A DNA stretch of 64,000 bases from the NCBI RefSeq assembly GCF_000332315.1, contig NZ_KB235937.1:299039-363038 (forward strand), written 5' to 3'. Position 1 is the first letter of the stretch; each line of letters starts with the position of its first letter. The notes beneath the pieces were generated by a model that worked only from the letters and a program-made list of their open reading frames with translations, searched no databases and was not told where the DNA came from. The stretch is from Prochlorothrix hollandica PCC 9006 = CALU 1027. GTDB taxonomy: Bacteria > Cyanobacteriota > Cyanobacteriia > Prochlorotrichales > Prochlorotrichaceae. Shown one piece after another: positions 1-64,000 of this stretch. A program made the position numbers and the translations under genes.

Positions 1-1
1 G

Positions 2-365
2 ATCGATCGCTTGTTCAGTTCCATTCCCTGGCGAAACTTTACGAACAATAACCTTGCTCACTTTGAAGGTTATTATGCTTCTGTTTTATATGCCTTCTTT
101 GCCGCTTTAGATGCACGAATTATTCCCGAAGATATTACCAACCAAGGACAAGCTGACCTGACCATTGATGCTGGGGAACCATATTTATGTTATGGAATTT
201 AAGGTTATTCCTGGAGAAACGGTGACCGACAATCCAGCCCTAGAGCAGCTACAACAGCGTCAATATGCCAGTAAATATCGAGGACAACCGGGAAAAACTG
301 TCCATGAAGTCGGCTTAGTCTTTAGTGAAGCCAAGCGGGGACTATTGCAGGCAGATTGGTGTTAG
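2..365 (+). pseudogene. PD-(D/E)XK nuclease C-terminal fragment, frameshifted and cut by window edge
   Basis: The reading frame is open to the left edge, so the 5' part lies outside the window. Residues such as GQADLTI and YVMEFKV with the following alternating charged segment resemble the C-terminal PD-(D/E)XK nuclease domain that follows an AAA-ATPase-like domain in many bacterial proteins; the acidic residue of QADL and the E-x-K of MEFK would be the metal-binding core. The two halves lie in different frames: around base 164 one extra base shifts DLTI out of register with MLGNHIYVMEFKV, and both halves match the expected domain when joined. I therefore call it a frameshifted gene (or a sequencing error). 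The family is often multicopy and of unknown role in cyanobacteria. Confidence 0.6.
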
Positions 366-415
366 ACTGGGTATCTATTTCTGCGGCGGCAGTTGCAGGC
401 TGGAGGTACGGGAGA

Positions 416-868
416 ATGACGACGATCGTTGATTTTTCAGAACGGGTGATGGGTAAGGTTCATACGGTCTTAACGGTGATTAATCGGGCGGATCAGATTC
501 GCCTCCGGGATGGAACAATTGCAGCGGATGCGGTGCGATCGATCGAGCTGCGGGAGGTGTTGGTGGATACGGGAGCGACGACGTTGTGTTTGCCACCGGA
601 GTTGATTGCTCGGTTGGGGCTGGATTTATTGAAGGAGGTGGAGGCGACGACGGCAACGGGGGTGCGATCGGTGCGAATCTTTCAGGATGCGAAGATTTGC
701 CTCTGTGGGCGGGAGGGGACGTTTGAGTGTTTGGAGTTGCCGGGTGGGTTGGATCCGCTGTTGGGGGTGATTCCGTTGGAGATGTTGGGGTTGGAGCCGG
801 ATTTGAAGCATCAGCGGCTGCGGGTGTTGCCGGAGCAGTCGGTGGATACTTATTTAACGATTTTGTAG
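416..868 (+). CDS. Retropepsin-like aspartic protease family protein
   Basis: About 150 residues. The segment VLVDTGATTLCLP is the D-T/S-G-A active-site signature of single-domain (retroviral-type) aspartic proteases, and a later LLGVIPLEMLGL segment resembles the hydrophobic flap/core strand of this fold; the protein ends in DTYLTIL. The ATG at 416 is preferred over the upstream GTG at 356 because a GGAGGTACGGGAGA stretch precedes it and because a decayed relative at 22945-23025 begins at the same residue (MTAILDLSEKVMGKVH). The Uma2 gene follows 29 bases downstream. Two further broken relatives lie at 22.9 and 23.9-24.2 kb, also beside Uma2/DUF29 genes. Substrate unknown. The family call is fairly secure, the enzymatic activity is inferred. 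Confidence 0.7.
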   Translation: MTTIVDFSERVMGKVHTVLTVINRADQIRLRDGTIAADAVRSIELREVLVDTGATTLCLPPELIARLGLDLLKEVEATTATGVRSVRIFQDAKICLCGREGTFECLELPGGLDPLLGVIPLEMLGLEPDLKHQRLRVLPEQSVDTYLTIL

Positions 869-897
869 TCTGGCACCAATAGCGGCAAGGATAGTTT

Positions 898-1644
898 ATG
901 TTGACGGCTCAACAAGTTTATGACCTCATGCCTGATGCCTCGGAACTCATGAGTGATGAACCGGAAATGGAAAGTTCTTTACACTATGAGCAACTGGCTC
1001 TTTTGGTTTCCTGTTTGGAGTGGTTTTGGCGCGATCGTCAGGATTTTTTTATTGGAGCAACTCTAACGGTTTATTACAGTCGCCAACAGTTAAAGAAACG
1101 AGACTTCCGGGGTCCAGATTTTTTCCTCGTTAGGGAAACAGAGCGCAAAGCTCGGAATTCTTGGGTGGTGTGGGAAGAAGAGGGGCGCTATCCCAACTTA
1201 ATTATTGAATTACTCTCTGATTCCACTGCTCAGGTCGATCGCAGTACCAAAAAGGTACTCTATCAAAACCATTGGCAGACTCCTGAGTATTTCTGGTTCT
1301 CGCCTAAAACTTTAGAACTTTGTGGATTTCGGTTGGGTTCTCAGCGAGTGTATGAGCCGATTGTTCCCACGGATCAGGGTTGGCTCTGGAGTCAAGAACT
1401 CGATTTGTCCCTAGGGATTCACGATCGCCAATTGCGGTATTTTGATCCTCAAGGGCACCTTGTACCGACTCTACAGGAATTTAATCGCTTAGCAATTCAA
1501 CGTACAGCACTAGAGTCACGACGGGCAGAGGCAGAAGCTCAACGGGCAGAGGCAGAAGCCCAAAAGGCACGGGAAGCGGAGGCACGGGCAAATGCTCTAG
1601 GGTTAGAAGTTGATCGTTTACGGCAACAATTAGGGGGACAATGA
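898..1644 (+). CDS. Uma2 family endonuclease-fold protein
   Basis: 248 residues. It belongs to the Uma2 (DUF820) family, a PD-(D/E)XK nuclease fold greatly expanded in cyanobacteria. GPDFF at residues 72-76 gives the first acidic residue and PNLIIELLS at 99-107 the second (E104), followed by a lysine-containing helix (RSTKKVLY) and the family's EYFWF strand. The C-terminal 50 residues are a charged helix with RAEAEAQ repeats, a predicted coiled coil. Residues 20-110 are nearly the same as in the Uma2 protein at 22163-22870, so the two are recent paralogues with diverged tails. A DUF29 gene follows after 19 bases and is probably co-transcribed. True substrate and nuclease activity are unknown for the family. 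Confidence 0.85.
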   Translation: MLTAQQVYDLMPDASELMSDEPEMESSLHYEQLALLVSCLEWFWRDRQDFFIGATLTVYYSRQQLKKRDFRGPDFFLVRETERKARNSWVVWEEEGRYPNLIIELLSDSTAQVDRSTKKVLYQNHWQTPEYFWFSPKTLELCGFRLGSQRVYEPIVPTDQGWLWSQELDLSLGIHDRQLRYFDPQGHLVPTLQEFNRLAIQRTALESRRAEAEAQRAEAEAQKAREAEARANALGLEVDRLRQQLGGQ

Positions 1645-1663
1645 ATCAATACCGAGGCTTAAG

Positions 1664-2104
1664 ATGAACAGTTCTTTGTACGAGTTGGATTATGTCCTGT
1701 GGTTAGAGAGTACGGTTGACTGCCTCCAATCGGGGGATTGGGAGGGGATCGATCGCCTGAATTTGATTGAGGAGTTGGAGGCATTGGGACGCGGTGAGCG
1801 AAGGGCTGTGGCGAGTTTGCTCAAGCAAATTTTGATTCATTTGCTGTTGTATCAGTACGGGGTTACGGAGCAGGAGCGGAATCGCAAGCATTGGGCGGCG
1901 GAGTTAGTTAATTTTCGGGATCAGTTGCAGCGCTATGTAGCTTCCCAGACTCTGAAAAACTATGCTCAGTCTGAGTTGACGGTGGTGTACAAGGTGGCTC
2001 GTTTGTTTGTGGAACGGAAGACGGAGCTAGACGGATTGCCATTGGCTTGTCCCTATAGCTTGGTTCAGATTTTGGATGAAGCGTTTTATGGGGAGGTACG
2101 GTAA
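1664..2104 (+). CDS. DUF29 family protein
   Basis: 146 residues, the usual length. It starts with the DUF29 hallmark SLYELDYVLW, then a helix with LIEELEALGR, a LLKQILIHLLLYQY helix, and a C-terminal CPYSLVQILDEAF motif. All-helical and soluble by appearance; no catalytic signature is visible. It lies 19 bases behind a Uma2 gene, repeating the Uma2/DUF29 adjacency seen between 26.4 and 28.8 kb. Function unknown for the family; the pairing suggests a partner or regulator of Uma2, which is inference only. Confidence 0.85.
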   Translation: MNSSLYELDYVLWLESTVDCLQSGDWEGIDRLNLIEELEALGRGERRAVASLLKQILIHLLLYQYGVTEQERNRKHWAAELVNFRDQLQRYVASQTLKNYAQSELTVVYKVARLFVERKTELDGLPLACPYSLVQILDEAFYGEVR

Positions 2105-2201
2105 TGAGTGAGGAGTTAGCGATTCTTTGCGGGGGGTGTCGAAGTGTTCTTGGTGCAGTACTTAATGTTTGGTTAGCTCAGGTTATAACTTTACTTTTCT
2201 T

Positions 2202-2999
2202 ATGAAAACAATTACTATTGATGGTGTATCGTTACAAAGATATATAGAGCTATTGCATGTTTTAGTTGAACGTAACCTTAAGGCTCGGTATCGTGGGTCA
2301 TTTTTGGGGGTTTACTGGTCTCTTCTGAATCCCCTAATCATGACGGGCTTGTATACTGCTATTTTTGGGGCAAATTTTGCTGAATACTATAATAATTCGA
2401 CTGTAAGCTATATTTTGGCTGCTTTTACAGGGTTGGTTGTTATCAATTTTTATAGTGCTTCTACATCACAGGCTCTATCTAGCATTGTTGGTAATGGAGG
2501 TTTGTTGAATAAAATAAAATTGCCTGTTAGTATTTTTCCAGTTTCAATGATTGTTGCTAACATCTGGCAGTTTTTTGTTGGGGTCTTGCCTATTTTAGCA
2601 ATTACTACTCTTTTAACTTCCCAAAGTTTAATAAATTTATCTGGACTCTTCTTTATTTTGATTGCCCTAGGTTTAGTTTGTTCAGGAGTAGGTTTTTTTG
2701 TGGGGACTTTATATGTTTTTTTCCGAGATTTACCTTATTTTTACGAGCTAGTTTGTTTTGTTGTCTGGATTAGTAGTCCTGTTTTTTATCCAGCCGAAAT
2801 TGTTCCTGAACAAGTCAAACCTTTCTTACTTCTGAATCCTTTAACTTCGATTATTGAATCGTTACGACAAATTTCCCTATCGGGTGAGCCACCTAGTCTT
2901 CTAATTCTCAGTAGGGCTATATTAACTGGCCTAATTTCCTTGGGTCTAGGCTGGTCATTCTTTCAGTGGCAAAAGGATAACTTCATGGATCTAATTTGA
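2202..2999 (+). CDS. wzm: Polysaccharide ABC transporter permease (Wzm/TagG type)
   Basis: 265 residues from the ATG at 2202; a TTG at 2169 in frame would add 11 residues but is less likely. The N-terminal LVERNLKARYRGSFLG is the typical amphipathic motif of ABC-2 permeases that export O-antigen, capsule or teichoic acid, followed by LLNPL and about six hydrophobic segments. An SSPVFYPAEIVP segment near residue 195 is the conserved loop of this family. The ATPase gene follows immediately, its possible upstream start overlapping this stop codon, so the two form one exporter in the inner membrane. Glycosyltransferase genes follow. Base composition from here to about 19 kb is much more AT-rich than the flanks. 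Confidence 0.88.
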   Translation: MKTITIDGVSLQRYIELLHVLVERNLKARYRGSFLGVYWSLLNPLIMTGLYTAIFGANFAEYYNNSTVSYILAAFTGLVVINFYSASTSQALSSIVGNGGLLNKIKLPVSIFPVSMIVANIWQFFVGVLPILAITTLLTSQSLINLSGLFFILIALGLVCSGVGFFVGTLYVFFRDLPYFYELVCFVVWISSPVFYPAEIVPEQVKPFLLLNPLTSIIESLRQISLSGEPPSLLILSRAILTGLISLGLGWSFFQWQKDNFMDLI

Positions 3000-3028
3000 A
3001 CTTTTTTAAAAATCTGGTTAAGTCATTC

Positions 3029-3766
3029 ATGTCTGAAATAATTCGATTAGATGATGTGTCCCTCTGGCGACGAACTCAAGAAGAGTTTTCCTATGACTTA
3101 AAGAAAACATTACTATCCTTTACGGAAGGTAAGTATCAAAAGCCTGCCAAAAAGCTAGTGATTGATAGCATAAATCTTAAAATCGATGCAGGTGAAAAAG
3201 TTGGAATTATTGGTGCAAACGGAGCGGGTAAGTCTACGTTACTAAAATTAATTTGCGGCATTTTGAAGCCAACCCATGGAACTGTTAAGGTCAAAGGAAG
3301 TATTTCACCTTTAATTGAACTGGGTGCTGGCTTTGATGGTGAGTTGCCTGTGCTCGATAATATTTTAATGTATGGAATTATGCTTGGTGCGTCTCGTCAA
3401 GATATGCATGAAAGAACTGAGTCTATTCTTGATTTTGCAGAATTAAAAGATTATGCCCATGCCCCTGTAAAGGCTTTATCTTCCGGCATGGTCGCAAGGT
3501 TGGGGTTTGCTATTGCAACAGATGTGAAGCCAGATATTTTAATATTAGATGAAGTTCTTTCAGTGGGCGATGAGAGTTTTAAAAGAAAGTCCCAAAGAAG
3601 AATGGAGGAATTTTGGGAGGATAACTCAACTATCTTAGTTGTTTCTCATTCCCTAGAGTTTATTAACCAGTCTTGTGAAAAGGCTATTTGGTTAAATCAA
3701 GGAAAAATTAGTGATGTAGGAAGAGCCTCAGATGTAATAAAGTCCTATATAAATCAGGTTATTTAG
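3029..3766 (+). CDS. wzt: Polysaccharide ABC transporter ATP-binding protein (Wzt type)
   Basis: 245 residues from the ATG at 3029 (a TTG at 2996 overlapping the permease stop is an alternative). Walker A is GANGAGKST at residues 62-70; the signature loop is LSSGMVARLGFA, Walker B ILILDEVLSVGD and the H-loop VVSHS. The YDLKK...FTEGKYQKP insertion before the core domain is typical of Wzt/TagH proteins. There is no C-terminal carbohydrate-binding extension as found in E. coli O9a-type Wzt, so export would not depend on a terminal cap recognised by Wzt. Together with the permease it would move a completed undecaprenyl-linked glycan across the inner membrane. Confidence 0.9.
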   Translation: MSEIIRLDDVSLWRRTQEEFSYDLKKTLLSFTEGKYQKPAKKLVIDSINLKIDAGEKVGIIGANGAGKSTLLKLICGILKPTHGTVKVKGSISPLIELGAGFDGELPVLDNILMYGIMLGASRQDMHERTESILDFAELKDYAHAPVKALSSGMVARLGFAIATDVKPDILILDEVLSVGDESFKRKSQRRMEEFWEDNSTILVVSHSLEFINQSCEKAIWLNQGKISDVGRASDVIKSYINQVI

Positions 3767-3782
3767 TTAATACTTCTAATCT

Positions 3783-3883
3783 ATGAATACATTTAAACTT
3801 CTCACTTTAGATCAAGTTTTACAAGACCAAAATGATCTTCAGAATCTTTGTCGGGATTGCTCCCTGACATCATCTGAATCTTT
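3783..3883 (+). pseudogene. 5' remnant of an unidentified gene cut by an IS1-family insertion
   Basis: An ATG at 3783, 17 bases after the Wzt stop, opens a frame reading MNTFKLLTLDQVLQDQNDL and continuing to about residue 33, where the left inverted repeat of the insertion sequence begins. The frame then runs six codons into the IS and stops at 3902. I do not recognise the product. No continuation is visible on the far side of the IS, where the next gene starts three bases after the IS end, so the rest was deleted. Confidence 0.45.
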
Positions 3884-4816
3884 GGTAGTGATCCCAAGGT
3901 AGTGAAAGAGAGAGGTTAGTGATAGGAGAACTATATAAAAGAGGTTGTGAATCTTCAATTTAGCATAATTTGTCAGTTTGTACAGTTGCAGATAAAATCT
4001 GGAAGGTCTAGAATTGTAAATATCACTGCACAGGATAAGCACCCATGGATCCTCAAGTTTCAGACAAATGCCCCCCCTGTCCTCACTGTCATTCCAAGCG
4101 AGTTATAAAAAATGGCAGCATTCACACTGGAAAGCCCAAGTATAAATGCAAGGACTGTAATAAACAGTTTGTGGAGAATCCAACCCCACAATGTGTCCCC
4201 CAATAGAAACGGGATATTATTGATAAATTATTGTTAGAGAAAATATCGCTCAGAGGGATAGCCAGATCTGTGGGTGTTTCTCTCTCATGGCTCCAAAGAT
4301 ATGTCAATGAAAATATCGCCAAGAGGAGTGAAAGGTATAGGACACAGGGGATCCAGAAGATGGAGTCGATGTTTTATCCTAGAAGCGGATGAACTATGGT
4401 CATTTGTAAACTCGAAAGAAAATAAACCAATGGATCTGTCTTGTCATGAATCGAAGTACTCGTCAAATCTTGGCTTGCATTGTCGGAAATCGAAGTGAAC
4501 AGTCTGCCCAAAAGTTATGGGAACAGTTACCAGAGTCATACCGAAATAACAGCATTGTTTATACAGATTTTCTGAAATCTTATGCTTGTGTGATTCCTGA
4601 AGATCAGCATCAAGCGGTAGGTAAGGAAACTGGAAATACTGCTCATATTGAGCGATTTAACAATACTTTGAGACAGCGATTATCTCGTCTAGTTCGCAAA
4701 ACTCTATCTTTTTCTAAGAGTCTTTTCAATCACATTGGGGCTATTTGGCACTTCATTCATTATTATAATGCTAACCTAGCACTTTCTTAGACCTTTACTA
4801 CCTTAGGATCACTACC
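3884..4816 (+). mobile_element. IS1-family insertion sequence (degenerate)
   Basis: A 933-bp element bounded by inverted repeats: GGTAGTGATCCCAAGGTAGT at 3884 and, on the opposite strand from 4816 inward, GGTAGTGATCCTAAGGTAGT, nearly perfect over about 24 bases. It carries a disrupted IS1-type transposase. The 8 bases on either side (GAATCTTT and ATAATGCG) do not match, so no target duplication survives. A second, truncated copy of the same element lies at 50475-50893 on the other strand. Confidence 0.85.
4045..4790 (+). pseudogene. IS1-family transposase, inactivated by a stop and two frameshifts
   Basis: The ATG at 4045 opens an N-terminal zinc-binding domain (CPPCPHCHSKRVIKNG, YKCKDCNKQF) followed by a helix-turn-helix (LRGIARSVGVSLSWLQRY) and then the DDE catalytic domain with DELWSFVNSKENK, YTDFLKSY and HIERFNNTLRQRLSRL. 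Compared with the second copy, a CAA-GAG pair has become CAA-TAG at 4204; one T is missing near 4372 in the run before ATCCTAGAAGC; and an extra C near 4430 shifts the frame before ATGAATCGAAG. The parts therefore lie in three frames and no functional protein can be made. Confidence 0.85.
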
Positions 4817-4819
4817 ATA

Positions 4820-7267
4820 ATGCGTTCTACACACAAAATCTTATTCTTTACTCCCTACGCAGGTTGGGATATTCATACTCAAGTTGATATGGTTCTTGCC
4901 AAAGCCTTAGAACTTCGTCAATGCCAGTGTCTTACTGTTTTATGTGACGGTCTCTATCAATATTGTCACTTAACGAATCGTTCAGGAAAATACACTCAAG
5001 CTGACTGCAATGCTTGTGCAGAATATGGAGTGAAAAGTTTTTCAGAAATTTTAATTCCCTTCATCCAACTTCGCAATTATATTAGTGAATCTGACTGGCG
5101 AATAGGAAGCGACTGGGTTGAAACTCTAAATATCGAAGATTATCCAAGTGCCGAGTATAACGGAGTACCTATTGGAAGTTGGATCATTTCCTCAATATAT
5201 ACATATTTTACTATTTCAACACAGCAAAGCTTACAAGATCCGAAAGTTCAAAAAGTTCATCGTCAATACTTGATTGATGGGCTAGTAACCTACATAGCAT
5301 TTTCTAGGTTGATTTACGAACATAAGCCTGATCATCTAGTTCTTTTCAATGGCCGAATTGCACCTTATCGTATTGCATTTGAAGTAGCTCAAGCCCAGGG
5401 TATAAGCACGACTTGTCACGAGCGAGGTTTTCTTGCTGAAACATTTAGTTTCTTTGAGAATCAAACATGTTTATCCATAGCATCTGGGTTAACTGGAGTC
5501 AGTTACTGGTCTGATATTGCTTTAAGTGCTCAGCAGCTTACAGATACGAAAAGATACCTAAGTAATCGAGAAGTTGGGAAGGAGTTAGCTTATCCTTCTT
5601 TTTACTCTAAAAATGACACACATACTGACATCAGAAAACGCTTAAATATTCCACAAAGCCAAAAAATTGTTTGTATCTTTACATCTAGTGAAGATGAGCT
5701 AGCCAGTAGTGAAGAATATTTAGATCTACAAAATCAGTTAACCATTATTCAGAGATTAATCAATATTTTTAGAAAACGTGATGAGTGCCTAGTGATTCGT
5801 CACCACCCTCGTATTGCTAGCATGACACATGGTATACCTGACTACACCTTTATAAATCGAGCTTACACGCAGGCATTTTCAGATCTTCCATCTAATGTTC
5901 GTATTGTTATGCCTCAAGAGCCACTCACTGTATATTCGCTATTTTGGCATGTTGATCTAGTAATTGCTCTCATTAGTACTGTTGCAATTGAAGCACTTAC
6001 AAGAGGTATTAAAACTATCACCTTAAACTCATCATCTTATTCTAGTGTTGCAAGTTCTACTTTCTCTACTCAAACTTCTGAAGTCAAGATAAATGCCATT
6101 ATAGATAAACTTCTAGAAAGCAGTAAAACTATTGATATTGACAGTATAAGTAAAAGTTATAGATTTGCCCATGCTTTTTTTATTCAATCCTCTCGCAAGT
6201 TTAAATCTTTTGGTACTGTTGACACACATCGTAGTAATATACGAATTAAAAACTGGTTGGAATTAAATCCGGGTATTGACCCTACACTAGATCAAATTTG
6301 TAATCATATTATTTATAAAGATAATTTATATATCTTACCTAATGCTGAGGACAATGCAAGATCTAGAACTGAAGAAGAATACTTTTTCAGACAAGAGTTG
6401 CAAAGGATACAAACTTACAGATCTAAAGTCCAGGCGACATGCCTTAATACATTGCATAGCAATTTAGCTGTAATTAATGTAGCGACAAGATCTTCTCAAG
6501 CTCAATCTTCATCTCACTTAAACTCATGGCTCAAGAACTCTCGGCATTATCCCATACAAAAAGAAGAGTTACTTATCTCAAATAACTGGCAACACGACAT
6601 AGAAAAATTAATTGATTCCATCGAAAACTGTAAATTTTCCTATATTTTAGTTACAAATCAAAATTTTGAGTATGATCCGTCTTTTGTTATTTATGCTTTA
6701 AATTATTGTCAAACTCATCAGTCATGTGTAGTGACTTCAGAGGCATGGATTCGAGATATAGACCGTCAAATTAAATCACATAGAAAGATCTATCAAGTAA
6801 ACAAAACCGATGATTTAGAATTTATATATTCACATCCTCTTATGATGCTAGGTTTTTTTATTTTTGAAAAAAAACTGTTATTAGAGTTTTTACAGGAAAT
6901 AAAAATCATAAAAGATTCAAAAGAACTAACGGTTAAAGTTATTCACTACTTTAAAAATCCCTTTATTTATACGCTCCCCTTCCCTGCGATCATTGTTCAA
7001 ACACCAGTAAAACATTACCCTGAAGCTTATTTTCTTAGCCTTCTGAGTCAAACTCAAGATCAACTGAGTCAAACTCAAGATCAACTGAGTCAAACTCAAG
7101 ATCAACTAATAACATTAAATAGGAATTATCAAGATATTCAAGAAGAGTATCAAAAGCTAACTCGGCTTGCTCATGAAGCATTACTAGAACTAGCTAGCAT
7201 AAAGAGTAGTAACTTTTGGAAAATTCGTAGTATTTGGTTTCGCCTCAGAAAAATAATGACTAGGTAA
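4820..7267 (+). CDS. Large capsule-type glycosyltransferase with C-terminal coiled-coil tail
   Basis: 815 residues. The N-terminal half opens with ILFFTPYAGWDIHTQ and contains VIRHHPRI near residue 325 and a LVIALISTVAIEALTRG segment, the pattern of GT-B transferases related to capsule-synthesis and CDP-glycerol/polysialyl transferases. Residues 550-740 form a second, unrecognised alpha/beta region. Near residue 742 the heptad LSQTQDQ is repeated three times, encoded by a perfect 21-bp tandem repeat, and runs into an EEYQKLTRLAHEALLEL tail shared with the next two genes. The ATG lies three bases beyond the IS1 right end and has no visible ribosome-binding site, so native 5' sequence may have been lost. 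Acceptor and donor sugars unknown. Confidence 0.65.
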   Translation: MRSTHKILFFTPYAGWDIHTQVDMVLAKALELRQCQCLTVLCDGLYQYCHLTNRSGKYTQADCNACAEYGVKSFSEILIPFIQLRNYISESDWRIGSDWVETLNIEDYPSAEYNGVPIGSWIISSIYTYFTISTQQSLQDPKVQKVHRQYLIDGLVTYIAFSRLIYEHKPDHLVLFNGRIAPYRIAFEVAQAQGISTTCHERGFLAETFSFFENQTCLSIASGLTGVSYWSDIALSAQQLTDTKRYLSNREVGKELAYPSFYSKNDTHTDIRKRLNIPQSQKIVCIFTSSEDELASSEEYLDLQNQLTIIQRLINIFRKRDECLVIRHHPRIASMTHGIPDYTFINRAYTQAFSDLPSNVRIVMPQEPLTVYSLFWHVDLVIALISTVAIEALTRGIKTITLNSSSYSSVASSTFSTQTSEVKINAIIDKLLESSKTIDIDSISKSYRFAHAFFIQSSRKFKSFGTVDTHRSNIRIKNWLELNPGIDPTLDQICNHIIYKDNLYILPNAEDNARSRTEEEYFFRQELQRIQTYRSKVQATCLNTLHSNLAVINVATRSSQAQSSSHLNSWLKNSRHYPIQKEELLISNNWQHDIEKLIDSIENCKFSYILVTNQNFEYDPSFVIYALNYCQTHQSCVVTSEAWIRDIDRQIKSHRKIYQVNKTDDLEFIYSHPLMMLGFFIFEKKLLLEFLQEIKIIKDSKELTVKVIHYFKNPFIYTLPFPAIIVQTPVKHYPEAYFLSLLSQTQDQLSQTQDQLSQTQDQLITLNRNYQDIQEEYQKLTRLAHEALLELASIKSSNFWKIRSIWFRLRKIMTR

Positions 7268-7270
7268 GAC

Positions 7271-8236
7271 ATGTTAGTTACTATTATTACAGTCTGTTTT
7301 AATTCGGTTAAAGATCTTGAAAAGTGTATAAACAGTGTTATTAAGCAAAATTCCAAAGATATTGAATATGTTGTAGTTGATGGTAACTCTCAAGATGGTA
7401 CTTCAGAGATTTTACACACGTATGCAAATGTAATTGATAAGTTAATAATTGAACCGGATGAAGGTATTTACAATGCTATGAATAAAGCCCTAAATCTGGC
7501 ATCTGGCGACTATATTTACTTTTTAGGATCTGATGATTATCTTATTGATGAATTTGTAATAGATGATGTAATCAATTTTATTCACCACAATCATCTTCCA
7601 CTTTTTATTTATGGAAATATAAAAGTTTTCCCCAATACAGGCGAAGCCTATGTTCATAAACCTGCAAAGCCAGATAAGGTCTTAGATGAAATGATTACAG
7701 GATGTTTACCTCATCAAGCTAGCTTCGCCCATAAAAGCTTATTTCAAAATGAGGAAGTAGGATTATTCAATGAAAATTATAAATCTGCTGCTGATTATGA
7801 ATGGTTTCTAAAACTTTGGAGTTTTGCTGATAAAATATCTGATGATTTAGTATATTACGATCGCACAATAGCCTCCTACAACAGTAACGGCACATCTAGC
7901 AACTTAACAGTTGCTCTTGCAGAAATGTTTAAGAGTCAAAATAACCTCCCACTCTATCAATCTTCATTCTGGACTCAGAGAAGAATAGCAGCGTATCAAA
8001 ATATCATTATCCATCCCAATGGGCACTGGGATCTTCAAAGGAGTCCATCAACTGTTCAAGACTATCAAAATCTACTCCTTCAACATCAGGAACTTCATGA
8101 GGAATATCGCAAACTTACAGAATTAGCTCAACAGTTGCTTATCGATTTGAATAATCAAAGCTCACATAACTCCTTATTTTATGTTCTTATCAAACTCAAG
8201 AAGTATTTTAGATCTCTATTTTTTTTCCGAAAATAG
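7271..8236 (+). CDS. Family 2 glycosyltransferase with shared C-terminal tail
   Basis: 321 residues. The GT-A fold is clear: VTIITVCFNS at the N-terminus, YVVVDGNSQDGT, EPDEGIYNAMNKAL, and YFLGSDDYL carrying the metal-binding acidic motif near residue 90. ADYEWFLKLW near residue 175 is the conserved base region of colanic-acid WcaA-like enzymes. The last 60 residues form an alpha-helical tail, LHEEYRKLTELAQQLLIDL, followed by a basic FRSLFFFRK end that could lie on the membrane. It starts 3 bases after the upstream gene and is followed by a third gene with the same tail. Donor sugar cannot be told from the sequence. Confidence 0.85.
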   Translation: MLVTIITVCFNSVKDLEKCINSVIKQNSKDIEYVVVDGNSQDGTSEILHTYANVIDKLIIEPDEGIYNAMNKALNLASGDYIYFLGSDDYLIDEFVIDDVINFIHHNHLPLFIYGNIKVFPNTGEAYVHKPAKPDKVLDEMITGCLPHQASFAHKSLFQNEEVGLFNENYKSAADYEWFLKLWSFADKISDDLVYYDRTIASYNSNGTSSNLTVALAEMFKSQNNLPLYQSSFWTQRRIAAYQNIIIHPNGHWDLQRSPSTVQDYQNLLLQHQELHEEYRKLTELAQQLLIDLNNQSSHNSLFYVLIKLKKYFRSLFFFRK

Positions 8237-8286
8237 GGAATTCCTAACAACAATAGCTAGTACCTCATACCATTTTCATCAAAGTC

Positions 8287-11200
8287 ATGACAACTAAGCA
8301 ATCAGAACTTGAATCAGCCATACCACCTGAGATTAAAAATGATGAACTGTATGAGTTCATTGAAGTATTAGCCTCAGAAGTTAACTTAACTCAGCATTTT
8401 TTGGAAATTGGTTCATCTTCAGGTGGAGGAAGCACGGAAGCTTTTGTTAAGGGAATAACCAAAAGCTCACACAAGCCCATACTTCACTGTATGGAGGTTT
8501 CTAAAGTCAGATTTCAAAACTTAGAGGAAGCTTATAAAAACTATAGCTTTGTTAAGGTTTACAACGTATCATCTGTGCCTATAGATAGGTTTCCAAGTGT
8601 AGGGGATGTCATAAGCTTCTATAAATCTCATAAAACAAGCTTAAACCAATATGACTTATCTGAAGTCATCCGATGGTTGTGGCAAGATATAAGTTATATC
8701 CAAGAATCATCTGTTGTGCAGAATGGTATTCAAACTATAAAAGAACAATATGAAATTAATACATTCGATCTAGTTTTAATAGATGGATCTGAATTTACTG
8801 GTGAAGCTGAGTTAAATGAAGTTTATGGATCAAAAGTTATTATACTGGATGATGCCAATAGTTATAAAAACTATACTGCACATCATCGCTTAATTAATGA
8901 TGAGAACTATGAGTTAATACGCAAAAATTTTAGCTTGCGCAATGGTTATTCAATCTTCAAAAGAAAAGATGTTGGTTCCTTATCGATTGAACTACCCATT
9001 CACTTTTTTACGATTGTTCTCAATGGTAAACCTTTTATTGATTATCATATTAGTTTTTTGAAGGAACTTTCTTTTAAATGGCATTGGCACATCGTTGAAG
9101 GAGTAGCCGATCTCAAACACGATACTGCTTGGAGTGTCGATGCGGGAGGTTCAATTAGTGAGGATTTTCACATCGCTGGTTTAAGCATAGATGGTACGTC
9201 GGAGTATCTTGATGAACTAATAAAACTTTATCCTCAAAATATTACAGTCTACAGAAAAACGAAAGGAGAATTTTGGGATGGAAAGCGCGAAATGGTTCAG
9301 GCTCCACTCAATAATATTTCAGAGGAGTGCTTATTGTGGCAAATTGATGTTGATGAGTTTTGGACATCTGAGCAAATCTATAGTTCCAGGAATTTATTTA
9401 TTGATAACCCGAATAAAACTTCCGCTTATTATTGGTGTTGGTATTTCGTCAGTCGAAATTTAGTTGTTAGTACTCGTAACTGTTATAGTCAAAACCCAAA
9501 TCAAGAGTGGTTGAGAACTTGGAAGTTTAAACCAGGTTACACATGGGATGCTCATGAACCACCGGTATTAGTTGACCCCTTATCTGAGAATCGAGTCAAT
9601 ATTGCAAAAGTTAATCCTTTACTTCATGAAGAGACTCTAAAACATAACTTAATTTTCCAACACTATGCTTATTTTACTAATGCTCAACTTAAATTCAAAG
9701 AAAGCTATTATGGTTATAAAGGTGCTCTAAAGCAGTGGGAAAGTCTCGATCCAATTCCTCAACGATTACCAGTATTTCTAAGTGATTATTTTCCATGGGT
9801 AAAAGATGAAACCATGGTAAATACAGTAGATGCCTTAGGCATAATACCTATTATTCACTATGAAGATTCTGATTCACATTTTAGTTTTTTATCTGAATCA
9901 GATTTAAAAGAGGCTTATCAAAACGCTTCCAGAAGTTCTAAGAAATTCCCAAGAATTGCTATTGATGGGGTATTCTTCCAGTTCTTGGATACAGGTATCG
10001 CACGGGTATGGAAATCTATTTTGACTGAATGGTCGATGACTGAGTTTGCCGAGAACTTACTAATTCTCGATCGGGGGGGAACTGCCCCAAGAATTCCTGG
10101 AATTCAATATCGGAAGATCAAGACACTTGATTATAATCACACAGGCTATGATTGCAAATACTTACAAGAAATCTGTGATGAAGAAGAGATTGATCTATTT
10201 ATTTCAACATATTACACTTCCCCTATAATAACTCCTTCTACATTTTTAGCCTATGATTTTATTCCAGAAATATTAGGTTTAAACACATCTGATGCTGTTT
10301 GGCGAGAAAAGTTATACAGCATCCTACACGCATGTTCTTTTATTACGATTTCACAAAATACTGCAAATGACTTAGTAAAACTTTTCCCCTTTATAACATT
10401 AAAATCAGTTGAAGTAGCCTACCCAGGAGTTGACAGTTTATTTTGCCCTGTCTTACCCCATGAGGTCAATGAATTTAAGAGTAAGTATAAAGTTCAAGGG
10501 CAGTACTTTTTAATTGTTGGCAACAGAACTGGCTTGCAAAACTACAAAAATATAGAGTATTTCTTCAAAGCCTTCAGAGAAATAGAAAAGACAGATAATA
10601 TTTCTATAATTTGTACCGGAGGACAGTCTCTCTTAGAAGAGAATCTTAAACGGTTAGTTCCCAACGTAACTATTCACATTCTAAATTTATCTAATGACGA
10701 ATTAAGGTGCGCATACGCTGGAGCTATTGCATTAGTTTATCCATCTCTTTATGAAGGATTTGGATTGCCAGTATTAGAAGCAATGGCTTGTGGGTGCCCT
10801 GTGATTGCATGTCCTGTTGCATCAATACCTGAAGTCGCAGGAAATGCTGCTATTTATGTAAATGGTTACGATATTGCCGAAATGACGGCAGCACTGTCAC
10901 AGGTTCAGATCCCTACAATTCGTCATCAGTTGATTGCTGAAGGGCTTGAACAAGCGAAAAAGTTCTCCTGGTCGCGAATGGCTGAAACAATTCAAAAAGT
11001 CCTAGTTGACACAGCTAAAAATCCACAAAAGCCAGCTTTAGCGCCAGAGAAATATTGGGAAATTATACGTGAAGAACAATTTATAATTTCTAACTCCCAA
11101 AAATATCTTCAGTCTGAAGGTAAGAAGGATACCTTATTAACTGAGTACCAACAGCTACAGACTCAGCATCAACAGCTTCATCAAGAATATCAAAAACTTA

Positions 11201-11307
11201 CTGACCTAGCTCAACAAGCACTTGTGGACATAGGTAATATGAAAGAGCACCGTTTATTTAAGCTATATTCTATTTTATCTCGTCTCAAAAACTTATTTAT
11301 AGGATAG
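8287..11307 (+). CDS. Three-domain methyltransferase-like / GT-A / GT4 glycosyltransferase fusion
   Basis: 1006 residues in three enzymatic parts. Residues 1-230: a Rossmann-type domain with [18 protein letters not shown] and LVLIDGS, resembling class I methyltransferases. Residues 237-520: a GT-A-like domain with [11 protein letters not shown] near residue 350 as the likely DxD motif. Residues 555-905: a GT4 (GT-B) domain with [12 protein letters not shown] and [15 protein letters not shown] near residue 820, containing the E-x7-E motif. The last 80 residues are a coiled coil with [16 protein letters not shown], shared with the two preceding genes. Such fusions assemble several glycan steps in one polypeptide at the inner membrane. 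Domain order is seen in the sequence; substrate identities and methyl transfer are inference. Confidence 0.75.
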
Positions 11308-11317
11308 TTAGGGAATC

Positions 11318-13102
11318 ATGAAGATATTAATTAACTGTATTCACTTGCTTAGTGATATACAAGGGGCTGGTGGTGCAGGAAGCTATGTCACAGCACTAGT
11401 CAAGGATTTAGCAAAACTTGCTGAAGTTAGACTATTGGTTCATCCTCGTAATTTTTTGAAATTTCAGTCTATTCCATCCCTTGATCTGATCCCAGTTGTT
11501 GATAATGATAATAGTACTATTTATCCTTACTTAGACTGGTGTGATCTATACTTTTGTCCACTCAACGAACTAGTTCCTACTTATCTTGACTCAAAGGTTC
11601 CAGTTGTCGCTACAATTCTAGATTTACAGCACGAATTTTACCCTCTATTCTTTAAAGGAGGGGTTTACGAGTCTCGTTTTCGTCACTATAGTTATGCTAT
11701 TGCAAGAGCAGATGGAATTATCACAATCTCTAATCATGAAAAAGATTTGATAAATTCTATCTATCCTAACAGCAATGTTTATGTAACTTACTTATCAGGA
11801 TATCTTGCAGATCGCTTCTTAACAGAAGCCCCTGACAATATTCAATCCCTTCTAAGTATAAATCCAGGATCATACATTATTTATCCAGCGATTCCCTGGA
11901 AACACAAGAATCACTATCGATTAATTGAAGCATTTTATATTCTCAAAAATTTCTATCCAAAGTTATATAGTAACCTACAGTTATTATTGACAGGATCAAG
12001 TCATAGTTTATCTGATTCTCCCTTAAGTCTTATCATTAAAAACTTAAATTTAGAAGCTTCAGTTAAGATATTAGGGTTTCTGCCAGACAAACAATTATAT
12101 TCTTTAATGTTCTATGCAAAAGCCATGGTTTTCCCTTCACTATACGAAGGATTTGGCATTCCCATAGTCGATGCTATGAAGCTAGGGACTCCTGTGATAG
12201 CCTCACGTTGTACCGCTATTTCTGAAATAGGCAGCGACTGTATTCATTATTTTGAGGATCCCTTTGATTCAAGGCAAATGGCTCAGGATCTGGCATCGTT
12301 TTTTCAGAATTCTGATAAGCTGGAGCAGCTTTCTACTCAAGGTATAATAAAAGGAAATGAATACTCCTCAGTTAATACCGCAACATCTACCCTTAAAGCT
12401 TTTCAGTCAATTGTAAAAAAAGCTCAACAAAGACAATCTTACGTTGACTTGACAACTGTATCGACTTATTCTAGCTTTTCTAACACTCAACGGTTATCAA
12501 TAGTCCTCAACTGTTTAAATTTGACTAATATCAATCAATTTATTGACCTTATAAATGGTCTTAAGCTTAACTGTCAAATTATTCCTATCTTGAATTTACA
12601 TAGCTGTGATCAAACTGAAAACTTAGTTGAGTTTAGAACTCTTAGTCTAAAGTGTAAATTTCCTATAAAACCAGTTTACTCATTTGGCATATTAGATAGT
12701 GAGTCTGAATTGTACAGTATACTAAATTTCACTTATGATTCTGTTGTAAGCACTAAATATGTGATGTATTGTAGCTTCGACACTCTAGCTAAATACTGTA
12801 ATGTAATCGACATCGTGACACCTTGTACCTACTTAGATGCTTTTAGTACTTTAAGTGCTGTTAAGCTGTGCCCTGATACTAATGAACCCATTGAGGTCCA
12901 ACCTCTAAGTGGCTTAGCATTAGCTGAAGCCTATGAAACTTTAAAGAAAATAAAGCTTAAGTTCTTTGAATTAACATTTTTAAAATCTACCTTGCAGTCA
13001 GAAGGATATCACCCTGGATGCTTTAAGTACCTTAGTCAATTTCTGTCTAGTAGTACATACTTAAAACTTCCAATGCATCCCGCAAGTTTAAAGTTTAAAT
13101 AA
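11318..13102 (+). CDS. GT4 glycosyltransferase with an unrecognised C-terminal domain
   Basis: 594 residues. Residues 1-365 are a GT4 enzyme: a GAGGAGSYV loop near the N-terminus, IPWKHKNHYRLIEAF, and [15 protein letters not shown] near residue 273. The second acidic residue of the E-x7-E motif is Asp rather than Glu, a conservative change. Residues 385-594 form an extra domain beginning RLSIVLNCLNLTN that I do not recognise; it could be a degenerate GT-A fold but lacks a clear DxD. It starts 10 bases after the preceding gene and belongs to the same transcription unit. Confidence 0.75.
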   Translation: MKILINCIHLLSDIQGAGGAGSYVTALVKDLAKLAEVRLLVHPRNFLKFQSIPSLDLIPVVDNDNSTIYPYLDWCDLYFCPLNELVPTYLDSKVPVVATILDLQHEFYPLFFKGGVYESRFRHYSYAIARADGIITISNHEKDLINSIYPNSNVYVTYLSGYLADRFLTEAPDNIQSLLSINPGSYIIYPAIPWKHKNHYRLIEAFYILKNFYPKLYSNLQLLLTGSSHSLSDSPLSLIIKNLNLEASVKILGFLPDKQLYSLMFYAKAMVFPSLYEGFGIPIVDAMKLGTPVIASRCTAISEIGSDCIHYFEDPFDSRQMAQDLASFFQNSDKLEQLSTQGIIKGNEYSSVNTATSTLKAFQSIVKKAQQRQSYVDLTTVSTYSSFSNTQRLSIVLNCLNLTNINQFIDLINGLKLNCQIIPILNLHSCDQTENLVEFRTLSLKCKFPIKPVYSFGILDSESELYSILNFTYDSVVSTKYVMYCSFDTLAKYCNVIDIVTPCTYLDAFSTLSAVKLCPDTNEPIEVQPLSGLALAEAYETLKKIKLKFFELTFLKSTLQSEGYHPGCFKYLSQFLSSSTYLKLPMHPASLKFK

Positions 13103-13120
13103 TTTAGGCTAGTTCAATCC

Positions 13121-14059
13121 ATGAATCCCCCCTCAGTTTATGCAATTGTTCCTGTAAGAAATAGATGTAATGTAACTCAGGTCTTTCTTTCTAAATTTAT
13201 CTGCCAAGACTATGATAACCTTAAGATAGTAGTTATTGATTCTAATTCAAGTGATGGCACTCAGGATATGATCCTGATGAACTATCCACAAGTTCATTTA
13301 ATTCATGCAACAAACCATGACTTTTGGACAGGAGCAACTAATTTAGGCGTTTCATATGCTCTCAAGCATAATGCTGAATATATTCTGACAATCAATGACG
13401 ATGCTTATGTTTCTCATAACTATGTTAGCTCTCTCGTAAAACTTATAGACAAGTATAATTTAGATATTTTAGGTAGTCGTATTGATCACATGGGGCAACC
13501 TGGCCTAATATGGTCTTTAGGAGCTTACTGTCGATGGGGCAGTAAAGATATTTTGCAGCTTGCTTACGGTCAGTGTTGGATCGATAATTTACCACAGGCA
13601 ATCATTTTATCTGAGTTTTTTCAAGTAGATTCCTTACCAGGAAATGGAGTTTTGATTAAGTCACCTGTCTTTAAAAAAATTGGATTATACAATCAAATAT
13701 TTTTACCGCATTATCATGCAGACTCTGAATTTATTATGCGAGCCAATAAGAATGGTATTATTTCTTACATAACTCCTCAAATCATTGTTTACAATGACTT
13801 TGACTTAGAAGCAGCTCATTCTTCGGCTTTTTCTGACTTTTTTTCTAGAAAATCTCACCTATTTATAGTTCCTATTATATATATTATTTTCAACTATTGC
13901 CCTTGGTCACTTAAAATGCAAACTTTTTTCTATACATGCTTTTATCCTTCACTTAAATATTTTCAATGCCGTTATATTAAAATTCTCAATAAGTCAAGAG
14001 TCTTATTAAAGAAATCCATCAAAAAAATAACTTTTGTGATATTTTCATTTGTGAAATAA
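13121..14059 (+). CDS. Family 2 glycosyltransferase (rhamnosyltransferase-like)
   Basis: 312 residues. AIVPVRNRCN, IDSNSSDGT, FWTGATNLGVSYAL and ILTINDDAYV follow the order of GT2 enzymes of the WbbL/rhamnosyltransferase group, with the acidic NDDA metal site near residue 92 and DSLPGNGVLIK and HADSEFIMRA as the acceptor and base regions. Residues 235-312 are hydrophobic then strongly basic (KILNKSRVLLKKSIKK), suggesting association with the inner membrane. With rfbCAB in the same window, dTDP-rhamnose is a plausible donor, but that is inference. Confidence 0.8.
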   Translation: MNPPSVYAIVPVRNRCNVTQVFLSKFICQDYDNLKIVVIDSNSSDGTQDMILMNYPQVHLIHATNHDFWTGATNLGVSYALKHNAEYILTINDDAYVSHNYVSSLVKLIDKYNLDILGSRIDHMGQPGLIWSLGAYCRWGSKDILQLAYGQCWIDNLPQAIILSEFFQVDSLPGNGVLIKSPVFKKIGLYNQIFLPHYHADSEFIMRANKNGIISYITPQIIVYNDFDLEAAHSSAFSDFFSRKSHLFIVPIIYIIFNYCPWSLKMQTFFYTCFYPSLKYFQCRYIKILNKSRVLLKKSIKKITFVIFSFVK

Positions 14060-14063
14060 ATTT

Positions 14064-15251
14064 ATGAATATTGGTATAGATTGCAGTCTTATCTTGCCCC
14101 ACATGGCAGGTATTGGACAGTATACTTGGAATTTAATCCTTGCCTTAAGTTCGGTTGATACTTGTAACAGCTATTTACTATATCCAGTTTTTGAATACAA
14201 TCGTGACTATCAGTATTATGTTAATCATCTCATAAAGAATTCTCCAGAAATTCACAACAAAGAAAGGTTCAAAGTTGCTTACAGAAGAGTTCCCAAAAAG
14301 CTGACTCAAAAGCTTTGGAATCATACCTTGCCATTTATTAGAAATCTTCCTTCTCTTGAAAATCATCTTAAATATGGCTGTACTGATATCATACATGGTA
14401 CATCTTTTTTCTTGCCTGAAATTCAGAGAAGATCTGTAAAAATAATAACTCTTTATGATTTGAGTTTTTTAACACATCCACAATTTCATACTCAAGAAAC
14501 TGTCAGAAATTGTACTGAAGGTATTAAGAAGTCTCTAGAAATTGCTGATGCAGTTTTGGTTATATCTGAGAATACAAAACGTGACTTGCTATCTTATTTT
14601 CAGTTTGACCCTGAGAAAGTATATGTGACTTATCTAGGAAAGGATCCCTCTTATTCTAAAGTTTTAGATCCTGAGTGTATCGCTCAGTTTTTGAAGAAAT
14701 ACTCACTTCCAGCCTCTTACCTTCTCTTTGTAGGCTCTATGGAACCTAGGAAAAATTTAAAAAGTCTACTTCAAGCTTACAGCTTGTTATCATCTAGCTT
14801 AAGAGAAAAATATAAACTTGTAATTGCTGGCCCTCAAGGTTGGCTTAATACCGATATTTTTGAGCTAGCTCAAAACTTAAATTTGTTAGATAATGTTTAT
14901 TTTACTGGATATATTCCTCAAGATGATATGGCACTTTTATATTCAGCAGCATCCTTGTTTATTTATCCTTCATTTTACGAAGGTTTTGGACTTCCTGTAT
15001 TAGAGGCAATGTCTTGTGGTGTCCCTACAATTACTTCTAATGTTGCCTCTATACCTGAAATTACTGGTAATGATGGTGCTTTACTTATTGATCCCTATGA
15101 ACCAGAGAGTATTTCAGAGGCAATATCTGATGTCTTAAACTCACCATCTCTCGCCTTTGAGTTATCTACTCAGGCAGAGAGTCGTAGTCAGTTATTTTCC
15201 TGGAGTAACTGCGCACAACAGACTCTTGCAGTATATCAACGGTTTGCTTAA
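14064..15251 (+). CDS. GT4 glycosyltransferase
   Basis: 395 residues, the normal length. It begins MNIGIDCSLI followed by MAGIGQYTWNL, and contains LLFVGSMEPRKNLKSLLQAY near residue 223, the typical start of the GT-B C-terminal domain, and [18 protein letters not shown] near residue 301 with the intact E-x7-E donor-binding motif. It starts 4 bases after the previous stop and ends 6 bases before the next gene, so it is inside a tight operon. Closely similar in architecture to the gene at 18093-19247. Probable mannosyl or glucosyl transferase of repeat-unit assembly; the exact linkage cannot be read from sequence. Confidence 0.88.
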   Translation: MNIGIDCSLILPHMAGIGQYTWNLILALSSVDTCNSYLLYPVFEYNRDYQYYVNHLIKNSPEIHNKERFKVAYRRVPKKLTQKLWNHTLPFIRNLPSLENHLKYGCTDIIHGTSFFLPEIQRRSVKIITLYDLSFLTHPQFHTQETVRNCTEGIKKSLEIADAVLVISENTKRDLLSYFQFDPEKVYVTYLGKDPSYSKVLDPECIAQFLKKYSLPASYLLFVGSMEPRKNLKSLLQAYSLLSSSLREKYKLVIAGPQGWLNTDIFELAQNLNLLDNVYFTGYIPQDDMALLYSAASLFIYPSFYEGFGLPVLEAMSCGVPTITSNVASIPEITGNDGALLIDPYEPESISEAISDVLNSPSLAFELSTQAESRSQLFSWSNCAQQTLAVYQRFA

Positions 15252-15257
15252 AGAATC

Positions 15258-15950
15258 ATGAAACTTTCCATTATCATCCCTTGCTTCAACGAAGTTCAAA
15301 CAATTGAAAAAGTTGTTAATGCTGTCATTGATTGCCCGGTAGTAGATAAGGAGATCATTATTGTAGATGACTGCTCCAATGATGGGACTAGAGAAATCCT
15401 TAACTCAAATATAAATGACAAAGTAGATCAAATAATATTTCATGATAAAAATCAAGGTAAAGGTGCTGCTTTAAGAACTGGATTTAATGCCGCGACTGGT
15501 GATATCTTAATTGTTCAAGATGCAGACTTAGAGTACGATCCTCAAGAAATACCTATAGTTATTGAGCCAATTTTGAGAGACAGAGCAGATGTTGTGTTTG
15601 GCTCTCGATTTCAAAGTGGAAGACCTCACAGGGTTGTATACTACTGGCATAGACTAGGCAATGGTTTCTTAACTCATCTTTCTAATATGTTTACTAATAT
15701 AAACTTGACTGATATGGAGACATGTTATAAAGCATTTAGATCGGACATTATACAAAATATAACCATACAGGAAAATCGATTTGGCTTCGAGCCAGAAATC
15801 ACTGCAAAAGTAGCTCGAACAAACTGTCGAATTTATGAAGTTGGAATTTCTTACTATGGACGAACTTATCAAGAGGGTAAAAAGATAGGGTGGAAAGATG
15901 GCATCAGAGCTATCTATTGTATTGTAAAATACAATATTATCCGAAACTAA
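15258..15950 (+). CDS. DPM1-like polyprenyl-phosphate glycosyltransferase
   Basis: 230 residues without transmembrane segments. LSIIIPCFNE, IIIVDDCSNDGT, GKGAALRTGFNAATGDIL and VQDADLEYDPQE are the ordered motifs of dolichyl/polyprenyl-phosphate mannose or glucose synthases of family GT2; the DAD triad near residue 92 binds the metal and FGSRF lies in the catalytic core. Short length and lack of a membrane tail match the soluble DPM1 form. It would load a hexose onto undecaprenyl phosphate at the cytoplasmic face. The next gene encodes a multi-pass membrane protein that could use this lipid-linked sugar as donor. Confidence 0.82.
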   Translation: MKLSIIIPCFNEVQTIEKVVNAVIDCPVVDKEIIIVDDCSNDGTREILNSNINDKVDQIIFHDKNQGKGAALRTGFNAATGDILIVQDADLEYDPQEIPIVIEPILRDRADVVFGSRFQSGRPHRVVYYWHRLGNGFLTHLSNMFTNINLTDMETCYKAFRSDIIQNITIQENRFGFEPEITAKVARTNCRIYEVGISYYGRTYQEGKKIGWKDGIRAIYCIVKYNIIRN

Positions 15951-15973
15951 CCTAATCTAATTTCAAACCAATT

Positions 15974-17818
15974 ATGTGTAAAGTAACAAATATTAATTTA
16001 CTCCAAAAAAGAGCAAGTCAAATGTTTAGTGACTCGCGCGACAGTTTACTTATATTCCTTTTCTCTTTCATTATATACATTGCGAATGGGAAAACTATTA
16101 GTGCTGGTGATACTATTCCAAACACTGTTCTTGCTTTTAATGTACTGGCAAACCATACTTTACATCTAGACATTTTTAGACAAAGTTACCTATCAAATTC
16201 ATATGCGTTTGTTGAAGCTAATAATGGTCATCTCAGCTCTATTTATCCTATAGGTTCAGCTATAGTAAGCTTCCCACTTTACTTGATATTTTATCTTTAT
16301 TCAAAGATTGTATTAATACCATTAGATATGACTTCCGCCAATTTTGAACCGTACAGGCTTCTGTTTGAGAAATTAGCAGCTAGCTTTATTACATCTGCAA
16401 CAGTAGTGATATTTTATTTATCCTCAATTATAAAATTTGATCGAAAAACATCCTTAATTTCAACTTTTATCTTTGCTTTTGCAACTAATACTTGGATGAC
16501 TAGTTCTCAAGGACTATGGCAACATGGTGTTTCTAACTTTATCTTAGTTGTTAGTATTTTTTCCTTACTGAAATTCAATCAAAATATATCTACATCAAAA
16601 TTTTCATGGCTATTATTAGCTGGTATTTGTTGTGGCTTACTGCCTGGGATTCGTCCAACTAGTATCCTATTCTCTGTTAATATTATAGTCTACGCAATTT
16701 TCATTTACCGAATAAATTCGATTTTTGTATTTTTAGGTTGTCTATCATCTTTGCCAAGCATTCTATGGAACTTATACTACTTTGGTAATTTTTCTGGTGG
16801 TTACTCATCAATTTTTCCTGAAGCACCTTACTTATTTACATTAGATAACTTTACGAATGCATTCCTTGGAACTTTATTAAGCCCGAGTCGTGGCTTAATA
16901 ATATTTTCACCTATTGTTCTGTATTGCTTACCTGTTTTCTACAAACTTTTAAAGTTGAGGTCAAGAAAAGATGATCTGCTGTTAGGGAGTCTGAGTATAA
17001 CATCTTTGTGTTTAGTATTTAGCTATTTCTTCTACATAGTCTGGTGGGCTGGGCATAGTTATGGGCCTAGGTTTATGACTGATGTAATGCCAATATTTTG
17101 CTACTTGATTAACTATTATTTTTACTCTTGCTCTAGCCTAAACTCTTGCTCTAGACTAATCTCACTACTTAAGTTATCTTCAGTTAATACTCACCATCAT
17201 TTTATACTATTCTTCTTAGTTATTTTTTACTCCACATTTATACAGTTTATCGGTGCATTTGGTACAGATTATGGTTATCTATGGAACGGAATCCCTCTAA
17301 ATGTTGATATCCCTGAATACCAATACAGACTGTGGAGCTGGAGCGATAGTCAAATACAACGTCACTGTGCCTCGTTTTTTTATGAAATCTTTGGATCTCC
17401 TGTGAAAAACAATCAAATTTCTTATAAATTAAACTTAGATGGTCTAATAAAAAATGTACTTGATAAGCAAAATCATCCTCTTTCATCTCATATGCTAGTA
17501 GCACCTGGACATCAACAACTAATTAAAGCCGACTTAAAAAACTTAGGTGATTCAACATGGTTTGGTTATGATTCAGCAATAGGAGATGGGGAAGTGCGTG
17601 TAAGATGCATATTTTATGACTTAAATGACAAGACTATTGAAGAATCTCGACTTTACATATCGGGTGTGACTAGATCAAGTCAATTAGCAGAGGCTTTTGG
17701 TCATGTTGTTTTTCCAGTTGTACCAGGTGACTACATTCTTAAAATAGACCTAGTATCAGAAGGTTTTGGTAATTTTGGTGATAGCATAAAATATTTTAAT
17801 GTGAGAGTCCAGAGTTAG
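15974..17818 (+). CDS. Multi-pass membrane glycosyltransferase-like protein (GT-C type)
   Basis: 614 residues. Residues 25-430 hold about ten to twelve hydrophobic segments with a large first loop (residues 40-75) containing the acidic NGKTISAGDTIPN, where GT-C enzymes carry their catalytic Asp. A loop with WWAGHSYGPRFMTDVMP near residue 360 resembles the GPR-containing loop of dolichyl-phosphate-dependent transferases of the PMT/ArnT class. Residues 500-614 look like an exported beta-sandwich domain (alternating strands ending FNVRVQS). It lies 23 bases after the DPM1-like gene, so it probably adds a sugar from undecaprenyl phosphate to the glycan on the periplasmic side. The class is likely, substrate unknown. 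Confidence 0.65.
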   Translation: MCKVTNINLLQKRASQMFSDSRDSLLIFLFSFIIYIANGKTISAGDTIPNTVLAFNVLANHTLHLDIFRQSYLSNSYAFVEANNGHLSSIYPIGSAIVSFPLYLIFYLYSKIVLIPLDMTSANFEPYRLLFEKLAASFITSATVVIFYLSSIIKFDRKTSLISTFIFAFATNTWMTSSQGLWQHGVSNFILVVSIFSLLKFNQNISTSKFSWLLLAGICCGLLPGIRPTSILFSVNIIVYAIFIYRINSIFVFLGCLSSLPSILWNLYYFGNFSGGYSSIFPEAPYLFTLDNFTNAFLGTLLSPSRGLIIFSPIVLYCLPVFYKLLKLRSRKDDLLLGSLSITSLCLVFSYFFYIVWWAGHSYGPRFMTDVMPIFCYLINYYFYSCSSLNSCSRLISLLKLSSVNTHHHFILFFLVIFYSTFIQFIGAFGTDYGYLWNGIPLNVDIPEYQYRLWSWSDSQIQRHCASFFYEIFGSPVKNNQISYKLNLDGLIKNVLDKQNHPLSSHMLVAPGHQQLIKADLKNLGDSTWFGYDSAIGDGEVRVRCIFYDLNDKTIEESRLYISGVTRSSQLAEAFGHVVFPVVPGDYILKIDLVSEGFGNFGDSIKYFNVRVQS

Positions 17819-18092
17819 AATATGGGATGAGTATCCGTCCTTCCGCGCCAAAGTGGGATTAACCTTCCTGAACTTAAAATGATAAGCTGGTCTTATTATT
17901 TCTGGATTCCAGTCATAGTCATGACTTGGATAACGCACTCAACGAAAATCATGTCACACGCAGCACTGTCTGTACTGCTCCCGTACAGCATAAGCAACCC
18001 AAACGCTTGTAGGGGCTACGTTACAGGTGTATGGCACAGAAGCAGCAATTGCTGTAAGAAAAGATAAAACACTGTAGCCTGATTATATAATA

Positions 18093-19247
18093 ATGCTAAA
18101 AGTTTTGATTGACTGTACCGCTATTACACCTAATCCAAGTGGAGTAGGTCTTTATATTACTCAATTATTAAATTATCTCTATTGTATTCAAGCCCAAGCT
18201 AAAATTCATCTCACAACAAGCTATCAGCCCGGTCTTAAAAACTGGCTACGTGGTAACCTTAAGTCACCCCTCAACTTACAAGAATACCGTCCAAAAGCCA
18301 TTCCTTTACCCGTTCGCTTATCCAATCCCTTATTAGAATACTGGCCTCAACTGTTTCCTCTTCTTTTTGAGAGAAAGCTTGAAAATCCCCATATTATTCA
18401 TGGCCCTGCATATACAATCTTTCCCTACAAAAAGAGTAAAAAAGTTATAACAATCTTTGACATTACCTTTGCTAAATATCCTCAGTATGCCGATAGGGTT
18501 GCCCAGCACTATAGTGTTCAAGTTCGCAAGTGTCTTCAGTGGACAGACTTAGTTCTTACGATTTCAGAAAACTCTAAGCGTGATATCGTTGAATATTTTC
18601 AAGTTGATCCCAACAAAATATGGGTAACACCTCTTGCTAGTCGTTACAATCCAGGTAAACTCGATCTGCAAAACTCTCAAACTTCTCCTAATATCATAGA
18701 TATACAAAAAGCCCCCTATCTTTTATTTGTTAGCACCATAGAACCTCGGAAAAATATTTCTACTCTCATCACTGCATTCAATTACTTAAAAAAACAGTAT
18801 CACATTCCCCACAACCTCATTCTCATTGGCAAAAAAGGCTGGAAATATGAACCCATCTTTGAAGCCATCACTACATCACCCTATCGAGATCACATTCACC
18901 ACGTGAATTACCTTCCTGATTCAGATCTTCCTCACTTTTACCGTAATGCCACCGCCTTTGTTTATCCCTCCCACTATGAAGGCTTTGGCTTGCCCGTCCT
19001 AGAAGCGATGACGCTAGGCGCTCCTGTCATTACTTCTAATACCTCCTGCATCCCTGAAGTTGCCGGAGATGCCGCAATCCTTATTAACCCTCAAGATCCG
19101 CATCAACTGGCATCAGCAATCTTACAAGTCATCGAAGACAATGCCTTGCGTCAGTCTCTCATTGAAAAAGGCTATCACCAGGCAGCTAAATTCTCCTGGG
19201 AACAGACAGCTTTAGAAACCTTAGCAGCCTATCGGTCTCTCCTCTAA
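18093..19247 (+). CDS. GT4 glycosyltransferase
   Basis: 384 residues. KVLIDCTAITPNPSGVGLY at the N-terminus, LLFVSTIEPRKNISTLI near residue 209 and [18 protein letters not shown] near residue 290 mark a GT-B enzyme of family GT4 with a complete E-x7-E motif, followed by IPEVAGDAAILINP. The gene is separated from the upstream membrane protein by 274 bases in which I see no gene, so it may have its own promoter. Its 3' end overlaps that of gmd by four bases in convergent orientation. GC content rises toward its end, marking the edge of the AT-rich block. Confidence 0.88.
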   Translation: MLKVLIDCTAITPNPSGVGLYITQLLNYLYCIQAQAKIHLTTSYQPGLKNWLRGNLKSPLNLQEYRPKAIPLPVRLSNPLLEYWPQLFPLLFERKLENPHIIHGPAYTIFPYKKSKKVITIFDITFAKYPQYADRVAQHYSVQVRKCLQWTDLVLTISENSKRDIVEYFQVDPNKIWVTPLASRYNPGKLDLQNSQTSPNIIDIQKAPYLLFVSTIEPRKNISTLITAFNYLKKQYHIPHNLILIGKKGWKYEPIFEAITTSPYRDHIHHVNYLPDSDLPHFYRNATAFVYPSHYEGFGLPVLEAMTLGAPVITSNTSCIPEVAGDAAILINPQDPHQLASAILQVIEDNALRQSLIEKGYHQAAKFSWEQTALETLAAYRSLL

Positions 19248-20194
19248 AGCTCATTGGCAACCATTCGCCGTACTACCTCTTCTAAGTTAATCTTAGCCTT
19301 CCAGCCTAGGATTTGAGATGCCTTGGCAGGATTAGCACGTCCCATTGCAATATCAGAGGGTCGAAATAAGGCTGGATTGCTGACAACATGATCTTGCCAG
19401 TTTAAGCCCAAACTGGCAAACGCTGACGCGACAAAATCTTCCAAAGCAGAAGTTGCTCCCGTCGCAATCACAAAATCCTCCGGTGCATCCTGCTGCAACA
19501 TCAAATACATCGCCTCCACATACTCCGGTGCCCAACCCCAGTCCCGCTGCACCGCCATATTGCCCAACTCCAGCCGCTCCCCAGAACCCTGGGCAATCCG
19601 CCGCGCCGCCGCCACAATTTTCTGGGTTACAAAGCGTTGGGGTCGCAGAGGAGACTCATGGTTAAACAAAATCCCCGAACAAGCAAATAGCCCATAGGCT
19701 TCCCGATAGTTCGCAACCTCCCAAAAAGCCGCCGCCTTAGCCGTAGCATAGGGACTCCGAGGCCGAAAAGGAGTTTGTTCATCGGCAGGGTGGTTCCCCG
19801 TGTCACCAAAACACTCACTAGAACCAGCGCTATAGAACCGCACAGGCCGATCAATAAACCGAATCGCCTCCAAAAGATTCAAAGTACCCGTAGTAATACT
19901 TTCCAGCGTCTCAACTGGCTGCTCAAACGATAACCCCACAGAGCTTTGCCCCGCCAAATTATAGATTTCGTCGGGATGAACCTTGCTCAGTACCTGAATC
20001 ACACTCCTAAAATCACTCAAAGCCATAGAGAGCAACGTCACTTGGCCTTTAATACCCAGACGCTCCAAGTTCCCGAAACTAGACATCTGAGCATCACGGG
20101 AAGTCCCATAAACTTTATATCCCTTCCCCAGCAGTAGCCGCGCTAGATAAGCTCCATCCTGACCGGATACACCAGAAATTAACGCAGTCTTCAC
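19244..20194 (-). CDS. gmd: GDP-mannose 4,6-dehydratase
   Basis: 316 residues of the extended short-chain dehydrogenase family. GVSGQDGAYLARLLL at residues 8-22 is the NAD(P)-binding loop with the QDGAYL signature of GDP-mannose dehydratases; SAGSSECFG holds the catalytic Ser/Thr region and SPYATAK the Tyr-x3-Lys pair near residue 148; FNHESPLR and RDWGWAPEYVEAM are further signatures of the family. It converts GDP-mannose to GDP-4-keto-6-deoxymannose, the precursor of GDP-fucose, GDP-rhamnose or perosamine. No reductase or aminotransferase gene for the next step is in the window. Higher GC than the adjoining transferases. Confidence 0.9.
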   Translation of the reverse strand: MKTALISGVSGQDGAYLARLLLGKGYKVYGTSRDAQMSSFGNLERLGIKGQVTLLSMALSDFRSVIQVLSKVHPDEIYNLAGQSSVGLSFEQPVETLESITTGTLNLLEAIRFIDRPVRFYSAGSSECFGDTGNHPADEQTPFRPRSPYATAKAAAFWEVANYREAYGLFACSGILFNHESPLRPQRFVTQKIVAAARRIAQGSGERLELGNMAVQRDWGWAPEYVEAMYLMLQQDAPEDFVIATGATSALEDFVASAFASLGLNWQDHVVSNPALFRPSDIAMGRANPAKASQILGWKAKINLEEVVRRMVANEL

Positions 20195-20331
20195 AAACAG
20201 TCTTTACCTTGAAAACTAGACATCCTACCAACTTACTAGAGTAAAGACCATAGATCAACCCCTAGGGCACTCAATCATCTTAGAGCTACCTTGATCTCAA
20301 TTGAGGTAAGATAAGGGGTCTGAATCCCTAT

Positions 20332-20426
20332 ATTGACCCTGTAAACCACCCTAGGGCTAGCCATCTAGCCCTGGTTTCAAGTCTTACCATTAGTTTTTTT
20401 GTGACTTTGGTGTAGTACATAAGATC
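20332..20426. repeat. Dispersed 95-bp repeat, copy 1
   Basis: Begins ATTGACCCTGTAAACCACCC and ends near AGTACATAAGATC. It is nearly identical to 26257-26353. It contains a hairpin AGGGCTAG-CCAT-CTAGCCCT followed by a T-run, so it might act as a terminator as well as a dispersed repeat. No coding capacity. Confidence 0.75.
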
Positions 20427-20559
20427 TATTTTACTATTTAAGTACATCGAAAGAAAGTCCCGGAGGATGCGTATAGCCTGATGGTATGAAAAGTGATGGC
20501 GTAACGCATCAAAGCCTGACTCTGCGGTGCTCTAGGCAGATCCGTCGCGCACCCTATAA

Positions 20560-21170
20560 GTTGCGTTTACTTTTCCTGCTCCACGTAACGATCGTAATCA
20601 GCCCCGCCTCCAAAACATCCAACTCCACCCCATCTGCGACCTCGACATACGACCTCGACAGCGGCCACTTCCTTGTCCTCGCCACTGGATAGGACAAACA
20701 CCGCCCCATCCACACCATCCTCTTTAACACCCACCTCACCCCCCCCACCTCACCCAACCGATAACTTCCAGGACAGCCTCACCCACCACCTCCTCAACCA
20801 AGGCATCCCCCCCGCCCTCCGCGATCCCACACCCCAACCCGCTGCCCACCAAACCCTATTCCTCCTCCAATCCACTCAACACCAAACCCACCTCTCCCAC
20901 TAAACCAATTACGCCCAACTCCCCCTGCTCCCTCCAGACCTCCAAAACCAAGCCCTCCAACTACCCCTCCCCGATCGCAGTCAACTCATCCAAGCCCTTC
21001 TTGCCTCTATCCAGCAAGCAACCCCAACCGAACCCCCTCATTCCCTCACCCTTCTCCCCCTAACCGAACCCAGCCTTAACCCCACCCTTTCCCCTTAGCT
21101 CCAAAACCTCATCGGTGCTATTCAGCCCCCACCCGAAGATTCCCTATCGTAACCCACAATCAAACTGACT
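20560..21170 (+). pseudogene. Decayed coding-like region, possibly XisI-like then antitoxin-like
   Basis: The 1.1 kb between gmd and the next gene has no intact gene. From about 20640 one plus frame reads TYDLDSGHFLVLATG, a stop, then DKHRPIHTILFNTHLT and, after a frame change, NFQDSLTHHLLNQGIPP. The order H-x-L-x-x-x-G, basic stretch, then L-x-x-x-GIP recalls XisI family proteins, but the match is weak. From about 20950 another frame reads LPLPDRSQLIQALLASIQ, a phrase like those in addiction-module antitoxins. Several stops interrupt everything. The C-rich composition resembles other decayed genes of this island. I can only support 'former coding sequence'. Confidence 0.3.
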
Positions 21171-21308
21171 TTATTCACTCAACCATCCCTGCCCTACTGC
21201 CCGCCCAGTTTTTATCCACTGGCTCCACCTAACTCACGTTCCTCTGTCTGTTACCAGCAAAAACGATTTCGGACTGCTGTATAACCTTTAGAAAATAGAA
21301 AATAAATA

Positions 21309-21545
21309 ATGCTCCAAGAACTCGAAGCCGTATTTGACGGAACAGCCCTTCAGCTAAAAGCGCCCTTAAACCTGGCAGCAGGAACGAGGGTACGGATTAT
21401 TATTGAAAGTGTTCTGCCCAGTGAAGTCAAACCACCGAAAACGTTTCTTAAAACTGCTCAGTCTTTAGAATTAGAAGGGGAACCTGATTGGTCAGAAAAA
21501 ATCGACCAATACTTATATGGACAAACTCTTTCTGATCATGAATGA
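21309..21545 (+). CDS. DUF104-type antitoxin
   Basis: 78 residues. The N-terminus LQELEAVFDGTALQLKAPL with the following GTRVRIIIES strand is the small beta-rich domain of cyanobacterial antitoxins (DUF104-like) that occur beside PIN toxins. The C-terminal half is acidic (LEGEPDWSEKIDQYL) and would wrap the toxin. It overlaps the start of the PIN gene by eight bases, the usual arrangement of a vapBC-type module in which antitoxin comes first and the pair autoregulates. Assignment rests on the N-terminal pattern and the neighbour. Confidence 0.75.
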   Translation: MLQELEAVFDGTALQLKAPLNLAAGTRVRIIIESVLPSEVKPPKTFLKTAQSLELEGEPDWSEKIDQYLYGQTLSDHE

Positions 21546-21951
21546 AGCTTTTTTAGATACTTCTTTTGCGATTGCTTTATCTTCGGTTACCGATCAAAAT
21601 CATATACGGGCTGTTAAGCTTGCTAGTCAAATCGAAACTCACAAAACTAGCCTAGTAACAACTCAAGCGATCTTGCTGGAAATTGGTAATGCACTTTCTA
21701 AGCAAAGATATAGAACGGCAGCAATTCAACCTTTAGAATCCCTCGAAACTGATCCCAGTATTGAAATTATTTTATTAACCAATAGGCTATACAGATTAGC
21801 ATTCAATTTGTTTAAGCAACGACAAGATAAAGAATGGGGTTTAGTAGACTGTGTATCATTCGTTGTGATGCAAGAGCGAGGAATTTCTGATGCACTGACT
21901 GCCGATATTCATTTCCAGCAGGCAGGCTTTCGAGCATTATTAAAGGACTAA
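21538..21951 (+). CDS. PIN-domain toxin (VapC-like ribonuclease)
   Basis: 137 residues from the ATG at 21538 (an in-frame ATG at 21517 would add seven). EAFLDTSFAIAL holds the first conserved Asp, LEIGNAL the conserved Glu, WGLVDCVSF the second Asp and ALTADIHF the last, giving the four acidic residues of a PIN-domain RNase. In vapBC modules the toxin cleaves tRNA or rRNA when the labile antitoxin is lost. The start overlaps the stop of the antitoxin gene, indicating translational coupling. All catalytic residues are present, so the toxin looks functional. Confidence 0.85.
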   Translation: MNEAFLDTSFAIALSSVTDQNHIRAVKLASQIETHKTSLVTTQAILLEIGNALSKQRYRTAAIQPLESLETDPSIEIILLTNRLYRLAFNLFKQRQDKEWGLVDCVSFVVMQERGISDALTADIHFQQAGFRALLKD

Positions 21952-22120
21952 TCTCCTCAAGCCTAACACTCTGTCTTCTACAAGTAAAAACGATCGTTTT
22001 TATAATTGTACCACCTTATTACCAGATCATAGCGATCGATAACGATCGGACACTTTGAGAAATCTGCGTATAATGGGGATAGACAACGATTCAATGGAAA
22101 GTTTAGCTCCGTAGTAAAGC

Positions 22121-22126
22121 TATAAT
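22121..22126 (+). promoter_or_regulatory. Candidate -10 box upstream of Uma2 gene
   Basis: TATAAT at 22121-22126 lies 37 bases before the ATG of the Uma2 gene; a second TATAAT occurs at 22069-22074. Neither has a good -35 hexamer at the usual spacing, so this is only a possible promoter element. Confidence 0.25.
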
Positions 22127-22162
22127 GCCATCAATAATCCTAAATCCAAAGGATAAAAATGT

Positions 22163-22870
22163 ATGTATCAAACCGCTAGACAATTTGCAGAAACCATGCC
22201 CGATGCACGGGTTTTACTGAGTGACGAGCCTGAAATGGAAAGTTCTCTACATTACTTACAATTAATGCTCCTAGTCGCTTGCCTGAATTGGCATTGGCAA
22301 GATAAAACCGACTACTTTATTGGCGCAAACTTGACCATTTATTTCAGTCGTCAACAACTCAAAAAGCGTGACTTCCGTGGGCCAGATTTCTTCTTAGTCA
22401 AAGGTGTTACCAATCAGCCTCGAAACTCCTGGGTGGTTTGGGAAGAAGACGGTCGCTACCCCAATCTCATTATTGAACTGTTATCAGAAAGTACTTCTCA
22501 AATCGATCGTACCCTCAAGAAAGAACTGTATCAAAATCGCTTCCGCACACCAGAATACTTTTGGTTTTCCCCCAATAGCCTAGAGTTTATGGGCTATCGC
22601 CTAATGGGAGACTTCTATCAAGAAATCCCCTTAACCCCTTCAGGTAAACGTTGGAGTGAACAACTGCAACTGTTCCTGGGAGTCGAGCATAAAAAGCTCT
22701 GTTACTTTACCCCGGACGAAGCACTCATCCTCAGTCCTGAACAACTAGCCCGCCGGGAACAGCAACGAGCTATCCAGGCACAGCAACAGGCTGAACAGGC
22801 GCAACAACAGGCTAATCGTCTAGCGGCTTATTTACGATCGCTCAACATTGACCCAGATACTATTCCCTGA
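22163..22870 (+). CDS. Uma2 family endonuclease-fold protein
   Basis: 235 residues. It is a close paralogue of the protein at 898-1644: EPEMESSLHY, FSRQQLKKRDFRGPDFFLV and NSWVVWEEDGRYPNLIIEL are almost unchanged. GPDFF at 73-77 and E105 in IIELLS are the predicted catalytic residues. The tail is a glutamine/alanine-rich coiled coil with AQQQAEQ repeats in place of the Arg/Glu-rich tail of its paralogue, ending SLNIDPDTIP, an ending pattern shared with other Uma2 proteins here. No DUF29 gene follows; a decayed aspartic-protease gene start lies behind it on the other strand. Confidence 0.85.
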   Translation: MYQTARQFAETMPDARVLLSDEPEMESSLHYLQLMLLVACLNWHWQDKTDYFIGANLTIYFSRQQLKKRDFRGPDFFLVKGVTNQPRNSWVVWEEDGRYPNLIIELLSESTSQIDRTLKKELYQNRFRTPEYFWFSPNSLEFMGYRLMGDFYQEIPLTPSGKRWSEQLQLFLGVEHKKLCYFTPDEALILSPEQLARREQQRAIQAQQQAEQAQQQANRLAAYLRSLNIDPDTIP

Positions 22871-22944
22871 CCACTGTTTTAGTCCCTAAATCTGAAAAAC
22901 GATCGAATCTGTTCTTCAGACCAAAATCCATTTTCGACCAAAAC

Positions 22945-23025
22945 CTAATCCGCACGATTAACGATCGTCAGTGTGGTGTGAACCTTACCCATAACCTTTT
23001 CAGATAAATCAAGAATGGCAGTCAT
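22945..23025 (-). pseudogene. N-terminal remnant of a retropepsin-like gene
   Basis: Reading the minus strand from 23025 gives MTAILDLSEKVMGKVHTTLT then IVNRAD and a stop. This matches the start of the intact gene at 416-868 (MTTIVDFSERVMGKVHTVLT). The next residues of the family are absent, so only 26 codons remain. Because the rest of a related gene lies 0.9 kb away at 23904-24245 on the same strand, it is either a separate remnant or a distant exon-like piece of one broken gene. Confidence 0.6.
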
Positions 23026-23115
23026 AACTCACGTTACTCTATCTTTGACTAGCAAAAACGAACGATCGCTTAACTCATGGCGATCGTCCTCATTGCCCCA
23101 TCTTAGTCTCCTTCT

Positions 23116-23772
23116 ATGACCCTCCCAGACCTCCCCAACCAAGTAACCGTTCCTGCTAAACTAGACCCTAACGCAGCAAAGCGTAAAGCTCTCATTCAAC
23201 TTATCTCAAAGTACATCAACCCAGGTTCAGGCAGCAGTATCCAATTCCTCAAGCAGCGGACTTGGCAACTTCCCATGATCACTTTACAACAAATCATACC
23301 CAATTCCCCTTTCGTCATTGTTGGTGGTGTTGCCACTAGACTGTATATGCCAGAACGAATGACACTAGATATTGATATTTTAATCAACACTCAAGATGCA
23401 CAGCAAGTTTATCAAAATTTGTTAAATGCAAATGCATCTAAAATTAGTAATTTAAGCATTCCAGGTAGCCAGTGGCAACTAGAAGATGGAACCTCTTTAG
23501 ATGTCATAGAAGAAGACTCTGAGTGGGCACAGAATGCAATCAAATCTCCCAACTATGCTCCGGATGGCTCCCCTGTCATTCAACTCTCCTACCTAGTCCT
23601 AATGAAATTTTTAGCTGGTCGTAGCCAGGATATAGCTGATATTAGCCGTATGCTAGGATCTGCCCAAGAAGTTGAACTCGATCCAGTTAAGGCTGTCATC
23701 ACAACCTATTTACCCCAAGCCTTAGAGGATCTAGAAAGTTTAATTATCCTTGGAAAACTTGAATATTCCTAA
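23116..23772 (+). CDS. AbiEii-like nucleotidyltransferase family protein
   Basis: 218 residues. FVIVGGVATRLYMPERMTLDIDILI near residues 67-91 carries the GG-x-A and T-x-D-I-D signature of DNA polymerase beta-like nucleotidyltransferases in the AbiEii/DUF1814 group; VIQLSYLVLMKFLAGRSQDIADI near residue 160 is the conserved helical part with its K and D. In AbiE systems this protein is the toxin of a type IV toxin-antitoxin pair, but no AbiEi antitoxin is recognisable nearby. Solitary members are common in cyanobacteria. It sits between two retropepsin remnants in a region of high turnover. Confidence 0.65.
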   Translation: MTLPDLPNQVTVPAKLDPNAAKRKALIQLISKYINPGSGSSIQFLKQRTWQLPMITLQQIIPNSPFVIVGGVATRLYMPERMTLDIDILINTQDAQQVYQNLLNANASKISNLSIPGSQWQLEDGTSLDVIEEDSEWAQNAIKSPNYAPDGSPVIQLSYLVLMKFLAGRSQDIADISRMLGSAQEVELDPVKAVITTYLPQALEDLESLIILGKLEYS

Positions 23773-23799
23773 ATTTATTGCACCTAAATCCTAGTTTTA

Positions 23800-23902
23800 T
23801 ACAGCAACCCTAAACGGGTCGTGTGGTGTGCCCCCTCCGGGGGCACACCACACCAAGGGTTTCAGCCATCGAGATCCTTACAACTGATTTAGGAGTGCTG
23901 TA
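23800..23902 (+). mobile_element. 103-bp miniature element (TA type), copy A
   Basis: Starts TACAGCAACCCTAAACGGG and ends TGATTTAGGAGTGCTGTA; the ends are imperfect inverted repeats and the centre is a GC-rich palindrome, GTGGTGTGCCCCCT paired with GGGGGCACACCAC. It lies immediately downstream of the stop codon of the broken retropepsin gene. Other copies are at 30262, 31833, 34989, about 43852 and, inverted, 50894. Confidence 0.85.
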
Positions 23903-23903
23903 G

Positions 23904-24245
23904 CTACAAAATCGTTAAATAGGTATCAACCGATTCTGTCGGCAATACCCTCAACCCTTGATTTTTCAAATCCGGTTCCAGTCCCAGCATTTCCAACGGA
24001 ATCACCCCCAACAACGGATCCTGCTCTGGATCCTGCTCTGGATCCTGCTCTCCCGGTAACTCCAAACATTCAAACGTTCCCTCACGACCATACAGGCAGA
24101 TCGTTGCATCTCGATAAATAGGGGCCGTCGTAATTCCCATAGCCGTAGCCACAGGCACTTCCTTCAGCATCTTTAGCCCCAACTAATGAATCAAATCCGA
24201 GGGCAAACAGAGCGTTGTTGCCCCAGTATCCACCAAGACTTGGTT
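23904..24245 (-). pseudogene. Retropepsin-like aspartic protease, 5'-truncated by a 283-bp element
   Basis: On the minus strand from 24245 the sequence reads NQVLVDTGATTLCLPSDLIH, a stop (TAG), then LGLKMLKEVPVATAMGI to the family ending SVDTYLTIL. The active-site DTGAT is present, but the coding part before it is missing because a miniature element begins exactly there, and a second lesion is the in-frame stop. A three-fold EQDP repeat, from a 12-bp tandem repeat near 24020, is an extra oddity. Compared with 416-868 the two proteins are close relatives. Confidence 0.7.
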
Positions 24246-24528
24246 GTAATTATTCAGGGGGTCACGGGAGAATGAGGGTTTCAGGCTTCAGAAAACAGAC
24301 CTGAGGCGATTGGAGAGGATCTATTTCACCTTGGCAGATTCCCCGATTTTGGTAGGGGCAATCCCCCCGTGGTTGCCCCGGTTGTGGGTCGCCAAGAGGG
24401 TCGGCACGGGGGCGCGACCCCTACCCGAAGTCAATTATTCCAAGGTGAAATGCACCCCGTTGATCCGGCTCTGACCGGTGATCGTCGGGCTGAAACCCTA
24501 CTAACTTCGTCCCCCCCTGAATAGTTAC
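24246..24528. mobile_element. 283-bp miniature inverted-repeat element, copy 1
   Basis: Begins GTAATTATTCAGGGGG and ends CCCCCTGAATAGTTAC, its inverted repeat with one mismatch. The interior matches the element at 35119-35423 and, in reverse, 30550-30676. No open reading frame of note, so it must be mobilised in trans. It is inserted in the retropepsin pseudogene. The flanking octamers ACTTGGTT and ATTAGATT differ, so any target duplication has decayed or one flank has been lost. Confidence 0.8.
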
Positions 24529-24575
24529 ATTAGATTAGACTCTGAACTAGAAGATTATCTAACCCAAGTTATCCT

Positions 24576-25025
24576 ATGGACAACCTCAGTATCCTTTACG
24601 ATCGAGACTACATCCTCTGGCTTCAGGAAACCTACGAACTTCTAGAAACCCATAACCTCAGCCAATTAGACCTCCCTCATCTTAAAGAAGAGATCCTAAG
24701 CTTGGGCAACGAACAACGACGAAAAGTCAGTAGCTACCTCTATCAGCTTCTGATTCATCTACTTCTGTACCAATATTGGCAAGCTGAAAACGAGCGATGT
24801 GCCAAAAATTGGCAGACTGAAATTGATAGTTTTCGCTTTGAATTAAGCATCCTCTTCAAGTCTCGAACCCTCTATAATTTCTACCTGACAGAAATCGATG
24901 GTATCTACACCAAAGCGAGAAAGCAAGCCATCAGAAAAAGTGAACTTCCCGGACATCTCTTTCCCGATACATGCCCCTTTACTTCCGAAGAACTGCTAGA
25001 CCCTGACTTCTTTCCTAGCTCATAG
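24576..25025 (+). CDS. DUF29 family protein
   Basis: 149 residues. It has the family pattern ILYDRDYILWLQETYELL, LKEEILSLGNEQRRKV, LIHLLLYQYW and the closing CPFTSEELLDPDFFP. It is close in plan to the product of 1664-2104, including the HLLLYQY helix. The nearest Uma2 gene is not adjacent here; a miniature element lies directly upstream and an Rpn-type nuclease gene downstream, so this may be a DUF29 gene separated from its partner. Function unknown. Confidence 0.85.
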   Translation: MDNLSILYDRDYILWLQETYELLETHNLSQLDLPHLKEEILSLGNEQRRKVSSYLYQLLIHLLLYQYWQAENERCAKNWQTEIDSFRFELSILFKSRTLYNFYLTEIDGIYTKARKQAIRKSELPGHLFPDTCPFTSEELLDPDFFPSS

Positions 25026-25192
25026 ATACTTCAATCTTACTACCTTATCTAACTGAATGAATCCACCGCTTACCTAAGCGATTGGCTATATTCTCATCAC
25101 ATCAGCGAAGATAAACTCCCCCCAATTGGATCCGATCGAGCCACAACCCCATATCACACCACAAGACAGTCTAAGGAGTCCTCAGCAGTCCC

Positions 25193-26212
25193 ATGAAAAC
25201 CGATTCCCTCTTTTATCGCCTCTTCAGCGCTGCCCCCTCCATTCTGTTTGAACTGATTGGCCAACCCGATCGACCCCACTACCGCTTCCAATCCGTCGAA
25301 CTCAAACAAACCGGCTTCCGCATTGATGGCATTCTCTCCCCCCCAGACAGCCAACGCCACCAGCCCACCTACTTCATCGAAGTTCAATTCCAAAAAGACA
25401 ACTACCTGTACCACCGCGCCTTCGCCGAACTCTTTCTCTACCTGCAACAATATCCCCATCTCCACGACTGGCAAGCCATCCTCATCTACCCCCGCCCCAG
25501 CCTGGAACCGCCCCCCAGCCTCCTCTACGCGCCCCTCCTCAACTCCCCCAACGTTAAACGCATCTACCTCAGCCAACTCCCCCCCACCGACTCAATCCCC
25601 ATCACCCTGCTACAATTAATCTACAAACCCATCGGCCAAGCCCCCCACCTCGCCCAGAAAATCCTAACCCAACTAGATCAAGCCCCCAGTAGCCTCTCGC
25701 CCTCTCTCGTTCTGGAACTACTGGAAACCACCTTAGTCTATAAATTACCCCATCTCAGCCGTGAGGAGATTCAAGCCATGTTAGGAATTGCCACCAGTTT
25801 CCGCGAAACCCGCGTCTATCGTGATGCCTTCGCCGAAGGGATTGATCAAGGCTTAAAGCAAGGCTTAGAACAAGGCTTAGAGAAAGGCTTGGAACAAGGG
25901 TTGGAGCAGGGGTTAGAGAAAGGGTTAGAGAAAGGCTTGGAGCAAGGCTTGGAGCAAGGCTTGGAGCAGGGGTTAGAGCAAGGCTTGGAGCAGGGGTTAG
26001 AGCAAGGCTTGGAGCAAGGTTACCTACAATTAATCCTGCGACTCCTGAACCGACGCATCGGCGTTTTGAGTGAAGAACTCCAACAAAAGGTCAAAAATCT
26101 ATCGGGTACCCAGCTTGAAGCCCTCGGAGATGCCCTCTTAGACTTAAACAGTCCCGATGACTTGGAACAGTGGTTACGATCCGCCCCATCGTCCCATCGT
26201 CCCATCATCTAA
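25193..26212 (+). CDS. Rpn/DUF2887 family nuclease with minisatellite linker and DUF4351 domain
   Basis: 339 residues. Residues 1-185: MKTDSLFYRLF opens the cyanobacterial DUF2887/Rpn domain, with GFRIDGIL and YFIEVQFQKD supplying the D and E-x-Q/K residues of a PD-(D/E)XK site. Residues 220-275 are a run of GLEQ/GLEK tetrapeptides from a 12-bp tandem repeat. Residues 276-339 (LILRLLNRRIGVL, DALLDLNSPDDLEQWL) are a DUF4351-type helical tail. Rpn proteins are linked to transposase-like DNA nicking and recombination. The repeat length could change by slippage, altering the spacer between the two domains without shifting the frame. Confidence 0.8.
   Translation: MKTDSLFYRLFSAAPSILFELIGQPDRPHYRFQSVELKQTGFRIDGILSPPDSQRHQPTYFIEVQFQKDNYLYHRAFAELFLYLQQYPHLHDWQAILIYPRPSLEPPPSLLYAPLLNSPNVKRIYLSQLPPTDSIPITLLQLIYKPIGQAPHLAQKILTQLDQAPSSLSPSLVLELLETTLVYKLPHLSREEIQAMLGIATSFRETRVYRDAFAEGIDQGLKQGLEQGLEKGLEQGLEQGLEKGLEKGLEQGLEQGLEQGLEQGLEQGLEQGLEQGYLQLILRLLNRRIGVLSEELQQKVKNLSGTQLEALGDALLDLNSPDDLEQWLRSAPSSHRPII
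25850..26017 (+). repeat. 14 x 12-bp minisatellite in coding sequence
   Basis: Fourteen consecutive 12-base units of the type GGCTTGGAGCAA, encoding Gly-Leu-Glu-Gln/Lys. Units vary mainly at third positions (GGC/GGG, TTG/TTA, CAA/CAG/AAA), consistent with repeated slippage or unequal exchange. A multiple of three, so unit gain or loss keeps the frame. Confidence 0.95.
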
Positions 26213-26256
26213 ATCCCCCAGAGACTCATCGGACTCACATCCCCCGATCCAGAATT

Positions 26257-26353
26257 ATTGACCCTGTAAACTACCCTAGGGCTAGCCATCTAGCCCTGGT
26301 TTCAAGTCTTACCATTAGTTTCTTTTTGTGACTTTGATGTAGTACAAAAGATC
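26257..26353. repeat. Dispersed 95-bp repeat, copy 2
   Basis: Same sequence as 20332-20426 with a few substitutions and two extra bases in the T-run (TTTCTTTTTGTGACTTT). Contains the hairpin AGGGCTAG-CCAT-CTAGCCCT. Located between the Rpn gene and a DUF29 gene, where it might serve as a terminator. Confidence 0.75.
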
Positions 26354-26374
26354 CTCCCTAAAAAAGACCCTACA

Positions 26375-26848
26375 ATGCATCCTGACATCAAAGCTAAGCT
26401 GCAATCCTTATATGATATCGACTACCAGTGCTGGCTTGATGAAACCGTTGCCCAATTGAAAGCACATCAGTACAACAATCTTGATCTAGAAAACCTGATT
26501 GAGGAAATCGAAGGCTTGGGCAGAAGCGATAAACGAGCCATTTTGAGCTACCTGATGCGACTGTGTGAACACCTTCTCAAACTCAGATACTGGCAATCCG
26601 AACGGGAACAATGCTTCAGAGGCTGGGATCTAGAAATCTCTAACTTTCGTCTACAAATCCAAGCCATCCTCAAAGATAGCCCCAGCCTCAACAACTACCT
26701 CAGGGAAAACTTCCTACCCACCTATAGCAACGCCCGCAAGCTCTTCCTCAAAGCCAGTAAACTCGACCCTGAACAAATCCCTCAACATCCTGAATTTAGC
26801 CTAGAGCAAGCCCTAGAAGAAGACTGGCTCCCCTGGCAGCCGCAATAG
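26375..26848 (+). CDS. DUF29 family protein
   Basis: 157 residues. SLYDIDYQCWLDETVAQL, LENLIEEIEGLGRSDKRAIL, LCEHLLKLRYWQSERE, then a CFRGWDLEISNFRLQIQAIL helix and LKDSPSLNNYL, all in the DUF29 order. It differs from the HLLLYQY subgroup at 1.7 and 24.6 kb and resembles the DUF29 at 27562 more closely (DSPSL/DNPSL motif). The Uma2 gene follows 42 bases downstream and is likely in the same transcript. Helical, soluble, function unknown. Confidence 0.87.
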   Translation: MHPDIKAKLQSLYDIDYQCWLDETVAQLKAHQYNNLDLENLIEEIEGLGRSDKRAILSYLMRLCEHLLKLRYWQSEREQCFRGWDLEISNFRLQIQAILKDSPSLNNYLRENFLPTYSNARKLFLKASKLDPEQIPQHPEFSLEQALEEDWLPWQPQ

Positions 26849-26890
26849 CCCGTAACAATCAGCCCCTATCCTGCAATCAAAACTAAACCC

Positions 26891-27559
26891 ATGATCTCAA
26901 CCTTACTGCACCCCTCCCAAAACCAGACCCTTTATCCCGATTCCGATGGACAACCCATGGCCGAAAACACCCTTCAATATGATTGGATTGTCCGCCTCGT
27001 TACGAATTTAAGACGACTCCTCAAAAATCAAACTGCATTTGTGGCAGGAGATTTACTCTGGTATCCCATGCAAGTGGAAACTCCGCCAGCCCCTGCCCAA
27101 GCCCCCGATGTCCTCGTTGCTCTCGGTAGACCACCGGGCTACCGAGGCAGCTACAAGCAATGGGAAGAAGATAACATTGCCCCCCAAGTTGTTTTTGAAA
27201 TTCTTTCTCCCAGTAATACCGCAAAAGAAATGCTCGCCAAGCAACAGTTTTACAGTGACCATGGCGTACTGGAAATGTTCTTCTATGAACCTAAAAGTCA
27301 AGACTTTTGGGGGTTAGTGCGGCCTAAAGCTGAGCAGAACTTTCAACCGATCACCCCCCTCCAATTGCCTTGGACTTCTCCAACCCTAGGGATTCGATTT
27401 GAGTTAGGAGCCGAGGGATTGACGATTTTTTACCCGAATGGAGAGCGCTTTAAAGAACCCGGTGAGTTTGCCGATGAGCGCGATCGAGCTAACCAAGAAC
27501 GCGATCGGGCTTTTGCTAAGCTTCGGGAATTGGGAATTGATCCTCAAGAACTTTTTTAA
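26891..27559 (+). CDS. Uma2 family endonuclease-fold protein
   Basis: 222 residues. AQAPDVLVALGRPPGYRGSY gives the catalytic Asp region, PQVVFEILSPSNTAKEM the Glu region with its downstream Lys, and HGVLEMFFYEP the closing strand. The tail is a short charged helix (ERDRANQERDRAF) ending LRELGIDPQELF, the Gly-Ile-Asp-Pro ending recurring in several Uma2 proteins here. It belongs to a different subgroup from the paralogues at 0.9 and 22.2 kb. DUF29 genes lie on both sides, the downstream one starting 2 bases after this stop, so co-expression is nearly certain. Confidence 0.87.
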   Translation: MISTLLHPSQNQTLYPDSDGQPMAENTLQYDWIVRLVTNLRRLLKNQTAFVAGDLLWYPMQVETPPAPAQAPDVLVALGRPPGYRGSYKQWEEDNIAPQVVFEILSPSNTAKEMLAKQQFYSDHGVLEMFFYEPKSQDFWGLVRPKAEQNFQPITPLQLPWTSPTLGIRFELGAEGLTIFYPNGERFKEPGEFADERDRANQERDRAFAKLRELGIDPQELF

Positions 27560-27561
27560 CC

Positions 27562-28041
27562 ATGTCAAACAGATCAATCTGCGCTAATAATCCCATGCAC
27601 TCTCCTCTCTATGAAACTGACTTTTACAGTTGGGCCATGCAGCAAGCCCAACTCCTGCGCGATCGGCAACTTCAAGAAATAGACTGGAACAACATTATTG
27701 AGGAAATTGAAGCCTTGGGTCGCAGCCAATACCATGCCCTGGTTTCTGCCATTGAGCGACTCACGCTACATTTGCTGAAATGGCAATTTCAGCCCAAAAG
27801 ACGCTCAAAAAGTTGGAAGCATTCCATCAATAAACAACGCATTCAAATGGAGCGCCTCCTAGAAGACAACCCCAGTCTCACCGCAAAACTGGACGACATT
27901 ATCCCCAAAGGCTATAAATACGGTCGTAAAGGCGCAATCCAAGAAACAGGACTCCCCGGCACCCGCTTTCCTGAATCCTGCCCCTATAGCTGGGCTAATC
28001 TCACCGACGAAAACTTCTTCCCTGAACCCACCGAAACCTAA
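27562..28041 (+). CDS. DUF29 family protein
   Basis: 159 residues from the ATG at 27562; an ATG at 27595 (MHSPLYETDFYSW) would give a start more like the other DUF29 proteins. LYETDFYSWAMQQAQLL, IIEEIEALGRSQYHAL, LTLHLLKWQFQPKRRSKSW and LEDNPSLTAKL follow the family order, ending CPYSWANLTDENFFPE. It begins 2 bases after the Uma2 stop and ends 56 bases before another Uma2 gene, placing it inside an alternating DUF29-Uma2-DUF29-Uma2 run. No catalytic motif visible. Confidence 0.86.
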   Translation: MSNRSICANNPMHSPLYETDFYSWAMQQAQLLRDRQLQEIDWNNIIEEIEALGRSQYHALVSAIERLTLHLLKWQFQPKRRSKSWKHSINKQRIQMERLLEDNPSLTAKLDDIIPKGYKYGRKGAIQETGLPGTRFPESCPYSWANLTDENFFPEPTET

Positions 28042-28097
28042 AAATCAGTCTGAAAATCAAAAAACTGCCTGACCCAGCCCCCCCAGAGAACCAAACC

Positions 28098-28763
28098 ATG
28101 CCCCCCACCCTTCTTGCCCCCCCCACCCAACAGCCGCAAACCATCACCCTCCATGGAGTCACCTGGGAACAATACGACACCCTAGTTGAGCTTTTCATCG
28201 ACCAGTTTCCAGCCCTGCGGATGACCTACCTAGAGGGAACCCTTGAAATCATGACCACTTCCCCCGAACACGAGCGAATTAAAACGATTATTGGTCGTCT
28301 AATTGAAGCCTTTGCCGAAGAATTCGATCTTGACCTCAACGGTTACGGAGCCGCCACCTTTCGTAAACAAATCGCCGAACGGGCATTAGAACCCGACGAA
28401 TGCTACTGTTTTGGCCCATTCCAAGACGTTCCCGATATTGCCGTTGAAGTGGTCATCACCAGCGGCACCTTGAAGAAACTACAGGTCTATCAAGGCTTAG
28501 GCGTTCAAGAAGTTTGGTTTTGGCAACAAGGAAACTTTGAAATTTACGCCCTGCTCGACGGCGATCGGGGCTACGAAGCCCAACCCAGCAGCCCCCTCCT
28601 CCCCAACCTCGACTTTGCCCTCCTCGCCCAATTTGTAGACAACCCCCAACAAACCCAAGCCGTCAAAGCCTACCGTAGAGCCTTACAAGAGAGTTTGAAT
28701 ATCGAGCGTCTCAACGCTGAAAATCGCGATCGCCCCCCCCAGCCCAACCCCATGCAACCCTAG
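28098..28763 (+). CDS. Uma2 family endonuclease-fold protein
   Basis: 221 residues. ITLHGVTWEQYDTLVEL and MTYLEGTLEIMTTSPEHE mark the N-terminal part; EPDECYCFG and VPDIAVEVVITSG carry the acidic active-site residues, followed by KKLQVYQGLGVQEVWFWQ. This is the subgroup with the PDE-C-Y motif, distinct from the neighbours, so the array is not a simple recent tandem duplication. The next Uma2 gene starts 2 bases after the stop. C-rich codon usage (CCC, GCC, ATC) is shared with the surrounding genes and differs from the island's left part. Confidence 0.88.
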   Translation: MPPTLLAPPTQQPQTITLHGVTWEQYDTLVELFIDQFPALRMTYLEGTLEIMTTSPEHERIKTIIGRLIEAFAEEFDLDLNGYGAATFRKQIAERALEPDECYCFGPFQDVPDIAVEVVITSGTLKKLQVYQGLGVQEVWFWQQGNFEIYALLDGDRGYEAQPSSPLLPNLDFALLAQFVDNPQQTQAVKAYRRALQESLNIERLNAENRDRPPQPNPMQP

Positions 28764-28765
28764 CC

Positions 28766-29347
28766 ATGCCCCCAACCCTCACCCCAACCCTCACCCCAAC
28801 CCTCACTCTCGCCGCCTTTCTACAGCAACCCGAAACCACCCCCCCCCAGGAATATATCAACGGTCAAACCTGGCCCAAACCCATGGCCAAAGGCAAGCAT
28901 AGCCTGCTCCAAACCCGACTCGTTAGCGCCATTAATCAGCACGCCCTCCCCGATCGCCGTGCCCATGCCTTCACCGAACTGCGCTGTACCGTCGGCGATC
29001 GCTCCCTTGTCCCAGACCTCAGCATCTTTACCTGGCCTCGCATCCCCCTCAGTCCCGAAGGCGACATCGCCGATCACTTTGACATTGCCCCCGATTGGAC
29101 GATCGAAATCCTCTCCCCCGACCAAAACCAAACCCGCGTCATCAACAACATTCTCCACCTCCTCAACCACGGCACAGAACTCGGCTGGCTCATCGACCCG
29201 AGCGAACGCACCATCCTCACCTTCCAAGCCCAACAACAACCCCATCTCCACGACCAACCCACCGACCCCCTCCCCACCCTGCCCTGCCTCACTCCCTGGA
29301 CCCTCAGCCCCGGTGAAATTTTTAGCTGGCTGCACCTCATCCCCTAA
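28766..29347 (+). CDS. Uma2 family endonuclease-fold protein
   Basis: 193 residues. After a short TLTPTLTPTLT repeat the protein has the family order YINGQTWPKPMAKGKHS, ELRCTVGDRSLVPDLSIF, DWTIEILSPDQNQTRV and GTELGWLIDPSERTI, with the PD of VPDLSI and E of IEILSP as predicted catalytic acids. A third Uma2 subgroup (KGKHS type). It starts 2 bases after the preceding Uma2 gene. Substrate unknown. Confidence 0.87.
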   Translation: MPPTLTPTLTPTLTLAAFLQQPETTPPQEYINGQTWPKPMAKGKHSLLQTRLVSAINQHALPDRRAHAFTELRCTVGDRSLVPDLSIFTWPRIPLSPEGDIADHFDIAPDWTIEILSPDQNQTRVINNILHLLNHGTELGWLIDPSERTILTFQAQQQPHLHDQPTDPLPTLPCLTPWTLSPGEIFSWLHLIP

Positions 29348-29404
29348 TCTAGATCAGGTATACTATACCATAACCGAGAGAACTCCATAACCCAGCCAAA
29401 AACC

Positions 29405-30163
29405 ATGCCCCCCACCCCAACCTCCTCACCCCCCCAAACCCTCACTCCCCCATCTCTCGAAGACGGAAACCCAGAAACCAACGAAGATACTCCCTGGGGC
29501 GTAATGCCCGAACCCGACATCAGCGATGTCATCATTGAAGATGGAAAACCCGTGGATAATTGGATCTCAGAAAAGCAACAAAGACTCCTAACCACCTCCG
29601 CCTACAGTTCCTTCACCTTTGACGATCCTTTTATCCTCACCGCCAACGTTGGACTCTTTTACGCAGACAAACAAGCCCCGCTAGTTCCTGATGTCATGCT
29701 AAGCCTCAGGGTCACCTGCCCCAACGACTGGACCCAAAATAAAAACCGCTCCTACTTTGTCTGGAACATGGGCAAAGCCCCCGATGTGGCCATTGAGATT
29801 GTCTCCAATAAAGTCGGCAATGAATTAGGTTCCAAACTCCAAGACTATGCCAAGGCTGGAGTCGGATACTACGTGGTTTTCGATCCGTTTCAGACTTTAA
29901 GTCAGGATGTGTTACGAATCTATGAAAGACGCGGAGTCAGTTACCACCTCCGATCGGATGACTTCCTTGAAGAGGTTAACCTGGGCCTAACCCTATGGTC
30001 TGGGGAATTTGAGGGGAGTTCCTATGGGCACTGGTTACGGTGGTGCGATCGATCGGGGCAAATCTTCCTAACCGGTGACGAAAAGTTCCAACAGGAGAAG
30101 CATCGGGCCGATCGCCTTGCCCAACTCTTAAAAAATCACGGCATTGACCCAAACGCCCTCTAA
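29405..30163 (+). CDS. Uma2 family endonuclease-fold protein
   Basis: 252 residues. VIIEDGKPVDNWISEKQQRLL is the N-terminal family segment; APLVPDVMLSLRV and PDVAIEIVSNKVGNEL hold the catalytic Asp and Glu-x-Lys candidates, followed by DYAKAGVGYYVVFDP. The tail is a short helix ending NHGIDPNAL. It follows the preceding Uma2 gene by 57 bases; directly behind it lies a decayed DUF29 gene on the other strand. Confidence 0.87.
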   Translation: MPPTPTSSPPQTLTPPSLEDGNPETNEDTPWGVMPEPDISDVIIEDGKPVDNWISEKQQRLLTTSAYSSFTFDDPFILTANVGLFYADKQAPLVPDVMLSLRVTCPNDWTQNKNRSYFVWNMGKAPDVAIEIVSNKVGNELGSKLQDYAKAGVGYYVVFDPFQTLSQDVLRIYERRGVSYHLRSDDFLEEVNLGLTLWSGEFEGSSYGHWLRWCDRSGQIFLTGDEKFQQEKHRADRLAQLLKNHGIDPNAL

Positions 30164-30169
30164 ACTCCG

Positions 30170-30261
30170 GGTTAACTGACAAAAAACTCGGACTATCTTC
30201 CAATAAACCCTCAAGCTGGCTCCGTTGCTCCACAATCGTACTCAGCCAACCCTGACCCCGA
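30170..30261 (-). pseudogene. DUF29 fragment truncated by a 103-bp element
   Basis: The minus strand reads RGQGWLSTIVEQRSQLEGLL followed by EDSPSFLSVNPE, equivalent to the mid-helix of DUF29 proteins (compare KSWKHSINKQRIQMERLL, EDNPSL at 27.8 kb). The part that should precede it is replaced by the miniature element at 30262, and no start or end codon of a functional gene remains. Confidence 0.5.
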
Positions 30262-30364
30262 TACAGCAGTCCTAAATGGGTCGTGTGGTGTGCGTCCTCT
30301 GGGCACACACCACACCAAGGGTTTCAGCCGTCGAGATCCTTACAACTGATTTAGGGTTGCTGTA
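30262..30364 (+). mobile_element. 103-bp miniature element (TA type), copy B
   Basis: TACAGCAGTCCTAAATGGG at the left end and TGATTTAGGGTTGCTGTA at the right. The central palindrome is slightly changed (TGTGGTGTGCGTCC / GGGCACACACCAC). Inserted in a DUF29 remnant. Beyond it, 30365-30549 shows nothing recognisable. Confidence 0.85.
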
Positions 30365-30549
30365 TAGCGATCCGAAATCAAAGCGGAACGCTTTTGCACT
30401 CTTCCTGGGGAGAGGGGTTGGGGGTCGGGAGCCTTTTAGATCCCAAGACGGATCACTCTAAAAGCAATGATTTTCCTTACCCTATCAGAGGGGCAACCCA
30501 TCATCCCAGCCCTGGAGCCACGCCCTCCCGTAACTATGCAGGGGGGAAA

Positions 30550-30676
30550 GTGAATAGGGTTTCAGCCCGACGATCGCCGGTCAGAGCCGGATCCAAGGGG
30601 TACATTTCCCTGGGGAACAATCGACATCGGGTAGGGTTCTCGCCCCCGTGCCGACCCTCTTGGTGGCCAACCCATC
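30550..30676 (-). repeat. Remnant of the 283-305-bp miniature element
   Basis: GGGTTTCAGCCCGACGATCG, then GGTCAGAGCCGGATC and CCCCCGTGCCGACCCTCTTG match, in reverse orientation, the right half of the element at 24246-24528. No terminal repeats remain, so this is a decayed, end-truncated copy. Confidence 0.65.
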
Positions 30677-30813
30677 GCCCCATCCCCGATCGCCTGGAAG
30701 TTCTTCAACGGCTGAAACGCCAAATTAGTGTCTTTTCCGGTGAGGAATTCACCGTTATCGCCCAAAATTAAAATAGCTCTAAGCTCCTTCACCCCCCCAA
30801 GAGACCATCTCCT

Positions 30814-31644
30814 ATGATTGCGATCGCCCCCCCTAGCCTCAGTTCCCCAACCCTCCCCCACTCCCCCCAAATTACTTGGGAACCCCTACCCGCTGATTTC
30901 ATCTTGCCCGATGACCCCGTGGACAACCAACTTCAACCCCTTCTCGCCGCTGCTCTCCGCGACTCCCTAGAATTAGCCGGTTTAGTACCGGACTCAGCCC
31001 TCATTGCCACCAACTTTGGCCTTTGCGCCACGGTCAACAGCAAAATCGTTGTCAAAGCCCCCGACTGGGTTTATATCCCCCAGGTTAAGCCCCAACCCGA
31101 TGGAGCCATTCGCCGTAGCTACACCCCCCAAGCCGAAGGAGACCATCCCCTCATGGTCCTCGAATTTATCTCAGAAACCGAAGGGGGAGAATACTCTATT
31201 AACCCCCACTATCCCTACGGCAAATGGCATTTCTATGAGCGAATTCTACAAGTCCCCTTCTACGGTATTTTCCACCCCCAAACGAACACCTTAGAACTCT
31301 ACCGTTTGGTCAATGGCCAATACACAGCCCAACACCCCAATGCCAGTCACCGCTTCTGGATTGCAGAACTTAACCTATTTCTAGGGACTTGGCCCGGTCA
31401 GCGCTCTGCTCTCTCTACCCACTGGCTCCGCTGGTGGGATGCCGCTGAAACTCTCCTACCCTGGAGCAGCGAGGTCATTGACCAGGAACGCCAACGCGCC
31501 GAACAGGAGCGCCAACGCACCGAACAGGAACGCCAACGCGCCGAACAGGCCGAATCCCAACTTCAGCGGGAACAGGCCCTGCGCCAACAACTCCTCGATC
31601 GCCTTCAAGCCCTAGGCATTGACCTCGACGGCACCGAGGCGTAA
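30814..31644 (+). CDS. Uma2 family endonuclease-fold protein with coiled-coil tail
   Basis: 276 residues. ITWEPLPADFILPDDPVDN and AAALRDSLELAGL open the protein; APDWVYIPQVKP and HPLMVLEFISETEGGE supply the acidic residues, and VPFYGIFHPQTNTLELY the closing strands. The tail carries QERQRAEQ/QERQRTEQ heptads, a predicted coiled coil, ending LGIDLDGTEA. Same domain plan as the proteins at 0.9 and 22.2 kb but from another subgroup. Followed 51 bases downstream by a broken Uma2 gene. Confidence 0.86.
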   Translation: MIAIAPPSLSSPTLPHSPQITWEPLPADFILPDDPVDNQLQPLLAAALRDSLELAGLVPDSALIATNFGLCATVNSKIVVKAPDWVYIPQVKPQPDGAIRRSYTPQAEGDHPLMVLEFISETEGGEYSINPHYPYGKWHFYERILQVPFYGIFHPQTNTLELYRLVNGQYTAQHPNASHRFWIAELNLFLGTWPGQRSALSTHWLRWWDAAETLLPWSSEVIDQERQRAEQERQRTEQERQRAEQAESQLQREQALRQQLLDRLQALGIDLDGTEA

Positions 31645-31695
31645 CCCTAGTTCCCCCAACTGACTGCCCTCAACCCCCAACTGCCCCAGTGAGCC

Positions 31696-32166
31696 ATGAT
31701 CTCCCTCCTCGCACCCCCCCACCTCAGCCCAGAACAGTACCTGACCCAAGAAGAAACCGCCCTCACCAAGAGCGAGTATCATAATGGAACCCTGATCCCC
31801 AGGATCGGCGGATCTATCAACCATAACCGCATTACAGCAGTCCTAAATGGGTCGTGTGGTGTGCCCCCGGAGGGGGCACACCACACCAAGGGTTTCAGCC
31901 ATCGAGATCCTTACAACTGATTTAGGAGTGCTGTATCCGTAATTTCATTCGGCACCTCGATCGTCTCCTCACCTCGCCCGACTGCGATACCCGCCTCCCC
32001 TCCCCCCCAGTCACCTATGAAGTTTTTTGCAACGATCTTCGGGTCTAGATTCCGGCCCACAACCACTACACCTATCCTGATGGTTTGATCCTGGATCAAC
32101 CGCCAGAATTCCACGGCGATCGAACCGATACCATTCTCAACCCTAGCCTGATTCTGGAAAATTATT
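31696..32166 (+). pseudogene. Uma2 gene interrupted by a 103-bp element and a stop codon
   Basis: ATG at 31696 reads HLSPEQYLTQEETALTKSEY, then GSINHNRI up to 31833. Removing the miniature element leaves AACCGCATTATCCGTAATTT, which continues in frame as NRIIRNFIRHLDRLLTSP and on through VTYEVFCNDLRV. A TAG at 32046 replaces the usual Trp of the family's RVWIPA motif, then IPAHNHYTYPDGLI and NPSLILE follow. Beyond 32166 the reading frame degrades further and scraps of coding-like sequence run to about 32530. The gene therefore has at least two independent lesions, and is not functional. Confidence 0.85.
31833..31935 (+). mobile_element. 103-bp miniature element (TA type), copy C, with exact target duplication
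   Basis: TACAGCAGTCCTAAATGGG ... TTTAGGAGTGCTGTA. Excising the 101 bases between one TA and the other restores the Uma2 reading frame across the junction, showing that the target was a TA dinucleotide and that it was duplicated. A perfect central hairpin TGGTGTGCCCCC/GGGGGCACACCA is present. Confidence 0.92.
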
Positions 32167-32620
32167 GCAACTCTCTGCGGAAAATTTATCGCCCGGTGGG
32201 GACAGGTTCAGGAGATAGATTACCGCGATCGGCTCCAATCCCAGGACTGGGTAACCTGTGATTGGGTCAGCGGCTGTAGCCTCATTATCAACTTGGCGAA
32301 CTTTCCAACCTGCCCCCAATTCGACCCGAGCTACTTTTTATACTACGAAAACGTTGACTTTTGCCAACGCTACCGGTAACCAGGCCACATTATCGCCATC
32401 ACCGATCGCCTTTCCCTCTACCATCGCCCTTCGTCCATTACCGATCGGAACCCCCGCCACAGCCCCTATTTTTACGTGGGACACTGGGCGAAAATACTGG
32501 GCGAAAATTTGGATTTTTCGAGGTACCTCTTAGTTAATGGCTTTTTTTGGGGCTAAACTAGTACATATGCACTAATAAAGGGAGGGGATTTCACCACGCC
32601 ATCCCCATCAGAACCGAGGC

Positions 32621-33652
32621 TTAGGGGCGATGGTTTAGTAACGGTTGCCACCAATCCTGGTGTTCCAAATACCAGATCAAGGTTTCTCGGAGTCCTTGCT
32701 CAAAGGTCATGGCGGGTTGCCAGCCGAGTTCGGTTGTGATTTTAGTGTTGTCAATGGCATAGCGACGATCGTGGCCCAGGCGATCGGTCACAAAGGTAAC
32801 CAACTCCTGAGCCGGTGTCACCGGTAACGCCGGGGAAAGTTCATCCATGAGCTGACACAGGGTTTGCACGAGATCGAGGTTTTTAATCTCATTGTTGCCG
32901 CCAATATTATAGGTTTCCCCTAGGCTTCCCCCCTGAATAACCGCATCCAAGGCACTACAATGATCCTTGACATAGAGCCAATCCCGTACATTTTGACCAT
33001 CACCATAAACCGGTAAGGGTTTCCCTTGCAAAACATTAACGCACATCAAGGGAATTAGCTTTTCTGGAAACTGAAAGGGTCCATAATTATTGGAACAATT
33101 AGTAATAATTGTGGGCATTCCATAGGTGTGGAAATAGGCCCGGGCGAGGTGATCGCTGCCAGCTTTAGAGGCAGAATAGGGACTATTGGGGGCGTAGGGA
33201 GTCGTTTCCGTAAAGGCAGGATCCGTGGGGGATAAGCTGCCGTATACCTCATCGGTGGACACATGGAGAAAACGCAAGTGGGGGGGTTGCCCCAAACTCA
33301 ACCAATACTGGCGAAAACTTTCCAACAGGGTAAAGGTTCCCACCACATTGGTTTGGACAAAGGCTCCGGGTCCCTGGATGGAACGATCGACGTGGGACTC
33401 CGCAGCAAAATGGGCGATCGTGGTGATCTGTTCCGTGGTCAGTAGGGAGTCCATGAGGGGGCGATCGCAAATATCCCCCTGGACAAATTTAAAGCGGGGA
33501 TGATTCTCTAAGGGGGCTAAATTTTGGCGATTACCCGCATAGGTTAAGGCATCTAAAACCACCAGGCGATCTTCAGGATGGCGATCTAACCAGTAGTGGA
33601 CAAAATTGGAGCCAATAAACCCAGCTCCTCCGGTGACTAATAACGTCAGCAT
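32621..33652 (-). CDS. rfbB: dTDP-glucose 4,6-dehydratase
   Basis: 343 residues from the ATG at 33652 (a TTG three codons upstream is less likely). [15 protein letters not shown] is the Rossmann NAD-binding loop; [21 protein letters not shown] with the catalytic Thr-Asp-Glu triplet, and [17 protein letters not shown] with the Tyr-x3-Lys pair are the RmlB signatures, followed by [19 protein letters not shown]. Catalyses dTDP-glucose to dTDP-4-keto-6-deoxyglucose, second step of dTDP-rhamnose synthesis. Last of the three genes of the minus-strand rfbCAB set; the gap to rfbA holds a 99-bp mobile hairpin element. No rfbD reductase gene is in the window. Confidence 0.95.
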
Positions 33653-33699
33653 GAATGGCAAATAAGGTTAGTGAAAAACAGGAACGAGATCAATCAAAT

Positions 33700-33798
33700 G
33701 GGCACCTCGATTAATTGGGTTGGGCGGCTTCGCCGCCCAACCCAACCCCTATTCTTGCGTTGGCACAGGGGCAAGAATTTGGATTTTTCGAGGTGCCC
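33700..33798. mobile_element. 99-bp hairpin element between rfbA and rfbB
   Basis: GGGCACCTCGA at 33700 is repeated inverted as TCGAGGTGCCC ending at 33798. Inside is a strong hairpin, GTTGGGCGGCTTCGCCGCCC. The element is flanked by AAAT on both sides (33696-33699 and 33799-33802), a possible 4-bp target duplication. A single right end, GGATTTTTCGAGGTACC, occurs at about 32513, a likely remnant. Confidence 0.65.
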
Positions 33799-33865
33799 AA
33801 ATCAAGGTAAAACAAATCAAGGTAAAACCAGTAAGGCTTAGGACATTAAAAAGTAGGACAAACCT

Positions 33866-34966
33866 TCAAACCAATTCGATTTGGGAATCTTTACCCAGTA
33901 GAAACCGCAGGGCTTTAGGGCGTTGGGTTGCGGGAGTTAAACACGATCGCGCCCCAATCACACTATCGACAATGCGCTGGTGAATACCCACGATTTTAGC
34001 CTCTTCTAAAACCACACTATGTTCAATGTCGGCATCCTTCAAGGTCACCCCTGCTGCAATGCTAGTATAGGGACCAATGAAACAATTTTCGATATGACAG
34101 TGGTCTGCAATGCTAACGGGTCCGCGAATACTACAGTTAATGATCTGGGTCTCCGCACCAATTTCAACACGACCACTAATTTGGGTATGGGAATCAATAT
34201 AAAAAGGGTTAGATTCTGAATCCTCTGGAATAACGGTAGGATTGAGATAAGTGTCAAGAATTAAGCGGTTAGCTTCTAATAAGTCATCTTTCTTTCCGGT
34301 ATCTAGCCACCAGCCTTGAAGTTGTCTGGCCTTCACAGATAAATGCTGATTGATCAGCTCCTGAATAGCATCAGTAATTTCCAATTCACCTCTAGATGAA
34401 GGTTGAATACAATCAATCGCCTCGTGAATCTTCGGTGAAAAGAAGTATAAACCGACAAGAGCTAAGTTTGAAGGAGGATTTAAGGGCTTTTCTACCAGCC
34501 TTACAACATTTCCTTGATCATCAACTTCAGCAACACCAAAGGAGCGAGGATCTTTAACAGAATGTAAAAGAATAAGTGCATCCAGTTGTTCAGTCGTAAA
34601 AGTCTCAATGAGCGAACCCAAGGAATCTTGAATTAGATTGTCTCCAAGATACATGACAAAAGAGGAGTCTTGCAAAAAGTTTCGAGCAATTTTAACTGCA
34701 TGGGCTAATCCATCTGGTCTATCTTGAGTAAGGTACGTTAGAGTCGCCCCAAACTGCTTACCACCACCTGTCTTTTCTTGAACTTCAGAACCAGTTTCAG
34801 GACTGACAATTAAGGCGATATCAGTTATCCCAGCTTTTACTAAACTCTCAATTCCGTACCATAAAATTGGTTTATTAGCAACAGGAACTAGTTGCTTAGC
34901 ACCAGTATAAGTGAGAGGGCGAAGGCGGGTTCCTTTGCCTCCCGACAGAATCAATCCTTTGAGCAT
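33866..34966 (-). CDS. rfbA: Glucose-1-phosphate thymidylyltransferase, long form
   Basis: 366 residues. ATG at 34966 is chosen because GAGGAATTGAG precedes it at good spacing. LKGLILSGGKGTRLRPLTYT is the nucleotide-binding signature, KQLVPVANKPIL the substrate loop, and YLGDNLIQD the metal-binding Asp. Residues 250-366 (ISGRVEIGAETQIINCSIRG and following) are hexapeptide repeats forming a left-handed beta helix, so this is the long StrD-like class rather than the short RmlA. It makes dTDP-glucose from dTTP and glucose-1-phosphate. Between it and rfbC lie two mobile elements that have expanded an originally short spacer. Confidence 0.92.
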   Translation of the reverse strand: MLKGLILSGGKGTRLRPLTYTGAKQLVPVANKPILWYGIESLVKAGITDIALIVSPETGSEVQEKTGGGKQFGATLTYLTQDRPDGLAHAVKIARNFLQDSSFVMYLGDNLIQDSLGSLIETFTTEQLDALILLHSVKDPRSFGVAEVDDQGNVVRLVEKPLNPPSNLALVGLYFFSPKIHEAIDCIQPSSRGELEITDAIQELINQHLSVKARQLQGWWLDTGKKDDLLEANRLILDTYLNPTVIPEDSESNPFYIDSHTQISGRVEIGAETQIINCSIRGPVSIADHCHIENCFIGPYTSIAAGVTLKDADIEHSVVLEEAKIVGIHQRIVDSVIGARSCLTPATQRPKALRFLLGKDSQIELV

Positions 34967-34988
34967 TCTCAATTCCTCTATTCAAAAA

Positions 34989-35085
34989 TACAGCAGATGG
35001 ATCGTGTGGTGTACGCCCTCCGGGCGTACACCACCCAAAGGGTTTCAGCAATCGAAATCCTTACAACTGATTTAGGATTGCTGTA
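34989..35085 (+). mobile_element. 103-bp-type miniature element, copy D (97 bp)
   Basis: TACAGCAGATGGATCGTG at the left lacks six bases found in other copies; the right end TTTAGGATTGCTGTA is typical. The central palindrome is GTGTACGCCC/GGGCGTACAC, with compensating changes on both arms relative to other copies, which argues for selection or conversion of the hairpin. Inserted 23 bases upstream of the rfbA start codon. Confidence 0.8.
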
Positions 35086-35118
35086 GTAGTCATGATTTCA
35101 GGAAATCTTTAAGTAAAC

Positions 35119-35423
35119 GTAATTATTCAGGGGGTCACGGGAGAATGAGGGTTTCAGGCTTCAGAAAACAGACCTGAGGCGATTGGAGAGGGTCTATTTA
35201 ACCTTGGCAGATTCCCCAATTTTGGTAGGGGCAATCCCCCCGTGGTTGCCCTGGCTGTGGGTCGCCAAGAGGGTCGGCACGGGGGCACGACCCCTACCCG
35301 AGGTCGAGGTTTCCCGATTTTAGTAGGGGCAATCCCCCCGTGGTTGCCCCGGCTTTGAGACGGTCCTGACCCTCGAACTGAGGGCTGAAAGCCTACTAAC
35401 TTCGTCCCCCCCTGAATAGTTAC
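35119..35423. mobile_element. 305-bp miniature element, copy 2, with 8-bp target duplication
   Basis: GTAATTATTCAGGGGG at the left and CCCCCTGAATAGTTAC at the right are inverted repeats. It is flanked on both sides by AAGTAAAC (35111-35118 and 35424-35431), a clean 8-bp target duplication. The interior has two tracts of GTAGGGGCAATCCCCCCGTG. The element overlaps the 3' end of rfbC and supplies its present stop codon. Confidence 0.92.
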
Positions 35424-35973
35424 AAGTAAACAGTGGTAGATCTCTAAAACAAAGTGCTTGGGTATCCCTTTCGGATAAGATTGGCTGGAGACCAAGGGGC
35501 AATGGCCAGACAATCCCCACACTAGGATCATTCCAACGTAAGCTTACTTCGTATTGAGGGGCATAATAGTCTGTCAACTTATAGATTACATCCGCCGAAT
35601 TAGATAAGACTAAAAAACCATGGGCGAAGCCGGGAGGAATCCAGAGTTGATGGTTATTTTCGGCGCTGAGGATTTCGCCGACCCACTGGCCAAAGGTGGG
35701 GGACGATCGCCGTAAATCCACCGCCACATCAAAGATCTCCCCAGCCACCACCCGCACTAATTTACCCTGGGTTTGTTGGGTTTGGTAATGTAAGCCCCGC
35801 AGAATATATTGGGTCGATCGGGAATGATTATCCTGCACAAAAGACCAGGATGAATTGGTCGTTTCAGCAAAGAGCTTTTGGTTAAAGCTTTCGAGGAAAA
35901 AGCCCCGGTGATCGCCAAACACTGGAGGCTTGAGGATCAAGACATCATCTAAGGCGGTGGGCTGGATATCCAT
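35320..35973 (-). CDS. rfbC: dTDP-4-dehydrorhamnose 3,5-epimerase with element-derived C-terminus
   Basis: 217 residues. The cupin epimerase is complete: FGDHRGFFLESFNQKLF, VQDNHSRSTQYILRGLHYQ with the catalytic His, and PPGFAHGFLVLS. The host protein runs to LCFRDLPLFT, about 183 residues, the normal size. From there the frame enters the miniature element and gains 34 extra residues starting CNYSGGDEVSRLSAL. Removing the element joins ACT directly to TAA, so the original stop codon was displaced. The catalytic domain should be unaffected unless the tail harms folding. First gene of rfbCAB. Confidence 0.93.
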   Translation of the reverse strand: MDIQPTALDDVLILKPPVFGDHRGFFLESFNQKLFAETTNSSWSFVQDNHSRSTQYILRGLHYQTQQTQGKLVRVVAGEIFDVAVDLRRSSPTFGQWVGEILSAENNHQLWIPPGFAHGFLVLSNSADVIYKLTDYYAPQYEVSLRWNDPSVGIVWPLPLGLQPILSERDTQALCFRDLPLFTCNYSGGDEVSRLSALSSRVRTVSKPGQPRGDCPY

Positions 35974-36108
35974 AGATTACAACTCAATACAGGTAGCCCG
36001 TATAGGCCATAAAATAGGGTGGAACTCCCCCAAATCTTACCGGACAATGGTGCAGAGTGGACGTTGATCTGCGATGCCATCTCCAGTTCACCCAACCGGA
36101 CTCCGTTT

Positions 36109-37023
36109 ATGCTGTTGCCGTTTATGCCATTAACTTGGATCCGTGCCAAACGACAGATGCGCATTGCCCAAGCCTATGGGCGATCGTGGCTCCAGGGCCA
36201 TCGCCGCCACTATAGCCGGATCCAAATTGCCCCGCCCCCGCACCACCATCACCCTCCCCAATTTCCCCACTGTTGGAGTCAGTTTCAAACCCCCATCCCC
36301 TATAGCCCCAATGCACCGGAGACAAACCAAAATCGCCGTCACAATGTTCAGTTAGCCTGCGATCGGATCCAGGGCTTGCAACTGCAACCGGGACAGATTT
36401 TCAGTTTTTGGCATCGGGTGCCTCGGCCCACCGTGGCCCAGGGCTTTCGGGCGGGACCCGCCTTTCGTCGAGGGCAGATCGTCCAAGAGGTGGGGGGTGG
36501 GTTGTGTTTAGTGTCCACCAATCTCTTTAATAGCTTATTGGGGGCAGGGTGCCAGGTTTTGGAGCGCCACAACCACAGCATTGATCCCTATGGCGATCGG
36601 CGCTTTTTTCCCCAAGGTCAAGATGCCACGGTCTACTATGGCTATAAAGACTTAGTCCTGCGCAACACTAGTCCTAGCAGCCTCTGGATTGGGTTAGCCA
36701 TCAGGGTCAACTCCCCTGAACCCAATAGGGGGGAGGATGACGGCCCAGGGGATCACCCTGAGACCTTGGCATTGGTATCGCAGATTTGGGGCAGTGCCCC
36801 CCCCAGCCATGAGGTGCGCATTGTCTCCCAGGTGGAGGAAGAATTACCGGCCCCTGAACCAGGGGGGATGCCCGGTTGGCGCGTGTCCACCCGTCGCCAG
36901 ATTCGCTGCCGCAGCCCTAGGGACGACACCCCTAACCCCTGGCACACCGACTATGAAACCCAATCCCTCTATCAGCCCTGTGGGTTTTCCTACTATGGCG
37001 AGACTGGGGGGACAGATCCCTAA
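36109..37023 (+). CDS. VanW family protein
   Basis: 304 residues from ATG 36109; a GTG at 36019 would add 30. NRRHNVQLACDRIQGLQLQPG, IFSFWHRVPRPT, QEVGGGLCLVSTNLFNSLL and HNHSIDPYG are the ordered motifs of the VanW domain, first seen in the vancomycin-resistance vanB cluster and widespread outside it. The biochemical role is unknown; a cell-wall link is suspected from context in other bacteria. No signal peptide is apparent. The 3' end overlaps the convergent NCS2 permease by four bases. Confidence 0.85.
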   Translation: MLLPFMPLTWIRAKRQMRIAQAYGRSWLQGHRRHYSRIQIAPPPHHHHPPQFPHCWSQFQTPIPYSPNAPETNQNRRHNVQLACDRIQGLQLQPGQIFSFWHRVPRPTVAQGFRAGPAFRRGQIVQEVGGGLCLVSTNLFNSLLGAGCQVLERHNHSIDPYGDRRFFPQGQDATVYYGYKDLVLRNTSPSSLWIGLAIRVNSPEPNRGEDDGPGDHPETLALVSQIWGSAPPSHEVRIVSQVEEELPAPEPGGMPGWRVSTRRQIRCRSPRDDTPNPWHTDYETQSLYQPCGFSYYGETGGTDP

Positions 37024-38636
37024 GACTCCGGGGGGATTTGCTGCCATTGGGCATAAAATAGCAACAGGGCCAGTAAGCCATAGCCCGCTGCCCAGGCTGC
37101 CCCGGTCCCCCAGCCCAGGTTAATGACGGTATCGGCGATCGTCCATTGGTAACTGTGCAACAGCCCCACCCAGGACAACGCCGCCGCCCCCACACTCCAG
37201 AGGGCCGCTTTGCCGAACTGGCGATCGATAATATGCACCGTCATCGTCGCCAAAATCATGGCGGAGAAAATCAGCCCCTGCTCCAGGGCAAAGGCTCCCG
37301 TAATGTAGGTGTCGCTCAGTTCAAACAAGGGCACTAGGTCCGGGCTAAAGGGGGCAGCGGGGGTACCTAAGCCCGCCGATCGCAGGGCATTTTTAGCGAT
37401 CAGCGCCCCCCAGCCCGCAATTCCTGGCAAGAGACCCATGACCACCGCCGGCGCATGGCGCTCGGGCACCGCCGTAAAACTTTGGGCCACAATCACAATC
37501 CCAATCCAGAGGACAATGGCCATGCCGCTGTCGATGGGCACAAAAAAGGCCAGCAAGCCAATGGTCCCCGTCAAGCAGAAGAGTCCCATGATCACCCCAT
37601 TGAGCATGGAGTAGCCAATGCGGGCACCCATGGCCTTCCAGCCGGGATGACCAATGTAGATGGTGGTGGGAAAGCAGGAACCAAAACAGGCCGCTGCCAG
37701 GGTGCCAATGCCGTTCACCGCTAAACAGGGAGCTGCCGGGTAATCATCCCCCGCTGCCGTGGCACTTTCCAGGTTCTGTAAGCTGCCCACCAGGTTAAAC
37801 AAGCCCATGGGCACAATGACGCTGAGGTAATTGACGAGGGTCGATCGCTGCTCCCAGAGGCTACCCAACCAGGGCCGGGGGAGATAGAGACGCATCGGCT
37901 CCGTGGCCAGGGCAAACTGAGTACTGTCCCAGTGGCTGAGACCGGTGGCCCAGGCTAGCCCCGTGCCCAAGATCACCGCCAGCAGTCCGCCGGGGATCTC
38001 GATACGGGTGCCGGGAATTAAAAACGTGACCTGGCCGTAATAGGTCAACAGAATCACCCCCAGGGGTACCAAACCCACCAGGGGATGGGCATAGGTGCGC
38101 AGGAGAAAGCCAATGGCAATGAAGGTGAGGGCGATGCCGGACAGGGTGGAGAGGAGGGCAGCGCGGGGAGTGAACTGGCGCAGGCGATCGGCCACCCAAG
38201 CCCCCCCCACCTCAATCAGGCCCGACCCCAAACAGGCCACGAGTCCCGCTGCCCAGGCCAGTTCTGCGGCCTGATCCGGACTAGCCCCCCCGTTGAGGGC
38301 ATTGAGGCGCACCGGCAGCATCACCAGAAAGACATAGGCAAAGAGACTGACGGTGTTGATGCCATAGGGCAGAGCCGTCAGGTCGTCCCGCTGCTGCTGC
38401 TGACCCTGACGATGGGCTAGCCAGCCATAGTAGAGGTTGCCCACCACCAAGCTCAGGGCAATGCCAGGTAAAATGCGGCCATAGACCAGGGCCGGGGGAA
38501 ATTGCAGCACCCCCTGGGTTAAGGCGACAATGACCAGAATTTGGATCAGGTTATCCAAGGCAAGGCCAAAGAAGCCATCAATATCCCGCCGCACAAACCA
38601 ACGGGGCTGGGGGGGTAGGGAAGGGTTGGGCACCAT
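37020..38636 (-). CDS. NCS2-family nucleobase permease-like protein
   Basis: 538 residues with about twelve to fourteen hydrophobic segments. The N-terminal RRDIDGFFGLALDNLIQIL and ALPYGINTVSLFAY match the AzgA/NCS2-like purine permease fold; GLFNLVGSLQNLESATAAGDD in the middle holds the conserved acidic loop, and FGSCFPTTIYIGHPGWKAMG the second signature segment. It would import a nucleobase such as a purine, or a related compound, through the inner membrane. It lies 49 bases downstream of the FGGY kinase gene on the same strand, possibly co-transcribed. Substrate is not readable from the sequence. Confidence 0.75.
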   Translation of the reverse strand: MVPNPSLPPQPRWFVRRDIDGFFGLALDNLIQILVIVALTQGVLQFPPALVYGRILPGIALSLVVGNLYYGWLAHRQGQQQQRDDLTALPYGINTVSLFAYVFLVMLPVRLNALNGGASPDQAAELAWAAGLVACLGSGLIEVGGAWVADRLRQFTPRAALLSTLSGIALTFIAIGFLLRTYAHPLVGLVPLGVILLTYYGQVTFLIPGTRIEIPGGLLAVILGTGLAWATGLSHWDSTQFALATEPMRLYLPRPWLGSLWEQRSTLVNYLSVIVPMGLFNLVGSLQNLESATAAGDDYPAAPCLAVNGIGTLAAACFGSCFPTTIYIGHPGWKAMGARIGYSMLNGVIMGLFCLTGTIGLLAFFVPIDSGMAIVLWIGIVIVAQSFTAVPERHAPAVVMGLLPGIAGWGALIAKNALRSAGLGTPAAPFSPDLVPLFELSDTYITGAFALEQGLIFSAMILATMTVHIIDRQFGKAALWSVGAAALSWVGLLHSYQWTIADTVINLGWGTGAAWAAGYGLLALLLFYAQWQQIPPES

Positions 38637-38685
38637 AGGTTCTTGAGGATGGTTCTTGAGGATGGTTCTTGACGATTTTTAGACA

Positions 38686-40002
38686 CTATTCACAGGAAGA
38701 CATGTAGGAGCCAAGGCCAGATCGGGCTAAACAGGCGGTGCCATAGGCTGCATCGGTGTGGGGCGATCGCGCCACGGGAACCCCCAATAAGCGCTGACGG
38801 ATGGCGGTCCAGGTGGAATTTTGTGCCCCACCCCCCGCCGTATAGACCTGGGTTAGGGGATCGGCTCCCCGTTCCCCCAACAGAGCATAGCCCTGAGACT
38901 CAATGCGGGCCATGCTTTCCAGCAGGCCGTGGAGAAAGGCCACCGGATCCCCAGGGCGAGGACTGAGGCGGGGGGGCAAATGGGGATCGTTGATGGGGAA
39001 ACGCTCCCCCGATCGCAGCAAGGGATAGTAGTCCAAAGGGCTAGGCTGGCGGGGATCAATGGCGGCACTGAGGCGGGTTAAGTCTTCCCTCCCGAAAAAC
39101 TGTTGCAGCACGGCTCCCCCCGTATTGGAGGCTCCCCCCACCAACCAGCGATCGCCCAGACGGTGGCTATAAATGCCCCAATGGTTATCCTCCAGGGGCA
39201 CCCGACTCAAGAGCTTGATAACCAAGGTGGACCCCAGGGAAGTCACCCCCTGCCCCGGTTTCCGGGCACCACTGGCCAAAAAGGCGGCGATACTGTCGGT
39301 GGTGCCTGCACAAATGCGGGTCTGGGGGTTGATGTGGTAGCGATCGGCGACGCTGGCCTGGATTACACCCAGGGTCTGTCCCGGTGTCACCACCTGGGGC
39401 AAACAGGGGGCAAGGGCCGCTTGGGCCAAGAGCCAGGGGGGATAGGCGAGGGTTTCCACGTCATAGCCCAGCTTGAGGGCGTTGTGGTAGTCCGTGAAGC
39501 CCAACTGGCCATGGAGCAAAAAGCCTAACCAATCCGCCTGGTGCAACAAATGGAGGGATCCCCGCTGCCGCCAGTCCTGCCACTGGGGTTGAGCTTGCCA
39601 CCACAGCAATTTTGCCAAACTAGACGTACTGCTGTGGACGCGGTGGCCGGGGGGGGCGATCGCGGCCAAGGTTGCCGCCATGGTCTGACCGCGATCGTCA
39701 CTGTACAGCAGCGGCTCCGTCACCGGTTGCCCCTGATCATTGCAGAGGAGCACCGTTGCGGAAGTGCCGTTGATGGCGATCGCCGCCAAGCCTTGGGCCA
39801 CGGCTACGGGTAACCCCTCTAGTAAGGTGTGGAGGGCCGATCGCCACTGCTGTGCCCAACCCACCTGGGTTAAATCTGGGGATCCAACTGGGGATCCAAC
39901 TGGAGATCTAAAACTGACCTCATGGCTAAACAGGGGAGTCGCATCAGCCCCAATAACCATAGCCCGCGCCCCAGAGGTGCCAAAGTCTAGGCCCAAGAAC
40001 AT
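38686..40002 (-). CDS. FGGY-family carbohydrate kinase (D-ribulose kinase-like)
   Basis: 438 residues. MFLGLDFGTSGARAMVI is the phosphate-1 loop of FGGY kinases with the GTSGAR variant found in the plant/cyanobacterial D-ribulose kinase (SePSK/XK-1) group; AINGTSATVLL and CAGTTDSIAAFLASG near residue 235 hold the sugar and catalytic-Asp regions, and YTAGGGAQN the adenosine loop. Shorter than xylulokinase or glycerol kinase, as is this group. It probably phosphorylates a pentulose in the cytoplasm. Starts 31 bases after the upstream small membrane protein gene. Confidence 0.8.
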   Translation of the reverse strand: MFLGLDFGTSGARAMVIGADATPLFSHEVSFRSPVGSPVGSPDLTQVGWAQQWRSALHTLLEGLPVAVAQGLAAIAINGTSATVLLCNDQGQPVTEPLLYSDDRGQTMAATLAAIAPPGHRVHSSTSSLAKLLWWQAQPQWQDWRQRGSLHLLHQADWLGFLLHGQLGFTDYHNALKLGYDVETLAYPPWLLAQAALAPCLPQVVTPGQTLGVIQASVADRYHINPQTRICAGTTDSIAAFLASGARKPGQGVTSLGSTLVIKLLSRVPLEDNHWGIYSHRLGDRWLVGGASNTGGAVLQQFFGREDLTRLSAAIDPRQPSPLDYYPLLRSGERFPINDPHLPPRLSPRPGDPVAFLHGLLESMARIESQGYALLGERGADPLTQVYTAGGGAQNSTWTAIRQRLLGVPVARSPHTDAAYGTACLARSGLGSYMSSCE

Positions 40003-40033
40003 GGCACTCCCCCCCGTCCAACCCTAGGATCCT

Positions 40034-40537
40034 CTAGGACCATGAACGACTCACCTGCTGCCACCACAGCTTGCACTGCACATAGCGGGGCACTTGGTAA
40101 TATTCCAAAAATCCAAACAGAAATAGCCCCCCATGGCTGAGGAGGGTCAGCCCTACCCAAGCCCAGGGGAACCAGGCCAAGGGGGCATCGGGCAGCACCG
40201 GGAAGAAATAGGCACCTGAAGCCACTAAACCCGACGGAAATAACACTAAAACAATGGCCAAAGCCCAGAGGGCGGGGTTGATGGGTTCGATCGCCGCGCC
40301 CACCACTCGCCACTGCTGCCCCATCCAAACCCAGGTCAGGGGCTGGGTACTGTCCATCACCTGGAGGCGCTGACTCTGACCCTGGATCGTGAAAATATGG
40401 CGACAAAACCCACAGCCCATGGCCTCCATTAAGGTCAGGGTCAGCAGTTGGCCATGGCGACAAATGGGACAGGGATAGGCTGAGGGGCCATAGTGCAGGG
40501 TTTGGGGAAGGGGCAGAGGACGATCAGGGGAAGACAT
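40034..40537 (-). CDS. Conserved membrane protein with N-terminal zinc-ribbon motif
   Basis: 167 residues from the ATG at 40537. CPICRHGQLL and GCGFCRHIF form two Cys pairs, a predicted small zinc ribbon at residues 20-50. After an SQPLTWVWMGQQW stretch come two hydrophobic segments (LWALAIVLVLFPSGLVASG and LTLLSHGGLFLFGFLEYY). No enzymatic motif. I recognise the plan as one seen in cyanobacteria but cannot assign a function. The FGGY kinase gene follows closely. Confidence 0.6.
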   Translation of the reverse strand: MSSPDRPLPLPQTLHYGPSAYPCPICRHGQLLTLTLMEAMGCGFCRHIFTIQGQSQRLQVMDSTQPLTWVWMGQQWRVVGAAIEPINPALWALAIVLVLFPSGLVASGAYFFPVLPDAPLAWFPWAWVGLTLLSHGGLFLFGFLEYYQVPRYVQCKLWWQQVSRSWS

Positions 40538-40576
40538 GGACACCACCACAGACTAACCGAGGGCTTAACCGAGGGC

Positions 40577-41587
40577 TTAACTGACGCTACGGATCACTTC
40601 CACCCCATTTTGTTCGAGGACAACCCGGGGGGTGGCTCCGTCGGGCACCTCAATTTTGCGAATCAAGACCCGACCGCCCGCCACCCGATCGCCCACCTGA
40701 ACCGTGCGGGTGGAACTACTTGCGCCTTCCTTAACAATAAGCTTGAGTTGGCCCCCCAACTGGACAATGCCTTTAATTTCGAGGGTTTCCGCTAGGGCTG
40801 TGGGGGATTCCAGGGGAGCCGCCGCCACAGCAGCAGGAACAGCAGCAGGAACAGCCACCGGGGGAACCGCTGCCAGAGTCGGGGGAGCAGGGGGCGCGAT
40901 CGCCACCGAAGGCAGCATCGTCTGGACCATCGTTGGGTTGGAGACTGGAGCCGGAGCAGCCACCGAGGTTGAAGCCCCTAGGCTGGGGGCACTAGGCGGA
41001 ACAGCCGGAGCAGCGGGAGCCGTGGCCACCGTCACCTGATCCGTCGCCAGGGGGAACCCCGCAAAGGGATTGGTGCGGCCCCTGGGCACCTGTTGCAAAC
41101 GCTGCTGGGCCAAGGAGGGGGGCGCAAGGGGGGCGGGGGGCAAACTGCCCGCATCAAATTGGGGAATGGATTGGAGCATGGCCGTGGTGGCGGCGGACGC
41201 AGCGTCCGCCGCCGCTGGAGTACCAGGGGTGGCAGCGGTAGCGATCGGTTCAGCCGTTTCGGAACCAGGATCCACCGAGACAGTCGCTTCCCCCTGGGGA
41301 TCCTGGGCGCTGTCTTTAGACTGACAGCCCCCCAACAGCAAAACCCCCAAACACCCTAGGCACAACCAGCGCCCCAGGGACTGCCCCCCCGATCGCCCCG
41401 TCGGCAAGGGTGCCCCCAAGGGCGTTGCAAGAACCGGGGAAGGAACCGGGGAAGGACTAAAGAATGCCCAAAACTGCGGCTGCAAGACCTGGGGCTGTGA
41501 CTGGGGCTGTGACTGGGGCTGTGACTGGGGCTGTGGCGATCGCGACCCGATCGGTGGTGATGAACTGGTGGGTGAACTGAGCAACAT
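40577..41587 (-). CDS. Pro/Ala-rich putative lipoprotein, PilP-like C-terminus
   Basis: 336 residues from the only in-frame ATG. The internal LGCLGVLLLGGCQSKDS near residue 85 is a classic lipobox, so the mature protein is probably a lipoprotein and translation may really start at a non-ATG codon nearer to it; the preceding 70 residues contain an SQPQ repeat from a tandem DNA repeat. A long Ala/Pro/Val linker follows. Residues 265-336 (LEIKGIVQLGGQLKLIVKEG, TVQVGDRVAGGRVLI) look like a small beta domain resembling those of PilP/GspC proteins. Function inferred only as envelope-associated. Confidence 0.5.
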   Translation of the reverse strand: MLLSSPTSSSPPIGSRSPQPQSQPQSQPQSQPQVLQPQFWAFFSPSPVPSPVLATPLGAPLPTGRSGGQSLGRWLCLGCLGVLLLGGCQSKDSAQDPQGEATVSVDPGSETAEPIATAATPGTPAAADAASAATTAMLQSIPQFDAGSLPPAPLAPPSLAQQRLQQVPRGRTNPFAGFPLATDQVTVATAPAAPAVPPSAPSLGASTSVAAPAPVSNPTMVQTMLPSVAIAPPAPPTLAAVPPVAVPAAVPAAVAAAPLESPTALAETLEIKGIVQLGGQLKLIVKEGASSSTRTVQVGDRVAGGRVLIRKIEVPDGATPRVVLEQNGVEVIRSVS

Positions 41588-41673
41588 GGAACCATCCCCC
41601 TGCGAGACCCAACGAATTGCTACAAAGAATAGCCTGGATGGTCGTTTCTGCCTACCCAGGGGACCGAGAAATC

Positions 41674-42984
41674 CTAGGCGCTGCGCAGGGCCACGATGGG
41701 ATCCAATTTGGCGGCTTGCTGGGCTGGAATCACCCCAAAAAAGAGACCAATGGTACCCGACACCGACACCGATAGCAGCACCGCCACCCCAGAGACCTGG
41801 GTCAACAGGGGAGTCGTCGCCCCCACCAGCAGCACCCCCGCCACCCCCACCGCCGTCCCCACGGCTCCCCCCAGGGCCGACACAATCACCGCCTCGATCA
41901 AAAACTGGATCAAAATATCCTGATGGTTAGCCCCGATCGCCTTGCGTAGACCAATTTCCTGGGTACGCTCCGACACCGACACCAGCATGATGTTCATAAT
42001 GCCCACCCCCCCCACCACCAGGGAAATGGCGGCGATCGCCACCAATAGCAAGGTTAACGCCCCCGTGATGTTACCCACAGTGCGCAAAATATCTTCCTGG
42101 GTGCGAATTTCAAAATCATCCTTACCTGTAATACCGTGGCGCTGACGCATGAGGTTAGTCACCTGAAACTTGGCCGCCCTGCTTTGATTCTCTTTAGCCG
42201 CCATGGAAATAAAGGTCACCGCCGTCCCAGCCCCCAGATTGGTTTTGCCCACAATGCGATTGGCCATGGTGGTGAGGGGAATGATCACCAGATCATCCTG
42301 ATTAGTGCCCCCAAAACTGCCCTTAGGCCGGGTCATGCCCACCACCTGGAAGGAGAGGTTTTGCAGCCGGATCTGTTGACCCACCAGGGTTTCGGAGGGC
42401 AGGAGGGGCTGGTTATTCACCAGTTTTTCGCAAATCCCCAGACCTTGGGGGGAGTTCGGGGAGGCGATCGCCGACTCCTCCCCAAATTGTCGCAACAGCT
42501 TATCCACCAGATCACACCCCAACACCGCCACCCGCTCATTGCGCTGCCCATCGGTGTCACTAATGAACCGCCCCTGGGCCATTTCAAAACTGCGCACCTC
42601 TAAAAAGCTGGGGGTTACCCCAAACACCTGGGTGGAGGTGTTGTTGCTCTGGTAGACCACGGTCCCCACCCCATTGACCTGGGGAGCCACATCAATGACA
42701 CTGGGAACCTGATCTTTAATGGCCCAGGCATCTTCCAGCACCAGCGTCCGGGGAGTCTCGAAGGAAATGCGCCGGGTGTCATCATTGCCGGATATCAGAA
42801 ACAAAACATTGGGACCCAGGGACTGAAATTCGTTTTCCGCAAGACGCTGCACCCCCTGGCCAATGCCCACCATCGTAATGACAGAAGCATTACCGATAAT
42901 GATGCCCACCATGGTCAGGGCACTGCGAAGACGGTTGGCATTGAGGGCGGCGATCGCCATCTGGAAACTTTCGCTGAGATACAT
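41674..42984 (-). CDS. MacB/FtsX-type ABC transporter permease
   Basis: 436 residues; ATG at 42984 chosen because MYLSESFQMAIAALNANRLR is the usual start, although the frame is open for 27 more codons. A first membrane segment (ALTMVGIIIGNASVITMVGIG), a periplasmic MacB core domain of about 230 residues, and three C-terminal segments (LLLVAIAAISLVVGGVGIM, IEAVIVSALGGAVGTAV and the last near residue 400) form the FtsX plan, with VSERTQEIGLRKAIGA as the coupling helix. It works with a separate ATPase not seen here. Probable lipoprotein or peptide export; substrate unknown. Confidence 0.85.
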   Translation of the reverse strand: MYLSESFQMAIAALNANRLRSALTMVGIIIGNASVITMVGIGQGVQRLAENEFQSLGPNVLFLISGNDDTRRISFETPRTLVLEDAWAIKDQVPSVIDVAPQVNGVGTVVYQSNNTSTQVFGVTPSFLEVRSFEMAQGRFISDTDGQRNERVAVLGCDLVDKLLRQFGEESAIASPNSPQGLGICEKLVNNQPLLPSETLVGQQIRLQNLSFQVVGMTRPKGSFGGTNQDDLVIIPLTTMANRIVGKTNLGAGTAVTFISMAAKENQSRAAKFQVTNLMRQRHGITGKDDFEIRTQEDILRTVGNITGALTLLLVAIAAISLVVGGVGIMNIMLVSVSERTQEIGLRKAIGANHQDILIQFLIEAVIVSALGGAVGTAVGVAGVLLVGATTPLLTQVSGVAVLLSVSVSGTIGLFFGVIPAQQAAKLDPIVALRSA

Positions 42985-43078
42985 GGGAACAGGGGGCCAA
43001 ACGTGACGGGACAGACTAACACAGTCAATTCTGGGGTAGCCCATGGGCCTAGTATGACAAATCACCCAGGGGTTAGCC

Positions 43079-43143
43079 TATGGGATCAGCCTATGGGATC
43101 AGCCTATGGGATCAGCTTATGGGATCAGCCTATGGGATCAGCT
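43079..43143. repeat. 5 x 13-bp tandem repeat
   Basis: Five units of TATGGGATCAGCC with C/T variation at the last bases. It lies between the divergent start of the ABC permease gene and the stop codon of the SRPBCC gene, which begins at the last base of the repeat. Confidence 0.9.
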
Positions 43144-43601
43144 TAGGACGATCGCAAACTCTGCAACTCCTCCGCCACCCGTTTCACGCGACGCAGTTGG
43201 GCTTCCATGTCCCGGCGAGTCCACCGGGCCGCAAAGGTCCGAAAGCCAAAGGCCACCAGGGGGTTACTGGGTTGAAACTCAAAACGGTTCAAGAGCCGGG
43301 TTGTCTGACCCTCTGGCTGACACTCCCAGCGATCGCGACCCCGGAAAAAGCCGGTAAACTCCCAGACCACCAGCCCCGGACTCCGTTCCACCACCGTACT
43401 GTACAAAGTAGGCTCCCACACCGGCACCTGCAACACAAACCGGGTTTTGCCCCCCAGCCCCGTATCCCAATCCCCCACCGGATCACAACGGAGGGCCGGA
43501 TTGAGCCAACGGTGCATCAGCTCCCGCTCCGTACAGCAGCGCTCCACCAAGGTCGCCATGGCGTTGATGGTAATGGACTGTTCAAACACTTGCTGGGTCA
43601 T
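43143..43601 (-). CDS. SRPBCC (START-like) family protein
   Basis: 152 residues, standard for a single hydrophobic-ligand cavity domain. FEQSITINAMATLVERCCTE at the N-terminus, GGKTRFVLQVP, VVERSPGLVVWEFTG and RDRWECQPEGQTTRLLNRFE give the alternating strands, and the long C-terminal helix is RRDMEAQLRRVKRVAEELQ. Members bind lipids or polyketides or act as helper proteins; here no specific function can be read. Followed by the permease gene on the same strand after a tandem repeat. Confidence 0.78.
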   Translation of the reverse strand: MTQQVFEQSITINAMATLVERCCTERELMHRWLNPALRCDPVGDWDTGLGGKTRFVLQVPVWEPTLYSTVVERSPGLVVWEFTGFFRGRDRWECQPEGQTTRLLNRFEFQPSNPLVAFGFRTFAARWTRRDMEAQLRRVKRVAEELQSLRSS

Positions 43602-44292
43602 GGCATTACAACAACACTTGACATTAAGTAGGTCAGGATAATTAATCCGAGGTAGAGATGACGGCAGAGTGAGGGTTACAGCGGCTTTTAACCCTGTTTA
43701 TTTTCCCCCACCTACTTACAACACTGGGTAGAGAATTGAGGGAGTTCCCCCTGGCCACCCCTAGTTTTTAGTAACGGATTACAACCTTTCTACACCAAGG
43801 TGTTACAGGAAGCAGCCTAGAGTCTGGGAACTGTGATAGAGGTATGCAATGGAGCAGTCCGAAATGGGTCGTGTGGTGTGCCCCCTCCGGGCACACCACA
43901 CCAAGGGTTTCAGCCATCGAGATCCTGACAACTGATTTAGGATTGCTGTAGAGGTATTACTATAACCCGCTGGTTTCCCCCGGCAGGCCGTGGACTGATC
44001 AACCGCTTTTTCGCCAGAGATTCAGCCATTTGACACGCTATCTCCCTGGAGATTCCATCGTTCTATTCTGGTGTTTCCAGGAGATCCGGGGTAGGTTTTT
44101 GACAAGCGGACTCCCAACGGCAAACCCTCCACGGGAAAGCAGACAAGGATTTTCATCCTCAGGTTTCCCATCACACCGTCCGAGGGTCTTCCCAGCCTCT
44201 GACGATCGCCTTCTCCCCTAGATAAGCCTTTCAGTCCCAGACGGCGATCGTCCGCAGCGGGCTGAAGGATCTAAACATTCCGTGATGCAATT
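43602..44292. other. 690-bp intergenic region
   Basis: No gene is supported. It holds one copy of the 103-bp element and otherwise unannotated sequence. Short weak frames exist, for example around 44030-44221, without family motifs or a ribosome-binding site. Confidence 0.6.
43852..43950 (+). mobile_element. 103-bp miniature element, copy E (left end degenerate)
   Basis: The left end is worn (GGAGCAGTCCGAAATGGG instead of TACAGCAGTCCTAAATGGG), the right end GATTTAGGATTGCTGTA intact. TAGAGGTAT occurs on both sides (43837-43845 and 43949-43957), possibly chance or a local duplication. Confidence 0.75.
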
Positions 44293-46077
44293 TTGTGGGA
44301 TTTGAGGGCGTTGCTATTCCCTCCGGAACCCCAGCGATCGGGGGTTCCCCACAACCCCACACTGTTAGCCAAACTGGGGATCTTAGCAGCGCTGCTTCTA
44401 TCTATTAAGCCTGGACTAAGTATTGAGCCTGGACTAAATATGCTGACATTTTCAGATCTACCCTTGCCAACCCCAGGAACCTCTGGTTTCGGGTTTGATA
44501 CCCCTAAGGCTTTACTGGCCCAGTCGGGAGGATTAGACCCCTCCACCCTCCTAGAACAAATTGGCCTAGACCAAATTACTGGCCGCGTCCTCAGCCTCCT
44601 CAGCGCTGTGGCCATCTTAATCTTGGGTTGGATTATCGCCCTGATCCTCTCTAGCGTTGTCCAAGGTCTCCTCAGCCGCACCGATCTCGACAATAAATTG
44701 GCGGCCTGGGTCTTGGGCAAAGACGGCGGAGAACTGCCCAAAGTAGAACGGGGAGCAGGACTCTTCACCTTCTGGGTAGTGATGATCTTCGCCATTGTGG
44801 CCTTCCTCAATGCCCTGGAACTGGATGCAGTCTCAGCACCGCTCCAGAGCTTCTTAGACGAGATCGCCACCTATGCCCCCCGCATCCTCAGTGCCAGCAT
44901 TTGGATGGGCGTAGCGTGGCTTCTGGCCACCGTGGTGCGGACGCTCCTGACCCGGGGCATGGAACGCTTCAAGCTAGATGATCAACTGGCTCAACAACTG
45001 GGCGGCGAGGAAGGCTCGGCCCCGGCCCTGCCCCTCAATGAGACCCTGGGCAATGTTCTCTATTGGTTCATTCTGCTATTTTTCCTGCCGTTCATCCTGG
45101 ATGCCCTGCAATTGCAGGGACCTTTGGCACCGATCCAGAACCTGATTGATGAACTGCTGTCGGCCCTGCCCCAAGTCTTCAAAGCGTTGTTGATCGGCGG
45201 CATTGGCTGGTTATTGGCTCGCTTGATCCAAAACGTCGTCAGTAGCTTTCTGCGGGCCATGGGGGCCGATAGCCTCGGCTCTCGGTTTGGTCTCAGCGGC
45301 GACAGCCTCAGTCTGTCCACCTTGGCAGGCAATCTGATCTATGCCCTGGTGATTCTGTTTACGGCCATCTCCGCCTTGGAAGCCCTGGCCATTGATGCGG
45401 TGTCCGAACCCGCCGTCGCCATGCTCAACCAGATCCTGGCGGCTATCCCCTATGTGCTCCAGGCCACGCTGATTCTGTTCCTGTTCTACCTTGGCTCTAA
45501 GTTCGTGTCGGAACTGGCGACCAATATTCTCACCAGCCTCGGCTTCAATGATGTCCTCAACTGGCTGGGTCTCCAAACCCTGTTACCCTCGGAGACAACC
45601 CCCGACGGGGACAATGCCAGCAGCCTCAAAACTCCCTCTGAAGTGGTGGGCATCATCACGGGCGTGGGCATCATGCTGGTGGGGGTGATTGAAGCGGTGG
45701 ATTCCCTGGAGCTAGAGCAGTTAAGCGCCATCATTGCCACCTTAACCGCAGGCAGTGGCCAAATCCTGGCGGGTTTGGTGGTGTTTGCCATCGCCCTGTT
45801 CTTGGGCAATCTGGCCTACCGTTTGGTTAGTCTTCAGGGCGATCGCCAAAGCAAGCTCCTGGGCAGTGCTGCCCGCATTTCGATCCTGGTGTTTGGGGCG
45901 GCCATGGGTCTGCGCCAAATGGGCATTGCCACCAATATTGTGGACTTGGCCTTTGGGTTGCTGTTTGGTGCCATTGCCGTGGCGATCGCCATCGCCTTTG
46001 GTTGGGGTGGCAAAGAAGTGGCCGCGACCCAGTTGAAGAAATGGGTCGATTCCCTCAATGAACGGGAAATTGGGTAA
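44293..46077 (+). CDS. Mechanosensitive ion channel-like protein (TM_helix repeats)
   Basis: 594 residues from a TTG at 44293; an ATG at 44440 is an alternative start. About ten membrane segments occur as repeated units (LLSAVAILILGWIIALIL, ILSASIWMGVAWLLATVV, VFKALLIGGIGWLLARLI, VLQATLILFLFYLGSKFV), the conserved TM_helix repeat of cyanobacterial MscS-like proteins. Between them lie acidic DLDNKL/LDDQLAQ helices. The last segment, FGLLFGAIAVAIAIAFGWGG, resembles the pore-lining helix of MscS, followed by a short cytoplasmic end. It would relieve turgor or act as a regulated channel. A good terminator follows. Confidence 0.75.
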   Translation: MWDLRALLFPPEPQRSGVPHNPTLLAKLGILAALLLSIKPGLSIEPGLNMLTFSDLPLPTPGTSGFGFDTPKALLAQSGGLDPSTLLEQIGLDQITGRVLSLLSAVAILILGWIIALILSSVVQGLLSRTDLDNKLAAWVLGKDGGELPKVERGAGLFTFWVVMIFAIVAFLNALELDAVSAPLQSFLDEIATYAPRILSASIWMGVAWLLATVVRTLLTRGMERFKLDDQLAQQLGGEEGSAPALPLNETLGNVLYWFILLFFLPFILDALQLQGPLAPIQNLIDELLSALPQVFKALLIGGIGWLLARLIQNVVSSFLRAMGADSLGSRFGLSGDSLSLSTLAGNLIYALVILFTAISALEALAIDAVSEPAVAMLNQILAAIPYVLQATLILFLFYLGSKFVSELATNILTSLGFNDVLNWLGLQTLLPSETTPDGDNASSLKTPSEVVGIITGVGIMLVGVIEAVDSLELEQLSAIIATLTAGSGQILAGLVVFAIALFLGNLAYRLVSLQGDRQSKLLGSAARISILVFGAAMGLRQMGIATNIVDLAFGLLFGAIAVAIAIAFGWGGKEVAATQLKKWVDSLNEREIG

Positions 46078-46157
46078 TCCCCACCCCTCCAGTCCCTCTC
46101 CCCCCGCCCCCTTCATGCAACATCACAGCCTGAAGGACACCAGCAGCGGTGAGTCCC

Positions 46158-46183
46158 ACAGCCCCCCAGGGGGCTGTTTTTTT
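46158..46183 (+). terminator. Rho-independent terminator after channel gene
   Basis: ACAGCCCCC and GGGGGCTGT form a perfect GC-rich stem with a very short loop, followed by a run of seven Ts. Position fits the end of the channel transcript and precedes cimA by about 125 bases. Confidence 0.8.
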
Positions 46184-46308
46184 AGCCCCAATAGCACATT
46201 AAGGGGTTTCACGGTGATGGCTTGCCAAGAGATCCCCTAGGATAGCTATAGGATAGCTATAGGATCACTGCACACCTGCATCCCAGCTTTTCATATTCCC
46301 CAAAAACC

Positions 46309-48006
46309 ATGACCGTAACCCCTGCCTCCCCCCAGAAAATTTGGATCTATGACACCACCCTGCGGGACGGTGCCCAGCGCGAAGGGATTGCCCTGTCCTT
46401 AGATGACAAAGTACGCATTGCCCGCCAATTGGATGCCATGGGGATTCCCTTTATTGAGGGGGGATGGCCGGGGGCAAACCCCAAAGATGTGCAATTTTTC
46501 TGGCAAATCAAAGAGAAACCCCTCAAGAATTCCGAGCTTGTAGCCTTTTGTTCCACCCGACGGCCCCATCGTGCCCCAGAAGACGATGAACTCCTCCAGG
46601 CGATCCTCTCTGCCGGAACCCGCTGGGTCACCCTGTTTGGCAAGTCCTGGGATCTCCATGTCAGCGCAGGGCTGAAGACCAGCCTAGAAGAAAATCTAGC
46701 CATGATCGAGGACAGCATTGGCTATCTGCGCAGCCAGGGACGGCGGCTGATCTACGATGCAGAACATTGGTTTGATGGCTACAAACACAACCCGGACTAT
46801 GCCCTCAAAACCCTGGGGGCCGCGATCGCCGGTGGAGCAGAATGGCTGGTGCTCTGTGACACCAATGGGGGCTGTTTGCCCCATGAGATTGCCGCGATCG
46901 TCGAAGAAGTCTGCAATAGCTTTGACCTGCAACTCAACCCCAGCCCCAGTCTGCAAGCTGAAGACTTTCACGATCGCCCCCGCCTCGGCATCCACACCCA
47001 CAACGACTCGGAAACAGCGGTGGCCAATGCGATCGCGGCGGTGATGGAGGGGGCCACCATGGTCCAAGGCACCATGAATGGCTATGGGGAACGCTGCGGC
47101 AATGCCAACCTCTGCTCCTTAATCCCCAATCTCCAACTGAAACTGGGCTATGACTGCCTAGAACCCCAACAACTAACCCAACTGACCCGTAGCAGCCACC
47201 TGATCAGCGAAATGGCCAACCTGGCCCCCAACGATCACGCCGCCTTTGTGGGGCTGTCGGCTTTTGCCCACAAGGGGGGAATCCATGTCAGCGCCGTGGA
47301 GCGCAATCCCCTCACCTATGAACACATTGCACCAGAGTCCGTGGGCAACAATCGCCGCATTGTGGTGTCGGAGCAATCGGGGCTGAGCAATATCTTGGCC
47401 AAGGCCCGCACCTTTGGCATTGAACTGGATAAACAGGATCCGGTGTGTCGCCAAATTTTGCAGCAACTGAAGGAATTGGAACATGAGGGTTACCAGTTTG
47501 AAGCGGCGGAAGCCAGTTTCGACCTGTTGATGCGGCAAGCCATGGGCCAGCGTCCCCAGTTTTTTGGCCTTAAGGGCTTCCAGGTGCACTGTGTCACCCA
47601 GGACGATGGCAGCATCCTCTCCTTGGCTACCATTAAGGTTTGCATCAAGGGCCAAGATATCCTGGAGGCGGGGGAATGCAATGGTCCGGTATCTGCCCTG
47701 GATGTGGCTCTCCGCCGTGCCATTGTCCAGTTTTACCCGGAGGTGAAGCAGTTCAACCTGACGGACTATAAGGTGCGGGTTTTGGGGGGCACCGATGGGC
47801 CTGCGGCCCGGACGCGAGTGCTGGCGGAGTTTAGCGATGGTAGCCAACACTGGTCTACGGTGGGGGTGTCCTACAACATTATTGAGGCTTCTTACAAGGC
47901 GGTGGTGGAGGGGCTAGAATATGGCCTGCTGCTGCATCATGTGGATCCCCAGGGGGAAGCCAACGCCACGATCGGCAGTATCTCCCTGTTGCAGCCGTCA
48001 CCGTAA
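46309..48006 (+). CDS. cimA: (R)-citramalate synthase
   Basis: 565 residues. IYDTTLRDGAQREG at residues 13-26 is the HMGL-like signature with catalytic Arg19 and Asp20; HTHNDSETAVAN around residue 229-238 supplies the metal-binding His pair, and GTMNGYGERCGNANL the second signature. Length, MGIPFIEGGWPGANPKD and the C-terminal LeuA-like regulatory domain (from about residue 410, with FQVHCVTQDDGSILSLATIK) mark citramalate synthase rather than 2-isopropylmalate or homocitrate synthase. It condenses pyruvate with acetyl-CoA to start threonine-independent isoleucine synthesis. Likely feedback-inhibited through the C-terminal domain. Good spacing from an upstream terminator indicates its own promoter. 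Confidence 0.9.
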   Translation: MTVTPASPQKIWIYDTTLRDGAQREGIALSLDDKVRIARQLDAMGIPFIEGGWPGANPKDVQFFWQIKEKPLKNSELVAFCSTRRPHRAPEDDELLQAILSAGTRWVTLFGKSWDLHVSAGLKTSLEENLAMIEDSIGYLRSQGRRLIYDAEHWFDGYKHNPDYALKTLGAAIAGGAEWLVLCDTNGGCLPHEIAAIVEEVCNSFDLQLNPSPSLQAEDFHDRPRLGIHTHNDSETAVANAIAAVMEGATMVQGTMNGYGERCGNANLCSLIPNLQLKLGYDCLEPQQLTQLTRSSHLISEMANLAPNDHAAFVGLSAFAHKGGIHVSAVERNPLTYEHIAPESVGNNRRIVVSEQSGLSNILAKARTFGIELDKQDPVCRQILQQLKELEHEGYQFEAAEASFDLLMRQAMGQRPQFFGLKGFQVHCVTQDDGSILSLATIKVCIKGQDILEAGECNGPVSALDVALRRAIVQFYPEVKQFNLTDYKVRVLGGTDGPAARTRVLAEFSDGSQHWSTVGVSYNIIEASYKAVVEGLEYGLLLHHVDPQGEANATIGSISLLQPSP

Positions 48007-48019
48007 CCTGTCGGCTCGT

Positions 48020-48106
48020 CTTTTGAAGCCCCGATCCCCGGTTTCTGAGGCGGAGTTGTCCACTGGTCTGCGTTGAAGCCCAGATCCCCGGTTTCTGGGG
48101 GAGTGT
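48020..48106. repeat. Two short repeats AGCCC(C/A)GATCCCCGGTTTCTG
   Basis: GATCCCCGGTTTCTG occurs at about 48032 and again at about 48082; the reverse form CAGAACCGGGGATTTTTG occurs at about 54187. A dispersed short motif without other features. Confidence 0.6.
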
Positions 48107-48225
48107 AGGGTGAGGGGTGGTTCGGGGGGCTGTGGGTTCTAGTATAGAATGGGCGATCGAGAGGGGATTAGAGTTTAGTTTTGGTTGTGAAACCCATAAC
48201 GGAAAGGGGGGCAAGACCCAAACAG

Positions 48226-49113
48226 CTAGGAAGTAGAGTCCGAAACTGTCAGCGCCGCCTCCCAAAGTTGCCTTGCTTGGCTGGGATTTTGGTTATATAG
48301 TGATACAAAACTCCGAGCGCAGTTGGTGTGGGGAGACTGGCAAGACGTGTATAAGTCTATAACTCTCATAGCCGAGTTCCTCGCATCACCTGTTGCACCA
48401 TCAGCTAAAATTTCCAGTTGTGGAAACAATGCAATCATGATTCTAACCCGCTCTAAAAATAAATTTTTGCGACCGATGACATCATCCAACTTGAAAAGCT
48501 CAATGGTGACCAAGGCACGATCGTGATCGTGCCCTTCACTCACAACGGGGCATGGAGATATACCCTCAAAGCGAATGAGGGCTTCTGGTGCTTTATCAAA
48601 GTCACCGATCGGGTAGATCAAATACGGTTGTTCTGCCTGCAACAAGGCAACGGGATCATGACCAGACAAGTCATATGTCCCAGCAATGGGGAAGTAGGTC
48701 TCCTTTAATACTGAGTTACAGGGTTTGCAAGCCACAGCGTAATTAAAGAGGTGATAGGGGAGTAGATAGTAACCGCCTGTCCCGTTGGGTACTGGGGTTG
48801 GTGTAATTCCCTGCTGACTTAAAACCGAAGATAGAGACCATCCTTTAACGTTACCTTTGGGTCGAAAATGTTCGATGTCATACTCAGATTTACCATAAAC
48901 TTCGCCCTCTAACTGGCGCTCACAGTATGCACATTTACCGCCTTGAAGCCGAATATAAACGGTCTTAATCTCACTCCACATAGGGCTTCGCTCTGCATAA
49001 CGTCTCTGTTGGCGAAAATTTGTAGTGCGCTGTGTGGCCCTATTAATCCAATTAGGACTCTTTTGGGCCACTAACGCTGCTAAGTCATTGTAGGAAATTT
49101 GATATCCAATCAT
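48226..49113 (-). CDS. HNH endonuclease, Septu PtuB-like
   Basis: 295 residues. CAYCERQL at 61-68, YDIEHFRPKG at 78-87 and CKPCN at 129-133 make the Cys-x2-Cys, His and second Cys pair of an HNH nuclease with a structural zinc. The long C-terminal part (residues 150-295) is alpha-helical and not recognised. Its start codon overlaps the stop of the ATPase gene (TAATG), so the two are translationally coupled. AAA ATPase plus HNH nuclease is the composition of the Septu anti-phage system, in which the ATPase complex controls the nuclease. Assignment to Septu is by composition and order, not by experiment. Confidence 0.75.
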   Translation of the reverse strand: MIGYQISYNDLAALVAQKSPNWINRATQRTTNFRQQRRYAERSPMWSEIKTVYIRLQGGKCAYCERQLEGEVYGKSEYDIEHFRPKGNVKGWSLSSVLSQQGITPTPVPNGTGGYYLLPYHLFNYAVACKPCNSVLKETYFPIAGTYDLSGHDPVALLQAEQPYLIYPIGDFDKAPEALIRFEGISPCPVVSEGHDHDRALVTIELFKLDDVIGRKNLFLERVRIMIALFPQLEILADGATGDARNSAMRVIDLYTSCQSPHTNCARSFVSLYNQNPSQARQLWEAALTVSDSTS

Positions 49114-50357
49114 TACAGCGCCTCCCGCCCTTGGGACATCTGTTGCAGTAAAGCCAGTGCGGCCTCCGGATCCCCGTCCCTTGCTCTTAGTGTGAGAGCT
49201 TTTAAGTTTCGGGTTTGGTCAGCAGTCCGGGTGCTCTTAAGACCAAAATAACCTGTGAGCAACACCTGATCTGCATCCAGCCCACGTACCGGTTGTTTTA
49301 GTCGTTGAATTCTACTGGCTTGCCCCTTTATGGGATCCATTAGCATAATGTTCATCCATTCCAGCGACCCGACTAGAAGCGGGCTATGGGAAGTCACAAT
49401 AAATTGGATCTTGGGTAACTGTTTAGCCAGTTGACCTAGGATTTTCATTTGCCATTCTGGATGGAGATGGAGATCAATCTCGTCAACCATGACGATTCCC
49501 TGATTGTCAACCAATCTCTTACCACTCGGACAGGTCATACAGACATGGTAAAGTAAGTCCCCAATCCAGCCCAGGAAAGCTCTATATCCATCCGATAAGG
49601 CTGGGAATGGGACTCTAAGCCCTTTTCGGCTAAAAATATATTCGCCTTCCTCTAGCTCACCTTGGAATTTATAGTGATTTGCACCAATCAAACGATCAAT
49701 TAAAGTGACGACTTGCTTAAACCGATCTGGGCTTTCGACCTCCAATTTGGGTAGCCAGGAGTTGAGGGGAATCAATGAATGGGATTCTTCAAAAAGACTT
49801 TGAACCCGTTGGGCACGGATAAATGCAGAGCCGTTGCGACTTCCCAAGTCCACACGTTCCGCTTTCTCAACTCGCCGAGATGCCCCATACCCGACAAAGA
49901 AAAATGCATCTGAGGTAGCGCTGAAGATAGGGTGCCAGCCCTTCTCCTCTGGATGAGTCCAGCGTAAAGATTCCAAATCCCCGCGCCGCAAAACAGTAAC
50001 CTCAGACTCAATATGTTTAAACTGGGAGGGAGTCTGATCTTGTGTGTGAGGAGTAAATGTAGCTTTAATGCAAGCTTGATCAGGTTGGGGAGATTTTGTG
50101 TAGGTATCCGGTTCTCGACGAATGAGGCAATAGGGAAAGATCCCAGAATCACTAACTGAGGGACCAAGGGCAGCTAAGGCGATCGCCTTAAGTAAGGTAG
50201 TTTTTCCAAGTCCATTGATGCCCAGTACAAGGTTAATGTTGGATATCCTTGGTCTAGGCATTTCGAGCGATTCAAAGTCACAATCTTGGTGAATAAAATT
50301 GATTTGTGTATTACGAAACGTGCGAAATTTTTGAATTTTGATTGAGTCGATATACAT
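49113..50357 (-). CDS. AAA ATPase, Septu PtuA-like
   Basis: 414 residues from ATG 50357 (another in-frame ATG lies at 50375). MYIDSIKIQKFRTFRNTQ is the usual opening of this OLD/RecF-like ATPase group; Walker A is GINGLGKTT at 46-54, Walker B with the DEIDLHLHP motif near residue 285, and a TSHSPLLVGSLEW motif follows. Between them is a long insert. Upstream lies an IS1 remnant, so the promoter may sit in the 100 bases between. Coupled to the HNH gene. The intact motifs suggest a functional system. Confidence 0.78.
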   Translation of the reverse strand: MYIDSIKIQKFRTFRNTQINFIHQDCDFESLEMPRPRISNINLVLGINGLGKTTLLKAIALAALGPSVSDSGIFPYCLIRREPDTYTKSPQPDQACIKATFTPHTQDQTPSQFKHIESEVTVLRRGDLESLRWTHPEEKGWHPIFSATSDAFFFVGYGASRRVEKAERVDLGSRNGSAFIRAQRVQSLFEESHSLIPLNSWLPKLEVESPDRFKQVVTLIDRLIGANHYKFQGELEEGEYIFSRKGLRVPFPALSDGYRAFLGWIGDLLYHVCMTCPSGKRLVDNQGIVMVDEIDLHLHPEWQMKILGQLAKQLPKIQFIVTSHSPLLVGSLEWMNIMLMDPIKGQASRIQRLKQPVRGLDADQVLLTGYFGLKSTRTADQTRNLKALTLRARDGDPEAALALLQQMSQGREAL

Positions 50358-50474
50358 AGATATTAATATGCCCATTTACAAATTCGAGCTAGGGAAAATG
50401 GTTTTAGAATGTTCCACTCAACATCGCTCCGATCGCTGGGATAGACAGAACAGTTGAGGCAGCAATGATGGTTC

Positions 50475-50893
50475 AAGTTTACAAATGACCATAGTTCATC
50501 CACTGCTAGGATAAAAACATCGACTCCATCTTCTGATCCCCTGTGTCCTCTACCTTCAACTTCTCTTGGCGATATTTTCATTCACATATCTTTGGAGCCA
50601 TGAGAGAGAAACACCCACAGATCTGGCTATCCCTCTGAGCGATATTTTCTCTAACAATAATTTATCAATAATATCCCGTTTCTCTTGAGGGACACATTGT
50701 GGGGTTGGATTCTCCACAAACTGCTTATTACAGTCCTTGCATTTATACTTGGGCTTCCCAGTGTGAATGCTGCCATTTTTTATAACTCGCTTGGAATGAC
50801 AGTGAGGACAGGGGGGGCGTTTGTCTGAAACTTGAGGATCCATGGGTGCTTATCCTGTGCAGTGATATTTACAATTCTAGACCTTCCAGATTT
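50475..50893 (-). mobile_element. IS1-family remnant, second copy
   Basis: On the minus strand, MDPQVSDKRPPCPHCHSKRV, YKCKDCNKQF and the helix-turn-helix LRGIARSVGVSLSWLQRY are intact in an open frame from 50843 to 50556 ending ENIAKRS. The start of the catalytic part (VDVFILAVDELWSFVN) follows in another frame and is cut at 50475. Neither inverted repeat remains; the left part is replaced by the 103-bp element. Versus the copy at 3884 it lacks the early TAG and the T deletion. Confidence 0.8.
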
Positions 50894-50996
50894 TACAGCA
50901 ACCCTAAATCAGTTGTAGGCATCTTGATGGCTGAAGCCCTTGGTGTGGTGTGCCCCCTCCGGGGGCACACCACACGACCCATTTAGGACTGCTGTA
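50894..50996 (-). mobile_element. 103-bp miniature element (TA type), copy F, inverted
   Basis: Minus-strand orientation: TACAGCAGTCCTAAATGGG ... GATTTAGGGTTGCTGTA. It abuts the IS1 remnant, whose sequence ends at a TA exactly where the element starts (CCAGATTTTA), so it inserted into the IS and the far side was later lost. Confidence 0.85.
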
Positions 50997-51283
50997 AGTG
51001 GGAGGGGCGAGGTTTAATAGCCTCCCTCGACCCAACCCTCAGCCCCCAGAGACAAAACTTAAATCCGGATCTCAGCCTCCAGAGACAAAACTTCAACGAT
51101 CGTCCCCGGTTCAGAACCATTCACGCCATCGGCAGAAATACTCCCCAGGGGTCTCAGGGTTCTACGGGATCCCCAACGGACTTTAATCTACCCCTTGCCA
51201 TAAGTATAATTTCTTACACAATAGAGGGTAAAAGATGACATTAATAAAAAAACCATACCCTTAGCCAAACCCTAAAAGAAGCT

Positions 51284-54100
51284 ATGCTCGCGATGATGCA
51301 ATCGTTCTGGAGACTGGGTTCAGCTTACGGGCTGCGGCTTTGCCTAACCCTCATCCTTTGTTGTCTGAGTTGCTTGGGCAGCCTCACCCTGGCTCCCCTG
51401 GGCAGCAGTTACTTACCCCCTGCCCTAGCCGATCATCTCAGTGCCCATGGGGATGGAGTCCAAGAATGGGGCGATCGGCGGGCCATGTGGCTCGATCGCC
51501 AGGTTCTCGCCTGGAATACCACCGCCGTTACCTATGAGCTACACCACGATCGCAGCGGTAACCTCATCGTGCCCTACGGTTCAGGCCATGGGATTCCCCT
51601 CAATGCCAACAAACCCTTAAGCTGGGGTCAATATCCCAAATATCCCAATCTGGCGGGTTATATAACCCTGTATCTTCCTGAAATCTTCCAGAATCAAGTC
51701 CCTGGACTCCTCCAAGAAGAGCTAGCCCTCGCGGGGTACGATGCCAACGGCCATTTAGTGGCCAGTACCGGCGTGCAACTGCAAGGGGTTTTGGATGATC
51801 TCTTTAGTTACGATGGGGCGTTGGGGGTTGTGTACGATCAAGCCCAGACTCCCACCCTCAAGGTCTGGGCACCCACTGCCCAACAGGTGAACCTCTACCG
51901 CTTTACCAGCATCGAGCCAGAGTCGCCCGCCATCGTTCAAGCCATGGATCGGGATCCTAACACCGGCGTTTGGAGCATTACCGGCGATCCCAGTTGGAAT
52001 CAGCAGTTTTACCGCTACGAAACCACGGTCTTTTTCCCCGACACCGGCCAGATTGAAGTTAACCAGGTGACCGATCCCTACTCCGTCAACCTGTCCCTCA
52101 ATAGCAACTATAGCCAAATCGTCAACTTGGCTGCTGCGGACACTAAGCCCGATGGCTGGGACACCCTGGTTAAACCGCCCCTGGATGCCCCCGAAGATAT
52201 GGTGATCTATGAAGTCCATACCCGCGACTTCAGCAGCCAGGATCAAACCGTGGCTTCGGGCGATCGCGGCACCTTCAAAGCCTTTACCTACGATGGCCAG
52301 GGGGATAAACCCCTCTCCAATGGCATGAAGCATCTGATCCAGTTGGCCCAGGCTGGGTTGACCCACATCCACCTGATGCCGGTGTTTGATGTGGCCTCCA
52401 TCAATGAGGACCCCAGCGCCCAAATCAACCCCAACCCCCTGATCTTGGGGCAACTGGGACCCGCCTCCAAACTGCAACAGGCGGTGGTGGGGCTGGTGCG
52501 GGAGTCCGATAGCTTCAACTGGGGCTATGATCCCTACCACTACGGCGTGCCCGAAGGCAGCTACGCCACCCAACAAACCGGCACGGCCCGGATCCTGGAA
52601 TTCCGGGAAATGGTCAAAAGCCTCAGTGACAATGGTCTACGACTGATTATGGATGTGGTCTATAACCACACCAGTAGCAGCGCCCTTTACCCGGAATCGG
52701 TTCTCGACAAAATCGTTCCCAACTACTATTACCGCCTGACCAACGACGGCTACCACTACACCAGCAGTTGCTGCCCCGACACCGCCACCGAGTTCCACAT
52801 GATGCAAAAGCTGATGGTGGATACCATTGTCCGCTGGGCCAAGGACTACAAGGTGGATGGCTTCCGCTTTGACTTTATGGGCTTCCATACCCTGGATAAT
52901 ATGGTGGCTCTCCAGAACAAGCTCCATAGCCTAACCCTGGAGCAGGATGGGGTGGATGGTTCCCAGATCTACCTCTATGGGGAAGGTTGGGACTTTGGCT
53001 CGGCCCAGCAGCGGGGCTTCCGCATCGCCAACCAATACAACTTGGGGGGCACGGGCATCGGCACCTTTAACGATCGCCCACGGGAGTCCATCTATGGCGG
53101 TTTTGATCCCAAGCCGCAACAGGGATTTATCAATGGCCAATCCTATGACTGGAATGGTTACGATGGGAGCGAAGGCAACTATCGCCGCAGCCATGATGAT
53201 TTACTGTTTTCCAGCGATCGCATCCGCGTCGGCCTAGTGGGGGGACTGAAGGACTTCACCTTTATCGATCGCTATGGCCAAGTCACCTATAGCCAAAATC
53301 TGGGGGGCTACACGGAGGATCCCCAGGAAAGCGTCAACTACATGACCGCCCACGATAACGAGACCCTCTTTGATCTCAATGTCTACAAGCTGCCCATGGG
53401 CAAAAATGGCATGGGGGTCACGACCCTGGCCGATCGGGTGCGGGTGCAAAACCTGGGTCTTAGCATTATTGGACTCAGCCAAGGCATTCCCTTCTTCCCC
53501 ATGGGAACGGATATGCTGCGCTCCAAATCCCTGGATCACAACAGCTATGATTCAGGGGACTGGTTTAATCGGGTGGATTTCTCCTATGAAACCAACCACT
53601 TTGGCAGCGGTTTACCCCCCGTCTGGAATAACCAATACCTCTGGCCGTTTCAGGAGCAGTTCCTAGGGGATCCTCGCTTCCAACCGGAACGGAAAGATAT
53701 TGAAGCAGCGGTGAACCATTTCCAGGAGATTCTCAAAATCCGCAAAAGTTCTAAGCTCTTTCGCCTGGAAACGGCTAAGGATATCCAATCCCGCTTGCGA
53801 TTTTATAACAATGGGCCAGCCCAGCGGGATGGTGTCATCATTATGGCCATTAGTGATCAAATCGCCCCCGATTTGGATCCTGACCATGAGGCGGTGGTGG
53901 TGGTGTTCAATGCCAATAAATTTGGCCAAGAACTACTGGTACCAGATTTGCGGGGCTTTGACCTACAATTACACCCCATTCAACAACAATCGGTGGATCC
54001 TGTCGTGCGATCGGCCCATTTTGACACTAGTTCGGGCAATTTCAACATTCCCGCCCGCACAACGGCGGTGTTTGTGATGAACCCCGAACCTACGCCCTAA
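51284..54100 (+). CDS. pulA: Secreted pullulanase-type alpha-1,6-glucosidase
   Basis: 938 residues. A signal peptide (LRLCLTLILCCLSCLGSLTLA) ends near PPALADH. N-terminal carbohydrate-binding and beta-sandwich modules (LKVWAPTAQQVNLY near residue 195) precede the GH13 catalytic domain: MDVVYNHTS, GFRFDFMGF with nucleophile Asp530, YGEGWDFG with acid Glu567, and TAHDNETLFD with His690-Asp691. The order DVVYNH/FRFDFMG/YGEGW/HDN is that of type I pullulanases (debranching alpha-1,6 links in alpha-glucans). The signal peptide would place it in the periplasm or outside, unlike glycogen-debranching GlgX. No neighbouring glycogen gene. Preceded by a TATAAT at about 51204. Confidence 0.85.
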   Translation: MLAMMQSFWRLGSAYGLRLCLTLILCCLSCLGSLTLAPLGSSYLPPALADHLSAHGDGVQEWGDRRAMWLDRQVLAWNTTAVTYELHHDRSGNLIVPYGSGHGIPLNANKPLSWGQYPKYPNLAGYITLYLPEIFQNQVPGLLQEELALAGYDANGHLVASTGVQLQGVLDDLFSYDGALGVVYDQAQTPTLKVWAPTAQQVNLYRFTSIEPESPAIVQAMDRDPNTGVWSITGDPSWNQQFYRYETTVFFPDTGQIEVNQVTDPYSVNLSLNSNYSQIVNLAAADTKPDGWDTLVKPPLDAPEDMVIYEVHTRDFSSQDQTVASGDRGTFKAFTYDGQGDKPLSNGMKHLIQLAQAGLTHIHLMPVFDVASINEDPSAQINPNPLILGQLGPASKLQQAVVGLVRESDSFNWGYDPYHYGVPEGSYATQQTGTARILEFREMVKSLSDNGLRLIMDVVYNHTSSSALYPESVLDKIVPNYYYRLTNDGYHYTSSCCPDTATEFHMMQKLMVDTIVRWAKDYKVDGFRFDFMGFHTLDNMVALQNKLHSLTLEQDGVDGSQIYLYGEGWDFGSAQQRGFRIANQYNLGGTGIGTFNDRPRESIYGGFDPKPQQGFINGQSYDWNGYDGSEGNYRRSHDDLLFSSDRIRVGLVGGLKDFTFIDRYGQVTYSQNLGGYTEDPQESVNYMTAHDNETLFDLNVYKLPMGKNGMGVTTLADRVRVQNLGLSIIGLSQGIPFFPMGTDMLRSKSLDHNSYDSGDWFNRVDFSYETNHFGSGLPPVWNNQYLWPFQEQFLGDPRFQPERKDIEAAVNHFQEILKIRKSSKLFRLETAKDIQSRLRFYNNGPAQRDGVIIMAISDQIAPDLDPDHEAVVVVFNANKFGQELLVPDLRGFDLQLHPIQQQSVDPVVRSAHFDTSSGNFNIPARTTAVFVMNPEPTP

Positions 54101-54208
54101 CCCTGCCCTAGGGGCAACGCCTCTGTCCCCGGTTCACCGTGGCCCATCCTCTGGTTCAGACTGCCAGCGCCAGGGGGCCAGCCCCCCAGAACCGGGGATT
54201 TTTGTGGG

Positions 54209-54272
54209 GTACGAAGGTACGAAGGTACGAAGGTACGAAGGTACGAAGGTACGAAGGTACGAAGGTACGAAG
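54209..54272. repeat. 8 x 8-bp tandem repeat GTACGAAG
   Basis: Exactly eight identical units, 64 bases, in the 427-base gap between the pullulanase and the next gene. The rest of the gap holds CCGGTTCACCG-like short repeats and nothing coding. Perfect repetition suggests recent expansion. Confidence 0.95.
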
Positions 54273-54527
54273 GTAAAGCCGTAAAGCCACAAACCCCCCA
54301 GACTGGGGGGCGGTTTTGCCCCAAACTGTTGGGGAACGGCCCTGCCTATAGTGGATAAGGATTAGCCCAACAGCATTAGGGCACCTTGAATCATTCCCAG
54401 TGTTGTCTAGATGCCAACGGGAGAATCGGGGTTGTAGCGGGCGGCGGCCCAGTCTCTCCCCCTTAATCGAGGTACCCACTAGCACAGCAGCGCTAAGACA
54501 ACAGTAGTCGTTTGGGGAGGATAGGGC

Positions 54528-55304
54528 GTGCCCGGTTTAGATATTGCGGTGACGTGGCTCACGGAATTTGTGGCCGATGAAGTGGTCATTCCCATCGTGG
54601 GGGCAGGTCTTTTAAATGTGGGGAGATCGGTCTATAAACGGATCCGACGGAAGCCGGGGGAGTCAGAGGATGCCCTCAGCCGGGAAGAAGCTAAAATGCC
54701 AGAATTTAAGGATCTGGCCGATTCAGGAGCCATAACGTCCAGGGATGGGGCGATCGTGGCTTCTTCCCCTGCTCCTGTTACTAGTCCCGTTATGACTAGT
54801 CCCGTTATGACTAGTCCCGCTATGACTAGTCCCGTTACTACTAGTCCCGCTATGACTAGTCCCGCTATGACTAGTCCCGTTACCACGAGTCCCCTAACGT
54901 CTGGTTCCCTCGCTCCTGGTTCCCTCGCTCCTGGTTCCCTCGCTCCTGGTTCCCTGACTTCTAGCGCCCCCATAGTCCCCGATCCCTTAGTGCAACTGGA
55001 ATACCGCCGTTTTCGCAGTGAATTATTGCTAAAACGGGTACAGATCTCCCGATTACAGCAGGATCGTCTCACCTGGTTCATTTGGTCATCGGGGTTTGGT
55101 TGGAGTGTCTATGCTGCCCTCACTCCCCTCAGTGCGGAAAATTTCACCAACCCCAAGCTAGGCTTATTACTCTTTTTGGTAGCCAACTTCATCATGGGCT
55201 TAGTGCGCATTGCGGTGGATGCTAGCCTGCTCAAAAGTTTACAGGTGGAATTGGAAGCCTCCCAACATCAACTGGATCTGCTGGATCCCCACCTGCGATC
55301 GTAG
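54528..55304 (+). CDS. Membrane protein with two amino-acid repeat tracts
   Basis: 258 residues from a GTG start. Residues 1-60 are a charged region after LDIAVTWLTEFVADEVVIP. Residues 82-125 are TSPVM/TSPAM/TSPVT pentapeptides (15-bp units), followed by three PGSLA units, low-complexity and possibly variable by slippage. Residues 160-250 contain two membrane segments (WFIWSSGFGWSVYAALTPL and LGLLLFLVANFIMGLVRI) and a helical tail. The whole is not recognised. The next gene follows after about 110 bases and also encodes a small membrane protein. Confidence 0.6.
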   Translation: MPGLDIAVTWLTEFVADEVVIPIVGAGLLNVGRSVYKRIRRKPGESEDALSREEAKMPEFKDLADSGAITSRDGAIVASSPAPVTSPVMTSPVMTSPAMTSPVTTSPAMTSPAMTSPVTTSPLTSGSLAPGSLAPGSLAPGSLTSSAPIVPDPLVQLEYRRFRSELLLKRVQISRLQQDRLTWFIWSSGFGWSVYAALTPLSAENFTNPKLGLLLFLVANFIMGLVRIAVDASLLKSLQVELEASQHQLDLLDPHLRS

Positions 55305-55416
55305 CAACTAGGGGTTGCATCGCCCCCTGATCCAGAGATCGTCTAATACCTTAGGATCTAGAGAGTTCTATCGTGAATTTCAACCCCGATCGCCCAATCA
55401 AGGAACCACCCCTCCC

Positions 55417-55884
55417 ATGGAAAAAGCCAAAGCCCTGATCCGCATGGCGGAAGATGAACTGACCCAATACAGCACTGAAGCCCGCAAAATTGAGAAACTG
55501 CGGCGCAAATTTGGGTTTGCAGTGCCCTATCCTCAACAAAAAGCCCTGCGGGATCACATTGCGGCCCAAATGCCCCAGAACTTTTTCGCCAAACTGGTGG
55601 AAGAGAATCGCCAAACCGTCGCCTTACCCTTTTGGGGCATTGGGGGGCTGGGGTTACTGTTGGGAATTTCCGGGCGACAACCCTTCGACCTTCTGGCCAC
55701 CTGGATCGGGTTTTATCTGGCCTACCAAATCCAGAAATGGGGCTGGGAACTGGAAGCCCAGCGGCTGGTACTCAAAACCTTAGATGACATTGAAGCTGGG
55801 ATAAACCCCAAGGTCACCCAGACCGCAACACCAGCCCCAGAACCCGCACCAGAAGCCTCTGAAACCCTACAACCCCTAGACTAA
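55417..55884 (+). CDS. Small membrane protein, unknown function
   Basis: 155 residues from ATG 55417, which is preceded by AAGGAACC; the frame is open further upstream but lacks a good start. A charged helical region (AEDELTQYSTEARKIEKL, FGFAVPYPQQKALRDHIAAQ), two adjoining hydrophobic segments (FWGIGGLGLLLGISG, LLATWIGFYLAYQIQKW) and a Pro/Glu-rich end. I do not recognise a family; the plan is common in cyanobacterial hypothetical proteins. Confidence 0.6.
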   Translation: MEKAKALIRMAEDELTQYSTEARKIEKLRRKFGFAVPYPQQKALRDHIAAQMPQNFFAKLVEENRQTVALPFWGIGGLGLLLGISGRQPFDLLATWIGFYLAYQIQKWGWELEAQRLVLKTLDDIEAGINPKVTQTATPAPEPAPEASETLQPLD

Positions 55885-55950
55885 GTAGGCTGTTTGACTG
55901 ACACAAGATGGTCGCTGTAGGTTGGGTTGAGCTGTAGGTTGGGTTGATCT

Positions 55951-56012
55951 GTAGGTTGGATAAAGGAACGAAACCCAACGAGCAACCTTTAGATTCCTGT
56001 GTTGGGTTTCGC
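55951..56012. repeat. Inverted copy of a dispersed repeat seen twice at 57.8-57.9 kb
   Basis: GTAGGTTGGATAAAGGAACG to GTTGGGTTTCGC is the reverse complement of the pair at 57787-57850 and 57874-57936. Immediately upstream, GCTGTAGGTTGGGTTGA is repeated two to three times in tandem. Confidence 0.75.
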
Positions 56013-56052
56013 TACAACTCTCCCAGGGGGATTGGGGCAGATCCCGCGCCTG

Positions 56053-56168
56053 GGATTGTCGAGTTTTACTCGACCTCTTGAAGCCGACTACAAGTCGGCT
56101 CTCCCAGGGGGGATTGTCGAGTTTTACTCGACCTCTTGAAGCCGACTACAAGTCGGCTCTCCCAGGGG
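56053..56168. repeat. 2 x 58-bp tandem repeat with two hairpins
   Basis: Each 58-base unit, beginning GGATTGTCGAGTTTTACTCG, contains two small palindromes, TCGAGTTTTACTCGA and AGCCGACTACAAGTCGGCT. The two units are virtually identical. Located at the convergent end of the gene at 56196-56540. Confidence 0.9.
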
Positions 56169-56195
56169 GCGCATCCAGGGTCAACAGAAAAAACC

Positions 56196-56540
56196 CTAAG
56201 CATCGCGGCTCGTCACTGCCTGATAGATCAGCCAGCCCAGCCCCACCAATAGCCCCAGGGCAATCAACCGGGTCGCCACCTGCACCAACAGATTGACCGC
56301 CACCAGTCCCACCAGGGCTAAAACCATAAACTTGGCGACCCGGAAACCTCGGCGGTCGAGACGACTGGAAGAACGATGGCCATGGGTGGGCAGGTCATCG
56401 TTAGGGGTGATGGGACCAGGACTGGGGAGCGATCGCGGCATCCCGGCCACATCCCGCTCCAGTTGCTGCAAGCGCCGTTGTAATGCCTGCTCGTCTGGAT
56501 CCAAGGGGGAAGAACGATCGAAAGACTGTCGAGGAGTCAT
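56196..56540 (-). CDS. Small membrane protein, unknown function
   Basis: 114 residues from ATG 56540. A polar N-terminal half (DPDEQALQRRLQQLERDVAG) is followed by two close hydrophobic segments (FMVLALVGLVAVNLLVQVA and LIALGLLVGLGWLIYQAV) forming a hairpin in the membrane. No family recognised. hpnA begins 186 bases away in the divergent direction. Confidence 0.6.
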   Translation of the reverse strand: MTPRQSFDRSSPLDPDEQALQRRLQQLERDVAGMPRSLPSPGPITPNDDLPTHGHRSSSRLDRRGFRVAKFMVLALVGLVAVNLLVQVATRLIALGLLVGLGWLIYQAVTSRDA

Positions 56541-56725
56541 GGGGAGCCATACCCGATTACGCACAAAACCTGTCCCTATGCTAGCCCAAGGAGCGCTGAG
56601 CGATCGTTAAGGGCAGGGTCGCCCTGGGTTGGTGTCGGAGAAACGAGTTGGAGACTGATGGGGGGCAGCCCAGAGCCTGGTATCCTAACGGTACAGTTTG
56701 GGTGGTGGGAGTTTAAGGAACAGCC

Positions 56726-57718
56726 ATGGGCGATCGCGTGTTTGTGACAGGAGGGACGGGCTTTGTGGGGGCTAACTTGGTGCGGCTGCTGCTGCAAGAA
56801 GGCTACACCGTGCGGGCCTTGGTGCGGGCGGGCAGCGATCGCCACAACCTGCAAGGGCTGGACGTGGAATTGGTGGAAGGGGATTTGAATAGTCCCCAGT
56901 TAACCACCGCCCTAGCAGGATGCCGCTACTGTTTCCACACCGCCGCCCATTACTCCCTCTGGCAGCGCGATCGGGCGCAATTACACCAATCCAATGTCCT
57001 AGGCACCCGTAACCTGCTGCAATCAGCCCAAAACGCCGGGATTGAGCGCACCGTCTACACCAGTTCCGTCGCCGCCATCGGCACCCCCGGCACCGGTCAA
57101 CCCGTGGATGAAACCTTCCAACAGGCTCCCGAAGACCTGATCGGAGCCTATAAACAATCCAAATACTGGGGGGAGCAGGAGGCCAAGGCAGCGGTGCAAC
57201 GGGACCAGGATGTGGTCATTGTCAGCCCCTCCACTCCGGTGGGAGCCTGGGACATTAAGCCCACCCCCACGGGGGACATTATTGTGCGTTTTCTGGAACG
57301 GCGAATGCCCGCCTATGTCAACACGGGCTTGAATCTCATTGATGTCAAAGATGTGGCCTGGGGCCATCTGTTGGCGCTGCGCAAGGGGAACACCGGGGAA
57401 CGCTACATTTTGGGTCACCAGAACCTGAGTCTGAAGGAGATCCTCGATCGCCTTGCCCAGATTACGGGCCTGCCTGCCCCCCAAACCACGGTGCCCCTCT
57501 GGTTGCCCCTGGGGGTGGCCTGGATCCAGGAACGGCTACTGGCTCCGGTGGGGTTCCAGCCCTCGGTGCCCATGGATGGGGTCAAAATGTCGGCCAAGGT
57601 GATGTACTACGATGCCTCGAAGGCGGTCACAGAGTTGGGTCTCCCCCAGTCCCCGATCGACGCAGCCCTACGGGACGCGGTGCAGTGGTTCCAAGCCCGC
57701 GCCCACCACCGTCCTTAA
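56726..57718 (+). CDS. hpnA: Hopanoid-associated sugar epimerase HpnA
   Basis: 330 residues of the extended SDR/NAD-dependent epimerase family. VFVTGGTGFVGANLVRLLL is the NAD loop; HTAAHYSLWQRDRAQ and YTSSVAAIGTPG hold the family-specific strand and Ser; GAYKQSKYWGEQEA gives the catalytic Tyr-x3-Lys; VVIVSPSTPVGAWDIKPTP and GLNLIDVKDVAWGHLLA are typical of the HpnA group. It is thought to take part in hopanoid side-chain modification. No squalene-hopene cyclase gene is in the window. The gene is bracketed by inverted dispersed repeats. Confidence 0.85.
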   Translation: MGDRVFVTGGTGFVGANLVRLLLQEGYTVRALVRAGSDRHNLQGLDVELVEGDLNSPQLTTALAGCRYCFHTAAHYSLWQRDRAQLHQSNVLGTRNLLQSAQNAGIERTVYTSSVAAIGTPGTGQPVDETFQQAPEDLIGAYKQSKYWGEQEAKAAVQRDQDVVIVSPSTPVGAWDIKPTPTGDIIVRFLERRMPAYVNTGLNLIDVKDVAWGHLLALRKGNTGERYILGHQNLSLKEILDRLAQITGLPAPQTTVPLWLPLGVAWIQERLLAPVGFQPSVPMDGVKMSAKVMYYDASKAVTELGLPQSPIDAALRDAVQWFQARAHHRP

Positions 57719-57786
57719 CTCCCCCCAAACCAGGTAGGTTGGGTTGAGCGGTCTACCACGTCAGGCACGCTGCCCCCACCGATCGG

Positions 57787-57936
57787 GCGAAACCCAACCT
57801 GGAGACCTAAAGGTTGCTCGTTGGGTTTCGTTCCTCTACCCAACCTACAGCGACCATCTTTTGTCAGTACGGCGCGAAACCCAACCCGGAGACCTAAAGG
57901 TTGCTCGTTGGGTTTCGTTCCTCTACCCAACCTACA
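57787..57936. repeat. Tandem pair of about 64-bp dispersed repeats
   Basis: GCGAAACCCAACCTGGAGAC to ACCCAACCTACA occurs twice (57787-57850 and 57874-57936) almost unchanged, and once inverted at 55951-56012. The unit contains complementary AACCCAACC / GGTTGGGTT-type stretches, so folded single strands could pair. Cyanobacterial dispersed repeat, not coding. Confidence 0.8.
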
Positions 57937-57990
57937 AGCGCAGGTCAGAAAGGGGAGACACTGTTTAGGCCAGATGGTTAGGATTTGGGA

Positions 57991-58806
57991 TTATCGGCCC
58001 TCTGGGTACCAGTCCCGTTGCCACTGGATCATTTGGTCGATTTCCTGTTGTTGGCTGGCGAGAATCCCGTTGGCCAGTTGAAGCATCTCAGGGCGATCGC
58101 TCTTGGCCAGCACCTGTTGAGCCATGGCTAACGCGCCTTCATGGTGGGGAATCATGGCTTGGAGGAACCGCAAATCGAACTGATCCCCCGCCGGCCCCAG
58201 ATCCTCACGCATCATCATGGACTGGTGGATATCGTCCCCCATGGGGGCATCTCGGCCCGATACCGTGTCATACATCATGGCCTCAGGGGAGGCATCGGGA
58301 TACCAGGTTTGCCGCCACTGTTGCATTTGGCTGATTTCCTGCTCCTGAGCGTCAATGATGGCCTGGGCTAGGTCTCGCACCTGCGATCGCTGGGACTTGT
58401 CCAACACCTGTTGCGCCATGACCACAGCCCCTTGATGGTGGGGCACCATGGCATCGATAAAGCGCAGATCAAAGGTGGCATCGTGGGGACCCAAATCCAT
58501 GGTCATGGTGCCATGGCCATGAACCCCCATCATGGACGACAGATGGTCGGTGTCACCATAGCCATTATCACCATGGCCGTTATACCCATGGCCGTTATAC
58601 CCATGGCCATAACCTTCCCCATAGCGGTTAGCGTCGCCATCATCCCCAGGGGGGTAAAGTCGTCCCCCATAATCATCAAAATCGTTCCCCATCATGCCGT
58701 GGTGTCTCGACTGTGCCCAGATGCGACCCATGGAGGGGGAAACGAGGGCCACCAGGACAACGGTGCCCAGGGCAGCCAATCCAAGAACTTTAGGGGTAAA
58801 TTTCAT
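57991..58806 (-). CDS. Two-domain DUF305 protein, probable periplasmic metal-binding protein
   Basis: 271 residues. A signal segment (VLGLAALGTVVLVALVSPS) leads into a region with HHGMMGND and a Gly/Tyr/His/Asn-rich repeat (YNGHGYNGHGDNGYGD), then two DUF305 domains at about residues 110-175 and 205-265. Each has the core DLRFIDAMVPHHQGAVVMAQ / DLRFLQAMIPHHEGALAMAQ, with a His-His motif at the same place. Met- and His-rich segments suggest copper or silver binding, as in CopM-like DUF305 proteins of Synechocystis. It lies behind a metal-efflux type RND operon on the same strand, 183 bases after the lipoprotein gene. Confidence 0.8.
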   Translation of the reverse strand: MKFTPKVLGLAALGTVVLVALVSPSMGRIWAQSRHHGMMGNDFDDYGGRLYPPGDDGDANRYGEGYGHGYNGHGYNGHGDNGYGDTDHLSSMMGVHGHGTMTMDLGPHDATFDLRFIDAMVPHHQGAVVMAQQVLDKSQRSQVRDLAQAIIDAQEQEISQMQQWRQTWYPDASPEAMMYDTVSGRDAPMGDDIHQSMMMREDLGPAGDQFDLRFLQAMIPHHEGALAMAQQVLAKSDRPEMLQLANGILASQQQEIDQMIQWQRDWYPEGR

Positions 58807-58842
58807 AGGAATATCCTGTGGTGATGAACTGAAGGAGTATTA

Positions 58843-58911
58843 AACTGCGTGGCGAGTGAACTGCGGGGCGAGTAAACTGCGGGGCGAGTAAACTGCGGGG
58901 CAAGTAAACTG
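58843..58911. repeat. 4.3 x 16-bp tandem repeat
   Basis: AACTGCGGGGCGAGTA is repeated four times with two substitutions, plus a partial unit, between the lipoprotein gene and the DUF305 gene. Confidence 0.9.
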
Positions 58912-58989
58912 AATGGCTCGATCGACGGTATGGGGTGATGGGGTGAACTGGTGTCGGTAGACTAAGACAGACAAACGGACAACATAGAA

Positions 58990-59595
58990 TTATTTAGTGA
59001 AGTTAAAGCGACCGTTCACCTTTTCACCGGCAATATCTGTCAAAATAGCCACGTTATAGGCACCGGATGCTGTGCTGGAAAGATTGCCGAAATAATGCTC
59101 CCCCTCAGCATCATAGGTCAGGGTTACTGCCTGAGTGCTGTTGTCGGGCAGTTGTACCTGGGCGGTGACAGTGGCATCGGCGATCGAGCTGTGGTCATCC
59201 CCCCGTTGTAAATAGAAGTCCAGGTGAATCACCTCAGCTTCGGGGATAGCTACAAACTCCAGATGATAGTTACCCACTTCCACCACTTGTCCCCCGGCCT
59301 TGGGTTGGCTGTGATCCGGAACTGAAGAGGAACCCGGAGCGGGGGCGGGTTCACTGGAGAGGGCAGCGGGGCTGGATTCGGCAGGGGGTTCCGCTGGGGG
59401 GACGGGTGCGGGGGTGCCGGTGCAGGCAGTGAGGAGGAGGAGGCTAGGGAACAGGACCTTAGGGAGCAGCAGCGATCGCCTCGATAACCAACCCTGGGGA
59501 AAAAACCAACCCTGGGACAAAAACCAACCCTGGGAAAAACCTAGTTTCAGACCCTTTGAACCCCAAAAAAACCAAGAAATGGGGGAAAAATTCAT
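58990..59595 (-). CDS. Lipoprotein with beta-sandwich domain, RND-operon associated
   Basis: 201 residues from ATG 59595. The N-terminus contains a repeated GWFLSQGWFFPQGW segment from a tandem DNA repeat, then a lipobox LLLLTACTG near residue 45. After a Pro/Ala/Glu-rich linker, residues 100-200 (VEVGNYHLEFVAIPEAEVI, TVTAQVQLPDNSTQAV, YFGNLSSTASGAYNVAIL) form an immunoglobulin-like beta domain similar to FixH/YtkA-like periplasmic domains found beside metal-efflux pumps. It starts 18 bases after the RND pump stop. The real start may be one of the later codons after the repeats. Confidence 0.65.
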   Translation of the reverse strand: MNFSPISWFFWGSKGLKLGFSQGWFLSQGWFFPQGWLSRRSLLLPKVLFPSLLLLTACTGTPAPVPPAEPPAESSPAALSSEPAPAPGSSSVPDHSQPKAGGQVVEVGNYHLEFVAIPEAEVIHLDFYLQRGDDHSSIADATVTAQVQLPDNSTQAVTLTYDAEGEHYFGNLSSTASGAYNVAILTDIAGEKVNGRFNFTK

Positions 59596-59613
59596 ATAAT
59601 CTCCTACTTTCAA

Positions 59614-62600
59614 TTATAACAGCAATACCGACGACTGGGGGAGCGAAGAGGGGGGAACAGCGGGGGACGGAGGGAGCAGCCAGTGGTGACCAAACTGGGC
59701 ATAAAGGGCCGGAAGCACCAGCAAGGTTAAGGCAGTGGCCGTAAACAGCCCCCCTAGCACCACCACCGCCAGGGGTTGGAGAATTTCCCGCCCCGGACCC
59801 TGGGCCAACACCAGGGGCAGCATCCCCAGGGCTGAGGTGAGGGCAGTCATCAAAATAGCCGTGAGCCGCTCTAGGGAGCCGGTGACCAGTGCCTGGGTTA
59901 GGGGCATCCCAGCGGCTAGTTGGGTGTTGTAGTTGTCCACCAGCAACAGGCCATTGCGCACCGCCACCCCCAAGAGGGTAATGAAACCCACAAGGGAAGC
60001 CACGGACAACACGCCACCACTGAGGGCCACAGAGACAATGCCCCCCGCGATCGCCAGGGGCAAGTTGGCCAGAATCATCAGGGTGGCGGGGAGGGATTGC
60101 ACCTGGAGATACATGAGCAGCCCAATGACCGCGATCGCCAGCCCCCCAAACAGCAGCAGGTTTTGGCTGGCCCGTTGCTCCGACTCAAACTGGCCACCGT
60201 ACTGGATGAAATAACCGGGGGGCAAGGTCACCTGGGCGCTCACCTGGTCTCGAATATCCCCAATCACCGATCCCAAGTCCCGCCCCGCCACATTGGCGGA
60301 CACCACCGTTAACCGGGACACATTCTCCCGACTAATGGCGTTGGGACCTTGGCCATACTCCACCTGGGCCAGTTGTCCCAAGGGAATGGCAGAACCGCTG
60401 GGGGTATCCACCCGCAACTGGCGCAGGGTCTCCAGGTCGCCCCGGGCACTGTCCTCAAACCAAACCACGATATCCAGCAATTGCTGCTGCTCCAGCACTT
60501 GGGACACCGTGCGGCCCTGGAGCGCCGTTTCCAGGGTCTCCGTGAGATCGCCCATGGTCAGGCCATAGCGAGCCGCCGCTGCCCGATCGCCGCGAATTTG
60601 AATCTGACGAATGGGCAATTGGGGAGCCAGTTGCAAATCCACCACCCCCGCCACCTGGCCCATGGCCGCCGTCACCGCCTGACCTAAGCGCCGCAGTTCC
60701 TGGAGATCGGGTCCAAAAATCTTGACCGCAATGGCACTGCGCACCCCCGACAGCACCTCATCCATGCGGTGGGAAATAAAGCCCCCCACGCTGGCGGGAA
60801 CCCCCGGTAATTTGGCCAGTTCAGCCCGGAGCGCCTCCAGGGTGGCGGGGCGATCGACCATGCCGACCTCGCTCAGTTCCACGTCCAACTCGGCAAAGTT
60901 GGAACCCACCACATGGGGATCCCCCGGCGATCGACCCGATCGCATTTGGATGGTTTCAAAGCGGGGATCCCCCTTCAAAGCCGCCTGGACCGCCAAGCCC
61001 GATCGGTTGGTCGCCCCCAGGGAACTGCCGGGAAACAACCCCAGGGACACCACTAGGGAACGTTCCTGGAACTCCGGCAAAAATACCCGCCCTAAACCGG
61101 GCACCAGGGCCAGGGAGGCCACCAACCCCGCCAAGGTCAGCAACAACACCAGCCGCGATCGGTGCAGGGCCAGATGCAACACCGGACGGTACAGCCGCTG
61201 ACTCCAGCGGGAGACCCAGGTTTCTTCCACGGGTAACGACACCCGGGCCAGGAGCAGGGCACAGAGGGCGGGGGTTAGGGTCAACGCCACCCCGGTTGAG
61301 GCAAAAATAGCCAGCAAATAGGCTAAGCCCATGGGGGCGAAAATTCGCCCCTCCACCCCGGTTAGGGAGAAGATGGGGGCAAAAATCACCCCAATGATCA
61401 CCGTGGACAAGACCACACTAGTCCGCACCTCGACGGAGGTGTTATAAACCACCGCCAGGGGATGGAGGGGCTGGGGCAACTGTTGGTTGTGCCGTAACCC
61501 GCGATAGCAGTTTTCCATATCAACAATGGCATCATCCACCACCGAGCCGATGGCGACGGCCAAGCCTCCCAGGGTCATGGTGTTGACACTGAACCCCAAG
61601 ACCTTGAGCAACAGCAGCCCCATCAGTAAAGACAGGGGAATGGCGCTCAGGGTGATGAGGGCAGTACGCCAATTCATCAAGAAAACCAGCATAATCACTG
61701 AAACAATGATGATGCCATCCCGGAGGGAGTCCCGGACATTATGGATAGACGCTTCAATGAAATCCCCTTGGCGAAAGGTGCGATGAACCACCACATCGGC
61801 GGGCAAACTGCCTTGCAACTCCGCCAGGGCCGTTTCCACCGCTTGGGTCACCGTCAAGGTGTCGGCAATGGGCTGTTTGTTGATTAACATCACCAGGGCT
61901 GGATCCCCATTGAGGCTACCGTCCCCCCGAGGCAGAGCCGCACCGATCTGCACCTGGGCGAGATCCTGCAACAGCACCGGCTTCCCCTGGCGCACCGTCA
62001 CGACGGACTGCTGGAGATCGGTGATGGACTCCACCTGGCCCATGGTGCGAATTAACACTTCCTGATCCGCATCAACCCACAAGCCCCCAGCCCCCTTGGG
62101 GTTTGCTGCCGCTGCTGCTGCGGTCACGTCCCCCAGGGACACCTGCAACGCGGTCAGTTTTTCCGGGTCCACCAGGATTTGATATTGGCGTTCTTCGCCC
62201 CCAAACAGGGTGACTTGGGTAACACCGGGCACCGCCAACAGCCGGGTGGTGACTTGGCGGGACACCTGTTGACGCAGGTCCCCCAGGGGGGTTTCCGTGG
62301 TCGTAAAGGCATATTCCAAAATGATTCCCAGGGGTGCACTGGGGGGGGAGAGTTGGGGCGGGTCGATGCCTTCCGGTAAGAGACCTTGGGCCTGCTGGAG
62401 GCGTTCAGTAATGCGTTGGCGAGCCTGGTAAACATCGGTGTCCCAGGAAAAGACCACCCGCACCGCCGATGCCCCTGCCACGGAGGTGGACCGCACCGCC
62501 GTCACCCCTGGGGTGCCATTGACGGCACTTTCGATGGGCAGGGTCACCAGGGCTTCCACATCTTCCGGGGCTAGTCCCGGCGCTTCGGTTTGGATATCGA

Positions 62601-62739
62601 CCTGGGGCGGGGCAAAGCTGGGGAACACATCCAGGGGCATGGTGCGGAGGGTCTGTAAGCCGATGACGGTCACCAAGATGGCCACCACCACCACGATCCA
62701 ACGCTGGGCGATCGATCCCTTCAAAATGCGATTGAGCAT
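59614..62739 (-). CDS. RND efflux pump, CusA/CzcA-like permease
   Basis: 1041 residues. RWIVVVVAILVTVIGLQTL is the first membrane helix, followed by DIQTEAPGLAPEDVEALVT and the porter domain, then GLAVAIGSVVDDAIVDMENC (fourth helix with its acidic residues) and the mirror-image second half (GGIVSVALSGGVLSVASLVG, LLGVAVRNGLLLVDNYN). The overall match is with the heavy-metal/CzcA-type group of RND transporters, a proton-driven pump of the inner membrane that exports through an adaptor and an outer-membrane channel. Four bases separate it from the adaptor gene upstream. Metal is not identifiable from sequence alone. Confidence 0.88.
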   Translation of the reverse strand: MLNRILKGSIAQRWIVVVVAILVTVIGLQTLRTMPLDVFPSFAPPQVDIQTEAPGLAPEDVEALVTLPIESAVNGTPGVTAVRSTSVAGASAVRVVFSWDTDVYQARQRITERLQQAQGLLPEGIDPPQLSPPSAPLGIILEYAFTTTETPLGDLRQQVSRQVTTRLLAVPGVTQVTLFGGEERQYQILVDPEKLTALQVSLGDVTAAAAAANPKGAGGLWVDADQEVLIRTMGQVESITDLQQSVVTVRQGKPVLLQDLAQVQIGAALPRGDGSLNGDPALVMLINKQPIADTLTVTQAVETALAELQGSLPADVVVHRTFRQGDFIEASIHNVRDSLRDGIIIVSVIMLVFLMNWRTALITLSAIPLSLLMGLLLLKVLGFSVNTMTLGGLAVAIGSVVDDAIVDMENCYRGLRHNQQLPQPLHPLAVVYNTSVEVRTSVVLSTVIIGVIFAPIFSLTGVEGRIFAPMGLAYLLAIFASTGVALTLTPALCALLLARVSLPVEETWVSRWSQRLYRPVLHLALHRSRLVLLLTLAGLVASLALVPGLGRVFLPEFQERSLVVSLGLFPGSSLGATNRSGLAVQAALKGDPRFETIQMRSGRSPGDPHVVGSNFAELDVELSEVGMVDRPATLEALRAELAKLPGVPASVGGFISHRMDEVLSGVRSAIAVKIFGPDLQELRRLGQAVTAAMGQVAGVVDLQLAPQLPIRQIQIRGDRAAAARYGLTMGDLTETLETALQGRTVSQVLEQQQLLDIVVWFEDSARGDLETLRQLRVDTPSGSAIPLGQLAQVEYGQGPNAISRENVSRLTVVSANVAGRDLGSVIGDIRDQVSAQVTLPPGYFIQYGGQFESEQRASQNLLLFGGLAIAVIGLLMYLQVQSLPATLMILANLPLAIAGGIVSVALSGGVLSVASLVGFITLLGVAVRNGLLLVDNYNTQLAAGMPLTQALVTGSLERLTAILMTALTSALGMLPLVLAQGPGREILQPLAVVVLGGLFTATALTLLVLPALYAQFGHHWLLPPSPAVPPSSLPQSSVLLL

Positions 62740-62743
62740 GGCG

Positions 62744-64000
62744 TTAGTCCACCCCCGTTTTTTCCAGCACGGGCTGGGGGGCGGGGGCGGGGGGAGACCA
62801 GGGGGGCGGCGGGGGGCGGCGGATCAGGAAGCCCAAACCAAAGGAACCCAGGGCGATCGCCCCTCCCACAGCCCAGAGCAACCCAGGGGAACGGCTTGGG
62901 GCTTCCGGGAGGCGGGCGGTGGCATCGTCGGGAACTGTCCTGGGGCGCAGGGATTCCCCATAGAGTTGCAAGGCTCCCTGTACCACCACCTGATCTCCCT
63001 CAAACAGTCCCTGGGTCACCACCACCCGGCCTCCCGATCGCGGACCTAAGGTCACCGTGATGGGTACAAAGGTGTCGCCGTTTTGGACAAAGACCAGGGC
63101 GCGATCGGGGGCTAAGCCAGCCTGGGCTGCATCGATGAGGGCAGTGGTGGGCAGGGTGATAACGGGGCGGGGGCTGCGATCGCTGAGGATCTCCAGTTCC
63201 GCAAACATCCCCGGCTTCAGCAGTTGTCCCGGATTCTCTAGGGCTAGGGTGACGGGCACTGTCCGGCTGACCGGATCCACCGCCGGGGCGATCAGGGTCA
63301 CCTGCCCCTTAAACAGCCGATCGGGCAACCCCGTCACCCTGGCCCGAACCCCCTGGCCCAGGGCCACCTGGGCGAGGTCCTGCTCAAAAACCTGGGCCGT
63401 CACCTGGAGGCGATCGCCGGAGACCAGGGTCAACAAGGGGGTCACGGCTTCCTCCACCGCCTCCCCCAGGGTGATCCACCGTTCCGCCACCGTGCCCGAT
63501 CGGGGAGCCACCACCGTCACCCGGCCTTCGGGGGTCGCAGGACTGTTCAATTGCTGCAATCGGTTGCGATAGGTGGCGGTGCTGAGACCTACTTGGGTTT
63601 GGGCTGCATCTAGGGCGGCTGTGGCCCGATCCCGTTCCGCCGCCGCTGCCAAGACTGCTTCCCGGCTTTGGGCGCGGGTCAGGTGGCTTTGGGCTTCCCG
63701 CCAAGCTGCTTCGGAGGCTAACAGTTGCTGACGGGCGATCGCCCCTGCCGCCAATAATTCCTGATCCCGTTGGTAGCGATCGTCGGTTAAGGTCACCTGG
63801 GTTTGGGCGGCGGCAATATCCCCTTGGGCAATGGCCTGCTGACGCTCATAGTTGCGTTGGGCCAGGGTCATATTGGCCTCGGCTTGCCGCAGATCGGCCT
63901 CGGCGGCGGTGCGCTGGGCTTCGCTGGCCACCCGCAGTTCCGTTAAGGCCGGGGCGAGGAGGATGACCAAGGCTTGGCCCTGCACCACCGCATCCCCCGG
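62744..64000 (-). CDS. RND efflux periplasmic adaptor subunit (5' end outside window)
   Basis: At least 418 residues; the frame is open to the right edge (PGDAVVQGQALVIL), so the N-terminus with its signal peptide is missing. A long coiled-coil hairpin (EAQRTAAEADLRQAEANMTL through RLQQLNSPATPEGR) is followed by a lipoyl-like half (VVAPRSGTVAERWITLGEAV), a beta-barrel region and a membrane-proximal domain, the HlyD/CusB-type order. A C-terminal hydrophobic segment (LLWAVGGAIALGSFGLGFLI) and Pro-rich end are unusual for this family. It bridges the pump to an outer-membrane channel. First known gene of the operon. Confidence 0.85.
   Translation of the reverse strand, partial: PGDAVVQGQALVILLAPALTELRVASEAQRTAAEADLRQAEANMTLAQRNYERQQAIAQGDIAAAQTQVTLTDDRYQRDQELLAAGAIARQQLLASEAAWREAQSHLTRAQSREAVLAAAAERDRATAALDAAQTQVGLSTATYRNRLQQLNSPATPEGRVTVVAPRSGTVAERWITLGEAVEEAVTPLLTLVSGDRLQVTAQVFEQDLAQVALGQGVRARVTGLPDRLFKGQVTLIAPAVDPVSRTVPVTLALENPGQLLKPGMFAELEILSDRSPRPVITLPTTALIDAAQAGLAPDRALVFVQNGDTFVPITVTLGPRSGGRVVVTQGLFEGDQVVVQGALQLYGESLRPRTVPDDATARLPEAPSRSPGLLWAVGGAIALGSFGLGFLIRRPPPPPWSPPAPAPQPVLEKTGVD

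Follow-up and report, generated by a model that had tools for sequence, protein, structure and literature searches.

At this locus of the window (the whole stretch of 64,000 nucleotides that was analysed), ptuA is followed directly by ptuB on the same strand (Table 1), which is the gene order of type I Septu. At the junction (GGAGGCGCTGTAATG), the TAA stop codon of ptuA and the ATG of ptuB have one base in common, and a Shine-Dalgarno-like GGAGG lies just upstream of this ATG within the same sequence; the one-base overlap is compatible with translational coupling of the two genes. A translationally coupled ATPase and HNH pair with five of the motifs listed in Table 1 (GINGLGKTT, DEIDLHLHP, CAYC, IEHFRPK, and CKPCN) had been described in an earlier sequence-only reading, and both open reading frames are indeed open and complete, so that the pair is intact, as had been claimed. 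The longest ptuA frame begins at 50375 and encodes 420 aa, but the start used in Table 1, as in that reading, is the better one because the conserved MYIDSI found there fits the PADLOC model, with query residue 7 of the longer frame falling on model position 1. The Septu pair is present in one copy in the whole genome. It is flanked by a cimA-like gene and a pullulanase, and no tRNA genes were found within the window.

Table 1. Positions of the ptuA/ptuB pair, its protein motifs and the adjacent insertion sequence fragment
Feature	Position	Strand	Description	Basis
ptuA	49113..50357	(-)	ABC/AAA-type ATPase, 414 aa	complete open frame
ptuB	48226..49113	(-)	HNH nuclease, 295 aa	complete open frame
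ptuA/ptuB junction	49111..49125	(-)	GGAGGCGCTGTAATG	direct sequence
PtuA Walker A	residues 46-54 of 414 aa		GINGLGKTT	sequence
PtuA LSDGYRAF	residues 254-261			sequence
PtuA Walker B	residues 292-300		DEIDLHLHP	sequence
PtuA TSHSP	residues 322-326			sequence
PtuB CxxC	residues 61-64 of 295 aa		CAYC	sequence
PtuB IEHFRPK	residues 80-86		EHFRPK at 81-86	sequence
PtuB N124	residue 124			sequence
PtuB CxxCN	residues 129-133		CKPCN	sequence
PtuB C-terminal part	48226..48678 (residues 146-295)	(-)	small mixed part, then helices
IS1-like insertion sequence fragment	50472..50902	(-)	weak Zn_ribbon_InsA match	22.3 bits, under the Pfam cut-off of 26.1

Family assignment and conservation of the two proteins

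The PtuA/PtuB plan of Septu, to which the sequence-only reading had assigned the pair, is supported by profile matches, by sequence and fold matches to solved chains, by the gene order in relatives, and by the way the two proteins have diverged in parallel. Searches with Septu profiles gave near full-length matches of PtuA to PADLOC model PDLC00301 (PtuA1; 462.6 bits, model positions 1-408 of 429) and of PtuB to PDLC00318 (PtuB1; 277.9 bits, model positions 1-285 of 299). The further PADLOC models listed are mostly PtuA and PtuB as well. Two long 'PtuA1' models (PDLC00292 and PDLC00288) match PtuB with their first part and PtuA with their second, suggesting that natural PtuB-PtuA fusions may underlie them. 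In Pfam, PtuA matches AAA_21 (75.9 bits), and the best match of PtuB (13.5 bits) is under the cut-off; the HNH family matches only 4 of 51 aligned PtuB rows at E 0.01. The NCBIfam TIGR02646 model gives 29.4 bits, against a cut-off of 52.15.

A seven-row PtuB alignment, all seven members of which match PDLC00318, was searched against 84,980 species genomes; at least 490 relatives were found and 80 were kept. A scan of the same collection with the single PtuB protein found no relatives, and a search of 39 genomes, the source genome included, gave a match in the source genome only. At 76 of the 80 related loci, more than chance would explain, a PtuA-like ORF adjoins the PtuB ORF upstream on the same strand, with a four-base overlap in 42 of these 76 (longest frames were used, and some overlaps are inflated). 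L036, L089, and L095 are without a PtuA-like ORF, and L100 is without a PtuB ORF; for L036 and L089 the available stretch extends only about 100-260 bases ahead of the PtuB match. The PtuB frame is broken in L077, and the PtuA frame is partial in L032 and L053. Five near-full-length relatives on plasmids (Rhizobium, Agrobacterium, and Sphingobium) have the same gene order, and the plasmid records examined label PtuB 'hypothetical protein'. No phage record gave a match at E 1e-5. Pairwise distances of PtuA and PtuB are correlated across 41 common rows (rho 0.71, with no more than 0.46 in 1000 permutations), which fits joint inheritance of the pair.

Some of the related loci differ in their make-up. 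In L015 (Ruegeria pomeroyi megaplasmid, 1-6801), a 986-aa AAA ATPase and a CHAT-domain protein immediately precede a distant PtuB-like HNH protein, perhaps making up a related three-gene system with it. In a Candidatus Aminicenantes bin (L096, 5567-7900), a PtuA-like ATPase frame with a calcineurin-like phosphoesterase domain lies beside a PtuB-like gene. The PtuA frames of L073 (5284-8004) and L080 (5245-8004) are of 906 and 919 aa, which could be due to a real added domain or to an over-long frame; in L073, about 490 residues before the ATPase part match no Pfam family at E 0.001. A DUF2235 gene is found directly upstream of ptuA on a Rhizobium plasmid (L011, 5509-6615) and on a Sphingobium plasmid (L014, 5404-6552), in opposite orientations.

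Conserved residues were identified from a 51-row PtuB alignment and a 46-row PtuA alignment, which take 50 and 45 of the 80 loci, respectively, chosen mostly for complete frames and spread; not every complete-frame locus was used, and L058 stands for the near-duplicate pair L058 and L059. On these alignments, which include the window rows, PtuA K52, D292, and H324 are invariant and E293 is kept in at least 90 % of rows, and C61, C64, H82, N124, C129, C132, and N133 of PtuB are invariant (51 out of 51 rows). PtuA therefore has the Walker A, signature, Walker B, and H-loop of a type I Septu ATPase, and PtuB has the Cys pairs and the H and N residues of its HNH nuclease.

Among solved chains, those nearest to PtuA in sequence are the PtuAs of retrons (best E 7.6e-21), along with 8ee4, the PtuA of E. 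coli Septu (E 1.5e-17). The single-chain AlphaFold2 model of PtuA (mean pLDDT 90.4) is best matched by retron Ec78 9nnb_D (Z 30.8, rmsd 4.8, 375 aligned) and by E. coli Septu 8eea_D (Z 30.5, rmsd 4.8, 376 aligned) and 8ee4_E (Z 30.4, rmsd 3.3, 339 aligned), which are within ties, and SMC and Rad50 heads rank after the PtuA chains (Z of 20.6 or less). With Foldseek the top match is 8eea_C, a chain of the E. coli Septu complex. Only 19-23 % of the structurally aligned residues are identical. Residue 1 of the model aligns with residue 1 of E. coli Septu PtuA and with residue 45-64 of the retron PtuA chains.

For PtuB, a profile of the seven PtuB rows matched seven distinct sequences among solved chains at E up to 1, labelled as PtuB, TIGR02646 family, and retron Ec78 HNH endonuclease. 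The single-chain AlphaFold2 model has high confidence over nearly its whole length (mean pLDDT 96.3) and matches 9u9y_H (Z 16.6, rmsd 3.2, 196 aligned) and E. coli Septu 8eea_G (Z 14.8, rmsd 3.7, 206 aligned), against Z 5.1 for the best rows that are not PtuB; here too identity is low (14-23 %). The retron-type PtuB 22bv_F is matched in two halves, its residues 28-64 by positions 46-89 and its residues 109-174 by positions 170-233, and the intervening stretch is about 36 residues longer in the window protein. N124 sits 42 residues past H82. The mutated residues of PtuB in Septu EcB88, H75 and N91, are 16 apart in the report on that system (PMC13096335), and N124 would correspond to its N91.

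The last 150 residues of PtuB had been set aside in the sequence-only reading as an unrecognised part that might define a subtype, and this is not supported. PDLC00318 aligns to PtuB residues 1-288, and most solved PtuBs match the model structurally from residue 1 to 271-276. In the 51 rows, 16 positions of the 150-residue part reach at least 90 % conservation, 13 of them in 146-230 and three in 231-295, where conservation is lowest among the stretches compared. These three results speak against a new C-terminal domain or subtype, the last helix (277-294) lying outside the structural match. The folds of both models are those of type I Septu when compared with the 8eea chains, with PtuB residues 277-295 outside the matched range. 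Judged from the model, the C-terminal part is, last helix aside, mostly the standard C-terminal part of PtuB. It probably looked unfamiliar because Pfam hardly detects PtuB. Within it, H262, C265, and R267 are kept in 40, 47, and 46 of the 51 rows, respectively. The clearer difference from the solved retron PtuB is the additional stretch between the matched halves, rather than the C-terminal part.

Genomic surroundings and origin

The sequence-only reading had placed the pair among broken mobile elements. One such element was checked, the IS1-like fragment (Table 1), and it is truncated. It lies 114 bases upstream of the ptuA start, has a GC content of 42 %, and has two other copies in the genome at 96 % identity (window 3985-4416 and G000:C1:242868-243301). 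Against it lies a repeat of about 103 bp (window 50894-50996) with complementary ends and an internal palindrome, which is matched at 44 or more other places in the genome (40 of 598 candidates were scored) and looks like a miniature transposable element. Another short repeat is present just after the cimA-like gene (window 48015-48099), parts of which match 16 other places in the genome at 74-100 %. No defence island is supported around the pair, as only two of ten nearby ORFs scanned with PADLOC gave matches, both weak and over short stretches (a CARF/LolE-type model, 35 bits, and a GlgB-type model, 33.6 bits), and neither is a clear defence gene.

The pair has a GC content of 46 % and a GC3 of 44 %, compared with 55-62 % and 66-74 %, respectively, in six chosen neighbouring genes; the window overall has a GC content of 48.9 %, and other low-GC stretches therefore exist in it. 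At E 1e-10, PDLC00318 matches six out of 386 genomes sampled from the source phylum, the source genome included; the other 385 contain one close PtuB (281 bits) and four weaker ones (56-87 bits), and there was no match in 14 control genomes. In the PtuB tree, the window row is beside a Bacteroidota row (L021, support 89) and surrounded by rows from Acidobacteriota, Chlorobiota, Verrucomicrobiota, Planctomycetota, and Pseudomonadota. Phyla hardly cluster in this tree (30 changes, shuffled mean 32.1), in which many rows are metagenome bins and such counts of changes are no proof of transfer. The low GC content, the nearby IS1-like fragment, and the rarity of the pair in the phylum alongside its presence in many others suggest that it was gained by horizontal transfer.

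Probable mode of action and alternative explanations

It is highly likely that ptuA and ptuB together make up a complete anti-phage system of the stand-alone (type I) Septu kind, probably acquired by horizontal transfer. By its profile matches the pair is a typical Septu, falling inside an already modelled subfamily, rather than a new kind of system. A single transcript carrying both genes is likely to give rise to PtuA and PtuB. If they behave like their E. coli counterparts, the two proteins would assemble into a complex that does no harm to a healthy cell; some change in the course of phage infection, presumably sensed via the ATPase PtuA, would then switch PtuB to cleavage of nucleic acid, and phage growth would be halted, probably at some cost to the host. 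A phage-triggered nuclease complex is therefore the likely mechanism, with complex, trigger, and protection all modelled on the relatives that have been studied. For E. coli, a 6:2 PtuA-PtuB complex is given in a review table (PMC12948488), and another review lists the activating signal of Septu as unclear (PMC12198126). Septu EcB88 is reported to be anti-phage and to need both enzyme activities, on the basis of PtuA K43 or D316 and PtuB H75 or N91 mutants, and, when T6 infects, to cleave the variable loop of tRNA-Tyr (PMC13096335). Likewise, retron-Eco7 PtuAB is reported to deplete tRNA-Tyr, and the discussion of the same paper describes the Septu of E. coli ATCC 25922 as acting on nicked DNA (PMC11555353).

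The target here may be either phage DNA or a tRNA. It is conceivable, but rather unlikely, that the subfamily with about 36 extra PtuB residues and the C-terminal H262, C265, and R267 recognises a different nucleic acid target than the E. coli systems, such as another tRNA or a phage-specific structure. The window pair is in itself ordinary. It adds an intact Septu to a lineage in which close relatives are rare, and members of its PtuAB subfamily are found across many phyla. Different substrates, nicked DNA and tRNA-Tyr, are reported for two E. coli Septu systems, so a distant member such as this would be a fair test of the target range.

The chains of retron Ec78 PtuA and PtuB are among the closest solved structures to the window pair, and the genome has two reverse transcriptase (RVT_1) matches, as might be expected if the pair were the effector part of a type I-A retron (Septu type II), with its reverse transcriptase and non-coding RNA lost or elsewhere. 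In Septu type II, ptuAB have a reverse transcriptase before them, and these systems are reported to be the same as type I-A retrons (PMC8565338). However, both matches are on other contigs (C9 and C6), with none on the contig of the window (C5; 867,943 bases), and PtuA is without the retron-type N-terminal extension; the pair is therefore assigned to type I. In addition, nine out of 40 genomes with relatives, many of them draft bins, have no reverse transcriptase match. Of the 31 with such matches, the complete genomes of L028 and L055 were compared and have none near the pair. A retron origin for the pair is very unlikely on this evidence.

Four of the five plasmid relatives are on plasmids typed as conjugative, and the window pair lies near a broken insertion sequence, so a Septu-family nuclease-ATPase pair serving in competition between mobile elements, for example against plasmids, and not mainly against phage, was also considered. 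Carriage of defence genes by plasmids is common, however, and two of the five plasmid relatives have another likely defence gene no more than 5 kb away, L011 a CBASS cyclase and L012 an N-6 DNA methylase. With Septu EcB88 also reported to be anti-phage (PMC13096335), such a role is very unlikely. Nor is it at all probable that the pair is a decaying remnant that no longer works, as both frames are complete and the residues that are invariant in the alignments are kept. In favour of a remnant, the nearest mobile element is truncated, and neither promoter-like sites (five at the pair, mean 4.2 in shuffles) nor terminator-like sites (five, mean 3.4) are in excess, but this consensus scan is poorly informative on real promoters.

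Comparison with known systems

The stand-alone type I Septu assignment is consistent with the E. coli Septu PtuAB (PDB 8eea, 8ee4, and 8sux), which likewise combines an ABC-type ATPase with an HNH nuclease and is aligned over residues 1..412 of the window PtuA (Z 30.5) and 1..276 of PtuB (Z 14.8). Identity in these alignments is low, however, at 20 % for PtuA and 14 % for PtuB, and the window PtuB has 295 aa, compared with 234 residues in the solved chain.

The PtuA/PtuB effectors of the type I-A retrons (Ec78 or Eco7, and Ec83) have the same ATPase and HNH folds (9nnb_D, Z 30.8; 9u9y_H, Z 16.6). Retrons have a reverse transcriptase and msDNA, and their PtuA chains carry about 44-63 more N-terminal residues than that of the window. 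The pair is also far under the NCBIfam cut-offs for the retron Ec78 proteins, with 118.5 bits for PtuA (NF041760, cut-off 500) and 31.7 bits for PtuB (NF041761, cut-off 150). The best matches of all are the PADLOC Septu type I models PDLC00301 and PDLC00318, which cover nearly the whole length of both proteins and from which no difference was found in the window pair.
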